Shown piece by piece: positions 1-64,000 of a stretch of DNA of 64,000 bases. A program made the translations under genes and the position numbers. The stretch is taken from contig JAPLKU010000012.1 in NCBI GenBank assembly GCA_026387935.1, positions 62,001-126,000 of the forward strand. Direction: 5' to 3'. The notes under the pieces were generated by a model. The model was not told the DNA's origin. It worked only from the letters and a program-made list of their open reading frames with translations, and made no database searches. The number at the start of each line of letters is the position of its first letter. The stretch's first letter is position 1. This stretch comes from Gemmatimonadota bacterium (GTDB taxonomy: Bacteria; Gemmatimonadota; Gemmatimonadetes; Gemmatimonadales; Gemmatimonadaceae).

Positions 1-101
1 GCAACGCCCGGGCCCGGAGCGCCAAACTCCGCAGCTGGCGTCGCAAGTCAGACACGCCTTCGCCGTCCCCGCGAAAGCACCTGCGCCACTTGGAGTCCTA
101 G
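1..101 (+). CDS. rsmH: RsmH (MraW) 16S rRNA methyltransferase, C-terminal end only
   Basis: The first bases read in frame from position 3 as the tail of a protein that stops with TAG at 99-101. It contains NARARSAKLR, which matches the conserved C-terminal end of RsmH (normally N-P-R-A/S-R-S-A-K-L-R), followed by a basic, poorly conserved tail. RsmH methylates N4 of C1402 in 16S rRNA and is normally the gene just before ftsL in dcw clusters, as here. The body of the gene lies upstream of the window, so only about 32 residues are seen. Identity rests on this short motif plus position. Confidence 0.8.
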   Translation, partial: NARARSAKLRSWRRKSDTPSPSPRKHLRHLES

Positions 102-102
102 C

Positions 103-429
103 GTGAAGGGGCGGTCCTTCGTCGCCCTCGCCCTGCTCGGTTTCGTCCTCGTGGCCACAGGCGTCATATGGAGACGGAGCATGGGTATCGCGCGCGCGCG
201 AGAGGAGAGTCGTCTCGAGCAGCGCCACGCCGCGCTCCGCGCTGAGCGGGCCAAGCTGGAAGGGGATATTCGAGACGCATCGAGTCGGGCCACACTGGCC
301 CGGATCGCCGAGGAGCGGCTGCACATGCACATTCCAAACGACAGCCAGGTGATCCTGCTCGCCAAGCCTGGGAAGCTGGCGCCCTTGAAGGCGACCGCTC
401 GCAACGGCACGAATGGCGCCCGAGAGTAG
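103..429 (+). CDS. ftsL: Cell division protein FtsL-like
   Basis: Small bitopic membrane protein of 108 residues. A short basic N-terminus is followed by one hydrophobic segment (about residues 5-22), then a charged helical stretch (about 28-72) suited to a coiled coil, and a short conserved-looking end with LHMHIP and QVILL. In the family, FtsL pairs with FtsB and FtsQ and activates FtsI/FtsW at the septum. Sequence conservation in FtsL is low, so the call depends on size, topology and position between rsmH and the penicillin-binding protein gene. The GTG start is one base after the rsmH stop, and the end overlaps the next gene by 17 bases. Confidence 0.8.
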   Translation: MKGRSFVALALLGFVLVATGVIWRRSMGIARAREESRLEQRHAALRAERAKLEGDIRDASSRATLARIAEERLHMHIPNDSQVILLAKPGKLAPLKATARNGTNGARE

Positions 430-2482
430 CGCGTCAGACGGCGCGCCGCGCGTCTGGTGGAATCGCGCCGCGCTGATGCAGGTCGGCTTTCTGGCCTTTG
501 CCGTGGCACTCATCGGGCGCGCCGCGAAAGTACAGCTCCTTGAACGCGATCAATGGCGCGCGCGGGCGCAGGCACAGCAGCTGGCCGCCGCACCGCTCCC
601 CGCGCCTCGCGGCATGATTCTCGACGAGGGCGGCGCGGTGTTGGTCGAATCGCGCCAGCTCGTGAAGCTCAGCATCGCGCCTCGTGAAGTGATCGCCACG
701 GTCGGCAAGCGCGGAAACGGCCCTGCGCGCATGGACCTATTAACGCGTGCCCTCGCGCGCGCGGGTGTCTCACAAGAGTGGGTGACTCGCGCCAGCGACA
801 CCTCGCGCGCCTGGGTGGAGATCCCCGGACGGTTTCTCGCGACAGACGTTGCCTCCGTGACGAGCATGCGCGGGGTGCACGCCGAGCCAGCGCTCGAACG
901 GATTCCGCCGGCGAACGATGGTTTGCGGCGCTTGGTCGGCCGCGCCGATGACGCCGGCGGCCCGGTGGACGGTCTCGAGAAGTCGCTCGATGCGGTGCTG
1001 CGCGGCGAAGGGGGTCGCGAGTCACTCGTGCGTGATGCGCGTGGGCAGCGCATCCGCTCGCCGAACGTGGCCGATGACGCGCCAAAGCAGGGCAACACCG
1101 TCGTACTCTCGATCAACCAGTCGCTGCAGGACATCGCGGAGCGCGCGTTGGGCGCCGCGGTCGCGACAATGGGTGCGAGTGGTGGCGACGTCGTGATGAT
1201 GGATCCCGCGACAGGCGAAGTGCGCGCGATGGCCAGCAAACGCACAAATCTGCTGTCCACGGCGGCAACAGCCCTCACGGAGCCGTACGAGCCGGGCTCG
1301 ACGCTGAAGCCGTTCATCGCCGCGCGTCTCCTCGACATGGGGCGCGCACGAATCGACGAAATCGTCCCCGCCTACAACGGCCACTGGGAGCTCAACGGGC
1401 GCAAGATCGAGGACGATCACAAGGGCGCGCAGTTCTCACTTGCTGACGTGATTCGGTATTCGAGCAACATCGGCATCGTACAGTTCGCCTCGCGCTTCTC
1501 GCACGACGAGCAGTTCGAGTTGCTGCGCGACCTTGGCTTTGGTACGGCGACCGGCCTCCCGTACCCGGTGGAGGCGACGGGCTATCTGGCCGCACCGAAG
1601 AAGTGGGATTCGATGACGCCGGCGTCGCTGGCGATGGGCTACGCGCTCAACGTCACGCCGATCCAGTTGGCGGCCGCCTATGTCGCCATTGCGAATGGTG
1701 GCGAGCTGCTGGAGCCGTCGATCGTCAAGGAGATTCGGACGCCCGATGGGACGGTGACCTACACACACAAGCGGCGCGTGCTACGCCGCGTCATGACGGA
1801 AAGCTCGGCGCGGGCCGTGCGGGCGATGCTGCGCGGCGTGATGGAGACGGGCACGGGGGCCGGCTCGAATCTCTCGACCTTCGACATTGCCGGCAAGACC
1901 GGCACGGCCAAGCGCGCCGAGAACGGCAAGTACGTGCCCGGGAAGTACACGGCCAGCTTTGTGGGCATGTTCCCGGCGGACAACCCGCAGGTCGTGATCC
2001 TTGTCAAACTGGACAACCCCAGCAAGTCGATCTACGGTGGAAAAGCGGCGGCACCAGTTTCGAAGGTGGTTTTGCAGGCGGCCCTCGCCGCACGCGACGC
2101 CGCGCTGGATCGGCGCACGCTCGCTGAGTCGCCGCGAACGAACGAGCGCGTCGCGACCGCGCTGCCCAACGTTGCGCCCGCGGCAGTGGTTGAAACCGCA
2201 TCGGTGGTTGGCGCAGAGTCGCCGGCAGTCGTCGGATCCGTCCCATATGTCGTTCGCCTCGACGAGCCGCGCGAGTCTGCGGGTGTCGTCGTGGCCGAGC
2301 GTGCGGTGCCAAACGTGAAGGGGATGGCCATTCGGCGAGCCGTGTATGAGCTGCATCGCGCCGGGTTTCGCGCGGCGCTCACCGGCGGTGCGTCAGGCGG
2401 CGATACGGCCGCGGGCACGCTCCCTGCGAGCGGCACGATGCTGATGACGGGCAGCCGTGTGGCGCTGGAGCGTGCGCCGTGA
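413..2482 (+). CDS. ftsI: FtsI-type penicillin-binding protein with C-terminal PASTA domain
   Basis: Class B penicillin-binding protein, the septal peptidoglycan transpeptidase. It is 689 residues long. After a cytoplasmic tail it has one membrane segment (about 22-38), a PBP dimer domain (about 60-210) and a transpeptidase domain with all three active-site motifs: SxxK (S296-K299, GSTLKP), SSN (350-352) and KTGT (495-498). A single PASTA-like domain starts with VPNVKG near residue 625. The PASTA domain makes it resemble Spo VD/PBP2X types more than E. coli FtsI, but its place between ftsL and murE marks it as the divisome enzyme. The start overlaps ftsL and the stop overlaps murE by 4 bases. 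Confidence 0.93.
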   Translation: MAPESSASDGAPRVWWNRAALMQVGFLAFAVALIGRAAKVQLLERDQWRARAQAQQLAAAPLPAPRGMILDEGGAVLVESRQLVKLSIAPREVIATVGKRGNGPARMDLLTRALARAGVSQEWVTRASDTSRAWVEIPGRFLATDVASVTSMRGVHAEPALERIPPANDGLRRLVGRADDAGGPVDGLEKSLDAVLRGEGGRESLVRDARGQRIRSPNVADDAPKQGNTVVLSINQSLQDIAERALGAAVATMGASGGDVVMMDPATGEVRAMASKRTNLLSTAATALTEPYEPGSTLKPFIAARLLDMGRARIDEIVPAYNGHWELNGRKIEDDHKGAQFSLADVIRYSSNIGIVQFASRFSHDEQFELLRDLGFGTATGLPYPVEATGYLAAPKKWDSMTPASLAMGYALNVTPIQLAAAYVAIANGGELLEPSIVKEIRTPDGTVTYTHKRRVLRRVMTESSARAVRAMLRGVMETGTGAGSNLSTFDIAGKTGTAKRAENGKYVPGKYTASFVGMFPADNPQVVILVKLDNPSKSIYGGKAAAPVSKVVLQAALAARDAALDRRTLAESPRTNERVATALPNVAPAAVVETASVVGAESPAVVGSVPYVVRLDEPRESAGVVVAERAVPNVKGMAIRRAVYELHRAGFRAALTGGASGGDTAAGTLPASGTMLMTGSRVALERAP

Positions 2483-4008
2483 GCCCGGGCGGCGTCTTGG
2501 TCAATGACATCGTCACGCCACTCGCGGTCAGTGGCCTTTTGGTCGCGTCCCCGAATGAGTTCTCTGAGCCGCTGACCGGAATCACCGATGACAGCCGACG
2601 GGTGATGAAGGGCGGGCTGTTCATCGCTGTGCGCGGTACCGCACAGGATGGGCATGATTTCATTCAGCAGGCGCGCGCGGCGGGCGCTTCGGTGATTATC
2701 GCCGAGGATGCGCTGCGCGCGGTGGGTGGTCCGGCGATCATCGTGCGCGATGGGCGAAAGGCGGCGGCTATTGCGGCTGCGGCGTTCTACGGGTATCCGG
2801 CGCGGGGGATGCGTCTCGTCGCGGTGACGGGCACGAACGGGAAGACGACGACGGTCGGGATGCTGCGGCATCTGCTGGACGGCGGGCTCGACGGTGACGC
2901 GGACGCGACCGGCGCGCAAACCGATGCGAGCCGCGCGGCCAGCATTGGCACGCTCGGCGTTCTTCTCGGCAGCGTAGGAGAGCCGGTGGACGGTGGCGCC
3001 GGACTCACGACGCCGGGGCCGGTGGAGCTGCAGCGGATTTTGCGGGTGTTGGCTGACCGCGGTGTGGGCACCGTGGCGATTGAAGTCTCGTCGCACGCGC
3101 TCGCGCAGAATCGCGTGGAGGGCATCGCCTTCGACGCGGCGGTGTTCACGAACCTCACGCGCGACCATCTGGATTTTCACGGCACGATGGAGTCGTATTT
3201 CGCCGCGAAAGCGTCACTTGTTTCGCTGCTCGGCGCGAACGGTGCGGCCGTCGTAAACGTGGACGACTCCGCCTGGAATGCGCTGCCCAAAGCGCCGTGC
3301 CGCGTGACGTTCGGAACGTCCGCCAATCCAGACGTACGCGCAACGGCCGTCAGCTACCAGCCGCGCGGAAGTCATTTCCGACTTGTCACCGCCGGCGGGA
3401 GTGCGGATGTCGCGCTGCCGCTCGTGGGCGACTTCAACGTGATCAATGCGCTCGGCGCTGCGGCCGCAGCCATTGCACTGGGCGAAAAAGTTGGCACGGT
3501 AGCCGAACGGCTGAGCACGATGCCGCAGGTGCCCGGGCGGCTCGACCGAATTGGCGAACATCCCGCGGTGCTGCGCGACTACGCGCACACTCCCGACGCT
3601 CTCGAGCGCGCGCTGACTGCGCTGCGACCATTCGTGCCGGGGCGGATGATTGTCGTGTTTGGCGCTGGTGGCGACCGCGATCCCGGCAAACGGCCGCTCA
3701 TGGGCGCCATCGCAGCGACGCATGCCGATGTTATCGTGCTCACGAGCGACAATCCGCGCACGGAAGATCCCGAGCGGATCATGGACGACATTGCGGTCGC
3801 GCTGCCGAAGGGCGGTTACGAACGCATTGAGGACCGCCGACAGGCGATTGCGCGTGCGATCGCGCTGGCCGACCCGGAAAACGATCTCGTGCTGCTCGCC
3901 GGAAAGGGGCACGAGGACTATCAGGTGCGCGGCAAGCAGAAGCTGCATTTCGATGAGCGGGAGATTGTCGGTGAACTCATGGCGTCTCGCGCCGGAGCAA
4001 CCCCGTGA
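2479..4008 (+). CDS. murE: UDP-MurNAc-L-Ala-D-Glu:meso-diaminopimelate ligase MurE
   Basis: Cytoplasmic Mur ligase adding the third residue of the peptidoglycan stem peptide; 509 residues, normal for the family. The N-terminal UDP-binding domain has the ITDDSRRV segment, the ATP-binding P-loop GTNGKTTT lies at 118-125, and the C-terminal domain has DNPR at 424-427 followed by TEDP. In characterised MurE enzymes DNPR marks selection of meso-diaminopimelate, not lysine, so the wall is predicted to be of the Gram-negative type. A short low-conservation stretch (about 133-147) follows the P-loop. GTG start, translationally coupled to ftsI by a 4-base overlap. Confidence 0.95.
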   Translation: MSPGGVLVNDIVTPLAVSGLLVASPNEFSEPLTGITDDSRRVMKGGLFIAVRGTAQDGHDFIQQARAAGASVIIAEDALRAVGGPAIIVRDGRKAAAIAAAAFYGYPARGMRLVAVTGTNGKTTTVGMLRHLLDGGLDGDADATGAQTDASRAASIGTLGVLLGSVGEPVDGGAGLTTPGPVELQRILRVLADRGVGTVAIEVSSHALAQNRVEGIAFDAAVFTNLTRDHLDFHGTMESYFAAKASLVSLLGANGAAVVNVDDSAWNALPKAPCRVTFGTSANPDVRATAVSYQPRGSHFRLVTAGGSADVALPLVGDFNVINALGAAAAAIALGEKVGTVAERLSTMPQVPGRLDRIGEHPAVLRDYAHTPDALERALTALRPFVPGRMIVVFGAGGDRDPGKRPLMGAIAATHADVIVLTSDNPRTEDPERIMDDIAVALPKGGYERIEDRRQAIARAIALADPENDLVLLAGKGHEDYQVRGKQKLHFDEREIVGELMASRAGATP

Positions 4009-5468
4009 GCGCACGACCGTTCTGGACGCTAACCCGCATCGCCGACGCGCTCGGCGGCGCGCTCGCCGACGGGCCCACAAAACCCGCACATGCGCGCGCG
4101 AATCCCGCCCATCCGCGCGGCGATGCCGCCCTCACGCGAGTCTGGACCGATACCCGCACCATCGCGCCCGGCGATCTGTTTGTGGCGCTGAAGGGCGAAA
4201 ACTTCGACGGCCACGACTTCATCGCTCAGGCAGTTGCCGCCGGCGCACGCGCCGTGGTCGTCACGGACGCGCGTCGCGCGGTGGGCAGCGGTGTTCCCGT
4301 CTACGAAGTGGATGACACGTTGGTCGCGCTCGGCGCGCTCGGACGTTATCGCCGGCTGGTGTGGGGGCGGCCGGTCATTGCGGTCGGCGGCTCGAATGGG
4401 AAGACGTCCACCAAGGAGTTGCTGCGCGCCGCGCTTGGCTCGCGGCTCGACGTGCACGCCACCACGGGCAACCTGAACAACCGGGTCGGCGTGCCGATGA
4501 CGCTGCTCGCGCTTCCTGACGATGCGGACATTGCGGTCATCGAAGTCGGCACGAACATGCCCGGCGAGATTGCAATTCTGCGCGAGATGGTGCGTCCGGA
4601 TGTCGCGGTGATCACCGCCATCGAAGAGGAACACCTCGAAGGGTTTGGCGACCTGGCCGGCGTGCTCGCCGAAGAAGCATCGCTGCTCGATGGCGTCGCG
4701 TTGGCGGTGGTGCCCGCGCACGAATCCGCACTGGTCGCCGAGGCAACGCGCCGAGCGGTGCGCGTCACGACGGTCGGGCTCGCCGACGGAGAGTTCTGCG
4801 CGGATAGCGCCGATCTCGGTCCCGATGGGTGCGGACAGATGCACCTCGACGGAACCAGCGTGCGAGTGCCGCTCCGCGGTCTGCACAACATGCGCAACGC
4901 GATGCTCGCGCTCGCCGTCGCGCAGTCGTTCGGTATTTCGATCGAAGACGCCGCTCGTGGTCTGGCCGCCCTCGACGCGAGCACGATGCCCGGCATGCGG
5001 TCCGCGGTCGAACCGCTCGGCGAGGCACTGCTGATCAACGACGCCTACAACGCAAATCCTGGTTCGGCACGCGCCGCACTTGCACTACTCACGGCCGTCG
5101 CGGGTACGCGACCGCGCGTGGTGATCCTCGGCACGATGCGCGAACTCGGCGATCAGGCCGCGCGCGCACACCGGGATGTGGCACGCGAGGCGGTTGGGTC
5201 AGGTGCAGCGATCGTGGCCGGCATTGGCGAGTTCGGGCCGGCGCTGCGCGAGGTGGCCACCGGCGACCCGCGCGTGATCTCGGCCGTGGATGTGGACGAT
5301 CTCTGGAAGGCGTTGGCGCCTCGCCTCGCGCCGAACGCCGCCATCCTGCTCAAGGCATCGCGCGGCGTGCGGCTCGAACGCATGCTACCGCATCTCCGTG
5401 AGTGGGCGACTGCACCAACTGGCTCGGCAGGTACGACAGGTAATCCTTCTCCGCAACGGACGGGCTGA
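4005..5468 (+). CDS. murF: UDP-MurNAc-tripeptide:D-Ala-D-Ala ligase MurF
   Basis: Mur ligase that adds the D-Ala-D-Ala dipeptide to UDP-MurNAc-tripeptide; 487 residues. The P-loop GSNGKTST is at 129-136, and the TDTRTIAPGDLF segment near 48-60 belongs to the MurE/MurF N-terminal domain. The next conserved block, NDAYNANPGS, is typical of MurF and separates it from MurE. An extra Ala/Pro/His-rich stretch (about 23-42) sits in the N-terminal domain and is not expected from most homologues. GTG start overlapping murE by 4 bases; it ends one base before mraY. Confidence 0.95.
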   Translation: MSARPFWTLTRIADALGGALADGPTKPAHARANPAHPRGDAALTRVWTDTRTIAPGDLFVALKGENFDGHDFIAQAVAAGARAVVVTDARRAVGSGVPVYEVDDTLVALGALGRYRRLVWGRPVIAVGGSNGKTSTKELLRAALGSRLDVHATTGNLNNRVGVPMTLLALPDDADIAVIEVGTNMPGEIAILREMVRPDVAVITAIEEEHLEGFGDLAGVLAEEASLLDGVALAVVPAHESALVAEATRRAVRVTTVGLADGEFCADSADLGPDGCGQMHLDGTSVRVPLRGLHNMRNAMLALAVAQSFGISIEDAARGLAALDASTMPGMRSAVEPLGEALLINDAYNANPGSARAALALLTAVAGTRPRVVILGTMRELGDQAARAHRDVAREAVGSGAAIVAGIGEFGPALREVATGDPRVISAVDVDDLWKALAPRLAPNAAILLKASRGVRLERMLPHLREWATAPTGSAGTTGNPSPQRTG

Positions 5469-5469
5469 C

Positions 5470-6612
5470 ATGCTGTACGAATTGCTCTATCCGCTGCGCG
5501 ACGGTTTTTCGCCGTTCCGGGTGTTCACCTACATCTCGTTCCGGGCGGCAGGCGCCGCCGTCACGGCGCTGCTCGTCGCGTTCGTCGTCGGGCCGGCGAT
5601 CATCCGGTGGTTGCAGCAGATGCAGATCCACCAGGTGGTGCGCGAAGGGACTCCGGATACGCACGCCGGGAAGGGGACCACGCCCACGATGGGGGGCTTC
5701 ATCATCCTGCTGGCGGTGTTCGTGCCGACGCTGCTCTGGATGCGCCTCAACAACCGCTACGTCTGGCTGGCGCTGATCGCCACGCTCTGGATGGGCGCGA
5801 TCGGATTCCTCGACGACTACCTCAAGCTCCGTCAGAAGCGCGCCGGCCAGAAGAACGAAGGGCTCGTGGAACGCTGGAAGCTCGCCGGTCAGATCACCCT
5901 TGGCGTGGCGCTCGGCCTCTACCTTTGGAAGTATCCGCTGAATCCGTTGCCCGGCGCCTCGACCACGGTTCCGTTCTTCAAGAGCATTCTGATTGTGCCC
6001 TCGATGCTGGGTCTCGCGTGGGTGTACGTACCGTTCGTGACGTTCGTCATGACCGCCGTCTCGAATTCCGTGAACCTGACAGACGGGCTCGATGGTCTGG
6101 CCAGCGGACTCGTCGCCATCGCGATCATGACGTTCGCGGTCTTCGCCTACGCGATGGGCCGCACCGACGCATCGCAGTATCTCGGACTCTTCTATCTGCG
6201 CGGCGCGGGCGAGCTCACGGTCTTCTGCACGGCGATTGCGGGCGCGTGCCTCGGCTTTCTCTGGTTCAATGCGAAGCCGGCGCAGGTGTTCATGGGCGAT
6301 ACCGGTGCGCTCGCGCTCGGCGGCGCGCTGGGCGCCGTGGCCATCCTCCTCAAGTCCGAATTCCTTTTCGTACTCGCCGGCGGTGTGTTTGTCGCCGAAA
6401 CGGCGTCGGTGCTCATTCAGCGCACGGTGTTCAAGTACCGAAAGCGAAAGCACGGCATCGAATATGCGAAGGCCAATCGTGCGTTCCGGCGCGCGCCGTT
6501 GCACCATCATTTCGAGATGAAGGGATGGCCTGAGTCGCAGGTCGTCGTGCGGTTCTGGATCATCGGTATCCTCTGCGCATTCGTGGCACTCTCCACGATG
6601 AAGCTGCGCTGA
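5470..6612 (+). CDS. mraY: Phospho-MurNAc-pentapeptide transferase MraY
   Basis: Integral membrane enzyme that moves phospho-MurNAc-pentapeptide onto undecaprenyl phosphate, giving lipid I. The reading frame is open further upstream, but ATG 5470 directly after the murF stop is chosen because it gives the usual MraY N-terminus (MLYELLYPL) and a 380-residue protein with about ten hydrophobic segments. Diagnostic motifs are present: GTPTMGG-like KGTTPTMGGF, GFLDDYLK with the paired Asp residues, VNLTDGLDGLASG, and HHHFE near the C-terminus. The stop TGA shares its A with the murD ATG. Confidence 0.96.
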   Translation: MLYELLYPLRDGFSPFRVFTYISFRAAGAAVTALLVAFVVGPAIIRWLQQMQIHQVVREGTPDTHAGKGTTPTMGGFIILLAVFVPTLLWMRLNNRYVWLALIATLWMGAIGFLDDYLKLRQKRAGQKNEGLVERWKLAGQITLGVALGLYLWKYPLNPLPGASTTVPFFKSILIVPSMLGLAWVYVPFVTFVMTAVSNSVNLTDGLDGLASGLVAIAIMTFAVFAYAMGRTDASQYLGLFYLRGAGELTVFCTAIAGACLGFLWFNAKPAQVFMGDTGALALGGALGAVAILLKSEFLFVLAGGVFVAETASVLIQRTVFKYRKRKHGIEYAKANRAFRRAPLHHHFEMKGWPESQVVVRFWIIGILCAFVALSTMKLR

Positions 6613-8018
6613 TGCGCGAGCGGCTCACGCGCGGTGAAGTCGCGGTTATCGGGCTGGCGCGCAGCGGGCTCGCGGCAGCCACGCTCGCCGCGCGCGAAGG
6701 CGCGAAGGTATACGCTTCCGACGCCGCGCCGCGCCCCGCGCAAGAAACGGCGTCGTTGCCGGGTGGGCCGGACCCGCTCGCCGCGATGGGCGTCGAGGTG
6801 CAGTACGATGGGCACGATCTCGATCGTATTGCCCATGCGTCGCTCGCCATTGTGAGTCCTGGTGTGCCGCCGTCGGCACCAGCGGTGGTCACCGCGCGCG
6901 ATGCCGGTGTGCCCGTGATCAGTGAAGTCGAACTGGCGCTTTGGTTCCTGCGGGCGACGCGGATCATCGCGATCACAGGCACGAATGGAAAAACGACGGT
7001 TACGGCACTGATTACCCACCTCCTTCAGGGGCTCGGCGCCGACGCCATCGCAGCGGGGAATATCGGCATGGCGCTGAGCGACGTGGCGCTGATGCACACG
7101 CCACCCACTTGGGTCGCGCTGGAGATATCGTCGTTCCAGCTCCACGATACGCTCTCGCTCAAACCGGTGGTCGGTGTGCTCACGAACCTTGCCCCCGACC
7201 ATCTGGACCGCTACGAAAGTCTCGAGGACTACTACTGCGATAAGGACCGTCTCTTCGCCAATGCCGACCCAACGTCCCTCTGGGTCACCAACGCCGATGA
7301 CGTGGAGGTGCTTCGGCGCACGTCGCGCGTGAAGGGCGTGCACAACCGGTTCTCGGTCAACGGCCTTCAGGTCGCGGCCATGTTCGACCGCGACCGCGAC
7401 CGCGACCACGAGCACGTGCGCGTGTTCGACGACCCGTTGATGTCGCGCCTTGAGATTCCGCTGATCGGCGACCACAACGTGGCCAACGTGCTGGCCGCAA
7501 CACTGGCGGTGGCGTCGGCCGACGAGGCGTTCCGGAGTGAAGGCGCACGCGAACAGATCCGGATGGCTGTACGGTCATTTCAGGCGCTGCCCAACCGGCT
7601 GGAGGTCGTGGCCGATAACGGCGGCGTACTCTGGATCAATGATTCAAAGGCCACGAACGTGGCCTCAACGCGCGTGGCCATCGAAGGGATGACCCGTCCG
7701 GCGATCATCCTGCTCGGCGGCAAACACAAGGGAGAGTCATACGCCGGCCTGGCTGCTGCGATCGCGAAACATGCCAAGCATGTGATCGCCTACGGCGAGG
7801 CCGCCAAGCGCATCGAGGCCGACCTCGCCGTGCTGGGCAGCACCGTGCCATTCGAGCGCCTCGAATCGTCCTTCTCGGAGGTCGTTGGCCGGGCCCGCGC
7901 CCTTGCGGCGTCCGGCGACGCCGTCTTGTTGTCTCCGGCCTGTTCGAGCTTCGACATGTTCAATAACTACGAAGAACGTGGTGCCTCCTTCCGCCGCATG
8001 GCGCAGGGACGGGAGTGA
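6612..8018 (+). CDS. murD: UDP-MurNAc-L-Ala:D-Glu ligase MurD
   Basis: Mur ligase adding D-glutamate to UDP-MurNAc-L-Ala; 468 residues. It has the N-terminal nucleotide-binding fold (GLARSGLA, 14-21), the P-loop GTNGKTTV at 123-130, the TNLAPDHLDRY block and a C-terminal LGGKHKGE segment. An odd feature is the Asp-Arg repeat DRDRDRDH at 259-266, encoded by a tandem hexamer; it lies in a loop before the NVANVLAA block and probably leaves catalysis untouched. The ATG overlaps the mraY stop by one base, and the stop overlaps ftsW by four. Confidence 0.95.
   Translation: MRERLTRGEVAVIGLARSGLAAATLAAREGAKVYASDAAPRPAQETASLPGGPDPLAAMGVEVQYDGHDLDRIAHASLAIVSPGVPPSAPAVVTARDAGVPVISEVELALWFLRATRIIAITGTNGKTTVTALITHLLQGLGADAIAAGNIGMALSDVALMHTPPTWVALEISSFQLHDTLSLKPVVGVLTNLAPDHLDRYESLEDYYCDKDRLFANADPTSLWVTNADDVEVLRRTSRVKGVHNRFSVNGLQVAAMFDRDRDRDHEHVRVFDDPLMSRLEIPLIGDHNVANVLAATLAVASADEAFRSEGAREQIRMAVRSFQALPNRLEVVADNGGVLWINDSKATNVASTRVAIEGMTRPAIILLGGKHKGESYAGLAAAIAKHAKHVIAYGEAAKRIEADLAVLGSTVPFERLESSFSEVVGRARALAASGDAVLLSPACSSFDMFNNYEERGASFRRMAQGRE
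7386..7409 (+). repeat. Tandem hexamer in murD
   Basis: Three perfect copies of GACCGC followed by a fourth with one change (GACCAC). It encodes alternating Asp-Arg ending in Asp-His. It is in frame, so copy-number change would alter loop length by whole residue pairs without a frameshift. Confidence 0.85.
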
Positions 8019-9247
8019 CGTCGATCGCCGTTCCGTCGGTCGCGATGGGGAACGCGCACGCCGCGGCGTCCGCCCAGTCGCAGACGCGCATGCGATGGCA
8101 TATCGGTGTGGAAGCGCGCGCGCTGATGCTCGTGAGCGCGGTACTGCTCGCCTTCGGCCTCGCCGTGCTCTACAGCGCCAGCGCCTATAAGTCGATGGAG
8201 ATCAACCGGGGCAGCGCCTACTTCCTGCTCAAACAACTCACCGGCGTCGGCGCCGGCGCGATTGTCTTTGCCGTCGCCGCCAAAGTGGACGCCGAGGTGT
8301 GGAAGAAATACGCCTGGCACCTGATGGCGCTCTCCCTCATCACGATGGCGATCACCGTGCTGCCCTTTACCCGTTTCATCTCCCCTCCGATTCTTGGCGC
8401 GCGCCGCTATCTCCTCGGCGGTTCCATGCAGCCGTCCGAGTTCGCCAAACTCGCCATTGTCATTTGGACGTCGATGCTGGTGGTGAAGAAGGGCGATCGC
8501 ATGCGGCGCTTTTCGAAAGGCATGCTCCCGATTGCGGTGGTCATCGGCGCACTGAGCGTCATGGCTGCCCTCGAGCCAGATCTCTCTGTCGTGCTCTTCT
8601 TTGGTTTGCAGATGGCTGTGATCGTCTTCGCCGCGGGTGGCCGCGTGGGGCATTTCATTTTGCTGGGCCTGCTCGCGGTTCCCGTGATTTGGGAAAAGGC
8701 GCAGAAACTTCAGTACGTCATGGAGCGTCTGCTCGGCTTTGCCGACGCCGCCGGTGTGGCCCATGCCACGGTGAACTACCAACTCAAGCAATCGCTCATC
8801 GCGGTCGGATCTGGCGGATTCTTCGGTGTCGGATTCGGTGAAGGGCGCCAGCAGAACGGATTCCTTCCGCTCTCCTACGATGACTTCATCGGTTCGAGCA
8901 TTGGTGAAGAGTGGGGCTTCGTGGGCCTCACTGGCGTGATTCTCTGCTACGCTGCCTGGGGATGGCTTGGGTTCCGCATCGCCAAGAAGGCGCCGACGCT
9001 CTTTCAGCAACTGGTGGCCATCGGGATCACGGTCACCATGCTCGTGACGGCGTACCTGCACCTCGGCGTCGTAACCGGCCTGTTGCCCACCACTGGCCTG
9101 ACGTTGCCCTTCATGTCGTATGGCCGTTCCAATCTGATTCTTTCGATGCTCACGACCGGTATTCTGGTGAACATCGGCAGCACCCGTGAGCGTCTCCTCG
9201 GCGTCGGCGCGACGAACCCGCTCGAGCCCGCGCCTCGGCGCGGGTGA
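8015..9247 (+). CDS. ftsW: SEDS peptidoglycan glycosyltransferase FtsW
   Basis: Polytopic membrane protein of the SEDS family that polymerises septal glycan strands together with FtsI. It is 410 residues with about ten hydrophobic segments. Family landmarks include the start of the membrane part (LYSASAYKS), GARRYL near residue 128, QPSEFAKL, the GFGEGRQQ block and IGEEWGF. Its place between murD and murG marks it as FtsW and not RodA. The GTG start overlaps murD by 4 bases; an in-frame ATG at 8045 would remove ten variable residues and cannot be excluded. Confidence 0.93.
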   Translation: MTSIAVPSVAMGNAHAAASAQSQTRMRWHIGVEARALMLVSAVLLAFGLAVLYSASAYKSMEINRGSAYFLLKQLTGVGAGAIVFAVAAKVDAEVWKKYAWHLMALSLITMAITVLPFTRFISPPILGARRYLLGGSMQPSEFAKLAIVIWTSMLVVKKGDRMRRFSKGMLPIAVVIGALSVMAALEPDLSVVLFFGLQMAVIVFAAGGRVGHFILLGLLAVPVIWEKAQKLQYVMERLLGFADAAGVAHATVNYQLKQSLIAVGSGGFFGVGFGEGRQQNGFLPLSYDDFIGSSIGEEWGFVGLTGVILCYAAWGWLGFRIAKKAPTLFQQLVAIGITVTMLVTAYLHLGVVTGLLPTTGLTLPFMSYGRSNLILSMLTTGILVNIGSTRERLLGVGATNPLEPAPRRG

Positions 9248-9257
9248 TCAGCCACTC

Positions 9258-10376
9258 GTGAACGTCTTCTTCGCTGGCGGAGGCACGGGCGGCCACCTCT
9301 ATCCGGCGCTGGCGATTGCGCGGGCCATGGTCCGCCGAGACCCGTCCGTGAAGGCGCATTTCATTGGCGCGCAACGCGGCATTGAACGCGACGTGCTGCC
9401 CACCACTGAGTTTCCATTCACGCTTGTGGACGCCCATCCGTTCTACCGCGGCCGCGCGATCTGGAAAAACGTTCGCACAGTCGCCGGTGGTCTCTCCGCA
9501 TGGCGCGACGTTGGCGCGCTGGCTCGAGAGTTTGCGCCGTCGCTGATCGTTGGCACGGGTGGCTACGCGAGCGGTGTCGCGCTGGCCTGGTCGGCGCTGC
9601 ATCGCCTCCCGATTGTGCAGCACATCGGCGACAGCTATCCCGGCGCGACCGCTCGCTTCTTTGCTCGCTATTCCGCGGAGGCCTACCTCGGCTATCCCGA
9701 AGCCGAGCGGCTGCTGCCGCACCGCGGCTGCGTGTATCGCGATACGGGAAATCCAATCGAACCGCCGCCGCAGATTCGGCCCGCAAGCGCCGAGGCGAAA
9801 GCGAAATTCGGTTTTCCTCCATCGGCGAAGGTGCTGCTGGTGTTCGGTGGAAGTCAGGGCGCTCGTGCGCTCAATCAGGCCACCGCGGCGTTCATCGAGC
9901 ACGGTTTGCCGTCGTCGCTCTGCGTGATCTGGGCGACGGGGAAGGCGAACTACGATCTGTACAAGAACCTCGATCGTGCCGACGTGCGGGTGATACCGTA
10001 TCTGGCGCCCATCGCCAATGCCTACGCCGCCGCCGACGTTGCGCTCGTGCGCGGTGGAATGATGGGAACGTCGGAACTCTGCGCCTGGGGTGTGCCGATG
10101 CTCATCTGTCCGCTGCCGAGCGCGGCGCACGATCATCAAACGTCCAACGCGCTCACGCTGGAGGCCGCCGGTGCGGCAATCCATCTGCCTCAATCTGCGT
10201 TGAGCGCTGAGCGGGTGTGCGCAGAAGTGATGAACCTGCTCGACCATCGCGGCCGTCTCGACGGTCTCCGCGACCGCGCGCTTGCCCGCGCACGTCCGCG
10301 TGCTGCCGATGACATCGCTGCGCACATTTTCGCGCTCGCCACTAGCAACCAGCGGAGCGCTCGTGCCGCTCATTGA
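9258..10376 (+). CDS. murG: Lipid II synthase MurG
   Basis: Peripheral inner-membrane GT28 glycosyltransferase that adds GlcNAc to lipid I to make lipid II. The frame is open back into ftsW, but GTG 9258 is chosen because it places the family N-terminus VNVFFAGGGTGGHLYPA right at the start, giving 372 residues. The GGGTGGH loop (7-13) binds the lipid-linked acceptor, and GGSQGARALN starts the C-terminal UDP-GlcNAc domain. It begins 10 bases after ftsW and overlaps murC by 14 bases. Confidence 0.94.
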   Translation: MNVFFAGGGTGGHLYPALAIARAMVRRDPSVKAHFIGAQRGIERDVLPTTEFPFTLVDAHPFYRGRAIWKNVRTVAGGLSAWRDVGALAREFAPSLIVGTGGYASGVALAWSALHRLPIVQHIGDSYPGATARFFARYSAEAYLGYPEAERLLPHRGCVYRDTGNPIEPPPQIRPASAEAKAKFGFPPSAKVLLVFGGSQGARALNQATAAFIEHGLPSSLCVIWATGKANYDLYKNLDRADVRVIPYLAPIANAYAAADVALVRGGMMGTSELCAWGVPMLICPLPSAAHDHQTSNALTLEAAGAAIHLPQSALSAERVCAEVMNLLDHRGRLDGLRDRALARARPRAADDIAAHIFALATSNQRSARAAH

Positions 10377-11748
10377 TCCCAAGGATCCGCGCCACGTCCA
10401 TTTCATGGGCATTGCCGGCGCGGGCATGAGTGCGCTCGCCGAGCTGTGTGTGCGGCGCGGAACGGTTGTGACGGGCTGCGACAACAACCCTGCTGGCGCC
10501 GGGGACCTCATGCGGCTCGGCATCGCAGCGCAGCGGGGTCACGACGTGCAGCACCTTGAAGGGCATCGCGCGCTGGTCGTGACCTCGGCCATTCCAAAGG
10601 ACCATCCCGAGATTGCCCGCGCGCACGCACTGGGGATTCCGGTCATTCGTCGCGCCGAGGCACTCGCAGAAGCGACAAGTGGCGGCGACCGGCTCGTCGC
10701 CGTTGCTGGTACACATGGCAAGTCGACGACAACGGTGATGGTCACCGAAGCGCTGAAGGGCGCCGCGATCGACGCGACCGGCGTGGTTGGTGCGCGTGTG
10801 AGAAGTTGGAACGGGAATCTCAGCGCCGGCGCTGACCAGGTGTTCGTTGTCGAAGCCGACGAGTACGACCGGTCATTTCTCGCGCTGCAGCCGCAGGTGG
10901 CGGTAGTCACCAACATCGAAGCGGACCATCTCGACATCTACAAGGATCTCGATGATATCCGCGCGACCTTTGCGACGTTCGCCGCGCGCGCGCGCTGGCT
11001 GGTAATCTGCGCCGACGATCACTGGGCCAATCTCCTGCCGTCGCCGCCGACCGCTGAGGTGATTCGGTACGGCATTGCAAGCCCGGACGCGCGAATGGTC
11101 GCGAAGAACATTTCGTCCGCGGACGGCGGCTCGGCGTTCGATGTGGTGTTTGACGGCAAGGAAGTCGGACGTGTGGTGCTCTCCGTGCCTGGCGCGCACA
11201 ACGTGCGCAATGCGCTCGCGGCGATTGCCGTCGGCGTCGGGTCGTGGGGGGCGTCGGTCGAGATGCTCGCGCGCGGGCTCTCCAACTTTCGCGGCGTCGA
11301 GCGGCGCTTCGAACGGCTGGGCGACGGTGCAGGCGTCACGGTCGTCGATGACTACGCGCATCATCCGACGGAAATTCACGCGACGCTCGCCGCCGCGCGA
11401 CTGGCATTCCCCGGGCGCCGAATTATCGCGGCATTCCAGCCGCACCTCTTTTCGCGAACGAAAGATTTCGCTGGTGAGTTTGCCGAAGCGCTGACGGCCG
11501 CCGATGGCTGTTGGCTCGCCGACATCTATCCCGCGCGCGAACAGCCCGTGCCTGGCGTGACCAGCGGGCTGATTGCCGACGCCATGACGACATCCGGCAA
11601 ATCGCCCGCGTGGACTGGTCCACGAGCCGAAATGGCTGCGGCGCTCGCAGCGTCAACCCGGTCCGGAGACGTGGTGCTCACGATCGGCGCTGGTGACGTC
11701 ACCAAGACCGGGCCCGAACTCCTCGCACGACTGCGGGCTCAGGCATGA
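10363..11748 (+). CDS. murC: UDP-MurNAc:L-alanine ligase MurC
   Basis: First Mur ligase, adding L-alanine to UDP-MurNAc; 461 residues from GTG 10363. This start is preferred because it gives the family N-terminus (VHFMGIAGAGMSALAEL, about 12-28), whereas an earlier start would run deep into murG. The P-loop GTHGKSTTT is at 116-124 and the EADEYDRSFL block follows. C-terminal DDYAHHPTEI and FQPHLFSRT are strongly MurC-like. murB does not follow it, as it does in many dcw clusters. The stop overlaps ftsQ by 4 bases. Confidence 0.95.
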   Translation: MPLIDPKDPRHVHFMGIAGAGMSALAELCVRRGTVVTGCDNNPAGAGDLMRLGIAAQRGHDVQHLEGHRALVVTSAIPKDHPEIARAHALGIPVIRRAEALAEATSGGDRLVAVAGTHGKSTTTVMVTEALKGAAIDATGVVGARVRSWNGNLSAGADQVFVVEADEYDRSFLALQPQVAVVTNIEADHLDIYKDLDDIRATFATFAARARWLVICADDHWANLLPSPPTAEVIRYGIASPDARMVAKNISSADGGSAFDVVFDGKEVGRVVLSVPGAHNVRNALAAIAVGVGSWGASVEMLARGLSNFRGVERRFERLGDGAGVTVVDDYAHHPTEIHATLAAARLAFPGRRIIAAFQPHLFSRTKDFAGEFAEALTAADGCWLADIYPAREQPVPGVTSGLIADAMTTSGKSPAWTGPRAEMAAALAASTRSGDVVLTIGAGDVTKTGPELLARLRAQA

Positions 11749-12524
11749 GCGACGAGGACGGAAAGGGGATGGGTTCGGCCGACGGAGGGGAACGGGCGAC
11801 GGGACTGTCCCTTCGGCCCCCTGCAGTCCCGAAGTGGAAGAAGCGCACGCGCGCCATCGGCATTCTGGTCGGCGGGCTCGCGCTTTTCTCGTCGCCCTGG
11901 TGGTATCGACCGATTTTGTCGCAGCTGAGTTTCTTCCGCGTGCGCCGCGTAGAGGTCGTAGGTGCACGTTACGCAAACCCCGATGAGATCGTTTCGCGTT
12001 TGAGGGTAGACTCGACGGCGTCCATCTGGGACGACGCCGGGCCGCTGGAAGAACGGGTCAAGCGGCATCCATCGGTGCGCGAGGTGCGCATCACGCGGAG
12101 GCTGCCGGGCACCCTCGTTGTGCAGGTGACGGAGAATCCGCCGGTTGCGCTGGTCGAGGCAGCGGGCGGACTGGTGACGGTGGATCAGGCGGGGCGCACG
12201 CTTCCCGTGGATCCCACCTCCGCCGACGTCGACCTGCCCGTGCTGCGGAGTCGCGATACCCTCGCGCTCCGTCTGCTCGGAGAGGTACGGGAGGTACTGC
12301 CGACGCTCTTCGCCCGCATCGGCGACGTGCGCCGGACGCCGGCCGGGGACTTGGCGATTCGGTTGAACGCGCCGAGTGCTCGTCTGGTACTCGCATCGCC
12401 CGACCTCTCGGTAGACCGTTTGTCAGAGATCATTCCCGTCGAGTTGGACCTGGCGCGGCGCAAGGCCGTTGCCACTGAACTCGATTTGCGTTTCCGAGAT
12501 CAAGTCATCGCCAGACTTCCATAG
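11745..12524 (+). CDS. ftsQ: Cell division protein FtsQ
   Basis: Bitopic division protein of 259 residues. It has a cytoplasmic tail of about 36 residues, one membrane segment (about 37-55), and a POTRA domain (about 64-132) opening with FRVRRVEVVGARY and including ITRRLPGTLVVQVTE. The FtsQ C-terminal beta domain follows. In the family it links early and late divisome proteins and binds FtsL/FtsB. The position between murC and ftsA agrees. The ATG overlaps the murC stop by 4 bases. Confidence 0.9.
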   Translation: MSDEDGKGMGSADGGERATGLSLRPPAVPKWKKRTRAIGILVGGLALFSSPWWYRPILSQLSFFRVRRVEVVGARYANPDEIVSRLRVDSTASIWDDAGPLEERVKRHPSVREVRITRRLPGTLVVQVTENPPVALVEAAGGLVTVDQAGRTLPVDPTSADVDLPVLRSRDTLALRLLGEVREVLPTLFARIGDVRRTPAGDLAIRLNAPSARLVLASPDLSVDRLSEIIPVELDLARRKAVATELDLRFRDQVIARLP

Positions 12525-12530
12525 AAAGCC

Positions 12531-13799
12531 ATGAGCAATACGGAAAACCTCGTCGCCGGACTCGACATCGGCTCAGCCAAGACTACGGCGGTCATCGCTG
12601 AGGTCGTGGGTGATCTGCCCAAGCATCCGACGGTCAATATTCTCGGCGTGGGGCAGGCGCGCACGACCGGCATGCGCCGCAATGTCGTCGCTGACATCGA
12701 AGAGTCCACGCGTTCCATCATGAAGGCGATGGAAGACGCTGAGCGAATGGCGGGAGCGAAGGTCACGACGGTGTACGCTGGCATCGCAGGCGAACATGTG
12801 CAGGCGATGACCTCGACCGGCATTGCGTCGGTCACCGGCTCTGAAATCACCAAATCCGATGTCGATCGCGCCAACTCCGTCGCACGCGCGCAGTCCATTC
12901 CGCAGGATCGCGAACTGATTCACGCGATTCCACAGGAGTATTCGGTCGACAAGAACCAAGGCATTCGCGACCCGATCGGGATGATCGGAACGCGGCTCGA
13001 AACTGAGATGTATCTCGTCACGATCGGCTCAAGCCCGGCGATGAATCTGCGGAAGGCCGTCGAGCGAGCTGGCTACAAGGTGGGCGAGCTCGTGCTCGAG
13101 CCGTTGGCCTCTGCGCTGGCCGTCCTGACCGATGATGAAAAAGAACTCGGCGTGTGCCTGGTCGAGATGGGGGCGGGCACCACCGACGTCGCCGTCTTTC
13201 ACGAGGGGAAGATTCGCCACCTGGGCACGATCGGCTTGGGCGGCGTCAACGTGACCAGCGATATCGTCCATGGCCTCGGTGTGACCCAGGCCGATGCCGA
13301 ACGGCTCAAGGAGCAGTATGGCTGCGTCTACGAGCCCATCGTGGACCGCGCCGAGATCATCAAGCTGCCGAGCACGGTTGCGCAGGGCGATCGCGAGATT
13401 CCGCGAGAACTGTTGGCGCACATCATGCATCAGCGCACGTCCGAAGTCTTCGAGATGGTCGCCCGCGAGGTGCAGCAGGCCGGGTACATCAAGAAGCTCG
13501 CAGCGGGTGTGGTGGTCACCGGTGGTGCGGCTGCCCAGCCGGGGACGGCAGAGCTGGCGAGCGACATCTTCGGAACGGGTGCGCGCATCGGGCTGCCGGG
13601 CGAGTTTCTGGGCGGCCTCGCCGACAACGTGGCGCAGGCGCGCTTCTCAACTGTGGTCGGCCTGGTCCAGTACGGAGCCCATCGGGTGGCGCTCGGCGGG
13701 GCGGTCTCGAAGGGGAAGCGGCTCTCGATGTCCGGCGCGGCGCCGTCCATGGACAAGCTTGCCGGTCGGGTCAAGACGTGGCTTCAGGACTTCTTCTAG
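12531..13799 (+). CDS. ftsA: Cell division protein FtsA
   Basis: Actin-fold ATPase that tethers FtsZ filaments to the membrane; 422 residues. The phosphate-binding loop LDIGSAKTTAVIAE is at about 10-23, and the family's SHS2 (1C) insertion follows with IPQEYSVD near 140. EMGAGTTDVAVF (phosphate 2) and the GGAAAQPG adenosine segment are present. The last residues, LAGRVKTWLQDFF, form a plausible amphipathic membrane-targeting helix. It starts 6 bases after ftsQ and is followed by a strong terminator. Confidence 0.95.
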   Translation: MSNTENLVAGLDIGSAKTTAVIAEVVGDLPKHPTVNILGVGQARTTGMRRNVVADIEESTRSIMKAMEDAERMAGAKVTTVYAGIAGEHVQAMTSTGIASVTGSEITKSDVDRANSVARAQSIPQDRELIHAIPQEYSVDKNQGIRDPIGMIGTRLETEMYLVTIGSSPAMNLRKAVERAGYKVGELVLEPLASALAVLTDDEKELGVCLVEMGAGTTDVAVFHEGKIRHLGTIGLGGVNVTSDIVHGLGVTQADAERLKEQYGCVYEPIVDRAEIIKLPSTVAQGDREIPRELLAHIMHQRTSEVFEMVAREVQQAGYIKKLAAGVVVTGGAAAQPGTAELASDIFGTGARIGLPGEFLGGLADNVAQARFSTVVGLVQYGAHRVALGGAVSKGKRLSMSGAAPSMDKLAGRVKTWLQDFF

Positions 13800-13858
13800 G
13801 TTGCGTGCACCCTAGCCGGCGTGTGCCGCAGGGACTCCAAATCACATCTGTTTCAGAC

Positions 13859-13905
13859 GACGCGCGGTGTGGATAATCCATCCACTTCGCGCGTCTGTGC
13901 TTTTT
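13859..13905 (+). terminator. Compound hairpin terminator after ftsA
   Basis: An 8-bp outer stem (GACGCGCG with CGCGCGTC) encloses a 2x2 internal loop, a 6-bp inner stem (GTGGAT with ATCCAC) and a 5-base loop. Five Ts follow at 13901-13905. This is a good intrinsic terminator 60 bases after the ftsA stop. It predicts that ftsZ needs its own promoter or depends on readthrough. Confidence 0.8.
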
Positions 13906-14041
13906 GCCCCGTTCGCTCGTCACTACTTCGAATAGGCGTCTACGTCAACTCGGTACGCTGCACGCGGTGCTCGGTTCTTGCTGTTGCCGTAGCAGTCGGC
14001 GCGCTATCATTCTCGACCTTCACATCTGCAACAACGGGCCA
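13906..14041 (+). promoter_or_regulatory. ftsZ leader/promoter region
   Basis: This stretch between the terminator and the ftsZ ATG has no convincing gene. A possible -10 is TATCAT near 14004-14009; the nearest -35-like TTGCCG is only 15 bases upstream, so the pair is weak. No clear Shine-Dalgarno sequence precedes the ftsZ ATG. A promoter here is inferred mainly from the terminator just upstream. Confidence 0.35.
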
Positions 14042-15256
14042 ATGAGCATTTTTGAGTTTGAGGACACCCCGACGCAAAGCGCCCGCATGAAGGTCGTCGG
14101 CGTCGGTGGCGGTGGCGGCAATGCCGTCAATCGCATGATCGACGAGGCCTTAAGCGGTGTGGAGTTCATCTCCGTCAACACCGATGCGCAGGCCCTCCTC
14201 AGCTCGAAGTCCGACGTCAAAATCCAGATTGGCAAGAAGCTCACCCGCGGTCTCGGCGCCGGCGCCCGCCCGGAAATCGGACGTCAGGCGATCGACGAGG
14301 ACCGCGAAGAAGTCAGCCGGGTGCTGGGCAATGCCTACCTCGTTTTTGTCACCTGCGGCATGGGTGGCGGCACGGGCACCGGCGCGGCACCGATCATCTG
14401 TGAGCTCGCACGGGAAGCCGGCGCGCTGACCGTCGGTATCGTCACGAAGCCATTCCTCTTCGAAGGCCGGAAGCGCATTCGCCAGGCCGAGGAAGGGATT
14501 ATCGAAATGAGCAAGTACGTGGACACGATGATCATCGTGCCCAACGAGCGGCTCCTCGCGGTGGTGGGGAAGAACATCCCATTTCAGGATGCCCTCAAGA
14601 AGGCCGATGAGGTGCTCCTGCACGCCACGAGCGGCATTTCAAACATCATTTCGGGCGTCGGCATGATCAATGTCGACTACGCCGATGTGCGCACCGTCAT
14701 GAAGGATGGCGGCGCCGCACTCATGGGCACGGGCATTGGCCGCGGCGAAGACCGCGCCATGATCGCCGCTCGCGAGGCGATTTCCAGCCCGCTCCTCGAC
14801 AACGTCCAGATCGCCGGCGCGACCGGCGTCTTGCTTAATGTCACCGGCGGGCCGGACCTGACGCTCGGTGAAGTCACCGCTATTGCCGATGTCATTCATG
14901 ATGCGGCCGGTGACGACGCAGAAATCATTTTCGGTGCGGTGCAGGAGCCCTCCATGCAGGGCGAAATCCGCGTCACCGTTGTCGCGACTGGCTTTGCCCG
15001 TCCGAATGTCATTTCACGCCCCGACTCGTATCGCACGCCGGGCAATCGCACGCCGGTGCCAAGCGGCGGCACGCCAGTCATTCCGATTGATGGCGCCCGT
15101 TCGCGCCCCGTGATCGGGAGCGCGTTCTCAGGAGGCCAAGGTGGTGGCAGCGCCGTGCCCGCCATGCGTCGCTCGACACCAGTTCCCGAACGCCGCCCGC
15201 AGCCCGACATGGATGATCTTGAGATCCCGACGTTCATTCGTCGGCAGATGGACTGA
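14042..15256 (+). CDS. ftsZ: Cell division GTPase FtsZ
   Basis: Tubulin-like GTPase forming the Z ring; 404 residues from ATG 14042. The frame is open upstream to 13904, but that extension is Cys/Arg-rich, unlike FtsZ, and crosses the leader. MKVVGVGGGGGNAVNRMI gives the first nucleotide contact, and the tubulin signature GGGTGTG is at 108-114. After a variable linker rich in Pro, Arg and Gly (about 330-388), the conserved C-terminal peptide DDLEIPTFIRRQ is present, which binds FtsA and other tethers. It stands alone between two terminators. Confidence 0.97.
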   Translation: MSIFEFEDTPTQSARMKVVGVGGGGGNAVNRMIDEALSGVEFISVNTDAQALLSSKSDVKIQIGKKLTRGLGAGARPEIGRQAIDEDREEVSRVLGNAYLVFVTCGMGGGTGTGAAPIICELAREAGALTVGIVTKPFLFEGRKRIRQAEEGIIEMSKYVDTMIIVPNERLLAVVGKNIPFQDALKKADEVLLHATSGISNIISGVGMINVDYADVRTVMKDGGAALMGTGIGRGEDRAMIAAREAISSPLLDNVQIAGATGVLLNVTGGPDLTLGEVTAIADVIHDAAGDDAEIIFGAVQEPSMQGEIRVTVVATGFARPNVISRPDSYRTPGNRTPVPSGGTPVIPIDGARSRPVIGSAFSGGQGGGSAVPAMRRSTPVPERRPQPDMDDLEIPTFIRRQMD

Positions 15257-15280
15257 ACGACAGAGGACAAGCTGAGTGAG

Positions 15281-15318
15281 GCGGCGGTGCGCGAACAGGC
15301 GTACCGCCGCGTACTTTT
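15281..15318 (+). terminator. Intrinsic terminator after ftsZ
   Basis: A 12-bp stem (GCGGCGGTGCGC with GCGTACCGCCGC, one G-T pair) with a GAACAG loop begins 25 bases after the ftsZ stop. A short T run at 15315-15318 follows. Confidence 0.75.
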
Positions 15319-15360
15319 CTGGGCCTGATGCTGCGCCGTCATAGTTGGCTCCCGTTTGCG

Positions 15361-15402
15361 GACTGCCTGCCGCCGACTGCCAACTGCTTACTGCCAACCG
15401 CC
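15361..15402 (+). repeat. Degenerate heptamer tandem repeat, locus 1
   Basis: Six consecutive 7-base units: GACTGCC, TGCCGCC, GACTGCC, AACTGCT, TACTGCC, AACCGCC. The consensus is roughly NACTGCC. It ends 11 bases before the ATG of the downstream membrane-protein gene. Related arrays occur at 22109-22143 and 51231-51251. Confidence 0.75.
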
Positions 15403-15413
15403 CCCCTGTCTTC

Positions 15414-17207
15414 ATGCTTTTTTGGCTCATCGCCCTCGCGCTTGGCGCCGCATTTGCCGTCGTGCAGTATCGCCTTGCCGGTGTGCCCTCCCAGTGGCGC
15501 CTGCAGGTCCTCCGGGGCGGCGTCGTTGCCATAATCGTCGCCCTGGTTCTCAACGCGCCCATCGGCTGGAGCCGTACCGTTCGCCCCTACGTGGCCGTAG
15601 ACGCCTCGGCGAGCTGGTTGGCCTCCGGAGACACCACGCTGTGGGCGCGAGCCCGCCAGGCGGCTGATTCGGTCAGTACGGACACCATTCTTCTCGTTGG
15701 CGACAGCGTCCGGGCCGGAAAGCCGCCCGCGCGGCCAACCGACGTACTTTCGCAGGTCGCGCCGCTCGTTGAGCGGGCGCTTGGCGCCGGTCGCGCAGTC
15801 GCGCTGATCACGGACGGCCGCATCGACGATCCCGAGCGTCTCAGCGAGCTTCCAAGTGGGTCGTCGGTGATTCTCATCGACGGCGGATCACGGCGTGATG
15901 CCGCGCTGGCGTCGTTTCAGGGGCCGGCGGCAGCAGTCACAGGAGATTCACTCGATTTCACCGCCGTGATTTCGGCCGGAAGTGGTGGCTCTGCCGCCGC
16001 AAAGGTGGACCTCGCGATTGATGGCGTTTCGGTTGCCGCAACGGCGATCGATTCGATGGCGCCCTTCGCCGAGCGCGAAGTGCGCTGGCGTGTACAGGCA
16101 GGCGCCAAGCCAGGGCTGCGGCTGATTCGCGTGCTGGTGTCGGCGCCGGGCGATGCGCTCGCGAGGAACGACACGCTCGTGGCCACGCTCGACGTGGCCG
16201 CAGGCGCGTCGGCGGTGTTCGCTTCGACGGCGCCTGATTTTGATGCGCGTTACGCGCTCGATGTGTTGCGGGGCACCCTCGCGGTGCCGACTCGCGGTTA
16301 CTACCGCGTGGCACCGGGGCAGTGGCGCGTGGACGGGACGCTGGCTGCCGTCCCTGAAGAAGAAGTGAAGCGGAGCCTCGGTGAGGCGCCGATCGTTGTG
16401 ATCCATGGCGACACGGCGGCCTTCGGTCCGCCGCGCGCGTTCGTGCGCGGCGCGCTCGCGTTGGTCGCGCCGCCGGTTGCCAAGGGCGACGAGTACTACC
16501 CCGGCGCGACGCCACCCTCGCCGTTGCTCCCGACCTTCTCGACGCTTCCGTGGGATTCGCTACCGCCGATCGAGGTGGGCGAAGCGCCGCGCGACGGCGA
16601 ATGGACGGCGCTCACGGCCAAGCGCGGTCGCCGGCTCGACGAACGCAAAGTGATTGTCGGCTCGATGACACCGAATCGCACGGTGATCATTCCGGCCGCA
16701 GGCATGTGGCGCTGGCGCTTTCGCGGCGGCCGCAATGCGGAAGCATTTGTGTCGTTCTGGGGTACCATTTTCGATTGGCTGGCGGGCGAAACAGTTGACC
16801 TTCGCGGTCCGCGTCCGGCGACGTCGTGGATGCGGGTGGGCGAGCCGGTGCGGTGGCGTCGCGGCGGCATGCGCGACTCCGTTGCCACGGTCGTGCTGCG
16901 CAAGCGCGGTGGGCCCAAGCCGGACTCGATTCGCCTCCGTTTCGCGTCGGGAAGCAACTACTCGGAAACGCCGCCGATGGCAGCCGGCGTGTATGCCACG
17001 AGCATCGGCACGACTGAGGGGCTCCTCGCGATCAATGAATCGAGCGAATGGATTCCGCGCCGCTCGTCAGTTCGCGCTGGCGCGATTGGCACCGCGGCGG
17101 CCGTTGGTCGCGCCCCGCAAGCGCGAACGGCCTGGTGGCTCTATGCTATCGCGCTCGCGGCGCTCTGCGCAGAATGGATCCTTCGCAGGCGAATCGGATT
17201 GCGGTAG
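15414..17207 (+). CDS. vWA/BatA-like membrane protein of unknown function
   Basis: Predicted inner-membrane protein of 597 residues from ATG 15414. It opens with two hydrophobic segments (about 2-19 and 33-51), has a large extracytoplasmic part, and ends with one membrane helix and a basic tail (WWLYAIALAALCAEWILRRR). Just after the second segment is YVAVDASASW, which resembles the D-x-S-x-S metal site of von Willebrand A domains; an ALITDGR block follows. This layout recalls BatA-like proteins. No enzyme motif was found. An upstream in-frame TTG would translate the heptamer repeat and is not preferred. It lies between ftsZ and ftsY, ending 26 bases before ftsY, but a link to division is only suggested by position. 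Confidence 0.7.
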   Translation: MLFWLIALALGAAFAVVQYRLAGVPSQWRLQVLRGGVVAIIVALVLNAPIGWSRTVRPYVAVDASASWLASGDTTLWARARQAADSVSTDTILLVGDSVRAGKPPARPTDVLSQVAPLVERALGAGRAVALITDGRIDDPERLSELPSGSSVILIDGGSRRDAALASFQGPAAAVTGDSLDFTAVISAGSGGSAAAKVDLAIDGVSVAATAIDSMAPFAEREVRWRVQAGAKPGLRLIRVLVSAPGDALARNDTLVATLDVAAGASAVFASTAPDFDARYALDVLRGTLAVPTRGYYRVAPGQWRVDGTLAAVPEEEVKRSLGEAPIVVIHGDTAAFGPPRAFVRGALALVAPPVAKGDEYYPGATPPSPLLPTFSTLPWDSLPPIEVGEAPRDGEWTALTAKRGRRLDERKVIVGSMTPNRTVIIPAAGMWRWRFRGGRNAEAFVSFWGTIFDWLAGETVDLRGPRPATSWMRVGEPVRWRRGGMRDSVATVVLRKRGGPKPDSIRLRFASGSNYSETPPMAAGVYATSIGTTEGLLAINESSEWIPRRSSVRAGAIGTAAAVGRAPQARTAWWLYAIALAALCAEWILRRRIGLR

Positions 17208-17233
17208 CGGAGTCGCACCGCAGTAGAGACATC

Positions 17234-18136
17234 GTGACCAAGCGTAGCATCTGGACCCGCCTCAAACGTTTGGCGCTGACCGACGTCATGGTCATCGCCA
17301 GGGGCGGCGTTGATGCCAAGTCGCTGGAGCAACTCGAAGACCTGTTGCTGCAGTCGGATTTCGGATCTGCCGTCACGACGTCGCTCGTTGACGGCGTGCG
17401 CCGTCGCGGCGAACGCGGCGAACTCAATACGGGCGGAGATTTCGAACGCGCGCTCGTGGACGGAGTCGCCGCGGCGCTCGAGTCCGGCCAGAGCAACACC
17501 TCGCTGGCGCGCGCAACTTCGGGTCCGACGGTCTACCTCGTGCTCGGCGTCAACGGTGCGGGGAAGACCACCTTCATCGGCAAGCTCGCCACGCGGCTGA
17601 AGCGCCAAGGGCGCTCGGTGCTCGTCGCGGCCGGAGACACCTTCCGCGCCGGGGCGGTCGATCAATTGCGCGTCTGGGCCGAGCGGAGTGGCGCCGAGTT
17701 TGTTGGCGCGGATGCCGGAGCGGATCCCGGCTCGATTGCGTGGGCGGCGATTGATGCCGCGATGGCCCGAAATATCGAGATTGCGATCATCGACACGGCC
17801 GGCCGACTGCACACGAGCGATGCGCTGATGGATGAACTCCGGAAGGTGGTGCGCGTGATCGACAAGCGGCTGCCGGGTGCGCCCCATGAGGCGTTGCTCG
17901 TGCTCGACGCGACCATCGGGCAGAACGCGATTGCCCAGGCGCGGGTGTTCTCGGCGTCCGTCCCGGTGACCGGGATCGTGTTGAACAAGCTCGATGGCAC
18001 GGCGAAAGGCGGCGTGGTGGTCGCGGTGCACGAGGCCATCGGCGCGCCGGTCAAGTTTGTCGGCGTCGGCGAAGGGGCGGATGATCTCGAACTCTTCGAC
18101 GCGAAGGCCTTCGCGCAGGGACTCTTTTCCGAGTGA
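17234..18136 (+). CDS. ftsY: Signal recognition particle receptor FtsY
   Basis: SRP-type GTPase that docks ribosome-nascent chain complexes at the inner membrane. From GTG 17234 it is 300 residues, a short NG-domain form without the long acidic A domain of E. coli. The helical N domain is about 1-95. G1 is GVNGAGKTT (105-113), DTFRAGAV precedes the central region, G3 is DTAGRLHT (187-194), and LNKLDGTAKGG is the G4 and closing loop. An ATG at 17174 would add 20 residues and overlap the upstream gene. It overlaps recG by 4 bases. Confidence 0.93.
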   Translation: MTKRSIWTRLKRLALTDVMVIARGGVDAKSLEQLEDLLLQSDFGSAVTTSLVDGVRRRGERGELNTGGDFERALVDGVAAALESGQSNTSLARATSGPTVYLVLGVNGAGKTTFIGKLATRLKRQGRSVLVAAGDTFRAGAVDQLRVWAERSGAEFVGADAGADPGSIAWAAIDAAMARNIEIAIIDTAGRLHTSDALMDELRKVVRVIDKRLPGAPHEALLVLDATIGQNAIAQARVFSASVPVTGIVLNKLDGTAKGGVVVAVHEAIGAPVKFVGVGEGADDLELFDAKAFAQGLFSE

Positions 18137-20256
18137 GCTACTCGCCGTCCGGACCGTCCGGAGGGGAGCGCGGCTTTCCCGTGCGAGGGCCGCGTAAGTC
18201 GCTCGACACGCTGGTGATGTACCTGACCGGCGTGGGCCCCGCGCGTGCCGATGCGTTGCGTCGGCTCGGCATTTTCACTGTGCGCGACCTGCTGCACCAC
18301 ATTCCGCACCGGTACGAAGACGCGAGCACCATCGCGAAAATCTCCAAGCTCCGCATCGGTGATGCAGGCACGATCGTCGGACGCGTGATTTCGAAAGGCA
18401 TCATCCCCACACGCAAAGGCCTGCGGGTGTTTCAGGCGGTGATCAAGGACGAGAGCGGAATGATCGAGGCCGGTTGGCCTGGCCAGCCCTTCCTCGATCG
18501 CAGTATCAAGGTCGGCGATGTGCTGCTCCTCGCCGGCACGGTGCGCTTCTATCACGGCCGGCAGTTCGCCCCTCGCGAGACGATCAACCTGGGCGGCGAA
18601 GAGACGGACGATGCGATTGGCCGTGTACTCGCGGTCTATCCGGCGACCGAAGGATTCTCCTTCAAGCAGATTCGTGCGCTCCTCGACCGGCACCTCGAGA
18701 CGTACCTGCCCCTCGTGCAGGAGTACCTCCCGGCGGCGCTCCTTTCCCAAGCCGTCGTGCCGACCTTGCCGGACGCGCTGCGCATGGTTCATCGGCCGAC
18801 GTCGCTTGAAGAAGCGCAGCGCGGGCGGTCGCGGCTGGCATACGAGGAGTTGTTGTTCGTCAACATCCTGCACCTCCGCGCCCGCGCGCTCGCCCGCACG
18901 GCGCGCATTGGCATCGAGTTTACGAATCGCCGCGATCTGACGTCGAAGCTCAAGTCGAATCTTCCGTTCGAGCTCACGAATGCGCAGGTTCGGGCCACGC
19001 GCGAGATCGTGAAGGACATGACGAGCGGCAACCGCATGCACCGGCTCCTGCAAGGCGATGTCGGCAGTGGCAAGACGGTGGTCGCGCTCTTCGCCTCGTT
19101 GCTCGCCATGGAGAACGGCTATCAGGCGGCCGTCATGGCGCCCACGGAATTGCTCGCTGAGCAACATGCGATGACCTTCGCGAAGATGCTCGCGCCGCTT
19201 GGCCTCTCGCCGCTGTTCATGACCGGCTCACTCACGGCCAAGGCCCGGCGAGCCGCTGCCACCCGACTGGAGAGTACGGAGCCGCTGCTTGTCGTGGGAA
19301 CGCATGCACTCGTGTCTGGCGACACGAAGTTTGGACGCCTCGGCCTCGCCGTGGTGGACGAACAGCACCGCTTTGGCGTGGAGCAGCGCCTCGCACTCGG
19401 ACGGAAGGGAGAGCGTCCGGACATTCTCCTGATGAGCGCCACGCCCATTCCGCGCTCGCTCGCGCTCACGATCTATGGCGACCTTGAGGTGAGCATTCTC
19501 GACGAGCTGCCCCCCGGCCGTCAGCCGGTGACCACCGTGCGCCGTCCCGAGACGGCGCGGGCCAAGGTGCTCGACTTCGTGGACACGCAGGTGCAGAAGG
19601 GGCGCCAGGCCTATGTCGTGCTGCCCATCATCGACGAGAGCGAGAAGATCGCGCTCAAGGCCGCCACCAAGGCATACGACGAACTGCGAAAAGGTCGGTT
19701 CTCCGATCGGCGCGTTGCCCTGTTGCACGGGCGTATGGACGCCGAAGCGAAAGATGAGGTGATGCGCCGTTTCCGCGCCGGCGACATCGACGTGCTCATC
19801 TCTACTACCGTCATCGAAGTCGGCATCGACGTGCCGAACGCGACGGTCATGCTCATTGAGCACCCAGAGCGGTTTGGGCTGAGTCAGATCCATCAGCTTC
19901 GCGGCCGAGTGGGGCGTGGGGCAGAGGAGAGCTTCTGCATCCTGCTTGGCGACGTGTCGCCGGACACGGAAGAACGACTCTCGGTGGTCGTGAACTCGAA
20001 CGACGGCTTCAAGGTTGCCGAAGCGGACTTGCGTCTCCGTGGCATGGGCGACCTCTTCGGCCAACGTCAGCATGGCGAGGCAACGTTCAAGGTCGCCAAT
20101 CCGCTCGAGGACGTGGAGCTAAATGAAACGGCGCGCGAAAATGCGCTCGAGATGCTCTCGAAGGACCCGAATCTCTCCTCCAAGGCCAACGCGGCGCTCA
20201 ACGCCGTGATTCGCCGGCGCTATGCGCGGGCGATGGAGCTGTTCCGGGTGGGATGA
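18133..20256 (+). CDS. recG: ATP-dependent DNA helicase RecG
   Basis: Branched-DNA helicase that remodels stalled forks and Holliday junctions; 707 residues, normal length. The N-terminal wedge/OB region has the LTGVGPARADALRRLGI segment (31-47). Helicase motif I is GDVGSGKT (308-315), motif II is DEQH (409-412) with the RecG-type RFGVEQR after it, and the SATPIPRSLALT and HGRM blocks are present. The C-terminal part has IHQLRGRVGRG. GTG start coupled to ftsY by 4 bases. Confidence 0.95.
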   Translation: MSYSPSGPSGGERGFPVRGPRKSLDTLVMYLTGVGPARADALRRLGIFTVRDLLHHIPHRYEDASTIAKISKLRIGDAGTIVGRVISKGIIPTRKGLRVFQAVIKDESGMIEAGWPGQPFLDRSIKVGDVLLLAGTVRFYHGRQFAPRETINLGGEETDDAIGRVLAVYPATEGFSFKQIRALLDRHLETYLPLVQEYLPAALLSQAVVPTLPDALRMVHRPTSLEEAQRGRSRLAYEELLFVNILHLRARALARTARIGIEFTNRRDLTSKLKSNLPFELTNAQVRATREIVKDMTSGNRMHRLLQGDVGSGKTVVALFASLLAMENGYQAAVMAPTELLAEQHAMTFAKMLAPLGLSPLFMTGSLTAKARRAAATRLESTEPLLVVGTHALVSGDTKFGRLGLAVVDEQHRFGVEQRLALGRKGERPDILLMSATPIPRSLALTIYGDLEVSILDELPPGRQPVTTVRRPETARAKVLDFVDTQVQKGRQAYVVLPIIDESEKIALKAATKAYDELRKGRFSDRRVALLHGRMDAEAKDEVMRRFRAGDIDVLISTTVIEVGIDVPNATVMLIEHPERFGLSQIHQLRGRVGRGAEESFCILLGDVSPDTEERLSVVVNSNDGFKVAEADLRLRGMGDLFGQRQHGEATFKVANPLEDVELNETARENALEMLSKDPNLSSKANAALNAVIRRRYARAMELFRVG

Positions 20257-20271
20257 ACCTGCAGTTCAGGG

Positions 20272-20279
20272 TAGATTTG
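20272..20279 (+). promoter_or_regulatory. Putative -10 element upstream of asnS
   Basis: TAGATTTG within GGGTAGATTTG, 58 bases before the asnS ATG, in the only gap between recG and asnS. It matches the TAnnTTTG -7 element described for Bacteroidetes. GGGTARATT also occurs before alr and before the fmdB/argS pair. No convincing -35 was seen. Confidence 0.35.
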
Positions 20280-20337
20280 TCAGGCTGTTCGAACCGCTGC
20301 GCGTCGTCCGCACGCACCACCACCACAATCACTTCGC

Positions 20338-21633
20338 ATGTCATTCGCTCGCATTTCTGAACTCGCGTCGCACGTTGGCAAGTCCATCACCGTCCGTGGC
20401 TGGGTTACGCATCTCCGCTCGAGCGGGAAAGTGGCCTTTATCGTGATGCGCGACGGCACCGGCATACTCCAGTCGGTGCTGGTGAAGAGCCAGGTGACGC
20501 CCGAAGTGTGGGAGCTCTTCGGTACGCTGACTCAGGAGGCGTGCATCGCCGTGACGGGCGAGGTGAAGGCCGATGCTCGGCAGCCGGGCGGACACGAAAT
20601 CGGGTTGACGGATCTCGCGGTGATTGGCACGAGCCCGCTCGACTATCCGCTGCAGCCCAAGGAGCATGGGGTTGATCACCTGCTCGACAACCGGCATTTC
20701 TGGCTGCGCACACCGCGGCAGGTGGCCATTGCGCGCATTCGCAACGAGGTCGAGCAGGCGATTCACGACTTCTTCTACGAGCGCGGGTTTCTGCGCGTCG
20801 ACACGCCGATTCTCACGGCCGCCATCGGTGAGCGATCGGGATTGTTCGCCACGGAATATTTCGACGAGGGCAACGCCTACCTCGCGCAAACCGGGCAGCT
20901 CTACGGCGAGGCTGCCGCAGCGGCGTTCGGAAAGATCTACACCTTCGGCCCGACCTTCCGCGCGGAGAAGTCGAAAACGCGCCGGCATCTCACCGAGTTC
21001 TGGATGATCGAGCCCGAGGTCGCGTTCAACGACTCGGACGACAACATGCAGTTGCAGGAGGACATGCTGATCTTCCTTGTGCAGCGCGTACTCGAGCGAC
21101 GGCAGGCGGAGCTCAAGGAAGTCGAGCGCGACCTGTCCAAGCTCGAGGGCATCAAGGGGCCGTTCCCCCGCATCGACTACACGGACGCCGTTGCCACGCT
21201 CCAACAGAAAGGCAGCAAGGTGGAGTGGGGTGATGACCTCGGCGCCGAGGACGAGGCGCTTCTGGTGGCGGACTATACGACGCCGATTTTTGTAAAGAAC
21301 TACCCGAAGGAAGCCAAAGCCTTCTATATGAAGGAGAATCCGGCCGACCCGCGCACGGTGCTCTGTGACGATTGTCTGGCGCCTGAGGGCTACGGCGAGA
21401 TCATCGGCGGGTCGCAGCGTGAGGACGACCACGACAAGATCCTGCACCGGTTGCGTGAGGAGAAACTCCCCGAGGCGGCATACGACTGGTATCTCGCGCT
21501 ACGAAAGTACGGCACCTTTCCGCACTCGGGGTTCGGGCTTGGGCTCGAGCGCACGGTGGCGTGGATCTGCGGTATACAGCACATCCGTGAGTGCATCGCC
21601 TTCCCGCGGATGATGAATCGGTTAAAGCCGTAG
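20338..21633 (+). CDS. asnS: Asparaginyl-tRNA synthetase
   Basis: Class II aminoacyl-tRNA synthetase charging tRNA-Asn; 431 residues. An N-terminal OB-fold anticodon-binding domain (about 1-105, with VRGWVTHLRSSGKVAFI) precedes the catalytic core. The core has motif 2 (FRAEKSKTRRHLTEFWMIE) and motif 3 (GFGLGLERTVAWICG). The AsnS-type KTRRH and the absence of an Asp-type GAD insertion separate it from AspS. Its presence suggests direct Asn-tRNA synthesis. It faces mazG, ending 4 bases before the mazG stop. Confidence 0.93.
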   Translation: MSFARISELASHVGKSITVRGWVTHLRSSGKVAFIVMRDGTGILQSVLVKSQVTPEVWELFGTLTQEACIAVTGEVKADARQPGGHEIGLTDLAVIGTSPLDYPLQPKEHGVDHLLDNRHFWLRTPRQVAIARIRNEVEQAIHDFFYERGFLRVDTPILTAAIGERSGLFATEYFDEGNAYLAQTGQLYGEAAAAAFGKIYTFGPTFRAEKSKTRRHLTEFWMIEPEVAFNDSDDNMQLQEDMLIFLVQRVLERRQAELKEVERDLSKLEGIKGPFPRIDYTDAVATLQQKGSKVEWGDDLGAEDEALLVADYTTPIFVKNYPKEAKAFYMKENPADPRTVLCDDCLAPEGYGEIIGGSQREDDHDKILHRLREEKLPEAAYDWYLALRKYGTFPHSGFGLGLERTVAWICGIQHIRECIAFPRMMNRLKP

Positions 21634-21637
21634 GCGG

Positions 21638-22462
21638 CTACTCGCCCGCCTTCACCTCGTCCCACAGTTTATCAAGCGCTTCGAGCCCGGCCGTGCGCAC
21701 GTCAATGCCGCGCGCCGCCGCCAGCTTCTCGATCGCCTCGAACCGCGCCTGAAACTTCGCGTTCGCTTTGTCGAGGGCGAGCGAAGGATGCGTTCCCGCC
21801 TTCCGGCACAGGTTCACCACCGCGAACAACAGATCACCGAGCTCGGCCTCTAGCGCCGCATGCCGCGGATCTGCGCTCGGCACGCCGTGCGTGTCGAACT
21901 TCGCGCCGTGCTTCGTAATCTCGGCCTCGACCTCGGCCAGTTCCTCGCGAACCTTGTCGGCCGGCCCGCGAACATCGGGCCAGTCGAACCCCACGCCGGC
22001 CGCGCGTTCCTGGAGCCGATGCGCGCGGTGCAGGGCGGGGAGCCCGGCCGGCAGGCCCTCGGCGAGCGTTTCGCGCTTCTTCGACTTCATCTTTTCCCAC
22101 GGCTCGCGTTCCGCCAACTGCCCACTGCCATCTGCCTTCTTCCCGTAGAGCCAGGGATGCCGGACTGTCATCTTCTGCACGAGTGAGCCCGCGACGTCGT
22201 TCACGTCGAACGCACCGCGCTCCTCCGCGATGATCGCGTGGAAGAGCACCTGCAAGAGCACGTCGCCAAGCTCGGACTTCATCGCGGCGTCGTCGCCGTC
22301 GCGGAGCGCGTCGTCGAGCTCGTGCGCCTCCTCATTCAGGTACGGACGGAGCGACTCGTGCGTCTGCGCCTTGTCCCACGCGTCGCGCGTGCGGAGGTCG
22401 CGCATGATGGCGAGGGCGTCGTCGAGGGTGCGCTTGCGGGTGGCGTCTGGAGGGTCTGTCAT
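21638..22462 (-). CDS. mazG: Nucleoside triphosphate pyrophosphohydrolase MazG
   Basis: Cytoplasmic NTP pyrophosphohydrolase that cleaves NTPs and dNTPs, with a house-cleaning and stress role; 274 residues. It has two MazG domains: the first with EEAHE (44-48) and ELGD (64-67), the second with VREELAEVEAEI and LEAELGDLLFAV. Between them, after RHPWLYG, residues about 109-118 (KADGSGQLAE) are encoded by a heptamer tandem repeat and replace a variable loop. It is the only - strand gene before 60 kb, convergent with asnS and divergent from alr. Confidence 0.9.
   Translation of the reverse strand: MTDPPDATRKRTLDDALAIMRDLRTRDAWDKAQTHESLRPYLNEEAHELDDALRDGDDAAMKSELGDVLLQVLFHAIIAEERGAFDVNDVAGSLVQKMTVRHPWLYGKKADGSGQLAEREPWEKMKSKKRETLAEGLPAGLPALHRAHRLQERAAGVGFDWPDVRGPADKVREELAEVEAEITKHGAKFDTHGVPSADPRHAALEAELGDLLFAVVNLCRKAGTHPSLALDKANAKFQARFEAIEKLAAARGIDVRTAGLEALDKLWDEVKAGE
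22109..22143 (+). repeat. Degenerate heptamer tandem repeat, locus 2, inside mazG
   Basis: Five 7-base units on the + strand: TTCCGCC, AACTGCC, CACTGCC, ATCTGCC, TTCTTCC. It has the same period and CTGCC core as the array at 15361-15402. It lies wholly inside mazG and keeps the frame, being 35 bases plus flanking sequence. Confidence 0.65.
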
Positions 22463-22511
22463 CGCGTGGAAACTGCCCTCGGAAGAGGGGCCACGCCAGC
22501 CATTCGCGGGG

Positions 22512-22517
22512 TAGATT
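22512..22517 (+). promoter_or_regulatory. Putative -10 element upstream of alr
   Basis: TAGATT within GGGTAGATTCAAT, in the 103-base divergent gap between mazG and alr. The wider sequence GGGTARATTCAAT is shared with the region before fmdB at 35794. No clear -35 is visible. Confidence 0.35.
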
Positions 22518-22565
22518 CAATGGTTCCACCAGAATCAGCCACGAACCGACCGCACACCGACGCTA

Positions 22566-23657
22566 TTGCCCGTGCCCTCAGCCGAAACCCGCAACGTGAC
22601 CGCGAGCCATCGCGCCTGGATCGAAGTCGATCTCGGTGCGGTCGCGCGCAACGCGCGCGCGCTGATCGCCTGCGCGCGGAAGCCGTTGCTGCCAATGGTG
22701 AAGGCGGACGCCTACGGCCTTGGACTGTTACCGATTGTTCGCGCGCTGGAGCCACTCGACCCTTGGGGGTACGGCGTCGCGACCGTCGTGGAAGGCGAAC
22801 AGCTCCGCGCCTCAGGTATCCAGCGTCCAATCCTCATCACGTCGCCCACCACGCCCACGGAGTTCGGGCGAATCATCGCATCGCGCCTCACGCCGTCGCA
22901 CGGTGACGCGGCTGCAATCGGCTCGTGGCTCGCAGCAGGCGGCACCGACTGGCACCTGGCGATCGACACCGGGATGCACCGCGCCGGCGTGCGGTGGGAC
23001 GAGATCGCGTCAGTCGCAGATGCGGTACGAAAGAGTCCGCCCACCGGCGCGCATACCCATTTTCATTCGTCCGAGCTCGACAACGGCACCATGCAGCAGC
23101 AGACGCAGCGCTTCCGCGACGCGGTCGCGGCGTTGCCCGCCGCGCCGGCGCTGCTGCACACGGAGAACAGTGGCGCCATCGTGCGCACGTCGCCGTCGCC
23201 TTGGAGCCTCGTTCGGCCAGGAGTGTTCCTCTACGGTGTGGGCAGCGGCGCCAAGCTCCAGCCTGAGCCCGTCGTGCAGTTTTTCGCGCAGATCGTGGAC
23301 ATCCACGATCTCAACGTCGGCGACAGCGTCAGCTACGATGCCACGTGGACCGCCACGAAGTCGACTCGCGTCGCCACACTCTCGGTTGGCTACGCGGATG
23401 GCTACCGGCGTTCGCTGGGCAATGTTGGGAGCGTACTCATTGGCGGACGCCGCGCGAAAATCGTCGGCACCGTGACGATGGACATGACGATGGTGGACGT
23501 CACCGACATCCCGTGCGCGCGCGGCGATCTCGCCACGATGATCGGCAAGGACGGCAACGAGCAGATCACTGCCGAAGACGTCGCCACCGCCTGCGGGCTC
23601 TCACCGTATGAAATCCTCACCGGCCTCAACGCCCGCGCGCCGCGCGTCTACCGGTGA
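22566..23657 (+). CDS. alr: Alanine racemase
   Basis: PLP enzyme interconverting L- and D-alanine, supplying D-Ala to the wall pathway encoded at the start of the window. It has 363 residues as drawn. The PLP lysine is K46 in MVKADAYGLG. The second catalytic base, tyrosine of the SYDATW segment (Y257), is retained, and GYADGYRR follows at the usual distance of 19 residues. The start is uncertain: TTG 22566, GTG 22572 and GTG 22596 are all in frame without a good ribosome binding site, and the family N-terminus (AWIEVDLGA) would allow any of them. It overlaps deoB by 4 bases. Confidence 0.92.
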   Translation: MPVPSAETRNVTASHRAWIEVDLGAVARNARALIACARKPLLPMVKADAYGLGLLPIVRALEPLDPWGYGVATVVEGEQLRASGIQRPILITSPTTPTEFGRIIASRLTPSHGDAAAIGSWLAAGGTDWHLAIDTGMHRAGVRWDEIASVADAVRKSPPTGAHTHFHSSELDNGTMQQQTQRFRDAVAALPAAPALLHTENSGAIVRTSPSPWSLVRPGVFLYGVGSGAKLQPEPVVQFFAQIVDIHDLNVGDSVSYDATWTATKSTRVATLSVGYADGYRRSLGNVGSVLIGGRRAKIVGTVTMDMTMVDVTDIPCARGDLATMIGKDGNEQITAEDVATACGLSPYEILTGLNARAPRVYR

Positions 23658-24823
23658 GCGAGCGTCGCGCGGCGATCCTCGTGCTCGACGGCGTCGGCAT
23701 TGGCGCCGCGCCTGACGCCGCCGCCTATGGCGACGTAGGCTCGCATACGCTGGGGAACATCGCGCGAGCGGTGGGCGGACTCGATCTCCCCAATCTTGAA
23801 AAGGCCGGTCTCGGCCGCATCGCGCAGCTTGATGGCGTGCGTTCGGTTCCGGTCCCGTCCGCCGCGCATGGGCTCCTTGAACCCAAGTCGGCCGGTAAGG
23901 ACAGTACGACAGGCCACTGGGAACTCGCTGGCGTCCGATTGAAAACCCCATTTCCGACTTACCCCAACGGCTTCCCGGCTGATGTCATCGCCGAGTTCGC
24001 CAAGCGGACGGGAAGGGGAGTCCTCGGCAATCTGGTGGGAAGCGGAACCGCGCTGATCGATCAGTTCGGCGAAGAGCACCAGAAGTCCGGGCATTGGATC
24101 GTCTACACCTCCGCGGATTCGGTCTTTCAGATCGCGTCGCACGAGGAGACGGTCCCGCTCGACGAGCTCTACCAGGCCTGCGAAGTGGCCCGGGCCATTC
24201 TCGTGCCGCCGCACAATGCGTCGCGGGTGATTGCCCGCCCATTCGCCGGGCCGCCTGGCCATTTCGCCCGCACTGGCCACCGGCGCGACTTCTCCGTTGA
24301 GCCTCCGGAAACGACTCTGGTTGACGCCATCGCAACCGCCGGCTTTGCCCGGACGGGGCTTGGGAAGGTTGACGATCTTTTCGCCCACCGGGGTATTTCG
24401 GGGGGGCACACCTCCGGGAACGCCGAGGGCGTTCAGCGGCTTCTGGAATGGCTGAACGGGGGAAGTGGGTTCCTGTTTGGCAACCTTGTAGATTTCGACC
24501 AACTGTACGGGCACCGGAACGACATTCCGGGGTTCTATAAGGCGTTGCGTGACTTTGACGTGGCGCTACCGGCGATCACCGCCGCCCTTCGAGAGGACGA
24601 CCTGCTGTTTATTACCGCCGACCACGGGAATGACCCGACTACGCCATCCTCAGACCACGCACGCGAAAACGTGCCTGTGCTGGCGTTCGGCCCTCGGATC
24701 CGTCCGGTGGCCATCGGCCGTCGCGACACCTTCGCCGATGTCGGGGCGACGGTGGCCGACTGGCTTGGCGTTTCGTTCCGCGGAAGCGGCCGTTCCTTTC
24801 TTTCGCTCCTGACAGGACAGTGA
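23654..24823 (+). CDS. deoB: Phosphopentomutase DeoB
   Basis: Alkaline-phosphatase superfamily mutase that interconverts (deoxy)ribose 1- and 5-phosphates in nucleoside salvage; 389 residues. Metal-binding blocks are the N-terminal LDGVGIGAAPD (with GSHTLGN after it) and the C-terminal ADHGNDPTTPSSDHARE, and the phosphorylation-site segment GKDSTTGHWE is at about 80-90. The neighbour cdd acts in the same salvage pathway. GTG start coupled to alr by 4 bases, and it overlaps cdd by 4. Confidence 0.94.
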   Translation: MSERRAAILVLDGVGIGAAPDAAAYGDVGSHTLGNIARAVGGLDLPNLEKAGLGRIAQLDGVRSVPVPSAAHGLLEPKSAGKDSTTGHWELAGVRLKTPFPTYPNGFPADVIAEFAKRTGRGVLGNLVGSGTALIDQFGEEHQKSGHWIVYTSADSVFQIASHEETVPLDELYQACEVARAILVPPHNASRVIARPFAGPPGHFARTGHRRDFSVEPPETTLVDAIATAGFARTGLGKVDDLFAHRGISGGHTSGNAEGVQRLLEWLNGGSGFLFGNLVDFDQLYGHRNDIPGFYKALRDFDVALPAITAALREDDLLFITADHGNDPTTPSSDHARENVPVLAFGPRIRPVAIGRRDTFADVGATVADWLGVSFRGSGRSFLSLLTGQ

Positions 24824-25230
24824 CACCAACGGTGAGCCCCGATGCGCTTCGCGCGGCCGCTGAGGCTGCGCTGCGCCACGCATATGCGCCCTACTCGCAG
24901 TTCCGGGTTGGCGCCGCACTGCAGGCCGGCAACGGCATGATCTATGCTGGCTGCAACGTCGAGAACTCCTCGTATCCTGCCGGGACGTGCGCGGAGCGCA
25001 ACGCGCTGGGCGCGGCGATTACTGCGGGATGCCAGGACTTCGTGGCGATGGTCATCGTTTCCGAAGCCGACACGCCGACACCCCCCTGCGGCATGTGCCG
25101 CCAAGCGCTCGTGGAGTTTGCTCCAAACCTTTCTGTTACCAGCTATGGCGCCGTCGGTGCCTCGGCCACGTGGACGCTCGCCGAGCTTCTGCCTGCGCCG
25201 TTCACCGGGCAGTCGCTGAGGCACGCGTGA
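24820..25230 (+). CDS. cdd: Cytidine deaminase
   Basis: Zinc enzyme deaminating cytidine and deoxycytidine to the uridine forms. At 136 residues it is the short homotetrameric type. The substrate segment NVENSSYPAG, the CAE motif with catalytic Glu (TCAERNA) and the second zinc site PPCGMCRQ supply three Cys ligands. GTG start overlaps deoB by 4 bases, making a small nucleoside-salvage unit; the stop lies 8 bases before the following lipoprotein gene. Confidence 0.94.
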   Translation: MTPTVSPDALRAAAEAALRHAYAPYSQFRVGAALQAGNGMIYAGCNVENSSYPAGTCAERNALGAAITAGCQDFVAMVIVSEADTPTPPCGMCRQALVEFAPNLSVTSYGAVGASATWTLAELLPAPFTGQSLRHA

Positions 25231-25238
25231 TTCCGTCC

Positions 25239-26552
25239 ATGCAATCCCTGTTCGCTCGTCATCGCGCGTTCGCGATGGTTGCGGTGCTCGCCGTGGTCGC
25301 GCTGATCGGCGCCTGCAAGGAATCGCTCGATTCCGGTGTTGCCTGCGGTGCGGCGAAGACGCTCTGCCCCGGCCAAAACGTCGAGATTCGCGACACGGTC
25401 ATCAGTCCCTCGCTCGAATTCGACAGCACCTACGTCGGGTTCCCGACGCGCGGCGCAGAGTTCCTGCTGCCGCTCGTCTCGGTGACGGATACGGTGCAGA
25501 CGGTTGTCGTCGTGCGGTTCGATTCGCTCTCGACGTTTTATCTCCCGGCGCTCGACACGGCCCGGCCTATCATCTACGTGGACTCATCGCGCATTCGGCT
25601 CAGGATCGATCTGACCCGCGCGCAGGTGCCGGACAGTATTCGCATCGACTTGTACGACGTGGACAACGGCACCGCTGATGACACGGCGTCCGCGCCGGTG
25701 CTCGCGCGCCTGAAGCCGCAGTTCCGGATTGGCGGCGGCACGTTTGCCAAGGCGCAGATCGTTGATTCGCTCTACGTCTCGCTGAAAGACTCCGCCATGC
25801 TCGCGCATGTTCGCGACACGATGCCGGTGACGCGCGCACGATTGCGCATCGGCATCACGGTGTCGGGCAAGGGGCCGATCAGCTTCCGTGCCGGCAGCGT
25901 CGAAAGTGGCGCGCCGATCAACCTGTTTTTCCGACCGGCAAACGACACGGCGGCGCGCGCGCTCGTGCAGAGTCCCGCGTCCGCCGGCCCCTCGGATCGC
26001 GCCGACATTCGCCGCGACCTGATGGACTACATGCTTGTCGTGAAGAACACGCTGCCAACGCTGCCAGGCACGATGTCGCTTGGCGGGGTTCCTGGACGGC
26101 GCGTGTATCTGCGCTTCAACCTGCCGCGACGCATCATTGACTCGACGACGATCATTCGCGCCACGCTCCGCCTCAACCAGGTGTCGTACCCGTTCGGCGG
26201 CGCCGGCGATACGATCATCATCCATCCGCATGTCGTGCTCGCCTCCGACAACGTGCCGGACAATCGTCGCGCCTCGACGTTGATTGGCGTGACGGGGCTT
26301 GTGCTGACGGACTCGATGGCGGTGTTTCCGCGCGAGTCTGGCTTGCGCACGCTCGAGCTCTATCCGCTCGTGCGCGAATGGGCCAGTCAGGCGGCGCTGA
26401 AAAACCCACCCGCACGCGCAGTCGTGCTCACGGCTGGAAACGAAGGCAGTCTGCCGCGGATCGCGGCGTTCTATTCGGCAACCGCGAGTGCAGCGCTCCG
26501 CCCATCGGTGCGGATTACCTACATTCCGAAAATCACGTTCGGGGCTCCATGA
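25239..26552 (+). CDS. Putative lipoprotein with DNRLRE-like segment
   Basis: Unrecognised 437-residue protein with a lipoprotein signal: a basic N-terminus, a hydrophobic stretch (about 11-24) and the lipobox LIGAC with Cys at 26. The mature part is rich in beta-type sequence. Near the C-terminal third, RVYLRFNLP followed by IRATLRLNQ resembles DNRLRE-type surface domains, in which proteins declare ordered beta sheets. GTG 25227, overlapping cdd by 4 bases, is an alternative start. It overlaps the next barrel-type gene by 4 bases, so the two are probably made together. Cell-envelope location is well supported; function is not known. Confidence 0.65.
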   Translation: MQSLFARHRAFAMVAVLAVVALIGACKESLDSGVACGAAKTLCPGQNVEIRDTVISPSLEFDSTYVGFPTRGAEFLLPLVSVTDTVQTVVVVRFDSLSTFYLPALDTARPIIYVDSSRIRLRIDLTRAQVPDSIRIDLYDVDNGTADDTASAPVLARLKPQFRIGGGTFAKAQIVDSLYVSLKDSAMLAHVRDTMPVTRARLRIGITVSGKGPISFRAGSVESGAPINLFFRPANDTAARALVQSPASAGPSDRADIRRDLMDYMLVVKNTLPTLPGTMSLGGVPGRRVYLRFNLPRRIIDSTTIIRATLRLNQVSYPFGGAGDTIIIHPHVVLASDNVPDNRRASTLIGVTGLVLTDSMAVFPRESGLRTLELYPLVREWASQAALKNPPARAVVLTAGNEGSLPRIAAFYSATASAALRPSVRITYIPKITFGAP

Positions 26553-27703
26553 TGCGCACGTCTTGGCAGTATCGGCTCATCGCGGCGGCGGGGGTGTGTG
26601 TTTGGGCGCTCGCGCTGCCGAGTGCCGCGCGCGCGCAGGGCTCGTTGGGCACGCTGGGCCTTGGGTATCCCTTGGGCGGGCAGAGTGCGCGTTCGCTCGG
26701 CACCGGTGCGTCGTTGGCGGATCTCGACCCGCAGACGCCGATCAATCCGGCGGCGATCGTGCTCAATTCGCGCGCGCAGGTCTACGGTCAGTACGAGCCG
26801 GAGTTTCGCACGGTGACGATCGCTGGTGTCGGCACGAAGACCACGACGTCGCGGTTTCCGCTCTTCATGCTGACGGGCCGGCAGGGGCGCGCGACATTCG
26901 CGATCTCGTTCTCGTCGTTCATGGATCGCACCTGGGTGAACACCTACGCCGACACGCAGACGGTCGGTTCCGAGCGCCTGGCGTCGACGGTACTGACCCA
27001 GAGTATCGGTGGCATCTCAGAAGGGCGAGCGGCGATGTCCTGGAGCTTCAGCGACAACATTCACGTCGGCTTCGGCTTGCACGTCTATCCCGGGGACAAC
27101 CGGGTGAGTGTTGGTCGCATCTTCGCCGATTCCGCCCGCGCGGGAAACTTTCAGAACACGAATGGCTACAGCTTCACCGGAACCGCGATCTCGTTTGGCA
27201 CTTTGCTCGTCCCCGGAAAGCACTTTGTGGTGGCAAGTGACCTGCGGCTTGGTGGCTCGCTGACGATGCGGCTCGGCGATTCGTTGACCGTGGGGAAGGG
27301 GTCAATTCCGCTGCGGTACGGCGTGTCTGCTTCGTACGATGGCATCCCCGGCGCGCTGCTCATCGCGCGCTTTGGTGGTGAAAAGTGGAGCGACCTGCGT
27401 GGGCTCGGCAGCTCCACGCTTGGCCTCAAGGACGGCACCGACATGTCCGTCGGGACAGAGATCGTCGGTCCGCGCATTTCTGGCGCGCCGGTGTTGTTGC
27501 GCGCCGGCTATCGCTCGCGCGGACTCCCATTCACCTATGGGTCGAGCGCGGTGACGGAGACGTCGAGTTCGGGCGGCGTTGGAATCCCACTCATCGGCGG
27601 CCGCGCCGTGTTCGACGTCGGCGTCGTGCATGCATCGCGGACGGCCGTTGGCATCGCCGAGAAGTCCTGGCTCATCAGCGTCGGATTCGGCATCCGGCCC
27701 TAG
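26549..27703 (+). CDS. Putative outer-membrane barrel protein, PorV/FadL-like
   Basis: 384-residue protein from ATG 26549 (a second ATG follows directly). It has a signal peptide ending about LPSAARAQG (residues 25-33). The mature protein starts with SARSLGTGASLAD and INPAAI, which resembles the conserved opening of PorV/UPF0164-type barrels (GxxxxGMGGAxxAxxxD...NPA). The rest shows alternating polar and hydrophobic strands typical of a beta barrel and ends with a short strand (LISVGFGIRP). It overlaps the upstream lipoprotein gene, suggesting a joint envelope role. The family name is inferred from motif likeness only. Confidence 0.6.
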   Translation: MMRTSWQYRLIAAAGVCVWALALPSAARAQGSLGTLGLGYPLGGQSARSLGTGASLADLDPQTPINPAAIVLNSRAQVYGQYEPEFRTVTIAGVGTKTTTSRFPLFMLTGRQGRATFAISFSSFMDRTWVNTYADTQTVGSERLASTVLTQSIGGISEGRAAMSWSFSDNIHVGFGLHVYPGDNRVSVGRIFADSARAGNFQNTNGYSFTGTAISFGTLLVPGKHFVVASDLRLGGSLTMRLGDSLTVGKGSIPLRYGVSASYDGIPGALLIARFGGEKWSDLRGLGSSTLGLKDGTDMSVGTEIVGPRISGAPVLLRAGYRSRGLPFTYGSSAVTETSSSGGVGIPLIGGRAVFDVGVVHASRTAVGIAEKSWLISVGFGIRP

Positions 27704-27716
27704 TGGTGCGCACGCC

Positions 27717-28928
27717 GTGACTGCCACGGCCGGACTCGAGCGGTCTGGCGCCCCGCTCGTCCTCGTGGCGGACGACGCCGAGGCGAATGTCGAACTCCTG
27801 ACCGACCAGCTCGAAGGGCTTGGCTTTCGCGTGGTCATCGCGCGCGATGCCATGTCCGCCATCGCCGCATCGGTAGAGCATCGTCCCGATATCGCGATTC
27901 TCGACATCTCCATGCCGGCCGGTGACCTTGGGGTCGCCGATCGGGACGCTGGCTTCGAAGTCTGCCGCCGCATTAAGCGCGATCCGCGGACGGCGAACAT
28001 CCCTGTTGTGTTCGTGACGGCGCTGAGCGATACGTCGGATCGGGTGAAGGCCATTGAGGCCGGTGGAGACGACTTTCTCAACAAGCCGTATCATCGCCCG
28101 GTGCTCAACGCCCGTGTGCAGTCGCTGCTCAAGCTCAAGGGAGCCACGGACGCGCTAGAGGAGAGCCTCAAACGACTGCGCGAGTTGCAGAAAGTGCGCG
28201 ACGATCTCATGAAGATGATCGTGCATGATCTGAAGACGCCGCTCACATCGATTCTCGCGACGCTCGAGATGATGCGCGACGGTGATTTTGGTACGTTCAG
28301 CGAACGGCAGTCCCGCGGGCTCTCTGATGCCGAAGGAAAAGCCGAGGATTTGCTCGGCTTAATCGAAGATCTCCTGGAAGTGTCGCGCATCGAAGAACGG
28401 ACCCTCGCGCTGAACACCGAGCAGATCGCACCCGCCGCGCTGCTCTCGGAAATCGTCTACGATTGGCAATTGCGGTTTCATCAGGAGGGCGCGACGGCGA
28501 GTGTGGATGTCGCGGACGACGCCCCGGTGTTCGTGGCCGACAAGGCGCTCATCAAGCGTGTCCTGAGCAACCTCGTGCAGAACGCCGTGAACCATTCGCC
28601 CGGGCCAGTCACCATCGCACTCTCCGCGCGTCGTGACCCGAAGGGCATCCTGATCACGGTCGGCGACAACGGCCCCGGAATTCCCGCGGACTATCAGGAA
28701 ATTATTTTCCGAAAGTTCGAGCAGGTGCATGCGCAGCACGCGCCGCGCGTCCGCAGCTCCGGACTTGGCCTCACCTTCTGCCGCCTCGCGACCGAATCGC
28801 ATGGCGGCCGAATCTGGGTGACCAGTACCGAAGGTGAGGGAAGCACCTTCTTCGTCCAGCTCCCGCTGGAGCGCCGCGAGCCGGTCCGTCCGATGGCCCG
28901 CGCCGGCGAGTATCAACTGCCGCGTTGA
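27717..28928 (+). CDS. Response-regulator/histidine-kinase fusion
   Basis: Cytoplasmic signalling protein of 403 residues without membrane segments. A receiver domain (about 14-135) has ADDAEAN, the phospho-acceptor Asp 63 in ILDIS, and Lys 123 in LNKPY. A dimerisation/phospho-acceptor helix follows with His 170 in VHDLKTPLTS, then a HATPase domain with the N box (NLVQNAVNHS), DNGPGIP and GLGLTFCRL. The receiver-first order suggests an input Asp that tunes the kinase, or a phosphorelay. GTG 27717 starts 14 bases after the barrel gene, which may place it in the same transcript. Its partner regulator is not in the window. Confidence 0.85.
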   Translation: MTATAGLERSGAPLVLVADDAEANVELLTDQLEGLGFRVVIARDAMSAIAASVEHRPDIAILDISMPAGDLGVADRDAGFEVCRRIKRDPRTANIPVVFVTALSDTSDRVKAIEAGGDDFLNKPYHRPVLNARVQSLLKLKGATDALEESLKRLRELQKVRDDLMKMIVHDLKTPLTSILATLEMMRDGDFGTFSERQSRGLSDAEGKAEDLLGLIEDLLEVSRIEERTLALNTEQIAPAALLSEIVYDWQLRFHQEGATASVDVADDAPVFVADKALIKRVLSNLVQNAVNHSPGPVTIALSARRDPKGILITVGDNGPGIPADYQEIIFRKFEQVHAQHAPRVRSSGLGLTFCRLATESHGGRIWVTSTEGEGSTFFVQLPLERREPVRPMARAGEYQLPR

Positions 28929-28941
28929 TGCCGCGATAGCG

Positions 28942-28947
28942 TAGCTT
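28942..28947 (+). promoter_or_regulatory. Putative -10 element immediately before miaB
   Basis: TAGCTT (continuing as TAGCTTTCC) ends 6 bases before the miaB ATG. A start site 6-7 bases downstream of a -10 would fall on the ATG itself, which predicts a leaderless mRNA. No Shine-Dalgarno sequence is present. The -35 is not recognisable. Confidence 0.35.
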
Positions 28948-28953
28948 TCCACC

Positions 28954-30294
28954 ATGCCCACGGTCTATCTCGAGACGTACGGATGCCAGATGAATGTCGC
29001 GGATTCCGAGCTCATACTCGGCAAGCTCGCGGCGGCCGGGTATTCGCACACCGAAAATCCCGAGGGGGCCGACGTCATTCTGGTGAACACCTGCGCGGTC
29101 CGCGAAAACGCGGAACAGCGCGTGCTCGGCCGCCTCGGCGATTTAAAGGGGCACATGCATCGCGACACGGTGCTTGGTGTGACGGGGTGTATGGCGCAGC
29201 GCCTCGGTCCTCGACTGCTCGACTCCAACTCGCGCGTGTCGCTCGTCGTTGGCCCCGACGCGTACCGCGCGCTGCCCGAACTGATCGAGGCCGCGCGGAA
29301 AGGCGAGCGCACCGTCGCGACGGACTTCGATCTCGAAGAGCACTATGACGATTTTCAGGCCCGCCGATTTGAGGGTGTGAAGGCATGGATCCCCGTGCAA
29401 CGTGGCTGCGACTACCGCTGCACGTACTGCATCGTACCGTACACGCGCGGCGCAGAACGCAGCCGCGGGCTCGACGACGTTGTCCGTGAGACGCGTGAAG
29501 TGGTCGCGCAGGGGCTCGCCGAAGTCATCCTGCTTGGGCAGACAGTGAACTCGTGGAATGACGGCACGCGCGATTTTGGCGCGTTGCTTCGGGCAGTTGG
29601 CGCCGTAGAAGGCATCCGCCGGGTGCGGTTCACGAGCCCTCATCCGAATGACTTCACAGACTCGGTGATCGCGGCGATGGCAGAGGTGCCAACCGTCTGC
29701 GAGCATGTCCACCTGCCGGTACAGTCGGGGTCGAACGCGATGTTGAAGCGGATGCTGCGCCGCTACACGCGCGAGGGGTATTTCGATTGCGTCGCCCGGC
29801 TCCGTGCCGCGATTGCGGGAGTGAGCATCACGACGGATATCATCGTGGGCTTCCCCGGCGAAACGGACGCCGAATTCGACGATACGCTTTCCCTGGTGCG
29901 TGAAGTCGGATTCGACGACGCGTTCACGTTCAAGTTTTCGCCGCGCGAAGGCACCCCGGCCACACGGATGCCCGCCGAGCTCACGGTGCCGTCTGACGTG
30001 GTGGATGCGCGCTACACCGAACTGCTGGCACTCGTGCGCAGTATCGCACGCGGGCGCAACATGGCCCGGCTTGGCGAGCGTCGCGAAGTGCTCGTGGAAA
30101 AGGCCGCCCGAAGGGGCGGGGAACTGCTCCAGGCCCGTTCGCGCGATTTCCGGACGGTGATGGTGCCGTCGGACGCCGCATCCATCGGCGATTACCTGAT
30201 GGTGGAACTGACCGGCACCACCGGATCGACGTTCACCGGGACGCCGGTCGCCGAGCGCGCCCACCTGCCGACGGCGGGGCAAGCAGCGAATTGA
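28954..30294 (+). CDS. miaB: tRNA 2-methylthio-N6-dimethylallyladenosine synthase MiaB
   Basis: Radical SAM methylthiotransferase that modifies A37 of tRNAs reading UNN codons; 446 residues. The N-terminal UPF0004 domain carries the three cysteines of the auxiliary cluster (C11, C47, C79), with YGCQMN typical of MiaB. The radical SAM cluster is CDYRCTYC (C152, C156, C159). A TRAM domain occupies the last 65 residues or so. The ATG follows a -10-like TAGCTT by 6 bases, and there is no obvious ribosome binding site. Confidence 0.94.
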   Translation: MPTVYLETYGCQMNVADSELILGKLAAAGYSHTENPEGADVILVNTCAVRENAEQRVLGRLGDLKGHMHRDTVLGVTGCMAQRLGPRLLDSNSRVSLVVGPDAYRALPELIEAARKGERTVATDFDLEEHYDDFQARRFEGVKAWIPVQRGCDYRCTYCIVPYTRGAERSRGLDDVVRETREVVAQGLAEVILLGQTVNSWNDGTRDFGALLRAVGAVEGIRRVRFTSPHPNDFTDSVIAAMAEVPTVCEHVHLPVQSGSNAMLKRMLRRYTREGYFDCVARLRAAIAGVSITTDIIVGFPGETDAEFDDTLSLVREVGFDDAFTFKFSPREGTPATRMPAELTVPSDVVDARYTELLALVRSIARGRNMARLGERREVLVEKAARRGGELLQARSRDFRTVMVPSDAASIGDYLMVELTGTTGSTFTGTPVAERAHLPTAGQAAN

Positions 30295-30302
30295 TGCGGC
30301 TC

Positions 30303-30322
30303 GCGCGGAATTGATTCCGCGC
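30303..30322 (+). terminator. Hairpin after miaB, possible terminator
   Basis: Perfect 8-bp stem (GCGCGGAA with TTCCGCGC) and a TTGA loop, 9 bases after the miaB stop. There is no T run after it, so intrinsic termination is uncertain. Confidence 0.4.
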
Positions 30323-30368
30323 TCCCAATGGCAGTGAGCGAGCGTGAGGGACTTCAACGACGAGTCCC

Positions 30369-32411
30369 GTGCCGCTCAATGCCTTCGCCGTCATCGCGTA
30401 CGCCACAGGACTGGTTGCCGGCCTGTCTGGCGTGGGGTGGTGGTCTGCCGGTACGGCTGCAGTGCTGTCGCTTGGCGCGTTGGCGCGGAATCGAAACGCG
30501 GTGGCCGGCTGTCTGCTGATCGTCGCCTCCGGAGCAGCCGTCGGAGCGGATTCGGCGGCGGCGCGTGTGGAAGCCGGAAAGGCGCCCTACGTCGAACCAC
30601 GTGCCGACACGCTCGACGCGCTCGGTCGGTGGCGCGCGCGCGCGGGTGCCTCGATCGACACGCTGTTTGGTGATGATGCCGCCGTCGTGCGCGCCCTTCT
30701 GGTCGCCGACACGCACGAACTTCCCGCCGACGTGCGTGATCGCTATTCGCGCGCCGGGCTCGTGCACGTGCTCTCTATCTCCGGCATGCACGTGGGGATC
30801 ATTTCCGGCGCGGTGCTGCTCGCGCTGCAGGGCGTGCGAGTCGCGGCGCCCGTCGCGCGCTGGTTGGCGGTCTGCATCACGCTGCTTTATGTGGTCGCCA
30901 TTGGCGCACCACCGCCGGCCGTGCGCAGCGGCGTGATGTTTGCCGCCACCACCGGAGGATGGGCACTTCAGCGTCATGTGTCGCCGTGGGCGACCCTGGC
31001 GATTGGCGCGTTCATTCCGCTGCTGCTCAACCCGGAGGTGGCGCTCGATCTTGGCTACCAACTCAGCGTCGCCGGCTACGCGGCGCTTACCGCCGCGTCG
31101 CTGTGGGCGAGGCGCACGCTGCCGCACCACTTCCGCGGATTCCGCCGAACGGTGGTCACCGATCTCATCGTCTCCGTGCTGGCGACGCTGGTCACGGCGC
31201 CGCTCGTCGCCTGGGCGTTTGGACGGATCAGTCTCGTCGCGCCGCTGACGAACCTCGCGGCCGCGCACGTGGTGGCGTTGATGCAACCGGCGCTTTTCCT
31301 TGCGCTCGTATTGGCGCCGCTGGGTGCGCCGGCACAAATCGCGGCCAACGGCGCGCGGCCTTTGGTGCAAGCACTCGACTGGGTTGCAGCGGCCGGCAGC
31401 GCAGTGCCGGGTGGTTCAATCGTCGCGGCGCCGTCGTTCACGGTGGCCCTGCTCGGCGGCGTGGTCGCGGTCGGGCTTGTTGGCGCGGCCGCATCAGCAC
31501 GGCATGTGCGGACCTTCGGTGTGATGGCGACGACAGCCTTCGTGGCCATGGTGTGGTGGCCTCTGGTTCCACTGCGGGCGACGGGGCTGGAAGTCCATAT
31601 GATCGATGTGGGGCAGGGCGATGCCATCGCGCTCCGAACCCCACTGGGCCGATGGATCGTGATTGACGCCGGTGGTGGCCGAATGTCGGGTGACGCCGGA
31701 CGCCGGATCGTGGCGCCCTACCTGCGTCGCGCCGGAGGAGATGTCGCGCTCTTCATCATGACACACCCGCACGACGATCATGTCGGAGGCGCCGCGGCCG
31801 TGATCACCCTGCTCAATCCTGCCGACGTACGCGACGCGGCGTTCGCTGGCACCAGTCCGTCATACCGCGACGCGCTTGTCGCGGCGCAGGAACGGCACGT
31901 GCCATGGCACCGCGTGCGCGCCGGTGATTCCACCAACATTGATGGCGTCATGGTCACCTATCTCGCCCCTGACTCTGCCTGGACCGCGTCGCTGACGGAT
32001 CCGAATCTCGCCAGCACGGTCGTGATGGTTCGCTATGGCGCGGTTCAAGTGCTGCTGACCGGCGACGCCGAGGTGGCGGAGGAAGAGTGGATTCTGCGCC
32101 GCTGGCCCGGTGCATTGGCCGCCGATGCACTCAAGGTTGCGCATCATGGCAGTTCCACCAGCACCCGGAGTGCATTTCTCAATGCCGTTAATCCGGCGAT
32201 TGCGCTCGTCTCGGTCGGCGCGCGCAATCGGTATCACCATCCGTCGCCGCCCGTGATGGACTCGCTCGTCAGGCGCCGCATTCGCATCGCGCGCACCGAC
32301 CAACGGGGCACCGTCGTGCTGACGACCAACGCCGACGGCACCGAACTCTTTGATGGCGACCGCCGCCTGCCGTTGCACTCTTCCCTTTTGCAGCGCGGCG
32401 TTCGACCTTAA
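30369..32411 (+). CDS. comEC: ComEC/Rec2-family DNA uptake protein
   Basis: Polytopic inner-membrane protein of 680 residues thought to form the channel for single-stranded DNA during natural transformation. After two N-terminal hydrophobic segments and a short N-terminal domain, the competence domain has SRAGLVHVLSISGMHVG (about 129-145) and several membrane helices. A C-terminal metallo-beta-lactamase domain begins at HMIDVGQGDA and has the metal motif THPHDDHVGG; later, KVAHHGS supplies another ligand. It is somewhat shorter than many ComEC proteins, mainly in the N-terminal OB region. GTG start. Confidence 0.9.
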   Translation: MPLNAFAVIAYATGLVAGLSGVGWWSAGTAAVLSLGALARNRNAVAGCLLIVASGAAVGADSAAARVEAGKAPYVEPRADTLDALGRWRARAGASIDTLFGDDAAVVRALLVADTHELPADVRDRYSRAGLVHVLSISGMHVGIISGAVLLALQGVRVAAPVARWLAVCITLLYVVAIGAPPPAVRSGVMFAATTGGWALQRHVSPWATLAIGAFIPLLLNPEVALDLGYQLSVAGYAALTAASLWARRTLPHHFRGFRRTVVTDLIVSVLATLVTAPLVAWAFGRISLVAPLTNLAAAHVVALMQPALFLALVLAPLGAPAQIAANGARPLVQALDWVAAAGSAVPGGSIVAAPSFTVALLGGVVAVGLVGAAASARHVRTFGVMATTAFVAMVWWPLVPLRATGLEVHMIDVGQGDAIALRTPLGRWIVIDAGGGRMSGDAGRRIVAPYLRRAGGDVALFIMTHPHDDHVGGAAAVITLLNPADVRDAAFAGTSPSYRDALVAAQERHVPWHRVRAGDSTNIDGVMVTYLAPDSAWTASLTDPNLASTVVMVRYGAVQVLLTGDAEVAEEEWILRRWPGALAADALKVAHHGSSTSTRSAFLNAVNPAIALVSVGARNRYHHPSPPVMDSLVRRRIRIARTDQRGTVVLTTNADGTELFDGDRRLPLHSSLLQRGVRP

Positions 32412-32443
32412 CCCTGACACTTCACCCGGAGCATCGCTGCATC

Positions 32444-33454
32444 GTGGTGCGCAATACGGCTACATCGGTCGTCACCATCGACCGGTTCATCATTGAGCAG
32501 GAACGCGAGCACCCCGGCGCAACCGGGGCGCTCTCCGGTATCCTCACCGATCTGGCGCTCGCGGCGAAGATGATTGCCAACAAGGTGCGCGCGGCGGGCC
32601 TTGCTGATGTTCTGGGCTCTGCCGGCCAGGAAAACGTGCAGGGCGAAGTGCAACAGAAGCTCGACATCATCGCCAACGAAACGATCGTCAAGGCGATGGA
32701 CCATGGCGGACGGCTCTGCTGCATGGCGTCGGAGGAGATGGAAGAAATCATTCCCATCCCCGATAAGTTCCCGACCGGGAAGTACGTGCTCCTCTTCGAC
32801 CCGCTCGATGGCTCGTCGAATATCGACGTGAACGTTCCGGTTGGCACGATCTTTTCCGTGCTGTCGCAGCGCAGTACCGGAACGCACGGCACGCTCGCCG
32901 ATGCACTGCAGCCTGGCTCCACGCAGGTCGCCGCCGGCTATGTCATCTACGGGTCGAGCACGATGCTGGTGTACTCCACGGGGACTGGGGTGCACGGCTT
33001 CACCCTCGATCCGCTGCTCGGCGAGTTCCTGCTCTCGCATCCGAACATCCGCATCCCGACCACGGGCCGGTACCTGTCCGTGAACGATTCGTACGAAGAA
33101 CACTGGGCCGAGCCGGTACGTGCGCTGATGCGCCGCTATCGCGGTCTGGATGGAAAACGCGCCGCAATGAACGTCCGCTATGTCGGCTCGATGGTCGCCG
33201 ACTTTCACCGAAATCTCCTTGGTGGTGGCCTCTTCGCCTATCCCGCCAACGCGAAGAGTCCGGGTGGCAAACTCCGCCTGCTCTACGAGTGCAACCCGCT
33301 GGCCTTCATCTGCGAACAGGCAGGTGGCGCGGCGATCGATGGAGTTCAGCGCGTCCTCGACGTGCAGCCGACGGAACTGCACCAGCGCACGCCGATCTAC
33401 CTCGGCAGCAAGGACGACGTCGCCATCGCGTCCGAGATGCTCGGCGCGCACTGA
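32444..33454 (+). CDS. fbp: Fructose-1,6-bisphosphatase class I
   Basis: Gluconeogenic phosphatase converting fructose 1,6-bisphosphate to fructose 6-phosphate; 336 residues, normal for class I. The metal and phosphate site is LFDPLDGSSNIDVN (about 117-130), preceded by the acidic MASEEMEE segment (about 92-99). The C-terminal GGKLRLLYECNPLAFICEQ block is also typical. The GTG start lies 33 bases after comEC without a strong ribosome binding site. Confidence 0.95.
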   Translation: MVRNTATSVVTIDRFIIEQEREHPGATGALSGILTDLALAAKMIANKVRAAGLADVLGSAGQENVQGEVQQKLDIIANETIVKAMDHGGRLCCMASEEMEEIIPIPDKFPTGKYVLLFDPLDGSSNIDVNVPVGTIFSVLSQRSTGTHGTLADALQPGSTQVAAGYVIYGSSTMLVYSTGTGVHGFTLDPLLGEFLLSHPNIRIPTTGRYLSVNDSYEEHWAEPVRALMRRYRGLDGKRAAMNVRYVGSMVADFHRNLLGGGLFAYPANAKSPGGKLRLLYECNPLAFICEQAGGAAIDGVQRVLDVQPTELHQRTPIYLGSKDDVAIASEMLGAH

Positions 33455-33504
33455 CCCACGGCCGTTGGCTCCCCGCAGCTACGGCGTGCACCGCGTGCGC
33501 GGCT

Positions 33505-33510
33505 TAACTT
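33505..33510 (+). promoter_or_regulatory. Putative -10 element immediately before the mutase gene
   Basis: TAACTT (continuing as TAACTTTCTCC) ends 6 bases before the ATG at 33517, the same layout as at miaB. The 10-mer GGCTTAACTT containing it also occurs upstream of metK at 51187-51196. A leaderless transcript is predicted. Confidence 0.35.
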
Positions 33511-33516
33511 TCTCCA

Positions 33517-35109
33517 ATGGCTGACGAGGCAAATCCGAGGCACACGCCGAGCGGCGTTCCCGTTGCACCTCTCTATCGACCGGCGGACGGCGTGGTGGAT
33601 TATCCCGCCGACCTCGCAGACCCGGGCGCCTTTCCATTCACGCGCGGAATCCAGCCGTCGATGTACCGGGGCCGACTCTGGACCATGCGGCAGTACGCTG
33701 GGTTCGGGACTGCCGCCGAGACCAACGCGCGATTCAAGCACCTGCTCGCGGCAGGGCAGACCGGCCTTTCGGTGGCGTTCGATCTTCCCACGCAGATGGG
33801 GATCGACTCCGACGCGCCGCGCGCAGCCGGTGAAGTGGGGCGCGTGGGCGTGGCGATTGACACCGTGGACGATTTACACCGTCTACTGGCCGACATTCCG
33901 CTCGACAAAGTGTCCACGTCGATGACGATCAACGCCACGGCAGCCACGCTGCTGGCGATGTACGTCGTGGTTGGCGAAGAGCGTGGCGTGCCACGCGAAA
34001 AACTGTCCGGCACCATTCAGAACGACATCCTCAAGGAGTATGTCGCGCGCGGCACGTACGTCTATCCTGCGGCGCCATCACTGCAGCTCATCGCGGAGAC
34101 GTTCCGGTTCTGCGCCGATTCGGTGCCGAACTGGAACCCGATTTCTATCTCCGGCTACCACATGCGCGAAGCCGGCGCCACCGCCGTGCAGGAGCTGGCG
34201 TTTACCTTCGCGAATGCGTTGGCCTACGTCGACACGGCAATCGCGGCGGGACTCAAAGTCGACGACTTCGCGCCTCGCCTCTCGTTCTTCTTCGCTTGCC
34301 ACAGCGATCTGTTCGAAGAAGTCTCGAAATTCCGCGCGGCGCGCCGCATTTGGGCACGCCTCATGCGCTCGCGCTACGGCGCCTCGGACTCGAGCTGCCG
34401 CCTCCGCTTTCACACGCAGACCGGCGGCGTCACGCTCACGGCACAGCAACCACTGAATAACGTTGTTCGCGTCACGATCCAGGCGCTTGCCGCGACCCTC
34501 GGCGGTACACAGTCCTTGCACACGAACGGGTATGACGAAGCGCTCGCCCTCCCAACGGCTGACGCCGCAACGCTTGCCCTCCGCACCCAGCAGATCGTTG
34601 CACACGAGAGCGGAATCACGGCGACGCCAGACCCGCTCGCGGGATCGTACTTCGTCGAGTCACTGACCAACGAACTGGACCGGCGTACGATGCAGTTGAT
34701 GGCCGATGTCGAAGCGAAGGGCGGAAGCGTCAAGGCAATCGAAGCGGGCTTCCTGCAGGACGAGATCGCCCGCAGCGCCTACGACTATCAGCGCGGTGTG
34801 GAGTCCGGCGCAAATGTGGTGGTGGGCGTGAACAAGCACGGCGACGGCCAGCCCGTCCCGATCATCGCCGCGCCGGACTACCGCGCGCTCGAGGCGGATC
34901 AGGTGTCGCGGTTGCGGGCCGCCCGCGCCGGGCGCGACGCAACGCTGGCATCGGCGGCTATCGCGACGCTCCGAGCGGCCGCGGGAGACCTCGGCAAGCC
35001 TCACTCTGATTTCATGGGTGCGTTGATCGCGGCAGTCCGGGTGCGTTGCACGGTGGGCGAAATCAGCGACACGCTCGAGTCCGTCTTCGGCCGCCATCGG
35101 GTTTCGTGA
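33517..35109 (+). CDS. Methylmalonyl-CoA mutase-type catalytic subunit without B12 domain
   Basis: 530-residue acyl-CoA mutase TIM-barrel domain. Conserved segments include FPFTRGIQPSMYRGRLWTMR, RQYAGFGTAAETN, and SVAFDLPTQMG (about 87-97). HTQTGGVTLTAQQP and GGTQSLHTNGYDEA belong to the active-site and cofactor region. In the family the reaction is carbon-skeleton rearrangement of methylmalonyl-CoA to succinyl-CoA with adenosylcobalamin. The usual C-terminal cobalamin-binding domain is absent, so a separate small subunit would be needed; none lies in the window. Isobutyryl-CoA or ethylmalonyl-CoA mutase activity cannot be excluded by eye. Confidence 0.85.
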   Translation: MADEANPRHTPSGVPVAPLYRPADGVVDYPADLADPGAFPFTRGIQPSMYRGRLWTMRQYAGFGTAAETNARFKHLLAAGQTGLSVAFDLPTQMGIDSDAPRAAGEVGRVGVAIDTVDDLHRLLADIPLDKVSTSMTINATAATLLAMYVVVGEERGVPREKLSGTIQNDILKEYVARGTYVYPAAPSLQLIAETFRFCADSVPNWNPISISGYHMREAGATAVQELAFTFANALAYVDTAIAAGLKVDDFAPRLSFFFACHSDLFEEVSKFRAARRIWARLMRSRYGASDSSCRLRFHTQTGGVTLTAQQPLNNVVRVTIQALAATLGGTQSLHTNGYDEALALPTADAATLALRTQQIVAHESGITATPDPLAGSYFVESLTNELDRRTMQLMADVEAKGGSVKAIEAGFLQDEIARSAYDYQRGVESGANVVVGVNKHGDGQPVPIIAAPDYRALEADQVSRLRAARAGRDATLASAAIATLRAAAGDLGKPHSDFMGALIAAVRVRCTVGEISDTLESVFGRHRVS

Positions 35110-35147
35110 CGGAACGTCCGCGGCCGGAGTAGGGTAGGACGACCCTC

Positions 35148-35768
35148 ATGCGCAACTCCTTCGCCGCATTCGCACTGCTCACCGTGGTCACGGTGGCTAC
35201 GGTGGTCACGGCCTCGGCGGCGCTGGCGCAGGACGACATGGGCGACCGGCGTGGCTTCTCCGGTTCGCTGGGCTTCGGCGTCGGCTCGGCCGGCATTTCC
35301 TGTACGCCGCAGTGCGCCACGGACCGCCAGAGCGGTCCCGCGTGGACAATTCGAGCCGGTGCGCATGTCGCATCGCAGCTCGTGGTGGGCCTGGATGCCA
35401 CGATGTTCCGCACGGACATCAAGTCGCAGGCGCCAGTGGGTAAGTGGACAATGACCTGGTTGACGCTGAGCGCGCTCTGGTATCCCAACAGCGACGACGA
35501 TTTCTTCCTGAAGCTTGGCGTCGGCGTTGCCGCGGTTCGAGCGGACGTCCCGTTCCCGAAGTCCGGTGTCGTCGGCCTTAACTCGTCCGACTTCGGCGCG
35601 GTCATTGGCGTCGGGAAGGATTTCCGGCTCGCCGATTTGCTGGCCCTGACCGCGTTCGGGAATGTGCTCTTCACCCCGAGCTCGGCGGCCACTGCGAACG
35701 GTTCGAGCAGCGGTGCAAAGGTCAGCGCAGACATGGTCCACGTCGGACTGGCCCTCACAATCCCATAG
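35148..35768 (+). CDS. Putative small outer-membrane beta-barrel protein
   Basis: 206-residue protein with a signal peptide (hydrophobic about 8-25, cleavage near ASAALAQDD). The mature part has alternating strands, including SGSLGFGVGSAG near the start and TWLTLSALWYP in the middle, and ends in a strand (MVHVGLALTIP). Two cysteines (CTPQC) could form a disulfide in the first loop. The length and pattern suit an eight-stranded OmpA/OmpW-like barrel. No family was recognised. A hairpin follows the stop. Confidence 0.55.
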   Translation: MRNSFAAFALLTVVTVATVVTASAALAQDDMGDRRGFSGSLGFGVGSAGISCTPQCATDRQSGPAWTIRAGAHVASQLVVGLDATMFRTDIKSQAPVGKWTMTWLTLSALWYPNSDDDFFLKLGVGVAAVRADVPFPKSGVVGLNSSDFGAVIGVGKDFRLADLLALTAFGNVLFTPSSAATANGSSSGAKVSADMVHVGLALTIP

Positions 35769-35774
35769 CGGCCT

Positions 35775-35796
35775 CCCGGTGCGCCCTGCGCCCGGG
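35775..35796 (+). terminator. Hairpin after the small barrel gene, possible terminator
   Basis: 9-bp stem (CCCGG and GCGC paired with GCGC and CCGGG) with one bulged T and a 3-base loop, 7 bases after the stop codon. There is no T run. A TAAATT -10-like box abuts its 3' side at 35797-35802. Confidence 0.4.
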
Positions 35797-35816
35797 TAAA
35801 TTCAATCCAGGTTCGG

Positions 35817-35830
35817 CGGTGTGCACACCG
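35817..35830 (+). promoter_or_regulatory. Perfect 14-base palindrome upstream of fmdB/argS
   Basis: CGGTGTGCACACCG reads the same on both strands. It lies 37 bases before the fmdB-type GTG and about 15 bases after the TAAATT box, so a repressor bound there could block transcription start or elongation. No matching regulator was identified. Confidence 0.35.
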
Positions 35831-35867
35831 TGAGCCTCCCACGCACTCCAGCCATCTTCGATTCGCC

Positions 35868-36209
35868 GTGCCGACGTACGAGTATCGGTGCCCGGAAGGG
35901 CATGATTTTGAGCACTTTGTGCTCCGCATGAGCGAGGGGTCGGGAACACTCCCGTGCCCTACGTGCGGTGCTGTCGCGGAGCGCAGGATTTCGGCGGGCG
36001 GAGGCCTCCTGTTCAAGGGCTCCGGCTTCTACATCACCGACTATGGCAAGGACGGCAAGAAGGACCAGCGCGACAAGTCCACCGCCGACGCCAAGAAGGC
36101 TAGCGCCGCCTCCACGGCGGGCGCGAGCGATGCCAAGACGACGAAGCCCGCCGAGTCGAAGCCGGCCCCGGCCGCTCCGACTCCCTCAAGCGGTAAGTCT
36201 GACGCGTGA
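35868..36209 (+). CDS. FmdB-family zinc ribbon protein with Ala/Lys/Pro tail
   Basis: 113-residue protein. The N-terminal zinc ribbon has PTYEYRCPEGHDFE and a CPTCG knuckle, and then the FmdB-type GGGLLFKGSGFYITDYG (about 45-61). Here the first knuckle has one Cys with His instead of the usual CxxC. From residue 66 the tail is low complexity, rich in Ala, Lys, Ser and Pro. FmdB proteins are small putative regulators of unclear role. It overlaps argS by 4 bases; a related shorter paralogue lies at 59892. Confidence 0.8.
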   Translation: MPTYEYRCPEGHDFEHFVLRMSEGSGTLPCPTCGAVAERRISAGGGLLFKGSGFYITDYGKDGKKDQRDKSTADAKKASAASTAGASDAKTTKPAESKPAPAAPTPSSGKSDA

Positions 36210-37894
36210 CCGCTGAACTGCGGCTCCGCGCCGAAGTCGCGCGCGCTGCTCGCGCGATTGGTGCGCCTGACGGATTTGCGCCGGCGCTTGATCGCCCGCG
36301 GGATCCGTCGCACGGTGACTGGGCGACGAATGCTGCGATGGCGCTCGCCAAGCCGCTCGGGAAGAAGCCTCAGGACATTGCGAAGGCACTCCTCGCCGCG
36401 ATGGATCCGGCCGCGGCCGGTGTCGCCGAGTCGTCCATCGCCGGACCGGGGTTCATCAACTTCCGCCTCGATTCCGGCCATCTCGCCTCTGGTCTGATGG
36501 CCGTGCTGGAGCAGGGCGCCGAGTTCGGACGCAATTCGACCGGCTCGGGAAAGCCGGTAAACGTGGAGTTCGTCTCCGCGAATCCCACCGGTCCGCTGCA
36601 TGTCGGTCACGGCCGTCAGGCCGCCCTCGGTGACGCAATCGCTTCGCTCCTGGCCTACGGCGGCTGGAACGTCACACGCGAGTTCTACTACAACGACGGT
36701 GGCGGCCAAATCGAGCGCCTGCGCGATAGCGTCTATGCGCACATCGCCGGGATTCCGCTCGCGGCCGACCAGTATCACGGTGAGTACGTGAAGGATGTCG
36801 CGACGGCCTGTGTCGCGGACCTCGCGGCCGCGCGCGGCCTCACGGCTGCTGCGGTCACCGCTCTCGTTCGCGCCAACTGGGCGTCGGACTCCGCGCTTCG
36901 CGATGCGGTGCGCATGTTCGCCGTGGCCGCGCTTCGCGCCGAGCAGGATGCCGATCTTCGTGCCTTCGGCGTGAAGTTCGATGTGTACTATCTCGAGTCG
37001 TCGCTCTACACCGAGCAGCGCGTGGCGGAGACCATCGAAGCGCTGAAGGCCGCCGGGCATGCCTTCATGGAGGACGGTGCGCTCTGGTTGCGCACCACCG
37101 ATTTTGGCGACGACAAGGACCGCGTGATGGTCCGCAGTGCCGAGAAGGGCGGCGAGCCCACCTACTTCGTGCCCGACGTCGCGTACCACGTCACGAAGTG
37201 GAAGCGCGGCTTCACGCGCGCCATTGACGTGCAGGGATCAGACCATCACAGCACCGTCACGCGCGTGCGCGCTGGGTTGCAGGCCCTCGAGATGGGCATT
37301 CCGAAGGGATACCCGGAGTACGTGCTGCACCAGATGGTGACCGTGATGCGCAGCGGCGAAGAGGTGAAGATCTCCAAGCGCGCTGGCAGCTACGTGACCG
37401 TTCGGGATTTGATTGACGAAGTCGGTCGCGATGCCGTGCGGTACTTCTTCATCATGCGAAAAGGCGAGAGCCAGCTGGTGTTCGACGTGGACCTCGCGCG
37501 CTCACAGTCCGAAGACAACCCGGTCTATTACATCCAGATGGCGCATGCGCGGCTCTCGGGAATTTTCCGCGTCGGCAATATCGACCCGGCCACGATCACT
37601 GGTGCAGGCGTCGCCTGGGACACGTTGTCGCAGCCTGAGGAGCGTGAACTCGTGAAGGCACTCCTTGACTGGCCTTCGCTGGTCGCTGGCGCCACGGAGG
37701 CCCTTGAGCCGCATCGCGTCGCCAACTGGCTCCTTGAGACGGCACGAACGGTGCATCTCTGGTATCACAAGCACCATGTGCTCGATGAGCCGCCCGAGAT
37801 CATGACGGCGCGCCTCGCGCTGGCCAAGGCGTCGCGGATTGTACTCGCCAACGCGCTCGGTGTGCTTGGAATTTCTGCCCCGGAGCGGATGTGA
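36206..37894 (+). CDS. argS: Arginyl-tRNA synthetase
   Basis: Class I aminoacyl-tRNA synthetase charging tRNA-Arg; 562 residues. An N-terminal Add-1 domain is followed by the catalytic core with the HIGH-type signature NPTGPLHVGHGR (HVGH) and the KMSKS-type VKISKRAG. FYYNDGGGQIERL is characteristic of ArgS. The C-terminal DALR anticodon-binding domain ends the protein. Coupled to both neighbours by 4-base overlaps (fmdB-type gene and PfkB kinase). Confidence 0.95.
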   Translation: MTAELRLRAEVARAARAIGAPDGFAPALDRPRDPSHGDWATNAAMALAKPLGKKPQDIAKALLAAMDPAAAGVAESSIAGPGFINFRLDSGHLASGLMAVLEQGAEFGRNSTGSGKPVNVEFVSANPTGPLHVGHGRQAALGDAIASLLAYGGWNVTREFYYNDGGGQIERLRDSVYAHIAGIPLAADQYHGEYVKDVATACVADLAAARGLTAAAVTALVRANWASDSALRDAVRMFAVAALRAEQDADLRAFGVKFDVYYLESSLYTEQRVAETIEALKAAGHAFMEDGALWLRTTDFGDDKDRVMVRSAEKGGEPTYFVPDVAYHVTKWKRGFTRAIDVQGSDHHSTVTRVRAGLQALEMGIPKGYPEYVLHQMVTVMRSGEEVKISKRAGSYVTVRDLIDEVGRDAVRYFFIMRKGESQLVFDVDLARSQSEDNPVYYIQMAHARLSGIFRVGNIDPATITGAGVAWDTLSQPEERELVKALLDWPSLVAGATEALEPHRVANWLLETARTVHLWYHKHHVLDEPPEIMTARLALAKASRIVLANALGVLGISAPERM

Positions 37895-38808
37895 CCGTAC
37901 TCGTGGTTGGTTCCGTCGCCCTCGATTCTGTCGAAACGCCGTTCGGCAGCGCGGACGATGCGCTTGGCGGCTCGGCGACCTATTTCGCCGCCAGCGCTTC
38001 ACATCACACGAAGGTGCAGCTGGTTGGCGTGGTTGGCAGCGACTACCCGATGGATAAACTGCGCGTGCTTGAAGGGCGCGGTGTGGATCTGGCTGGACTG
38101 GAGCATGCCGAAGGCGAATCGTTTCGCTGGCGCGGCCGCTACCGTCACGATCTGAACTCGTGCGAGACACTGGAAACACGACTTGGCGTGTTCTCGCACT
38201 TCCGTCCGAAGATTCCCGCGCAGTTCAAGAACGCGAAATACGTCTTTCTTGGAAATATCGACCCACGGCTGCAGCTCGACGTGCTGGGGCAGGTGGACAA
38301 GCCGAAACTGGTCGCGTGTGACACGATGAACTTCTGGATCGAGAGTCGTCGTGATGACCTCGTCGAGTTGATCAAGCGCGTGGACCTCATCACGCTCAAC
38401 GATGCCGAAGCGCGCCAGCTCACGGGAGAGTCGAACCTGGTCGTGGCCGCGCGCTGGATCATGGCGCGCGGGCCAAAGACTGTCGTGATCAAGAAGGGGG
38501 AGCATGGCGCGTTCATGTTCCACGGCACGCAAGTGTTCTTTGCACCGGCCTTTCCACTCGAGTCGGTCTTCGATCCGACCGGTGCGGGTGATTCCTTCGC
38601 GGGCGGATTCATGGGCTACCTCGCGCAGACGGATGATTTGAGTGAGGCCAACATGCGCCGCGCCGTGGTGGTCGGCTCGACCATGGGCTCGTTTGTGGTC
38701 GAAGGCTTCTCCATCGCGCGTCTGCTCGAAATCGGACCGGACGACATCGCCAAGCGCATTGCCGACTTCCACCGCCTCGTCGCGTTTGACGCCACGTCGC
38801 ATGACTAA
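37891..38808 (+). CDS. PfkB-family carbohydrate/nucleoside kinase
   Basis: 305-residue ribokinase-fold kinase. It starts with VLVVGSVALDS, has a GGSATYFAASASHH substrate segment (about 30-43), and carries the anion-hole and catalytic motif DPTGAGDSFAGG (about 229-240, with the catalytic Asp in GAGD). The substrate is not apparent: sugar kinase and adenosine kinase are both possible, and the position between argS and purM gives only mild support for a nucleoside role. It overlaps argS by 4 bases. Confidence 0.85.
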   Translation: MTVLVVGSVALDSVETPFGSADDALGGSATYFAASASHHTKVQLVGVVGSDYPMDKLRVLEGRGVDLAGLEHAEGESFRWRGRYRHDLNSCETLETRLGVFSHFRPKIPAQFKNAKYVFLGNIDPRLQLDVLGQVDKPKLVACDTMNFWIESRRDDLVELIKRVDLITLNDAEARQLTGESNLVVAARWIMARGPKTVVIKKGEHGAFMFHGTQVFFAPAFPLESVFDPTGAGDSFAGGFMGYLAQTDDLSEANMRRAVVVGSTMGSFVVEGFSIARLLEIGPDDIAKRIADFHRLVAFDATSHD

Positions 38809-38827
38809 CGCGTGACTAACGCATGAC
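38799..38827 (+). repeat. 11-base tandem duplication at the kinase/purM junction
   Basis: GC(A/G)TGACTAAC occurs twice in tandem (38799-38809, 38810-38820), followed by a partial third copy GCATGAC. The first copy contains the kinase stop codon and the partial copy contains the purM ATG. Confidence 0.75.
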
Positions 38828-39857
38828 CAAGCCTGCGCCGCTCGACTACCGCTCTGCTGGCGTCGACATCGACGCTGCCGAGGACAGCAAGCACCGCATC
38901 AAGGCGCTCGTCGAGAGCACGTTTACGAAGGGTACGCGCGGCGCCTTCGGCGGGTTCGGCGGGATGTTCCGCGTGCCGCCGGACCTCAAGGAGCCGTTGC
39001 TGGTCTCGAGCGCTGATGGCGTGGGCACGAAGATCAAGGTGGCCATCGAAGCGGGCCGTCACGACACCGTCGGTCACGATCTCGTCAATCACTGCGTCAA
39101 CGACATCCTCGTTCAGGGGGCGTCGCCGCTCTTTTTTCTGGACTACGTCGCGTTCGGCAAGCTGATCCCGGAGACCGTCGAGGCCATCGTGCGCGGCGTG
39201 GCCGCCGGATGCCGTGAAAACGGCTGCGCGCTTGTCGGAGGCGAGACGGCGGAAATGCCGGGGCTCTACACCCCGCCCGACTACGATCTCGCCGGGTTCG
39301 TCGTCGGCGCCGTCGAAGAAGCGAAGGTGATTTCCAAGGACGGTGCGCGTGAAGGGGATGTGCTGGTCGCCCTCGCCAGCTCCGGCCTGCACACGAACGG
39401 CTATTCGCTCGCCCGTGCGATCGTGAACGACCGCCTGAAGCTCGGTCCGCATGACCGTTTCCCCGGTGCGGACGGCCAGACCGTCGCCGACGTGCTCCTC
39501 GCAGTGCATCGCTCCTACCTCGCGGCGCTGCGACCGGTACTCAGTCATGCGCACGCTATGGCCCACATCACCGGCGGCGGAATCACCGGCAATCTGGACC
39601 GGGCGCTTCCGCCCGGACTCGATGCCATGGTGAACACGAATTCCTGGGACGTTCCGGAGGTCTTCCGCGTCCTACAGGAAGGCGGAGGCGTCGCCGACGC
39701 CGAAATGTTCCGGGCGTTCAACATGGGCGTCGGAATGATTGTCGCGACCGATGAGCAGGGCGCCGAGGAAGTGTGCGCGAGCGCACAGCGCCAGGGCGTG
39801 CCCGCATGGGAAATTGGGCGGCTGGTCACGGGAGCCGGCCGCGTACGACTCATCTAG
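38823..39857 (+). CDS. purM: Phosphoribosylformylglycinamidine cyclo-ligase PurM
   Basis: Purine synthesis enzyme closing the imidazole ring to give AIR; 344 residues, normal length. Typical segments are LDYRSAGVDIDA, STFTKGTRGAFGGFGGMF, SSADGVGTKIKVA, GGETAEMPGLY (about 140-150), and ASSGLHTNGYSLAR, with HITGGGITGNLDRALP near the C-terminus. It begins 14 bases after the kinase gene. No other pur genes are in the window. Confidence 0.96.
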   Translation: MTKPAPLDYRSAGVDIDAAEDSKHRIKALVESTFTKGTRGAFGGFGGMFRVPPDLKEPLLVSSADGVGTKIKVAIEAGRHDTVGHDLVNHCVNDILVQGASPLFFLDYVAFGKLIPETVEAIVRGVAAGCRENGCALVGGETAEMPGLYTPPDYDLAGFVVGAVEEAKVISKDGAREGDVLVALASSGLHTNGYSLARAIVNDRLKLGPHDRFPGADGQTVADVLLAVHRSYLAALRPVLSHAHAMAHITGGGITGNLDRALPPGLDAMVNTNSWDVPEVFRVLQEGGGVADAEMFRAFNMGVGMIVATDEQGAEEVCASAQRQGVPAWEIGRLVTGAGRVRLI

Positions 39858-39871
39858 GGAGGGACACACGC

Positions 39872-40855
39872 ATGAAATCACGTCTTGTCTTGATCGGTGC
39901 GCTGGTGGCGGCCTCGTCGAGTGTCGCCGAAGCGCAGTGCAGCTCCGGCGTGGCCCAGCAGGGCTGCCAGACCGCGCTCGACCTGGTGACCTACATGACG
40001 CCGCAGTTGGCGACCGCGATTGCTGCGGGAAGTCCGACCCTCGCGCAGAGCGGTGCGCTCGGCGGCCTTGGGCGTTTCGCGCTCACGATCCGGGGCACTG
40101 GAGTCCTGAACGGCGCGTTCCCAAAAATCGGCGACAAGCCGTTCCTGACGAACACGTCGGCCCAGACCTACACGTCGAAGGACGCGGTCGTTCCGGGCGC
40201 CGGCGTGGACTTTTCCGTCGGGCTCTGGAAAGGCGTCAACCTGGGAGCGACGCACGTCGGTGGCATCGATGCCATCGTCAGTGCGCTCTACCTGCCTGAC
40301 GTCACCGGTGACGGAAACGACTTCTCCATCAAGGCGAAGGACGGAAACCTGAAGCTGGGCTATGGCATCCGCGTGGGCGTGCTCGACGAGTCAGTGGTCA
40401 CGCCGGGCCTCTACCTCAGCTACCTGCAGCGTGATCTGCCGACCGTGTCGTTGACCGGCGCGTCGTCGAGTGCGTCGGGCGCAGGCACCGCTGAGGGCAA
40501 ATTTTCGCTCAACGACTATTCGGTGAAGACAACGGCAATCCGCCTCGTTGCACAGAAATCGCTTTTGATCTTCGGCCTCACGGCCGGCGTCGGCCAGGAT
40601 ACGTACAAGTCCTCGGCAAGCGTATCCGCGTCCGTAACGAGCCCGACCGCGGGGACATCCACCGGCGCGGCCTCACTCAACATGACCCGGACGAACGTAT
40701 TCGCCGGTATTTCCTTCAACCTCTTTGTGTTCAAGCTCGCCGTCGAAGCCGGGCAAGTGAGCGGTGGCTCCATCGCAAACACCGTGAACAACTTCGGAAA
40801 GCCGGCTGGCGACTCCCGGACGTACGCCTCCGGTGGCATCAGGTTCGCGTTCTAG
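39872..40855 (+). CDS. Putative outer-membrane beta-barrel protein
   Basis: 327-residue protein with a signal peptide (ending near SSSVAEAQCSS). The mature part has many alternating strands and glycine-rich turns, a Ser/Ala/Thr-rich loop (about 215-260) and a C-terminal strand ending in Phe (GGIRFAF), the usual recognition signal for barrel assembly. The closely spaced GGAGGGAC before ATG 39872 is the clearest Shine-Dalgarno sequence on this stretch. No specific family was recognised. Its position between purM and ribD does not indicate a role. Confidence 0.6.
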   Translation: MKSRLVLIGALVAASSSVAEAQCSSGVAQQGCQTALDLVTYMTPQLATAIAAGSPTLAQSGALGGLGRFALTIRGTGVLNGAFPKIGDKPFLTNTSAQTYTSKDAVVPGAGVDFSVGLWKGVNLGATHVGGIDAIVSALYLPDVTGDGNDFSIKAKDGNLKLGYGIRVGVLDESVVTPGLYLSYLQRDLPTVSLTGASSSASGAGTAEGKFSLNDYSVKTTAIRLVAQKSLLIFGLTAGVGQDTYKSSASVSASVTSPTAGTSTGAASLNMTRTNVFAGISFNLFVFKLAVEAGQVSGGSIANTVNNFGKPAGDSRTYASGGIRFAF

Positions 40856-40859
40856 TCCC

Positions 40860-41930
40860 GTGCCGCGCGAGCGCGCGTGGATGAAGCGCGCGCTCGCGCT
40901 TGCGCGGCGTGGGTGGGGACAGACGGCGCCGAACCCAATGGTCGGCGCCGTCGTCGTTCGAGCCGGCCGTATCGTTGGGGAAGGCTACCACGCTCGCCAC
41001 GGCGGGCCGCACGCTGAGGTCGCGGCGCTAACCAAAGCCGGCAAGGCCGCGCGCGGCGCGACCGTCTATGTCACGCTCGAGCCCTGCTCGCATTGGGGCA
41101 AGACGCCGCCATGTACCGACGCGCTCATCGCCGCTGGTGTGGCGCGAGTCGTCTGCGCTACGCGCGATCCCAGCAAAAACGCGGGCGGTGGCGCACGAAA
41201 ACTTCGCCGCGCCGGCATCAGCGTGGAGTTCGGCCTCGAAGCGGAGGCGGCGCGCGAGCTCAACGCTCCGTTCTACTTCGCGCACGAAGCTCGAGGTCGC
41301 CCGTTCGTGACCGTGAAGCTCGCGCTCTCTGCCGACGGAGCAGTCGGCCGGCGGGGAGCAGGGCGGGTCCGAATCACTGGCGCCGCGGCCGAGCGCGAAG
41401 TCCATCGGATGCGCGCGAACTCCGATGCCATCGCCGTCGGAGTCGGTACCGCGCTGGCCGATGATCCGGCTCTCACCGTGCGACTCTCCAAGGCGGCTCG
41501 AATTCCGCCCGTGCGGGTCGTCTTCGACCGGCGCGCGCGCCTGCCGCTCAAGAGCTCGCTTGCGGCCACGGCGCGAGCGATTCCGACCGTGCTGCTTGCC
41601 GGAAAACCGGCAGCGGCGCGCGAGCTGCGACTCTTCAAGGCCGGCGTCGAAGTGTTTCGTACAAAGAGCCTCAGGCATGGGCTGCAACTACTTGCCCAGC
41701 ATGAGGTTCGGTCCCTGTTCGTTGAGGGAGGGCCAACCGTTGTTCGGGCGCTGCTGGCTGCCCGTCTCGTCGATCGGATCGTTATCTTTCAGTCACCTCG
41801 ATGCTTGGGCGCCGGGGCGATCGCCGCGTTCGACGACGCATCGTTGCTTGACAGGTACCGCGTAGTCGCGAGGCGCCGCTTTGGCCCCGACGTCATGACC
41901 ATTTACGACCCGACTTCGCGACCCACCTGA
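40860..41930 (+). CDS. ribD: Riboflavin deaminase/reductase RibD
   Basis: Bifunctional enzyme of riboflavin synthesis: an N-terminal pyrimidine deaminase and a C-terminal reductase. From GTG 40860 it has 356 residues. The deaminase has the zinc motifs HAE (GGPHAEV) and PCSHWGKTPPC (about 75-85), with TAPNPMVGAVVV before them. The reductase part starts near VTVKLALSADG and has VFDRRARLP and FVEGGPTV. ATG 40881 is an alternative start. It is the first gene of a compact rib operon. Confidence 0.93.
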   Translation: MPRERAWMKRALALARRGWGQTAPNPMVGAVVVRAGRIVGEGYHARHGGPHAEVAALTKAGKAARGATVYVTLEPCSHWGKTPPCTDALIAAGVARVVCATRDPSKNAGGGARKLRRAGISVEFGLEAEAARELNAPFYFAHEARGRPFVTVKLALSADGAVGRRGAGRVRITGAAAEREVHRMRANSDAIAVGVGTALADDPALTVRLSKAARIPPVRVVFDRRARLPLKSSLAATARAIPTVLLAGKPAAARELRLFKAGVEVFRTKSLRHGLQLLAQHEVRSLFVEGGPTVVRALLAARLVDRIVIFQSPRCLGAGAIAAFDDASLLDRYRVVARRRFGPDVMTIYDPTSRPT

Positions 41931-41940
41931 TCTGCACTCG

Positions 41941-42570
41941 ATGTTCACTGGACTGATTACCGACATCGGAACGATTGAACGTGTCGCCAACACTCCGGCG
42001 GGGCGCGAGTTTCGTATTCGCTGCGCGTACACCGATCTGGTTCCAGGCGAATCGATTGCAGTGAATGGCGCCTGCCTCACCGTTCGTGACGCGGCCTCAG
42101 GCTGGTTCACTGCCGCGGCCGTGAGCACCACGCTCGAGCGCACGGCCATGGGGGCATGGGACGCCGGTCGTCGAGTCAACCTCGAGCGGGCGCTCAAGGC
42201 ATCCGACCGACTCGGCGGCCACTATGTGCTCGGCCACGTCGACGCCGTCGCGGACATCACGGAGATCGCGCAGGCCGGTGATGCGCAACTCATCGACGTC
42301 AACCTTCCCGCGAGCTTTGCCTCGCTCGTGGTGCCGCAGGGCTCGATCACAATCGACGGAGTGAGCCTCACGGTGAACGCGCTTCGCAATCCTTCCCACG
42401 TCCAACTGTCGCTCGTGGAGTACACGCGTCGCCACACGACGCTCGGTGATCTCAAGGCCGGTGAGCAGGTGCAGGTGGAAGTGGATGTCATCGGTAAATA
42501 CGTCCAGCGGTTGGCCGCGACGTCGCTGGCGACGTCGCTCGCGACGGCCTCAATGCACGATCAACTCTGA
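41941..42570 (+). CDS. ribE: Riboflavin synthase alpha chain
   Basis: Dismutates two 6,7-dimethyl-8-ribityllumazine molecules to riboflavin; 209 residues. It has two lumazine-binding repeats, the first opening with MFTGLITDIGTIE and the second with GGHYVLGHVDAVA (about 97-109). SIAVNGACLTV and ITIDGVSLTVN are the paired substrate-site segments. The C-terminus carries a short in-frame tandem repeat (ATSL, ATSL). Ten bases after ribD; ribBA follows. Confidence 0.95.
   Translation: MFTGLITDIGTIERVANTPAGREFRIRCAYTDLVPGESIAVNGACLTVRDAASGWFTAAAVSTTLERTAMGAWDAGRRVNLERALKASDRLGGHYVLGHVDAVADITEIAQAGDAQLIDVNLPASFASLVVPQGSITIDGVSLTVNALRNPSHVQLSLVEYTRRHTTLGDLKAGEQVQVEVDVIGKYVQRLAATSLATSLATASMHDQL
42517..42552 (+). 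repeat. 12-base tandem repeat at the ribE C-terminus
   Basis: Two near-identical 12-base copies (GCGACGTCGCTG, GCGACGTCGCTC) and a third diverged one encode ATSL-ATSL-ATAS. The repeat lies beyond the second lumazine-binding domain. Confidence 0.65.
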
Positions 42571-42611
42571 CCAGGAACGGTTCGCGCGTGGACTGAGTCC
42601 CGCCGGCCGGT

Positions 42612-43820
42612 GTGTCCATGCCGTTTGGAACGATTGAGCAAGCGATCGAAGACCTGAAGGCGGGCAAGTTCATCGTCGTCGCCGACGATGAAGACCGCGA
42701 AAATGAAGGCGATCTGATTGGCGCCGCCGAGTTCATGACGGCGGAGCAGGTCAACTTCATGATGCGCGCGAAAGGAATGATCTGTCTCGCGCTCTCACCT
42801 GAACGCGTGAAGCAGCTCGACCTGCCGCTAATGGGTCCGGAGAACACCGACGCGATGCGAACGGCCTACACCGTCACGGTGGATGCCGCAGCGAAGTTCG
42901 GGGTCACAACGGGAATCAGCGCGGCCGATCAGGCCGCGACGATTCGTGTGGTTGGCGACCCGAACTCGATTCCCACCGATCTGCGCCGCCCGGGACATGT
43001 CCATCCGCTCCGGGCGCGCGAAGGTGGAGTGCTCCAGCGCGTGGGGCATACCGAAGCCGCCGTTGACCTGATGCGTTTTGCCGGATTGCAGCCCTGTGGC
43101 GTGATCTGCGAAATCCTCAACGACGACGGCACGACGTCGAAGCGGCCGCAGCTCGAGGCCTTTGCCACGCTGCATGCATTGACCTTCATCACGGTCGCGC
43201 AACTCGTGGCGCACCGGCTGCGCTACGAACGGCTGGTGCATCGCGTCGCCGAAGCGCGGCTGCCCACCGAGTTTGGGGAGTTTCGGATCATCGGCTATCG
43301 CAACGACGTGGACGATCACGAGCATGTGGCGCTCGTCTTCGGCGACGTCAGCGGCCGAGACAATGTGCTCGCCCGCATGCACTCCAAGTGTCTCACTGGC
43401 GATGTCTTTCATTCGGCGCGCTGCGACTGCGGCTGGCAGCTCCACACCGCGATGGAGCTTATCGCGCGCGACGGGCGCGGCGTGATTGTGTATCTCGACC
43501 AGGAAGGACGGGGCATCGGGCTGCTCAATAAGCTCAAGGCCTATCAGCTCCAGGACGCCGGGGCCGACACGGTCGAGGCCAATGAGCGGCTCGGCTTTGC
43601 GCCCGACCTTCGCAACTATGGAATCGGCGCGCAGATTCTGCTCGATACGGGCCTGGTTGGCATCCGCCCGCTCACGAACAACCCGAAGAAGCTTGTTGGG
43701 CTGGAAGGATACGGGCTGCATGTGCACGAGCGCGTGCCCCTCGTGGCACCGGAGTCGCGCGAGAACGCCGACTACATCGACACCAAACGCCGGAAGCTCG
43801 GCCACCTGAGGGCGCTCTGA
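42612..43820 (+). CDS. ribBA: Bifunctional DHBP synthase/GTP cyclohydrolase II RibBA
   Basis: Supplies both precursors of riboflavin. The 402 residues contain an N-terminal 3,4-dihydroxy-2-butanone 4-phosphate synthase with DDEDRENEGDL (about 25-35) and HTEAAVDLMRFAG. The C-terminal GTP cyclohydrolase II has the zinc site CLTGDVFHSARCDCGWQ (three Cys) and YLDQEGRGIGL. GTG 42612 is in frame with an ATG two codons later (42618); either could be the start. The last base of its stop is the first base of ribH. Confidence 0.95.
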   Translation: MSMPFGTIEQAIEDLKAGKFIVVADDEDRENEGDLIGAAEFMTAEQVNFMMRAKGMICLALSPERVKQLDLPLMGPENTDAMRTAYTVTVDAAAKFGVTTGISAADQAATIRVVGDPNSIPTDLRRPGHVHPLRAREGGVLQRVGHTEAAVDLMRFAGLQPCGVICEILNDDGTTSKRPQLEAFATLHALTFITVAQLVAHRLRYERLVHRVAEARLPTEFGEFRIIGYRNDVDDHEHVALVFGDVSGRDNVLARMHSKCLTGDVFHSARCDCGWQLHTAMELIARDGRGVIVYLDQEGRGIGLLNKLKAYQLQDAGADTVEANERLGFAPDLRNYGIGAQILLDTGLVGIRPLTNNPKKLVGLEGYGLHVHERVPLVAPESRENADYIDTKRRKLGHLRAL

Positions 43821-44329
43821 TGGCTGAGTTCCGCGGAGCAGTCTCCGGCGAAGGTCGCCGGATCGGTGTGGTGGTGAGCCGCTTCAACGAGGAGATCACC
43901 TCGAAGCTGCTCGAAGGGGCGATGGAGTGCCTCGTGCGCCACGGTGTGCGCTTTCAGGACGTAGACGTCGTGATGGTTCCCGGGGCATGGGAGCTGCCAG
44001 CGGCGGCTGAGCGCCTCCTCGCCGCCGAGCGCTACGACGCGCTCGTGGTCGTGGGTGCGGTCATTCGCGGTGAGACGCCGCACTTCGATTTCGTTGCCGG
44101 CGAGGCCGCCCGCGGCCTCGCCCAGCTGCAGCGCGAGTTTGCCGTACCAATTGGGTTCGGGCTGCTGACCACGGACAACGATGAGCAGGCGGAAGCCCGC
44201 GCCGGCGGGGCGCACGGCAATAAGGGTTGGGACGCGGCGCTTGCCGCGCTCGAAATGGCAGATCTCTTTTCCCGGCTCGATGCTGCGGAAGCACCTGAGG
44301 ATGAGTCGGACGATGCCAGCACGAGTTGA
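43820..44329 (+). CDS. ribH: 6,7-dimethyl-8-ribityllumazine synthase RibH
   Basis: Forms the lumazine precursor, usually in icosahedral or pentameric shells; 169 residues. Family blocks are IGVVVSRFNEEIT near the start, VPGAWELPAAAERLL (about 54-68), VVGAVIRGETPHFDFV with the catalytic His (His in PHFDFV), and IGFGLLTTDN. The C-terminal tail is acidic and likely variable. The end overlaps nusB by 17 bases, a common rib-nus coupling. Confidence 0.95.
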   Translation: MAEFRGAVSGEGRRIGVVVSRFNEEITSKLLEGAMECLVRHGVRFQDVDVVMVPGAWELPAAAERLLAAERYDALVVVGAVIRGETPHFDFVAGEAARGLAQLQREFAVPIGFGLLTTDNDEQAEARAGGAHGNKGWDAALAALEMADLFSRLDAAEAPEDESDDASTS

Positions 44330-44732
44330 AACGCGGGGAAGGGCGCGCGCCTTGCAGGCGCTCTATGCGTGGGATGTTCGCAATGAGGAAGACTTGCTCC
44401 GAATTGCGGCGCTCGCGTGGGATGACTTGCAGGTGGCGCTACCCGAGCGAGAGTTCGCCGAAAAGTTGATTCACTGGATTGCGGCCAGCCGTACGCAGAT
44501 GGACTCGGATCTTGCGGAAGTCACCATGCATTGGCGCATCGAGCGCCTCGGCGTCATCGAACGGTGCATCCTCCGCCTTGGCATCGCGGAGTTCGCGCAG
44601 GGCGTGACGCCACCGAAAGTGGTGATTCAGGAATACGTGCGGCTGGCGGAGCGCTATGGTTCGGCGCGCGCGGCGAGTTTCGTGAACGGGGTTCTCGATG
44701 CGCACGCGCGCCGGGTGGGCGTGCTCACGTGA
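44313..44732 (+). CDS. nusB: Transcription antitermination factor NusB
   Basis: All-helical RNA-binding factor of 139 residues that works with NusE (S10) at boxA in rRNA operons. It begins with RGRARALQALYAWDV, typical of NusB, and ends with GSARAASFVNGVLDAHAR, matching the K-x-VNGVLD-type C-terminus. ATG 44313 is chosen because the frame upstream lies inside ribH; ATG 44301 is another option. GTGA overlap with the glycosyltransferase gene. Confidence 0.92.
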   Translation: MPARVETRGRARALQALYAWDVRNEEDLLRIAALAWDDLQVALPEREFAEKLIHWIAASRTQMDSDLAEVTMHWRIERLGVIERCILRLGIAEFAQGVTPPKVVIQEYVRLAERYGSARAASFVNGVLDAHARRVGVLT

Positions 44733-45844
44733 GGATTCTTGTCGTTAATTGGCAGGATCGCGAGAACCCGCTTGCCGGCGGCGCGGAAATTCATCTGCAT
44801 GAGATCTTTGAGCGTCTCGCCGCGCGGGGCCACGAGGTCACACTGCTCTGCGGCGGTTGGCCGGGCTGCCCGCCCGTCGTGACCCTCGGCGGTATACAGG
44901 TGCATCGGGTTGGCACCCGGCAAACGTTCGCGCTGAAGGCCTGGATGTACTGGCGGCACCATCTCGTGAATCAGGCGTTCGACGTCATCGTTGAGGATAT
45001 CAATAAGGCGCCGCTCTACACGCCACACTGGGGCGCGACCGCCCAGATTGTGGCGGTCGTGCCGCACTTGTTTGGGGCGACCGTCTTCCAGGAGCTGCCC
45101 TGGCCGCTCGCGGCCGCAGTCTGGTTGAGCGAGCGCCCGCTGCCATACGCGTACCGCGACGTCGCGTTCGAGGCCATCTCCGAAAGCACCGCTGATGACC
45201 TTGTCGGCCGCGGAATCCAGCGTGAGCGTGTGCGAGTGATTTATCCCGGCGTCCGCGCCGACAAGTACACGCCGCTCGCCGGCGCACGCGCCGCCGTGCC
45301 AACGTTCGCGTATATCGGTCGTCTCAAGCGGTACAAGGGAGTTGATCTCGTGATGCGCGCGTTCGCGCGGGTCAGCAATCCCAACGCGATCCTCGAGATC
45401 GCCGGGGCCGGAGACTATCGCGGCGCGCTGGAGTCACTCGCGCGCTCGCTTGACCTCGGCGGTCGCGTGCGATTTCTTGGCTTCGTGAGCGAAGACGAGA
45501 AGCTGGCGCTCCTGCGTCGCTCGTGGGGCGTCGCGCTCGCGTCCCCCAAAGAAGGGTGGGGACTCACCAACGTCGAGGCGGCGGCGTGCGGCACACCGGT
45601 GGTGGCGTCGAACTCGCCGGGTATCCGTGAGTCCGTGCGCAACGGCGAGACCGGTTACCTCGTGCCACATGGCGATCTTGACGCGCTTGCCGGGGCCATG
45701 AATAGGTTGGCCAACTCTCGTGAGGGTGTCGAGGCGATGGGTCTGCGCGCACGGGCTTTTGCCGAGTCGTTCACCTGGGAGAAGGCGGCGACCGAGACCG
45801 AAGCACATTTTCAAGAGATGCTCACATCAGCGCGGAAATCCTGA
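44729..45844 (+). CDS. GT4-type glycosyltransferase
   Basis: Retaining GT-B glycosyltransferase of 371 residues from GTG 44729. The N-terminal domain has NPLAGGAEIHLHEIFERLA (about 14-32), and the C-terminal GT4 domain has YIGRLKRYKGVDLVMRAF, FLGFVSEDEKLALL and the Glu-x7-Glu type region in SPKEGWGLTNVEAAACGTPVV. Donor and acceptor are not apparent. It sits between nusB and hprK with 4- and 1-base overlaps, so it is likely co-expressed with both. A cell-surface polysaccharide role is only a guess. Confidence 0.85.
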   Translation: MRILVVNWQDRENPLAGGAEIHLHEIFERLAARGHEVTLLCGGWPGCPPVVTLGGIQVHRVGTRQTFALKAWMYWRHHLVNQAFDVIVEDINKAPLYTPHWGATAQIVAVVPHLFGATVFQELPWPLAAAVWLSERPLPYAYRDVAFEAISESTADDLVGRGIQRERVRVIYPGVRADKYTPLAGARAAVPTFAYIGRLKRYKGVDLVMRAFARVSNPNAILEIAGAGDYRGALESLARSLDLGGRVRFLGFVSEDEKLALLRRSWGVALASPKEGWGLTNVEAAACGTPVVASNSPGIRESVRNGETGYLVPHGDLDALAGAMNRLANSREGVEAMGLRARAFAESFTWEKAATETEAHFQEMLTSARKS

Positions 45845-46818
45845 TGCCCAAGTTCATCGTGGCGCAGCTCTACGAGCGCATGAAGGAAGTGATGAAGCTC
45901 GAGCTGCTCGGAAGCCCAGCTGGGCTCGAGCGGGAAATCACCTCCATCGATGCGTCCGGCCCCGGCCTCGTACTTGCGGGATATGTCGGACGATTCGTCC
46001 ATGCGCGCATTCAAGTGCTCGGCGAGACGGAAGTCAGCTACCTGAATTCGCTCGAGGCGGTTGAACGCGAACGCAATATCACGCAGTTCTTCTCGTATCC
46101 GATTCCCTGCGTGATGGTCACGAAGGGGCAGGAGCTGCCGGTCGGGATGGAAGAGGCCGCGCGGGCCGCCGGCATCGCCGTTCTGCGCTCCACGCTCAAG
46201 ACGCAGGAGTTCTACCGGCACATTGGCCCCTTTCTCGAGTCCATGTTCGCGCCGACCAGCACGTTGCATGGGTCGTTGGCCGACGTGTTCGGCGTGGGCC
46301 TGCTGTTTACGGGATCCAGCGGCATCGGCAAGTCGGAGTGTGTGCTCGATCTCGTCGAGCGTGGTCATCGACTGGTTGCCGATGACCTGGTTATTTGCCG
46401 TCGGCGCGGCACCGGCATCGTGGTTGGGCGCGCGCATGAGAATGCGCACCATCACATGGAAATCCGCGGCGTCGGTCTCATCGACGTGTCGAAGATTTTC
46501 GGTATCCGCGCTGTACGCCAGCAGAAGCGCATTGAGGTCGTGGTCGTGCTCGAACAATGGGACGCGATGACGGGCGATGTCGATCGCACTGGGCTCGACG
46601 GACAGACGACCCGAATTCTCGATGTCGATCTGCCGATGGTCACGGTTCCGCTCAATCCCGGCAAGAACATCACGGTCGTCGCCGAGGTCATCGCGCTCAA
46701 CCATCTGCTCAAATACAGTGGTGTCAACGTGGCCGAGGCGTTCAATGAGCGTCTCAAATCGCGCATCCGCGCCACGGCGCCGAATGTCGGGCGCTATCTG
46801 CAGGATGATGATGAGTAG
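45844..46818 (+). CDS. hprK: HPr kinase/phosphorylase
   Basis: Serine kinase and phosphorylase acting on HPr; 324 residues. The N-terminal domain (about 1-135) precedes the kinase core, with catalytic-region LHGSLADVFG (His 142), the Walker A loop GSSGIGKS (157-164), and later the HPrK signature with MEIRGVGLIDVSKIFGIRAV. In Firmicutes it controls carbon catabolite repression; outside them it is often linked to mannose-family PTS genes, as here. It overlaps the EIIA gene by 8 bases. Confidence 0.95.
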   Translation: MPKFIVAQLYERMKEVMKLELLGSPAGLEREITSIDASGPGLVLAGYVGRFVHARIQVLGETEVSYLNSLEAVERERNITQFFSYPIPCVMVTKGQELPVGMEEAARAAGIAVLRSTLKTQEFYRHIGPFLESMFAPTSTLHGSLADVFGVGLLFTGSSGIGKSECVLDLVERGHRLVADDLVICRRRGTGIVVGRAHENAHHHMEIRGVGLIDVSKIFGIRAVRQQKRIEVVVVLEQWDAMTGDVDRTGLDGQTTRILDVDLPMVTVPLNPGKNITVVAEVIALNHLLKYSGVNVAEAFNERLKSRIRATAPNVGRYLQDDDE

Positions 46819-47218
46819 CCAGGCCGGACCTCGCGCGGTTGTCGCAGGTCACGGGACCTTTGCCGCGGCCCTGATGTCGGCCGTTGCCCGCATTTCGGGA
46901 AAGGCCGAAGTCTTCGTCGCCGTCAGCAATGAAGGGCTCGACGCGCGCGGCGTCGAGGAGGCCATCGGCAAGGCACTCAAACAGCATGGCGCGTCGGTGA
47001 TCTTCACCGACCTGCCGGCCGGTAGCTGCACCTTGGCCGCGCGACGCATCGCGCGACTCGATTCGTCTATTTCCATTGTCACCGGCGCAACCGTCGCGAT
47101 GGTGCTCGACTTCGCGCTCGGCGCAGGTGCGGCTGAACCGGACTTGCGTCGGGCAGCGGAAAGCGGACGCGCGGCGATCGTGGTCTATCCGGCCTCGGGG
47201 GGCGCTGGTGGCAATTGA
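46811..47218 (+). CDS. PTS EIIA, mannose/sorbose family
   Basis: Cytoplasmic phosphocarrier of the mannose-type PTS; 135 residues. It accepts phosphate from HPr on the His of VAGHGTFA (His 14 from ATG 46811), and IVTGATVAMVLDFAL is the equivalent of the family's GxNxPM-like loop, here changed (GATVAM). Three consecutive ATGs (46805, 46808, 46811) overlap the hprK stop. The altered loop might reflect a regulatory instead of a transport role; this is inference. Confidence 0.85.
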   Translation: MSSQAGPRAVVAGHGTFAAALMSAVARISGKAEVFVAVSNEGLDARGVEEAIGKALKQHGASVIFTDLPAGSCTLAARRIARLDSSISIVTGATVAMVLDFALGAGAAEPDLRRAAESGRAAIVVYPASGGAGGN

Positions 47219-47696
47219 GCGCTTCCGCATCGACGATCGCCTGGTCCATGGCCAGGTGGTGGTCGGCTGGGGGCAACCGCTCTCGCTCGGATTCATTGTG
47301 CTCGTGGACGACGTTGTTGCGGACAATGACTGGGAGCGCGAGCTCTACCGCATGGGCACACCGCCTGAGATGGAGCTCTTCGTCGAAACGGTCGAGTCCG
47401 CTGCTGCGCGGATGGCTGAGTTCGAGTTGCGACCCGACGCGGGCATGCTGCTCACGGGCGACATTGCGACCATGGACCGCCTGACCGCGGCGGTGCCGGC
47501 GATTCGCACCATTACCATTGGCGGCATCCATCACCGGCAGGGACGTTCGGCCTGCTTGTCCTACGTGTTCCTGTCGGAGTCGGAAATCGCCGAGTTGACG
47601 GTCATTGCTGCGCGCGGCGTGAGCATCGTCGCGCAGGACCTTCCGGTGTCGAACGAAGTGCCGCTCGATGACCTGTTGCGGGGCCGCACCGGATGA
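47208..47696 (+). CDS. PTS EIIB, mannose/sorbose family
   Basis: Phosphotransfer domain that takes phosphate from EIIA and gives it to sugar; 162 residues. The catalytic His 14 lies in IDDRLVHGQVVVGW, the hallmark of the family. LLTGD and TITIGGIHHRQGR match the phosphate-site loops. GTG 47208 overlaps EIIA by 11 bases, and the end overlaps EIIC by 4. Confidence 0.9.
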   Translation: MAIERFRIDDRLVHGQVVVGWGQPLSLGFIVLVDDVVADNDWERELYRMGTPPEMELFVETVESAAARMAEFELRPDAGMLLTGDIATMDRLTAAVPAIRTITIGGIHHRQGRSACLSYVFLSESEIAELTVIAARGVSIVAQDLPVSNEVPLDDLLRGRTG

Positions 47697-48379
47697 TCGG
47701 AATCTCCGGCATCATCCTGCTCGTGCTGCTCGGCGCGCTCTGCGCGCTCGACACCGTGAGTGTGCTGCAGGGCATGGTCTCGCGACCGATTGTCTCAGCG
47801 ACGCTGGCCGGCGCGGCGCTCGGGCGTGCAGAGGACGCTATCGTCGTCGGCGCAGTGCTTGAGCTCTTTGCCATCGAGACGATGCCATTCGGAGCGAGCC
47901 GGTATCCCGAATGGGGATCGGCCGGGGTTGTTGCGGGCACGACCTACCTCGTTGGTGGAGCAGGGACGGCCGGGTCGCTGGCCATCGCCACACTCGCCGG
48001 GCTCGCCACCGCGCTCCTCGGTTCGCTCTCCATGGTGCGTCATCGGCAGCTGGTCGCGCGCGTCGCCATGATCTTGCGCGACAGTATCGCCGCCGGTTCG
48101 GGCTCGGCGGTGACCCGCTTGCACCTCTACGGCATCGTGTCCGACTTCTGGCGCGGGGCGGTGGTGACAGCAATCGGGCTCGCACTGGCACTGGTGTTCG
48201 CGCCCCGGATTCTGGGATCGTGGTATCTCGCCTACGGGCCCTCGGCGGCCTGGCCGGTGGCGCTTGCGGTGGCGACGGCCGCCGCCTCCATCGTGCGGTC
48301 GGCCCAGGGTGTACCGCGCGCCTCGCTTTTCCTGGCCGGTGGCTCCGCCATCGGGCTCGGCCTGGTGTTCGCGCGATGA
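47693..48379 (+). CDS. PTS EIIC, mannose/sorbose family
   Basis: Membrane channel component of the mannose-family transporter; 228 residues, somewhat short for the family (usually about 250-270). It has about six to seven hydrophobic segments and EIIC-type sequence at the start (LCALDTVSVLQGMVSRPIV) and ALGRAEDAIVVGAVLELFAIE. Substrate specificity cannot be read. It overlaps EIIB and EIID by 4 bases each. Confidence 0.82.
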   Translation: MIGISGIILLVLLGALCALDTVSVLQGMVSRPIVSATLAGAALGRAEDAIVVGAVLELFAIETMPFGASRYPEWGSAGVVAGTTYLVGGAGTAGSLAIATLAGLATALLGSLSMVRHRQLVARVAMILRDSIAAGSGSAVTRLHLYGIVSDFWRGAVVTAIGLALALVFAPRILGSWYLAYGPSAAWPVALAVATAAASIVRSAQGVPRASLFLAGGSAIGLGLVFAR

Positions 48380-49134
48380 TCACGCCTTGGCTGCCGTTCC
48401 GGACCCGCGTGGCGATGCTCGCTCGCCTCATGACGCTGCAAGGGTCGTACAATTATGAGACGATGATCGGCAACGGCGTGGCCTTCGCCATGGAACCAGC
48501 GCTCCGCCTGTTGCCCGGTGGGCGCGGCGGTGACGCGTATCGCGAAGCGATGGCGCGCCAAAGTCGCTATTTCAACGCGCATCCATACTTCGCGGCTGTC
48601 GCCGTCGGGGCATTGGCGCGCGCCGAACTCTCGCTCGAAGCGCCTGAACGGATCGAACGTTTTCGCACCGCGTCGTGCGGCCCATTGGGGAGTGTCGGGG
48701 ACCGCCTGGTCTGGGCGGCCTGGCTTCCACTCTGCTCCTTGTTTGCCCTGTCCGCGTATGGTTTTGGCGCGCCAGCGCTGGCCGTGGTGTCGCTCTTTCT
48801 GGTGTCGTACAATGCGGGGCACTTTGCGCTTCGCATCTGGGCGCTGAACGTTGGTTGGCGCGACGGCCTCGGCGTGGCGTCCGCCCTCGCGGCCCCAATC
48901 TTCCGGACCGGCCCAGCGACTCTGACACGAGTCGCAGCGTTTGCCGCGGGGGTCGCCCTGCCGATGGTCATCGCCAACGCGGTTGGCGTGCGATTTACAG
49001 GAGTAGCCGTCATTGCGCTCGTGGGCGGGCTTGGAGCGACCGTTCTCTTGCTCTTGAATGGCCGGCTTGCCGGGTGGCGTTCGGCTATCTGGTTGCTGGC
49101 CGCATCGACCGTCGCGGCGATGGTGATCCGATGA
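48376..49134 (+). CDS. PTS EIID, mannose/sorbose family
   Basis: Membrane component unique to the mannose PTS family; 252 residues from ATG 48376. The N-terminal amphipathic part has LQGSYNYETMIGNGVAFAM, matching the family (QxxwNyErmqnxGfxyam), and the NAHPYFAAVAVGALA segment follows. The C-terminal half has hydrophobic helices. The frame is open far upstream within EIIC, but only the region from 48376 resembles EIID. It overlaps the HPr gene by 4 bases. Confidence 0.87.
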   Translation: MITPWLPFRTRVAMLARLMTLQGSYNYETMIGNGVAFAMEPALRLLPGGRGGDAYREAMARQSRYFNAHPYFAAVAVGALARAELSLEAPERIERFRTASCGPLGSVGDRLVWAAWLPLCSLFALSAYGFGAPALAVVSLFLVSYNAGHFALRIWALNVGWRDGLGVASALAAPIFRTGPATLTRVAAFAAGVALPMVIANAVGVRFTGVAVIALVGGLGATVLLLLNGRLAGWRSAIWLLAASTVAAMVIR

Positions 49135-49400
49135 TCGTCGAACGATTCGTCACGGTGATCAATCAGGCAGGCATTCACGCCAGGCCATCGGCAGAAATCG
49201 TGAAGACGACGGCGAAGTTCAGGGCGTCGGTCACGCTGTCCTTCGACGAACTCGACGTGAACGCCAAGAGTATCATGGGTGTGATGATGCTGGCCGCGCC
49301 TTGCGGCTCCGAAGTGGCTGTGAAGGCTGATGGAGACGACGCCGAGGCCGTGGTCGCCGCGCTCGTCGAGTTGTTCGCCAGCAAGTTTGGGGAGGCGTAG
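49131..49400 (+). CDS. ptsH: Phosphocarrier protein HPr
   Basis: Small cytoplasmic phosphocarrier of 89 residues. The EI-phosphorylated histidine is His 17 in GIHARPSAE. The regulatory serine for HprK is Ser 47 in NAKSIMGVMML, so both phosphorylation sites are present. It follows EIID with a 4-base overlap and precedes ptsI by 3 bases, giving a full PTS phosphorelay in one run of genes. Confidence 0.95.
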   Translation: MIVERFVTVINQAGIHARPSAEIVKTTAKFRASVTLSFDELDVNAKSIMGVMMLAAPCGSEVAVKADGDDAEAVVAALVELFASKFGEA

Positions 49401-49403
49401 CCC

Positions 49404-51155
49404 ATGCCGAACGTGTTGAAAGGAATCCCGGCGTCGCCCGGCATCGTGGTAGGCCCCGTGCACTTGCTGAAGTGGCAGGTGCCGGAGGTGCCCGCAACGA
49501 GCATCGAGCCGCACGAAGTCGAACATGAAGTCGAGCGTCTGCGCATCGCCTTTGCCCGGTCGATCGAACGCTTACGGTCCATTCGCGAGCGCGCGCTGCG
49601 GACGGCGGGTGAGGCCGAAGCCGCGATTTTTGAAGTGCAGATCTCGATTATCGAGGACGCCGAGCTGCGCGGCCGAGTGGAGGCCGCGATTGGCCAGCAG
49701 TTCAGTGCCGAACGCGCCTTTGACGTCGTCATGCTGGAGTGGCGCGAGCATTTCGCGCGCTCGCAGCACGCCATGCTGCGCGAGCGCGTGAGTGACCTTA
49801 CCGATGTTCACATTCGCGTACTCACGATCCTGCTTGATCTCCCGGACCACGATCCGGTGGACCTGCCAAAGGGATCGAACGCGATTCTGGTTACGCAGGA
49901 TCTCACGCCGAGCCTGACGCTGCAGCTCGATCGCGAAACGATTGGCGCCATCGCGACCGATTCCGGCACGCGCGCGTCACACGTCGCGATCCTTGCACGC
50001 TCGCTTGGCATCCCGGCTGTGGTCGGGCTGCTCGACGGCACCGAACGGCTGCGAACCGGCGAGATCGTTATCCTCGACGGCACGACCGGAACGGTGACGA
50101 CGCGTCCGACGGCCGCCGAACTCGCTGACGCCAAGGCGCGACAGCTCCTGGAAAAAAGCGAGGGCGAACAGCTCGCACGGCTGGCCGGGAAGGAAGCGAT
50201 CAGTCGCGACGGCACCCATATCACGCTCTTTGCCAACGTCGATCTTCCCGATGAAGCGGCCGTCGCCGTCGCGAGCGGCGCCGAAGGCGTCGGGTTGATG
50301 CGCACGGAGTTTCTCGTCGTCGGGCGTGCCACCATGCCTAACGAAGACGAGCAGTACGAAGCGTATGCCGGCGTCATCAAGGCGTTCGGCACGCGGCCGG
50401 TGATCATTCGAACGTTCGACGTAGGCGGCGATAAGTTGCCGATTGGCGGATGGCCGCACGAAGCGAATCCCTTCCTCGGCTGGCGGGCCATTCGCATGTG
50501 CCTGGACCAGCCGGAGATCTTCAAGACGCAGCTCAGGGCGCTCTTGCGCGCTGCAACGTTGGGCGACGTCCGCATCAACCTCCCGCTGATCGTGACGGTC
50601 GACGAAGTGCGGCAGGCGAAAGCGCTCATCGCGGAGGCGTCGGCGGAGCTCACCGCGCGTGGCGTCGCGCACCGCACGGACGTGCCGATTGGTGTGATGA
50701 TCGAGACGCCGGCGGCTGCGGTGCTCGCGGATTCGTTGGCCGGAGAAGTGTCGTTCTTCTCGATTGGCACGAACGACCTTGTCCAGTACACACTCGCGGT
50801 GGACCGCGGCAACGCGAGTCTTGCGTCGCGTTTCACTCCGCTGCACCCGGCGGTACTGCGACTCATTCGCATGACCTGTGAAGTGGCCGATGCCCGCGGA
50901 GTCGCGGTGAGTGTATGCGGCGAAATGGCGTCGGAGCCGATCATGGCGTTCGCGCTCATCGGACTCGGCGTACGCCAGCTCAGCGTGAGCGCGATTGCAC
51001 TCGCCCGGGTGAAGCTGATCGTCCGTGGAATGCGCACCAGCGTCGCCGCTGAAGCCGTGCAGGCAGCCATGAAATCGGCAACGGCAGCCGAGGCCGAGCA
51101 GATCCTCCGGAGCAGCCTGGTCGCTGAAGTGGACAGCGAATTGCTCCACGCCTGA
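49404..51155 (+). CDS. ptsI: PTS enzyme I
   Basis: Phosphoenolpyruvate-protein phosphotransferase, the entry enzyme of the PTS; 583 residues. The N-terminal HPr-binding domain starts with LKGIPASPGIVVGP. The phospho-His is His 193 in SGTRASHVAILARS (family: GGxTSHxAI). The PEP-binding TIM barrel has MRTEFLVVGR and later the active-site Cys block AVSVCGEMA. Ends about 100 bases before metK. Confidence 0.95.
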   Translation: MPNVLKGIPASPGIVVGPVHLLKWQVPEVPATSIEPHEVEHEVERLRIAFARSIERLRSIRERALRTAGEAEAAIFEVQISIIEDAELRGRVEAAIGQQFSAERAFDVVMLEWREHFARSQHAMLRERVSDLTDVHIRVLTILLDLPDHDPVDLPKGSNAILVTQDLTPSLTLQLDRETIGAIATDSGTRASHVAILARSLGIPAVVGLLDGTERLRTGEIVILDGTTGTVTTRPTAAELADAKARQLLEKSEGEQLARLAGKEAISRDGTHITLFANVDLPDEAAVAVASGAEGVGLMRTEFLVVGRATMPNEDEQYEAYAGVIKAFGTRPVIIRTFDVGGDKLPIGGWPHEANPFLGWRAIRMCLDQPEIFKTQLRALLRAATLGDVRINLPLIVTVDEVRQAKALIAEASAELTARGVAHRTDVPIGVMIETPAAAVLADSLAGEVSFFSIGTNDLVQYTLAVDRGNASLASRFTPLHPAVLRLIRMTCEVADARGVAVSVCGEMASEPIMAFALIGLGVRQLSVSAIALARVKLIVRGMRTSVAAEAVQAAMKSATAAEAEQILRSSLVAEVDSELLHA

Positions 51156-51230
51156 GCGGCTGAGGAGTATACGGGCGCCCTGTGTTGGCTTAACTTCGGT
51201 GAGTTGAATTGCGGTAGTCTGCTCGCTGAC

Positions 51231-51251
51231 AACTACCATCTACCATCTGGT
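51231..51251 (+). repeat. Degenerate heptamer tandem repeat, locus 3, before metK
   Basis: Three 7-base units: AACTACC, ATCTACC, ATCTGGT. They fit the WNCTRCC-like core of the arrays at 15361 and 22109, with A in place of G. The array ends 3 bases before the metK GTG, in its 5' leader. Confidence 0.5.
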
Positions 51252-51254
51252 TTT

Positions 51255-52430
51255 GTGAAACACCCTCATCTCTTTACTTCAGAGTCCGTTACCGAAGGCC
51301 ATCCGGACAAGGTGGCCGACCAGATTTCGGACGCCGTGCTCGACGCACTGCTCGCTGACGATCCAAAATCGCGCGTGGCATGCGAGACAATGGTGACGAC
51401 TGGCCTCGCGACAATTTTCGGCGAGATCACAACGTCGTCGTACGTGCATCTCCCCAAGCTGGTCCGCGATACAATTGCGAAAATCGGTTACACCGAGTCC
51501 GGCTACGGCTTCGACGCCGAGTCGTGCGCGGTCATCTCCACGATCGACAAGCAGTCCGCGCACATCTCGATGGGCGTGGATACGGTCGGCGCCGGCGACC
51601 AGGTGATGATGTTCGGCTACGCTTGTGACGAAACCGAAGAGTTGATGCCGCTGCCGATCATGCTCGCGCACAAGCTGGCGATGGCGTTGGCGGCGCGCCG
51701 AAAAGATCACACCCTCAAATGGCTGCGCCCCGACGGCAAGTCGCAGGTCACGGTGCTGTACGAAAACGACAGGCCGGTCCTCGTTGATACCGTCGTGATC
51801 TCGACGCAGCACAGTCCCGATGTCAGCAATACGCGCATCAAACAGGCCGTCATCAAGGACATCATCGAGGCGACGATCCCCAAGGAGCTGCGCCCCCGCC
51901 GCATGAAGGTGCATATCAACCCCACGGGCCGATTCGAGATTGGTGGCCCGCACGGCGATGCCGGCCTGACCGGCCGTAAGATCATTGTGGACACCTACGG
52001 CGGCATGGGCCGCCATGGGGGCGGTGCGTTCAGTGGAAAAGATCCGTCCAAGGTGGACCGCTCGGCGTGCTACGCCGCGCGCTGGGTGGCGAAGAACATT
52101 GTCGCGGCCAAACTGGCCACGAAGTGCGAAGTGCAGGTCGCCTACGCGATCGGCGTCGCCAAACCCGTCTCCGTGATGGTAGACACGTTCGGCACCGCCC
52201 GCGTTGACGAACGAAAGATCATCCAGGCCGTTGAGCAGGTGTTCGACCTGACGCCAACGGGAATCATCGCGGCGCTCGGGCTGCGCAATCCGATTTACAG
52301 CGACACGGCAGCCTACGGCCACTTTGGGCGGAAGAGCGAACGGGCCAGGCGGAACGGCAAGTCGGTGACGCTCTTCACCTGGGAACGCACGGATCGGGTG
52401 GCCGCACTGAAGCAGGCTGTGCGCGGCTAG
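51255..52430 (+). CDS. metK: S-adenosylmethionine synthetase
   Basis: Makes SAM from methionine and ATP; 391 residues from GTG 51255. The N-terminus has the ATP-binding [15 protein letters not shown] (with catalytic His in GHPDK). [19 protein letters not shown] (about 220-238) and [17 protein letters not shown] are MetK signatures. An upstream TTG (51204) is in frame but would translate the heptamer repeat. SAM made here feeds MiaB and RsmH among others. Confidence 0.96.
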
Positions 52431-52442
52431 GACGCCGCCAAC

Positions 52443-52460
52443 GGCGCGACGGTTCGCGCC
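52443..52460 (+). other. Hairpin between metK and the DUF151 gene
   Basis: Perfect 7-bp stem (GGCGCGA with TCGCGCC) and a CGGT loop. It directly precedes the GGGGAGG ribosome binding site of the next gene (52462-52468). It could be a weak metK terminator or modulate initiation of the downstream gene. Confidence 0.4.
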
Positions 52461-52472
52461 CGGGGAGGGGCC

Positions 52473-53006
52473 ATGGTGGAAGTCATCATTTCCAAGCTGG
52501 GGCACGACGGCCAGCAAAAGACCTTCGTCGTCGTCCTTCAGGAAAAGGATGGCACTCGCGTGCTGCCCATCTGGATCGGCCGGCCCGAAGCAGAGTCCAT
52601 CGCGGCGCACATGCACGGCGTGCCGCGTGAGCGTCCGATGACGCACGATCTGGCCAAGGCGCTCGTCGCCGCGCTCGATGGCACGCTGACGAAGGTCGTG
52701 GTCACGCGCGTGGAAGAGCACACCTACTATGCCGAGATGCACCTGGTGCGCGCCGGCGAGGCGTATGTCGTTGACGCGCGGCCTTCGGATGCCATCGCCA
52801 TCGTATTGCGCTGCGCGGCACCGATCTTTGCGGCGGAGTCGCTGTTGAATGACTACGAGCAGATGGCGGCTGACGAGGCCGATGCCGGTGAGGAGGTGCC
52901 CAGCGCCGGCGATGTCGCCGCCGCAGAGTCGGGCAGCTACGCCGAGAATCTCCGCCGCCACCTCGAGCAGTTGGATCCAGAGGACTTTGGCAAGTTTTCG
53001 CTCTGA
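52473..53006 (+). CDS. DUF151 bifunctional nuclease-family protein
   Basis: 177-residue protein. The conserved DUF151 core covers about 1-125, with LPIWIGRPEAESIAAHM (about 29-45), RPMTHDLAKALVAAL and VDARPSDAIAIVLR. DUF151 members have been described as nucleases active on DNA and RNA; the in vivo role is unclear. The C-terminal 40 residues are acidic and variable. A good Shine-Dalgarno sequence (GGGGAGG) precedes the ATG. It overlaps the next reading frame. Confidence 0.85.
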   Translation: MVEVIISKLGHDGQQKTFVVVLQEKDGTRVLPIWIGRPEAESIAAHMHGVPRERPMTHDLAKALVAALDGTLTKVVVTRVEEHTYYAEMHLVRAGEAYVVDARPSDAIAIVLRCAAPIFAAESLLNDYEQMAADEADAGEEVPSAGDVAAAESGSYAENLRRHLEQLDPEDFGKFSL

Positions 53007-54849
53007 GTGGCTCAGTGCGGCAGTGTCGCTTGCGGCCGCCGGCTCGCTGATCGACGCGCGCGCCCTGGCTGTTCAAGCCGGTGCACTGGCGGCCGAACGG
53101 CGCTCGGTCGCGGGGCAGGTGATCGTTGTTCATGGCGCCGCGAAGCGCCCCGCCGCAAACACCTGGGTCACGCTCCACCGGATCGGCCCCGACTCGGCGG
53201 CTCCGCTCGATTCCGTGAAGGTCGGGGCGGATGGAGCGTATCGATTCCAGTATCGGCCTTCCGGCGATTCCACGGCGGTCTACCTCGTCGCGGGTCGCTA
53301 CGCCGGAATCGCGTACTTCTCACCGCCGCTGCGCGCTCCGGTGGTCACCGGCCCCGATGCCGATCTCATCGTGTATGACACCTCGAGCACCGGCGTGCCA
53401 GTCACCAACGCCAGCCGCCATGTGATTGTTGGCGCCGCTGACGAGAAGCGACGTCGCGACGTGATTGAGGTCTTCATCCTCGCAAATGGCGGCGACCGAA
53501 CGCTTGTGGCGTCCGCCGCGCACCCGACGTTCACGGTCAAACTTCCTGACGGAGCGGCAGACGCGGCCATTGGCGACGGGGAAGTGAGCGCCGAGGCAAT
53601 GACCTTTGCCGGTGGTGTCGTCCGGGTCACGGCCCCGATCGCGCCCGGCACCAAGCGACTGTCGTTTACGTACACACTGCCGGCCGGCGCACCGATTCAT
53701 CTTGGCGCCGCCGATTCCACTGAAGTATTCGAGATTCTTGTCGAGGACGCGGAGGCTACCGTGCAGGGGGGGTCGGTTCGCGAAGATGCGCCTGCAACGA
53801 TCTCGGGGCGCACCTTCCGCCGGTTCTCGGGACAGCATATTGCCGACGCTGGCAGCCTCACGATCAACGCGCCGACCGGCTCGGGCACACGCCTCGGCAC
53901 ACCGGCCATCGTCGCGATCATTCTCGCCGTCGCGCTCGGCGGGATTCTCGTCGCGTCCCTGCGCGCCGGCGCGCCGCTGCTGGTCGCCGTCGCGCTCACA
54001 CTGTTCACGGCAGGCTGCGGCGGCACCCAGGCCGCGGCGCCCTCAGCGTTCATCGTCGACGATTTTGGCGACACGGTTCGTATCGGACCAGCGCAACGCA
54101 TCGTATCGCTCAATCCCGTGGTGACGGAGTTTCTCTTTGCCGCGGGAGCGGGCGCTCGCGTTGTTGGCCGGACGCACTGGGATCACTATCCGCCTGCCGC
54201 CGAAGCGGTGGCAGACCTCGGCAATGGCATCGGACCGAATGTCGAGGCGGTCGTCGGCGTGCGACCCGACCTGGTGATCCTCTACGAGAGCCCGTCCAAT
54301 CGTCGAGCGGCAACCGGCCTCCAGCAGGCAGGTGTGCGCACGCTGAGTATCCGCACCGACCAGATCGCCGACTTACGCCGCCTCGCCACGCTCTTCGCTG
54401 CGGTCACCGGCGACTCGGGCGGAATCGCTGTGGTGGACACCGTCATGCAGTCGATTGACCGGGTGAGGAAGATGCCACGTCCGGCCAAGGCGCCGCGCGC
54501 CTTTTGGGTGCTGTTTGACGGCGATCCGCAACTCTATACGCTTGGCCGCGGCAGTTTCATGCACGAACTCCTTCTCGTCGCCGGCGCGGAAAATGTTTTC
54601 GCCGATCTCGAACCACCCTCCGCGCAGGTGTCGCTCGAAGAAGTCGTCAAGCGAAACCCGGACGTTGTGATTGTCGGCCCGGTGACGGCGAAGCGGATTG
54701 GCTCGACCGTCGCGTGGCAAGCGGTGCCCGCCGTGCGAGCTGGTCGCATCGCGCTCGTGGATTCTGCGCTCGTCGGCCGTCCGGGAATGCGCCTGGGCGA
54801 GGCGGCGCGTCAGGTCAGGCGCGTCCTCATCGGTGATACGGTTCCGTAG
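52987..54849 (+). CDS. Beta-sandwich domain fused to a BtuF-like ABC substrate-binding protein
   Basis: One uninterrupted frame of about 620 residues with two unrelated halves. An N-terminal, signal-like segment precedes a carboxypeptidase-regulatory-like beta region (about 40-110) and a further beta-rich part. At about 308-328 is a membrane segment (TPAIVAIILAVALGGILVA), directly followed by a lipoprotein-like signal ending LFTAGC (Cys about 344). From about 358 the sequence is a BtuF/FecB-type binding protein (RIVSLNPVVTEFLFAAGAG, VVGRTHWDHYP). The start is uncertain: TTG 52987 and GTG 53023 are both possible. Next to btuC and btuD, it should supply their binding protein for corrinoid or ferric siderophore. 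No internal stop, ATG or GTG separates the halves near the lipobox. Confidence 0.75.
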   Translation: MASFRSEWLSAAVSLAAAGSLIDARALAVQAGALAAERRSVAGQVIVVHGAAKRPAANTWVTLHRIGPDSAAPLDSVKVGADGAYRFQYRPSGDSTAVYLVAGRYAGIAYFSPPLRAPVVTGPDADLIVYDTSSTGVPVTNASRHVIVGAADEKRRRDVIEVFILANGGDRTLVASAAHPTFTVKLPDGAADAAIGDGEVSAEAMTFAGGVVRVTAPIAPGTKRLSFTYTLPAGAPIHLGAADSTEVFEILVEDAEATVQGGSVREDAPATISGRTFRRFSGQHIADAGSLTINAPTGSGTRLGTPAIVAIILAVALGGILVASLRAGAPLLVAVALTLFTAGCGGTQAAAPSAFIVDDFGDTVRIGPAQRIVSLNPVVTEFLFAAGAGARVVGRTHWDHYPPAAEAVADLGNGIGPNVEAVVGVRPDLVILYESPSNRRAATGLQQAGVRTLSIRTDQIADLRRLATLFAAVTGDSGGIAVVDTVMQSIDRVRKMPRPAKAPRAFWVLFDGDPQLYTLGRGSFMHELLLVAGAENVFADLEPPSAQVSLEEVVKRNPDVVIVGPVTAKRIGSTVAWQAVPAVRAGRIALVDSALVGRPGMRLGEAARQVRRVLIGDTVP

Positions 54850-55824
54850 ATGCGCGCCGGCACCTGGTTTGCACTCGTACTCGCCCTGATCGCGGCCGCG
54901 CTTGTCTCGCTTGCCGTCGGTCCCGTGGCCATTTCGCTGACAGACATCTGGGCGGCGCTTGGCGGGACGGGTGAGGCACAGACTATCGCCATTATCCAGA
55001 CCATTCGATTGCCGCGCGTGTTGCTCGGTCTTGCGGTCGGGGCTGGACTCTCCGTGAGCGGTGTGGCGCTGCAAGCGACGCTGCGGAATCCTCTCGCCGA
55101 GCCCTATCTCCTCGGGGTGTCCGGGGGAGCCGCCGTCGGCGCGGTGCTTGGGACGTCGCTCGGATGGATGCCGCCCGGCGCGATCGCGCTCGCGGCATTC
55201 GGTGGAGCCGCGGTGGCCGTGCTGCTCGTGCTCGCCGTGGCGCACGCCGCCGGTGGAGGCAGTAGTTCTCCAGTGTTAGTCATGGCCGGTGTGGTGGTCG
55301 GCGCATTCGCGAATGCCGCAATCCTCGTGGTGCTTGCCGGCGCGCCGGCCGGGGCCGTGCGTGATGCCCTCTGGTGGATGATGGGGTCGCTGAGCGGGGC
55401 CACCTGGCAGGCAGCGGCATGGCTCGCGCTCTTCGTGGCCATCGGCTCGGCGGCACTCTGGATTCGGGCGCGCGAGATCGACGTCCTGTCGCTCGGCGGC
55501 GACGCCGCGGCCGCGCTCGGTGTGGATGTGGACCGAGCGACACGGACGGTCTTCCTCATTTCGGCGGTGCTCGCCGCCGCCACCGTCTCCGCGGCTGGTC
55601 TTATTGGCTTCGTCGGACTGCTCGTGCCGGCGATTATCCGTGCGCTCGGTGCACGCACCTCGCGAAGTACGTTGGTAGCAGCAGCGATAGGTGGCGCCGC
55701 GCTCGTCGTCGTCGCCGATGTCGTCGCGCGAACGGTTCGATCACCCGCTGAACTTCCGCTCGGCGCGGTCACGGCACTCGTCGGCGTGCCGTTCTTCCTC
55801 GCGCGTATGCGGAGGAGCGCATGA
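54850..55824 (+). CDS. btuC: BtuC/FecCD-family ABC transporter permease
   Basis: Inner-membrane permease of 324 residues with about nine or ten hydrophobic segments. FecCD signatures include RLPRVLLGLAVGAGLSVSGVALQATLRNPLAEPYLLG (about residues 55-91, seen in parts), GDAAAALGVDVD and GLIGFVGLLVPAIIR. In this family B12 and siderophore permeases are alike; the BtuF-like partner and the B12-dependent mutase in the window favour B12 weakly. It begins on the base after the binding protein stop and overlaps the ATPase by 4 bases. Confidence 0.87.
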   Translation: MRAGTWFALVLALIAAALVSLAVGPVAISLTDIWAALGGTGEAQTIAIIQTIRLPRVLLGLAVGAGLSVSGVALQATLRNPLAEPYLLGVSGGAAVGAVLGTSLGWMPPGAIALAAFGGAAVAVLLVLAVAHAAGGGSSSPVLVMAGVVVGAFANAAILVVLAGAPAGAVRDALWWMMGSLSGATWQAAAWLALFVAIGSAALWIRAREIDVLSLGGDAAAALGVDVDRATRTVFLISAVLAAATVSAAGLIGFVGLLVPAIIRALGARTSRSTLVAAAIGGAALVVVADVVARTVRSPAELPLGAVTALVGVPFFLARMRRSA

Positions 55825-56609
55825 TCCGCCTCGATGGCGTGATCATTCGATATCCGCGTCAGGCCGCACCGGCTGTTGACGGCGTGACGTTCAACGCCGC
55901 GCCCGGCACGATTACGGCGATCGCCGGACCAAACGGTAGCGGGAAGAGCACGATCGTTCGGGCGCTGCTCGGCCGCGTGCCGCTCGAACGGGGGAGCATC
56001 GCCGTCGGTGGCGATCCCATCGCTGGGCTCGATCGCCGCGCCGTGGCGCGACGCCTTGCGGTGGTGCCCCAGCGAGAAGAACCAATCTTTCCGCGCGTGG
56101 TGCGCGACTTCATCTCGCTCGGCCGATTCGCACATGGCAGCGTGTGGGGCGGAATGTCAGCTGACGACCATGCTGCGGTAGATGCGGCCGTGCGCCGTAC
56201 GGATGTTGGCGTCTTCCTCGACCGGCGCACCGACGAGCTCTCCGGCGGCGAATGGCAACGCGTGCGCTTGGCGCGCGCGCTTGCGCAGGGGGCCGGTGCG
56301 TTGGTCCTTGATGAACCGAACTCCTTTCTCGATATCGCGCACGAGATGGTGCTCTTCGAGTTGCTCGACAGCGTCGCGCGCGACGGCGCCGCTGTCTTGC
56401 TGATTTCGCATCAACTCAACCTCCTGGCGCGCTTCGCCTCGCGGCTGATTCTCCTCTCGCATGGGAAAGTCGTCGCCGACGGCGCGCCGGCCGACGTCAT
56501 GACCGGCGATCAGCTGGAGCGCGTCTACGGCTGGCCGGTACTGGTGACGCGCGATCCCGCCGTCGGCGCGCCGATGCTGATTCCCATGCGGCGGCGTGGG
56601 CCCCAGTAG
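55821..56609 (+). CDS. btuD: BtuD/FecE-family ABC transporter ATPase
   Basis: Cytoplasmic ATPase of 262 residues. Walker A is GPNGSGKST (about 35-43), the Q-loop is VPQREEPIFPR, the ABC signature is LSGGEWQRVRLARAL, and Walker B is ALVLDEPNSFLD, followed by the switch His in LLISHQLNL. It completes an importer with the two preceding genes. Substrate assignment (B12 or ferric siderophore) is by context only. Confidence 0.87.
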   Translation: MIRLDGVIIRYPRQAAPAVDGVTFNAAPGTITAIAGPNGSGKSTIVRALLGRVPLERGSIAVGGDPIAGLDRRAVARRLAVVPQREEPIFPRVVRDFISLGRFAHGSVWGGMSADDHAAVDAAVRRTDVGVFLDRRTDELSGGEWQRVRLARALAQGAGALVLDEPNSFLDIAHEMVLFELLDSVARDGAAVLLISHQLNLLARFASRLILLSHGKVVADGAPADVMTGDQLERVYGWPVLVTRDPAVGAPMLIPMRRRGPQ

Positions 56610-56619
56610 GGCCGTACGG

Positions 56620-56625
56620 TAGTTT
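56620..56625 (+). promoter_or_regulatory. Putative -10 element immediately before recO
   Basis: TAGTTT (continuing as TAGTTTTCTCC) ends 7 bases before the recO GTG, the same arrangement as before miaB and the mutase gene. A leaderless mRNA would follow. The -35 is not recognisable. Confidence 0.35.
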
Positions 56626-56632
56626 TCTCCGG

Positions 56633-57412
56633 GTGAGCCAGCTCGCAACCCCGGCACTCGTCCTCCATACGTTCGATTACCGCGAAACCTCGCGAATCGT
56701 GCGCCTGGTCACACGCGAGCACGGCGTACTCTCCGTCGTCGCCCGTGGCGCGAGGCGCCCCAAGAACAAGTTTGGTGCGGCGCTCGATCTCTTTGCGTCC
56801 GGTATTGCGCAGGTGAGCATGCATGGGTCGCGCGATCTTCATGCCCTCACCGGTTTCGATGCGAATCGCTCACGTCCCGAGCTGGCACAGTCGCTCGACA
56901 AGTTCGGCGCGGCGAGCGCCGTCGCTGAGTTCTGCATGCGGTTTGGGCAGGAATCGGAGACGGGGCACCTGTACGAAACGGCGATTGCGGCGCTCGACGC
57001 CATCGGTGCTGCCGGCAAGGACGATGTGCCGGCCGTGTCGGTTGCGTGGGTCTGGCGTTTGATCGCCGAACTCGGTTTCGCTCCCGCGCTTGAGCTGTGT
57101 GCCTCATGCCACGCCGTACTGCCGCCGGATGCGGAGGTCATCTTTCACCACCGTGCCGGCGGTGCGCTCTGCGCCACATGTACCACGCAGGCTCGCGGCG
57201 GACGACGACTGCCGGCCGCGGCCCGTGCGACCCTCATTGGTTGGATGGCCGGCGCCAACATGCCGGCGGATGCGCGCGCGATTCGGTCGCACCTGAGGTT
57301 GCTGCGCGAGTTTCTGGAGGAACACCTCGGTGATGGCCGGCCGCTCCGCGCCCTCATCGCGTGGGAAGAGCGGCAGCAATCGCGAGTTGCCGTCAGCGCG
57401 CCGGACACATGA
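56633..57412 (+). CDS. recO: DNA repair protein RecO
   Basis: Recombination mediator that helps load RecA on SSB-coated DNA; 259 residues. The N-terminal OB fold has [23 protein letters not shown] (about 9-31, seen in parts) and [12 protein letters not shown] zinc module is formed by CASCHAVLP and CATC (about 155-182). The protein is helical beyond that. GTG start; overlaps selB by 4 bases. Confidence 0.9.
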
Positions 57413-59265
57413 TTCTCGGCACGGCGGGCCACATCGACCACGGTAAGACGGCCCTCGTTTGCGCGTTGACGGGTGTTGACACCGATCGGCTTCCAGAGGA
57501 AAAGCGCCGTGGGATCACCATCGAGCTCGGGTTCGCGCCACTCGTGATTGACGGGCTCGCGCCCATTGGCGTGGTGGACGTTCCGGGACACGAAGCGTTC
57601 GTGCGCACGATGCTCGCCGGCGCCACGGGTATCGATCTGGCGCTGGTCGTGATTGCGGCAGACGAAGGCATCATGCCGCAAACGCGAGAACATCTCGCGA
57701 TTCTCGAGCTTCTGGGTGTGAAGGCCGGCGTCGTCGCGCTCACCAAGTCCGAGCTTGTTGACGTCGAGTGGGCGGAACTCGTCGACGCCGACGTGCGCAA
57801 GACCCTTGCCGGCACCGCACTCGCGAACGTGCCAATCATCCACTGCTCGGCGCATACCGGTGTGGGGATCGATGAACTCAAAGCGGCGATTGCCGCCGCG
57901 GCGAAAGGAGTTCCCGCGCACGCCGCCGACGATCTCTTTCGAATGCCGATCGACCGCGCCTTCTCGGTGAAGGGAACTGGCACCGTGGTGACCGGCACCA
58001 TCTGGTCCGGCGCGCTCGCCGTGGATGAAGCGGTGGTCCTTCTGCCGCGGGGCCTCGACGCCCGGGTTCGCGGCGTCGAACGCCATGGCCAGCCAGTTGC
58101 CGAGGTCATTGCCGGCGCCCGCGCTGCGATTGCACTCGGTGGTGTCGATCTCAACGAGATCGATGGGCGCGGAACGGTGGTCGTGCGAGCGGCCGGTCCG
58201 TGGGTGGCGTCGAGTGTTTTCCGGGCTGACCTCGTGCTGCACGCGGACGCGCCGCGCATTGGCCCGCGAACGCGCGTGCGATTCCATCTGGGAACCGCTG
58301 ACGTGGCCGCGCGACTCGTCGCGACGGGCGGCGCTGTCGCTCCCGGCAATCGGATGGCCGTCCGCATCGCGACGGACTCGCCTGTCGTCGCACGCGCCGG
58401 CGATCGGTTCGTAATTCGCACGAGCTCTCCGGCGGCAACCATCGGTGGAGGTGTGATTACCGATGCCGATCCGCCAAAGCGGCGCGCCAAGCCATGGCCG
58501 TCTCCGTCCGCAACTGATGCGCAGCGACTGGCCTGGATGTTGGCAGAGTCGGGTGGGAAGGGCATGGCGGTCTCTTCGCTGCCGATTCGTATCGGCGTGC
58601 GTGAATCCGCCGTCGCGAAACTCCTGAAATCGGCGAAGGGCGCCGCTCGTGTTGGAGAGCGGCTGTTTGATGAAGCCATCGCAAAGGTCGTCGAGCGTGA
58701 GATCCTCAGTCGCGTTGACGCCGGGCATCGTGCGCAGCCTCTGGAGCCAGGACTTCCGGCGCAGTCACTCCGGTCAGCGCTGCGCGTCGCGCCTGAGCTG
58801 GTCGATGCCGTGATCGCACGGCTCGTGTCGCGCCACGCAATTGTCGTGACCAGTGGCGTTGTGGCACGCGCGGATTGGAAAGCCGGCGGCGATGGCGCGG
58901 ATTCAAAACGGGCAGAGGCGGTGCTTTCAGCGATTCGTGGGGCCGGCAATACGCCCAGCTCCGTTGAAGAACTCGCAGCGGTCCATGGCAAGGATGTCCT
59001 TGCCGTACTTAAGCATCTGGCTCGCCGTGGAGACCTGGTCCAGGTGGCTCCGGACCGGTTTTATGCTCCAGCGGCGGTGGCCACGCTCGTTAAAACCATA
59101 CGAGCGGCACTCGCGGCTGGAGATGGCCTGACTGCATCTCAACTCCGTGATGTAACAGGACTTACAAGAAAGTATCTAATCCCATTTCTCGAGTATTGTG
59201 ATCGAATTGGGGTTACAACACGCCGGGGCGACCTACGGGTCTCCGGTCCACACCTCGGCACCTGA
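57409..59265 (+). CDS. selB: Selenocysteine-specific elongation factor SelB
   Basis: EF-Tu-like GTPase delivering Sec-tRNA to UGA codons with a SECIS element; 618 residues from ATG 57409. G1 is [13 protein letters not shown] (about 4-16), then the Switch [18 protein letters not shown] and a T/NKxD-type ALTKSE loop. Domains II and III follow, and the C-terminal winged-helix repeats end in [16 protein letters not shown], a strongly SelB-like segment. The last 220 bases are less GC-rich than the rest of the gene. selA, selD and tRNA-Sec are not seen in the window. Confidence 0.92.
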
Positions 59266-59275
59266 CAGCCGGTTC

Positions 59276-59304
59276 TTGACGCTTGCGGAACTTCGCAATA
59301 GATT
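59276..59304 (+). promoter_or_regulatory. Sigma70-like promoter with inverted repeat in spacer
   Basis: TTGACG (59276-59281) and TAGATT (59299-59304) are separated by exactly 17 bases. The spacer contains the inverted repeat TTGCG-6-CGCAA (59283-59298), a possible operator. It lies just after selB and 73 bases upstream of the small secreted protein gene. This is the best-formed -35/-10 pair seen in the window. Confidence 0.65.
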
Positions 59305-59377
59305 GGTGGTAGAGCACTTACATCCACTTTCACCTTGGAGCTTGTAAAGCCCCTACCTAGTTCGAAAGGAGTTCAAC

Positions 59378-59827
59378 ATGAAGCGCAGGATCGCACTGCT
59401 CATGGCGGTGCTGGCCCTCGTTCTCATGCCACGAGTCGGGAAGTCGCAGAGCACACAACCAGAGAAGAAGAAGGCGGTTGTGTCGATCAGTTCGGTCTAT
59501 CCAAACCCGTCCAATCCTGAATCAAGGATGATGTTCGCGGTTGGTGATTATCCAGCCTGCAGTGGAGACGGAAAGCAGTATCGCGTTACCGTGAAGATTC
59601 TCAATATTCTTTTGCAGATCGTCAAGGTGCCGCAGTTGACGGGTGGATCGGCAGGCGTGGCAGGGGGTCAGCGGTTAGAAGGCGTGATGCTTCCATGCGG
59701 CGAGTACACCGCCTATTGGGATGGTAAGTATCTGGATTCGGCTCGCGAAGCGGCGTCAGGGGTTTACCTCTGGTCGATTGATGTTGATGGACAGCGAGTC
59801 ACGAAGCGCGCCACCGTCGCAAAGTAG
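59378..59827 (+). CDS. Small secreted FlgD-Ig/type IX sorting-like domain protein
   Basis: 149-residue protein with a signal peptide (hydrophobic about 5-18, ending near RVGKSQS). The mature part resembles a single FlgD-Ig-like or type IX C-terminal sorting domain: VYPNPSNPESRMMF near the start, a middle strand (VTVKILNILLQIV), CGEYTAYWDGK and the closing SGVYLWSIDVDGQ...KRATVAK. Normally this domain ends much larger secreted proteins, here it stands almost alone. Two cysteines (about 61 and 109) could form a disulfide. It has a clear Shine-Dalgarno (AAAGGAG), its own promoter and a hairpin after it, and is less GC-rich than its surroundings. Confidence 0.7.
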   Translation: MKRRIALLMAVLALVLMPRVGKSQSTQPEKKKAVVSISSVYPNPSNPESRMMFAVGDYPACSGDGKQYRVTVKILNILLQIVKVPQLTGGSAGVAGGQRLEGVMLPCGEYTAYWDGKYLDSAREAASGVYLWSIDVDGQRVTKRATVAK

Positions 59828-59838
59828 AAACGAGACGA

Positions 59839-59870
59839 AACGACGCCCGGGCAGATGCTCGGGCGTCGTT
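59839..59870 (+). terminator. Hairpin after the FlgD-Ig-like gene
   Basis: Perfect 11-bp stem (AACGACGCCCG with CGGGCGTCGTT) and a 10-base loop, 12 bases past the stop codon. Only a weak T stretch follows. It probably ends the single-gene transcript, although the FmdB-type gene starts 22 bases further on. Confidence 0.6.
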
Positions 59871-59891
59871 CGTTAGTCAGAGGACTTAACG

Positions 59892-60134
59892 ATGCCGATC
59901 TACGAATACCGCTGTGAATCCTGCAAGCATGAGTTCGAAGCGCTGGTGCGCTCGAGCGACGTGCCCAAGTGCGAGAAGTGTGGTGCCGACAAACTCGAGC
60001 GCCTCCTCTCGCTGTCGGCCATCAAATCAGAAAGCACGCATGCGCTCGCAATGAAGTCCGCGAAAAATCGCGACAAGAAACAGGGCGCCGAGCGGGAATA
60101 CACGCAACGCGAGTACGAAAAGAATCACGACTGA
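59892..60134 (+). CDS. FmdB-family zinc ribbon protein
   Basis: 80-residue protein. It has PIYEYRCESCKHEFE, then CEKCGADKLERLLS, giving two CxxC knuckles for one zinc, unlike the paralogue at 35868 in which the first knuckle is altered. The C-terminal half is charged and helical (Lys, Glu, Arg). Role unknown; FmdB proteins were named as putative regulators in formamidase operons. Confidence 0.85.
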   Translation: MPIYEYRCESCKHEFEALVRSSDVPKCEKCGADKLERLLSLSAIKSESTHALAMKSAKNRDKKQGAEREYTQREYEKNHD

Positions 60135-60149
60135 ACGGAGCACAATACG

Positions 60150-60194
60150 AATGCGGCGGATTGGCTCGATGCCAATCCGCCGCATTGTTGTTTT
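60150..60194 (+). terminator. Strong terminator between convergent genes
   Basis: Perfect 16-bp stem (AATGCGGCGGATTGGC with its complement) with a TCGAT loop, then a T-rich tail (GTTGTTTT). It lies between the + strand zinc-ribbon gene and the - strand ankyrin gene and probably serves both directions. Confidence 0.85.
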
Positions 60195-60208
60195 CCATCG
60201 CAATCAGG

Positions 60209-62137
60209 TCAGCACGACTTGCACTTGTGACTGTTCTTCGACCCGAGCTTTTCGAGCAGCGCGACGGTCTCCGGGAATGGCACGATGCGCTGGGCCGGTC
60301 CGTTGGCCATGTCGGCAACCGTTTCACCCTTGCGACTCACGGCCTTGATGTCAACGCCTTTGCTCACCAGGTACATGATCAACTCGTTGTCACCGCGGGC
60401 GGCCGCGTGATGGAGCGCGTTGTAGCCATTGTGGTCGCGTGAGTTTGGGTCCACGCCAAGCTCTTCAATGAGATACTTGGCGGAGGCAATCCAACTGTCT
60501 GGCGCATGCATGTGCGAGTTGGCCGCGAAGCCCTCGCCATAGCCGACGCCCGTCGCCGCCTGCAGCGGCCATACCCCAGGCCCGCCGGTCGGAATCGGCG
60601 CGAGTCCGGACGGATCAGCGCCAGCCGCCGAGCCATCATCCGCTGGAGCGTCAGGGTTGAACTGAATGCCAACGGGCTTCAGCGTGGCAATTGTGTGATC
60701 GGCGCCGTACATCTTCAGCAGCTTCATTCCGACGACGTCAGTGCCATACGCCGCGCGCCAGAAGGGCGTCGCGCCGGTGGTATTCACGCCAAGCAGATCG
60801 AAGTTGTACGACATGTACCAGAGGTGCTTTGACAAGCGAGCGTTGGGATCGGCCCCGGCCTTCAGGAGTGCTTCCGCCAGTTGGAGGTACGTCGTCTGCT
60901 GCTTCGTTTGCGCCGTCGGCTGCGGATAGAGCGACTTCGCAGCCCACTGGATGTTGATCGTCGCATAGAGTGGCGTCGCGTTCGCATCGCTCGCGAGCTT
61001 GGGATTCGCACCCTTCGTGAGCAGCTGGGCGGCGAGATCGAACTGGCCATTGATCGTCGCCATCAGGAGTGGGCTCGTGTGATCGCCGCCACTCACCTGG
61101 TTTACATCCGCGCCGGCGGCAAGCAGTGCCATCGCCGCCTCGGCGTTGCCCTGACGCACAGCGAAGAGCAGGGGCGTCAGGCCGCCCTTGTTGCCCACCA
61201 GGTCACCATACGTCATGCCACCGCGACCGCCGCGCCCACCACCGGCCGTGTCGCCAGGTGCGCCTGCGCGCCCTCCACGGCCTGCGGCTGCGCCGGTGGC
61301 CGGGTTGGCAACCAGTGCGCCCGGAGGAGCCGCTGCGGGCGCCGCTGCGCGAGCCGCTGCGCGAGCCGCTGCTGCGGTGTCCACGATGAGTCCAGAGAAG
61401 CCGAGTGACGCAATGGTCGCTGCCGGGAAGGCCTCAATCGCCGGTCCACCGCGTCCGGCCGGCGGAGCTTCAGCGGCCTTGATGGCAGCGACTCGACGAT
61501 TGCGCAATCCCAGCGCAGTCCGGTCGGCGCGGTCACGTGCCGGAATGTCTTCCACCTTAGACATGGCTTTGAGATCCGCACCGCGGGTGATCAACAGCTT
61601 CAGTACAGCGACGCGATCATAGGCGGCGGCCCACATTGCCGGCGTCTGGCCGAGCGCCGAATCGAGTCCATTTACCGGCGCGCCATGGTCGAGCAACGCC
61701 GCGACGGCGTCCACGTTGCCGTTCTGTGTGGCGAAATGGATCGGAGCCGCGCCGCCCGACGTCGTCGGTGCGTTCACCTTGGCGCCGGCTTCGGCCAGGA
61801 CCTTCACGGCCGCCGCTCGGCCTTCCTTGGCGGCCAGGTGGAGCGGTGTGTATTTCCCGTTTCGTGTCACCGCCTCGAGCTGCGCGCCGGCGGCCACGAG
61901 CATCTGCGTTTCGGTCGCGTTTCCGAGCATCGCGGCCCAGTGCAGCGCCGTCATGCCGTCACCTTGCGCGCCATTCACATCGGCGCCCTGCTTGATCAGC
62001 TGACGGACGCGCGCCGTGTCGCCGCGCATGGCCGCGTCGGCGACCGGGGAGTCGCCGAAGGCCGGAGCCGCAGCTGCAACGATGATGCCTGCGGCACCCA
62101 AGACGGCCGCCGTTCGGAAAAATTCGCGGAATCGCAT
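60209..62137 (-). CDS. Secreted ankyrin-repeat protein with C-terminal CxxC
   Basis: 642 residues from ATG 62137, chosen because it gives a clean signal peptide (RFREFFRTAAVLGAAG, cleavage near APAFGDS). An earlier in-frame ATG (62185) would overlap the DUF1552 gene. About ten ankyrin-type repeats follow (e.g. GMTALHWAAMLGN, TPLHLAAKEGR, GLTPLLFAVRQGN). A long Ala/Gly/Arg/Pro-rich insertion (about 255-325) separates the N- and C-terminal repeat blocks. The last residues are HKCKSC, a CxxC not expected in an ankyrin fold. Ankyrin repeats mediate protein binding; a periplasmic or surface partner is likely. The stop lies 15 bases from a strong terminator. Confidence 0.8.
   Translation of the reverse strand: MRFREFFRTAAVLGAAGIIVAAAAPAFGDSPVADAAMRGDTARVRQLIKQGADVNGAQGDGMTALHWAAMLGNATETQMLVAAGAQLEAVTRNGKYTPLHLAAKEGRAAAVKVLAEAGAKVNAPTTSGGAAPIHFATQNGNVDAVAALLDHGAPVNGLDSALGQTPAMWAAAYDRVAVLKLLITRGADLKAMSKVEDIPARDRADRTALGLRNRRVAAIKAAEAPPAGRGGPAIEAFPAATIASLGFSGLIVDTAAAARAAARAAAPAAAPPGALVANPATGAAAGRGGRAGAPGDTAGGGRGGRGGMTYGDLVGNKGGLTPLLFAVRQGNAEAAMALLAAGADVNQVSGGDHTSPLLMATINGQFDLAAQLLTKGANPKLASDANATPLYATINIQWAAKSLYPQPTAQTKQQTTYLQLAEALLKAGADPNARLSKHLWYMSYNFDLLGVNTTGATPFWRAAYGTDVVGMKLLKMYGADHTIATLKPVGIQFNPDAPADDGSAAGADPSGLAPIPTGGPGVWPLQAATGVGYGEGFAANSHMHAPDSWIASAKYLIEELGVDPNSRDHNGYNALHHAAARGDNELIMYLVSKGVDIKAVSRKGETVADMANGPAQRIVPFPETVALLEKLGSKNSHKCKSC
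61200..61385 (-). repeat. Low-complexity region in the ankyrin gene
   Basis: GC-rich, repetitive coding sequence, including two copies of GCTGCGCGAGCC. It encodes Ala-Arg and Gly-Arg-rich runs that split the ankyrin repeats into two blocks. Its variability is likely high. Confidence 0.7.
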
Positions 62138-62162
62138 TCGATTTCTGGCCGGTCCGGAACGA

Positions 62163-63563
62163 TCAGTTAGAAACATGGGCGCCAATCGTCAACGGCTCGG
62201 TGCTATCACCCAGCTGCTTGATGTCGTTCATGCCGAGCTTATGCATCATCGTGAGCATGGCATTCGCCATCGGCGTGCCGTCAGGTGTGATGATGTGCTG
62301 ATTGCCGCCCAGCTGCCCATTCGCATGCCCGAGCACGATCAGCGGGCACCGGCGATGGTTGTGCAGGTTGGAATCGGCCATCGGCGACCCGTAGATGATC
62401 ATCGTCTTGTCGAGCATGTTCGAGTCTCCTTCCTGAATGCTCTTCAGCTTGTCCAGGAAGTAGGGCAGCATGCTCACGTGATACTTGTTGATCTTCTGGA
62501 AATCCTTGACGTTCGCTTCGCGACCGCCATGGTGCGACGCCGGATGGAACGGCTTGTCCGTGCCGCTCTCCGGATACGTCCGGCTCGAGCCATCACGGCC
62601 CATCTTGAACGAGAAGACGCGCGTCGTATCCGCCGCGAATGCCAGCGCCTGGATGTCGAACATCATCTGCACATGCTCGGCGAACGAGTCCGGCACACCA
62701 GCCGGTGCGCCCGGCAACTCACGCGGGTCACCGGTCTTGTTGCGCGCTTCCGTCCGCTCGATGCGGCGCTCCACCTCGCGAATATCGGTGAGGTAGCGAT
62801 CAAGGCGGGCCTTGTCCTCTGCGCCGAGCGTGCCCTTCATCGTCGTCATTTCGCCAGCAACCCAGTCGAGGATGCTCCGGCGCGTCTGGCGGCGCTGTGC
62901 ACGCTCCGCGGACGTCCCACCAACACCAAACAGCTTTTCGAACGCGACACGCGGGTCGCGGATGATCGGCAGCGGTTCTGTCGGCGATGCCCAGCTGATG
63001 GAGTCCGTGTACACGCAGGCGTAGCCGTACGCGCAACCGCCAGCCTGATCCACCGGCTCGATGCACAGCTGCATGGAGGGGATCGGATTGTCTTGTCCAA
63101 AGCGCTGCGCGTAGATCTGGTCCAGCGAAGTGCCGGCCCGGATGTCCGAGCCTTCGGTCTGCCGCGGATGCGATTGCGTCAGGTACACCGCGCTCGAACG
63201 GAAATGGTCGCCGCCGATTTCCTTGGGCGCTGATGGTTCCGCGTTCCGCACGTCAGTGTTGCTGACGATCGTGAGGTAGTCTCGGTATTTGTCGAGCGAC
63301 GTCATGGCGGTGGGCGCGAGATCGAACTTCGATCCTGCCGCCGCCGGCGACCAGAGGTTCATCTTGGCGCCGAGTTCGTTGCACCCGGCGGCGCCGTGCA
63401 CCATTTCAATCGCGACTAGGCGTGTGCGATCGTTCGCCTTCATCGCGGCGAGTCCGCGGAGTCCGCTGGGCACCATGGCATCGAGGAAGGGCATCGCCAC
63501 CGTAACGCCCATACCCTGGACGAAGGTGCGACGGGGGATCGACTTGCCGGTCAGATATTGCAT
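62163..63563 (-). CDS. DUF1552-family protein with Tat-like signal
   Basis: 466 residues. The N-terminus has a twin-arginine-like signal (IPRRTFVQGMGVTVAMPFLDA), so it is probably exported folded. DUF1552-like segments include VHGAAGCNE, NTDVRNAEPSAPKEIGGDHFR and SSRTYPE, with GSPMADSNLHNHRRCPLIVLG near the C-terminus (about 400-420). The function is unknown; in Planctomycetes and Acidobacteria DUF1552 genes lie next to DUF1592/DUF1588/DUF1585 cytochrome-like genes. A good ribosome binding site (GAGGAG) precedes the ATG. It is followed by the ankyrin gene after 25 bases. Confidence 0.85.
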   Translation of the reverse strand: MQYLTGKSIPRRTFVQGMGVTVAMPFLDAMVPSGLRGLAAMKANDRTRLVAIEMVHGAAGCNELGAKMNLWSPAAAGSKFDLAPTAMTSLDKYRDYLTIVSNTDVRNAEPSAPKEIGGDHFRSSAVYLTQSHPRQTEGSDIRAGTSLDQIYAQRFGQDNPIPSMQLCIEPVDQAGGCAYGYACVYTDSISWASPTEPLPIIRDPRVAFEKLFGVGGTSAERAQRRQTRRSILDWVAGEMTTMKGTLGAEDKARLDRYLTDIREVERRIERTEARNKTGDPRELPGAPAGVPDSFAEHVQMMFDIQALAFAADTTRVFSFKMGRDGSSRTYPESGTDKPFHPASHHGGREANVKDFQKINKYHVSMLPYFLDKLKSIQEGDSNMLDKTMIIYGSPMADSNLHNHRRCPLIVLGHANGQLGGNQHIITPDGTPMANAMLTMMHKLGMNDIKQLGDSTEPLTIGAHVSN

Positions 63564-63620
63564 CGTGTTGCTCTCCTCGCGCCCAAAGGCGACGGGGTGG
63601 TTAAAAAGCCGGGTGCTGCG

Positions 63621-64000
63621 CTAGTACTGGGAACCGCTGGTGCTGCCGTCCATCGGAACGCGCTTTGACAAGAACGCATCGCTCTTCACGATGCCGTACA
63701 CAAAGTCCGTGAACTTGTAGCCGCTTGGGGCCGCGTCGCGCACGATGCGGCGAATCGCCGGCCCGTCGTAGGACTCCACGCGGCGGCCGAGTGCGTACGC
63801 CATCAGGTTTTCTGTCAGGGTGCGGAGCAGAGGCGTGGGGCGATTGAGCAGCGCCTTTTGCAACTCCGCCGGGCTCGAGACCGGCGAGCCGTCGTAGTAT
63901 GTGCCGTGCGTATCGAGATCCACATTGTTCTCACGAATACGCCACTGGCCCGTTACGTCGAAGTTGTCGAGGGCGAGGCCGATAGGATCCATGAACATGT
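63621..64000 (-). CDS. DUF1585-type C-terminal part of a PSD1-like protein, cut by window end
   Basis: Only about 126 C-terminal residues are in view. They contain DPIGLALDNFDVTGQWR, then RTLTENLMAYALGRR and FVYGIVKSDAFL, matching the DUF1585 domain that ends DUF1592/DUF1588/DUF1585 proteins. The usual N-terminal c-type heme domain would lie beyond the window. It is upstream of the DUF1552 gene on the same strand, 57 bases away, so the two probably share a transcript. Confidence 0.8.
   Translation of the reverse strand, partial: MFMDPIGLALDNFDVTGQWRIRENNVDLDTHGTYYDGSPVSSPAELQKALLNRPTPLLRTLTENLMAYALGRRVESYDGPAIRRIVRDAAPSGYKFTDFVYGIVKSDAFLSKRVPMDGSTSGSQY

Follow-up and report, generated by a model that had tools for sequence, protein, structure and literature searches.

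The window, a stretch of 64,000 nucleotides from a Gemmatimonadota bacterium, contains a single open frame spanning 52849-54849, in which the likely start is the TTG at 52987 (LASFR..). This start overlaps the 3' end of the upstream nuclease gene, and gene 1 of several relatives opens likewise, with LASS or LESS. The frame joins a secreted beta-domain protein, the product of what we call gene 1, to a BtuF-like binding protein (Table 1). That the two share one frame had been claimed from the sequence alone and is confirmed, the frame being open throughout and present in single copy; the sole match to the fused protein in the source genome was the window frame itself. In Pfam the fused protein was recognised only by Peripla_BP_2 (residues 372-593, E 6e-24). 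Among named genomes, the closest relatives are metagenome-assembled Gemmatimonadetes/Gemmatimonadaceae, which makes an origin in that family probable.

Table 1. Features of the fused gene and its neighbours, in window coordinates
Feature	Position	Strand	Basis
Bifunctional-nuclease-domain gene, upstream conserved neighbour	52473..53006	+	PF02577; same neighbour in relatives
Fused gene	52987..54849	+	620 residues, TTG start; open frame, single copy
N-terminal signal peptide, ~residues 1-33	52987..53085	+	Sequence pattern; model helix 6-36; cleavage site by eye
Small beta-domain, residues 39-111	53101..53319	+	Model pLDDT >90; CarboxypepD_reg-like in relatives
Second beta-sandwich, residues 136-297	53392..53877	+	Fold like ribophorin I / M1 aminopeptidase N-domain
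Transmembrane helix 1, ~residues 304-326	53896..53964	+	Gene 1 C-terminal anchor; hydropathy, models
btuF lipoprotein signal h-region and lipobox, ~residues 330-343, with Cys344	53974..54018	+	Invariant Cys; hydropathy, model
BtuF-type binding domain, residues 366-620	54082..54846	+	Pfam PF01497; PDB profile match
BtuC-type permease	54850..55824	+	PF01032 (FecCD); NCBIfam BtuC models best but below cut-off
BtuD-type ATPase	55821..56609	+	PF00005 (ABC_tran)

Gene 1 consists of a signal peptide, two beta-domains and a transmembrane helix, followed in most relatives by a cytoplasmic helical tail (IAALD..RA.LK..). It represents an uncharacterised family present in 256 of the 298 genomes of the phylum sample. 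The N-part was modelled as residues 1-324 with 45 relatives in the alignment (mean pLDDT 91). CarboxypepD_reg (PF13620) weakly matches 27 of 46 family members at E<=0.1 (best 7e-05), and at this threshold it gave no match in residues 39-111 of the window member. The second beta-sandwich resembles ribophorin I (VIA Z 12.4) and the N-domain of M1 aminopeptidases (VIA Z 11-12), a likeness of shared fold only. With ribophorin I/Ost1, a subunit of the eukaryotic oligosaccharyltransferase, the match extends over the following helix; the ribophorin-type chains have 12-14% identity to gene 1, and a common fold is no proof of function or membership. A search of the PDB gave no convincing sequence relative of gene 1, and a scan of genome contigs with the N-part as query gave no match. 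The position of gene 1 between the SAM-cycle genes and btuFCD is conserved, and a link to the cell-envelope side of B12 or methionine metabolism is only a guess. At two loci of the sister family (L098, L115) the order is metK-ahcY-nuclease-gene1-riboswitch-btuFCD, where ahcY, placed after metK and before the nuclease gene, is an adenosylhomocysteinase-type gene identified by eye.

The BtuF half scored 85.1 bits with PF01497, above the curated cut-off of 27.5. The NCBIfam BtuF equivalog NF002894 was the best model, yet its 92.9 bits lie below the cut-off of 234. The family profile matched solved vitamin B12-binding proteins in the PDB, and this match, together with the riboswitches at orthologous loci (see below), suggests that the BtuF half binds cobalamin. 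The permease and ATPase genes lie directly 3' of the fused gene, matching the context of a binding protein. The locus thus resembles E. coli BtuFCD (BtuF 1n2z, 5m34) in its binding-protein fold and its FecCD permease and ABC ATPase neighbours. However, the E. coli-type BtuF is normally a separate protein, whereas in the window it forms the C-terminal portion of a longer frame, and the BtuF of the window's order is a lipoprotein, unlike that of E. coli. Importer function is to be expected since the genome encodes proteins with B12-binding domains. Further downstream, a SelB-type elongation factor gene (57361-59265) follows recO.

The conserved family residues are kept in both halves. Between the window genome (G000) and its relative G003, pN/pS was 0.27 for BtuF and 0.41 for gene 1, with dS near saturation; the values for the fusion are not higher than those of split pairs such as G003-G005 (0.42 and 0.62). 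By these measures both halves look functional.

Split and fused forms among relatives

Gene 1 and btuF adjoin across the order, and in other genomes 108 of 109 gene 1/btuF pairs were split, with a single fused pair in G001. The 109 pairs comprise 46, 19 and 44 new pairs from three samples. Of the 60 loci in the first census, 14 had only one of the two genes and were set aside, as was one of the 20 loci in the second, which was without btuF; in the third (80 loci), 12 were without gene 1, and 24 of the remaining 68 repeated loci already sampled. Redundancy was filtered out only by comparing the third sample against the other two. Irregular loci scored as split were those of G004 (genes 5.5 kb apart), G016 (btuF interrupted) and L223 (gene 1 frame interrupted). 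In G016 (L076) the btuF match falls into pieces in different frames, whether from genuine disruption of the gene or from misassembly. At one further locus (L080, G020) there is no btuF at the usual place and gene 1 is followed directly by btuC, while at three others (L101, G041; L119, G053; L117, G057) a riboswitch lies between gene 1 and btuC and a btuF-like gene is found elsewhere.

G001 belongs to the same genus as the window genome, and its joint differs from that of the window: the helix is followed by a loop rich in Arg, then by a short hydrophobic stretch and Cys. The fused frame reaches the contig end inside btuF; a second G001 contig, which overlaps that end by ~177 nt with two mismatches, carries the remaining btuF and btuCD. 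In a tree of five neighbouring proteins, G000 grouped with G003, and these were joined by G004 and G005 (support 100). Since G001 lies outside this clade, two independent fusions are the simplest reading, and the G001 fusion apparently arose independently of the one in the window. A single ancestral fusion of the two is unlikely: G003, G004 and G005, which group with the window genome, are split and have a riboswitch before btuF. The cytoplasmic tail is absent from G000, G001, G003, G004, G005 and several others, which suggests that within the genus gene 1 lost its tail earlier than the fusions arose.

The riboswitch and the missing stretch

A cobalamin riboswitch (RF00174) lies between gene 1 and btuF in 42 of 46 mapped pairs. 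In a first test 10 of 12 loci were positive, both misses being G001, and in a second set 17 of 20, one of the misses being without btuF. The pairs without a riboswitch were the fused pair of G001 and the split, closely spaced pairs of G039, G049, G055, G293 and G071. Close split pairs without a riboswitch (L097, L108, L112, L137 and L154) show that the switch has been lost repeatedly with no fusion. Since the loss recurs at split loci, loss of the riboswitch alone is not the cause of fusion. At 38 of 63 split loci tested (L063, L067, L091, L092 and others) a conserved element, CTCGGGGGAGG..GTGGC (Shine-Dalgarno and GTG), was observed 3' of the riboswitch. Its GTG is btuF's own start in some loci; many others have a short unconserved leader frame beginning there, as though the btuF start had moved downstream of a riboswitch-controlled one.

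Both fusions are without a local riboswitch. The window contained no RF00174 match at the gathering threshold, and a search around the locus likewise gave none at E<=10. Elsewhere in the genome a single cobalamin riboswitch was found, on another contig, before a TonB-dependent receptor gene for which the best family is the B12 receptor TIGR01779, below the model cut-off. Movement of the riboswitch within the operon is rejected on these results, though the multi-genome search used stricter filters, by which weak matches can be lost. G001 likewise has a riboswitch before a B12-receptor-type gene (best family TIGR01779, below cut-off), and G003 has both, before btuF and before the receptor. A cobalamin riboswitch (RF00174) before btu genes is a known system (mBio 2022, PMC9600662), and it is present at this locus in most relatives; in the window, by comparison, the riboswitch appears to have been deleted along with the gene boundary.

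The interval between the final Arg of the helix and the lipobox Cys measures 54 nt in the window against 458 nt in G003, the closest relative, which makes the net loss 404 nt. Compared with relatives, the window is missing the riboswitch, the tail and stop of gene 1 and the start of btuF. Aligning the joint to G003 at the DNA level put the helix in the wrong place and yielded no breakpoint. The sequence-only reading had offered either a new architecture or a gene junction lost recently or by sequencing error, and held that separate genes in relatives together with a missed indel would count against it. The comparison supports a probable loss of the boundary through a ~0.4-kb net deletion, rather than a lost stop or a one-base error. 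Relatives are indeed nearly all split; however, a missed indel cannot explain the 404 nt. A one-base sequencing error at the joint is rejected since ~0.4 kb, including the riboswitch, would have to be restored to give two genes. Overall, that interpretation is partly supported.

The joint between the two halves

The paired hydrophobic segments described at the joint from the sequence alone are borne out by hydropathy, with adjacent stretches at ~304-326 and 330-343. The leftover lipobox proposed for the second segment is also there, as TAGC with Cys344, a residue invariant in 31 of 31 aligned BtuFs, the window included. Since both halves belong to conserved protein families and this cysteine is invariant, the frame is not a chance read-through. 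Thr at -3 is unusual, occurring in 2 of the 31 aligned BtuFs, again including the window. The equivalent of Cys344 is retained in both fusions, with Gly or Ala at -1. Helix 1 occupies the position of the helix in split gene 1 proteins. AlphaFold2 gave helices at 305-326 and 330-341 with a break at 327-329, at moderate confidence (pLDDT ~57-69); the second helix is only 12 residues long. The full-length model was built on BtuF relatives only, since a mixed alignment of gene-1-only and BtuF-only sequences was misaligned, and its N-part is poor (mean pLDDT 66). Since the riboswitch, the gene 1 tail and stop and the btuF start are all gone, what had been read as a membrane hairpin is the anchor helix of gene 1 abutting the signal peptide of btuF.

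Binding proteins of the OpuA and GlnPQ types are fused to their transporter. The window resembles them in that a binding protein is joined to membrane segments in one chain, but its fusion partner is an anchored beta-domain protein, not a transporter. In lipoprotein substrate-binding proteins such as MetQ of Neisseria meningitidis (PMC8416018), the lipobox Cys likewise stands behind a short hydrophobic signal; in contrast to such lipoproteins, the window lipobox is not N-terminal: its cysteine is residue 344, preceded by a different protein with its anchor helix, and the joint has no usual start codon.

Origin of the fusion and fate of its product

We propose, with a probability of about 0.57, that a loss of ~0.4 kb created the fusion, that its product is a two-protein precursor cut by Lgt and Lsp at Cys344, and that local B12 control was lost. 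The loss, between co-directional genes, would have removed the tail and stop of gene 1, the riboswitch and the btuF start codon, leaving the C-terminal helix of gene 1 in frame with the btuF lipoprotein signal peptide. The fused product would be exported by its N-terminal signal peptide, helix 1 would run inward across the membrane, and the second, short segment would return to the outside, in the orientation of a lipoprotein signal peptide. The joints of the window and of G001 would both fit this out-in-out path. Lgt would then lipidate Cys344 and Lsp would cut before it, giving a membrane-anchored beta-domain protein and a normal lipoprotein BtuF to serve BtuCD. The btuFCD genes would have lost their local B12-responsive control and would probably be expressed together with the genes upstream; the receptor gene still has its riboswitch. 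In its general form, that riboswitch loss twice independently made a precursor gene in which an internal signal peptide, placed by the preceding helix, is cut by Lgt and Lsp to release BtuF, the proposal is tentative, at slightly under even odds.

The main rival, which we regard as unlikely, accepts the same deletion and leaves the product uncleaved, so that a tight helical hairpin would keep BtuF attached to both the membrane and the beta-domain protein. The back-to-back hydrophobic segments and the helix break between them in the model are consistent with such a hairpin, and a tether would be tolerable as BtuF of this order is membrane-anchored anyway. Processing is also questioned by the unusual Thr at -3 and by the loop between the segments, which is very short (~RAGA) and has one Arg, so that the segments might insert otherwise. 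However, the second segment is short (12-14 residues), the lipobox Cys is kept in both fusions, and genes for both Lsp and Lgt are present in the genome. So short a segment could still plausibly serve as a substrate for Lgt and Lsp, and the product may therefore either be cut or stay tethered for good. BtuF is probably still working, most likely after Lgt/Lsp processing and otherwise as a tethered domain.

It is improbable that BtuF is made separately from a rare internal start, with the long frame mostly read through. CTG codons at 53959 (LRAGAPLLVAVALTLFTAGC), 53977 and 53980 are in frame at the joint, and a peptide begun at a CTG would resemble a signal peptide. CTG is, however, rare as a start, no clear Shine-Dalgarno sequence was seen upstream by eye, and there is no in-frame ATG, GTG or TTG from 53762 to 54117. 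An assembly artefact, the true locus having two genes and the missing 0.4 kb, is no more credible. The genome is a draft of 28 contigs and nearly all relatives are split, but the frame stays open across the loss and the core of the signal peptide is complete, G001 has a fusion at this place too, joined differently, and the window joint lies away from the end of its 261-kb contig. That the fusion marks a decaying, non-functional locus is most improbable of all: btuF has been lost or moved from its position in G020, G041, G053 and G057, but here the frame, btuC and btuD are intact, residues are conserved, pN/pS is low, and the sole other Peripla_BP_2 protein of the genome, on another contig, is a much weaker match.

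In the open-access literature, with few subscription journals covered, we found nothing on processing at an internal lipobox and no fusion through riboswitch loss with an internal lipoprotein signal; the component parts are already known, and as far as these sources extend the combination was not found in print. The locus points to a route to binding-protein fusions, in which deletion of a regulatory RNA between genes can join two proteins with little harm when an anchor helix lands beside a lipoprotein signal peptide. The window and G001 offer two natural constructs for asking if an internal signal peptide is acceptable to Lgt and Lsp. The organism is also a case in which B12 sensing by a riboswitch persists at the outer-membrane B12 receptor but is gone from the inner-membrane importer.
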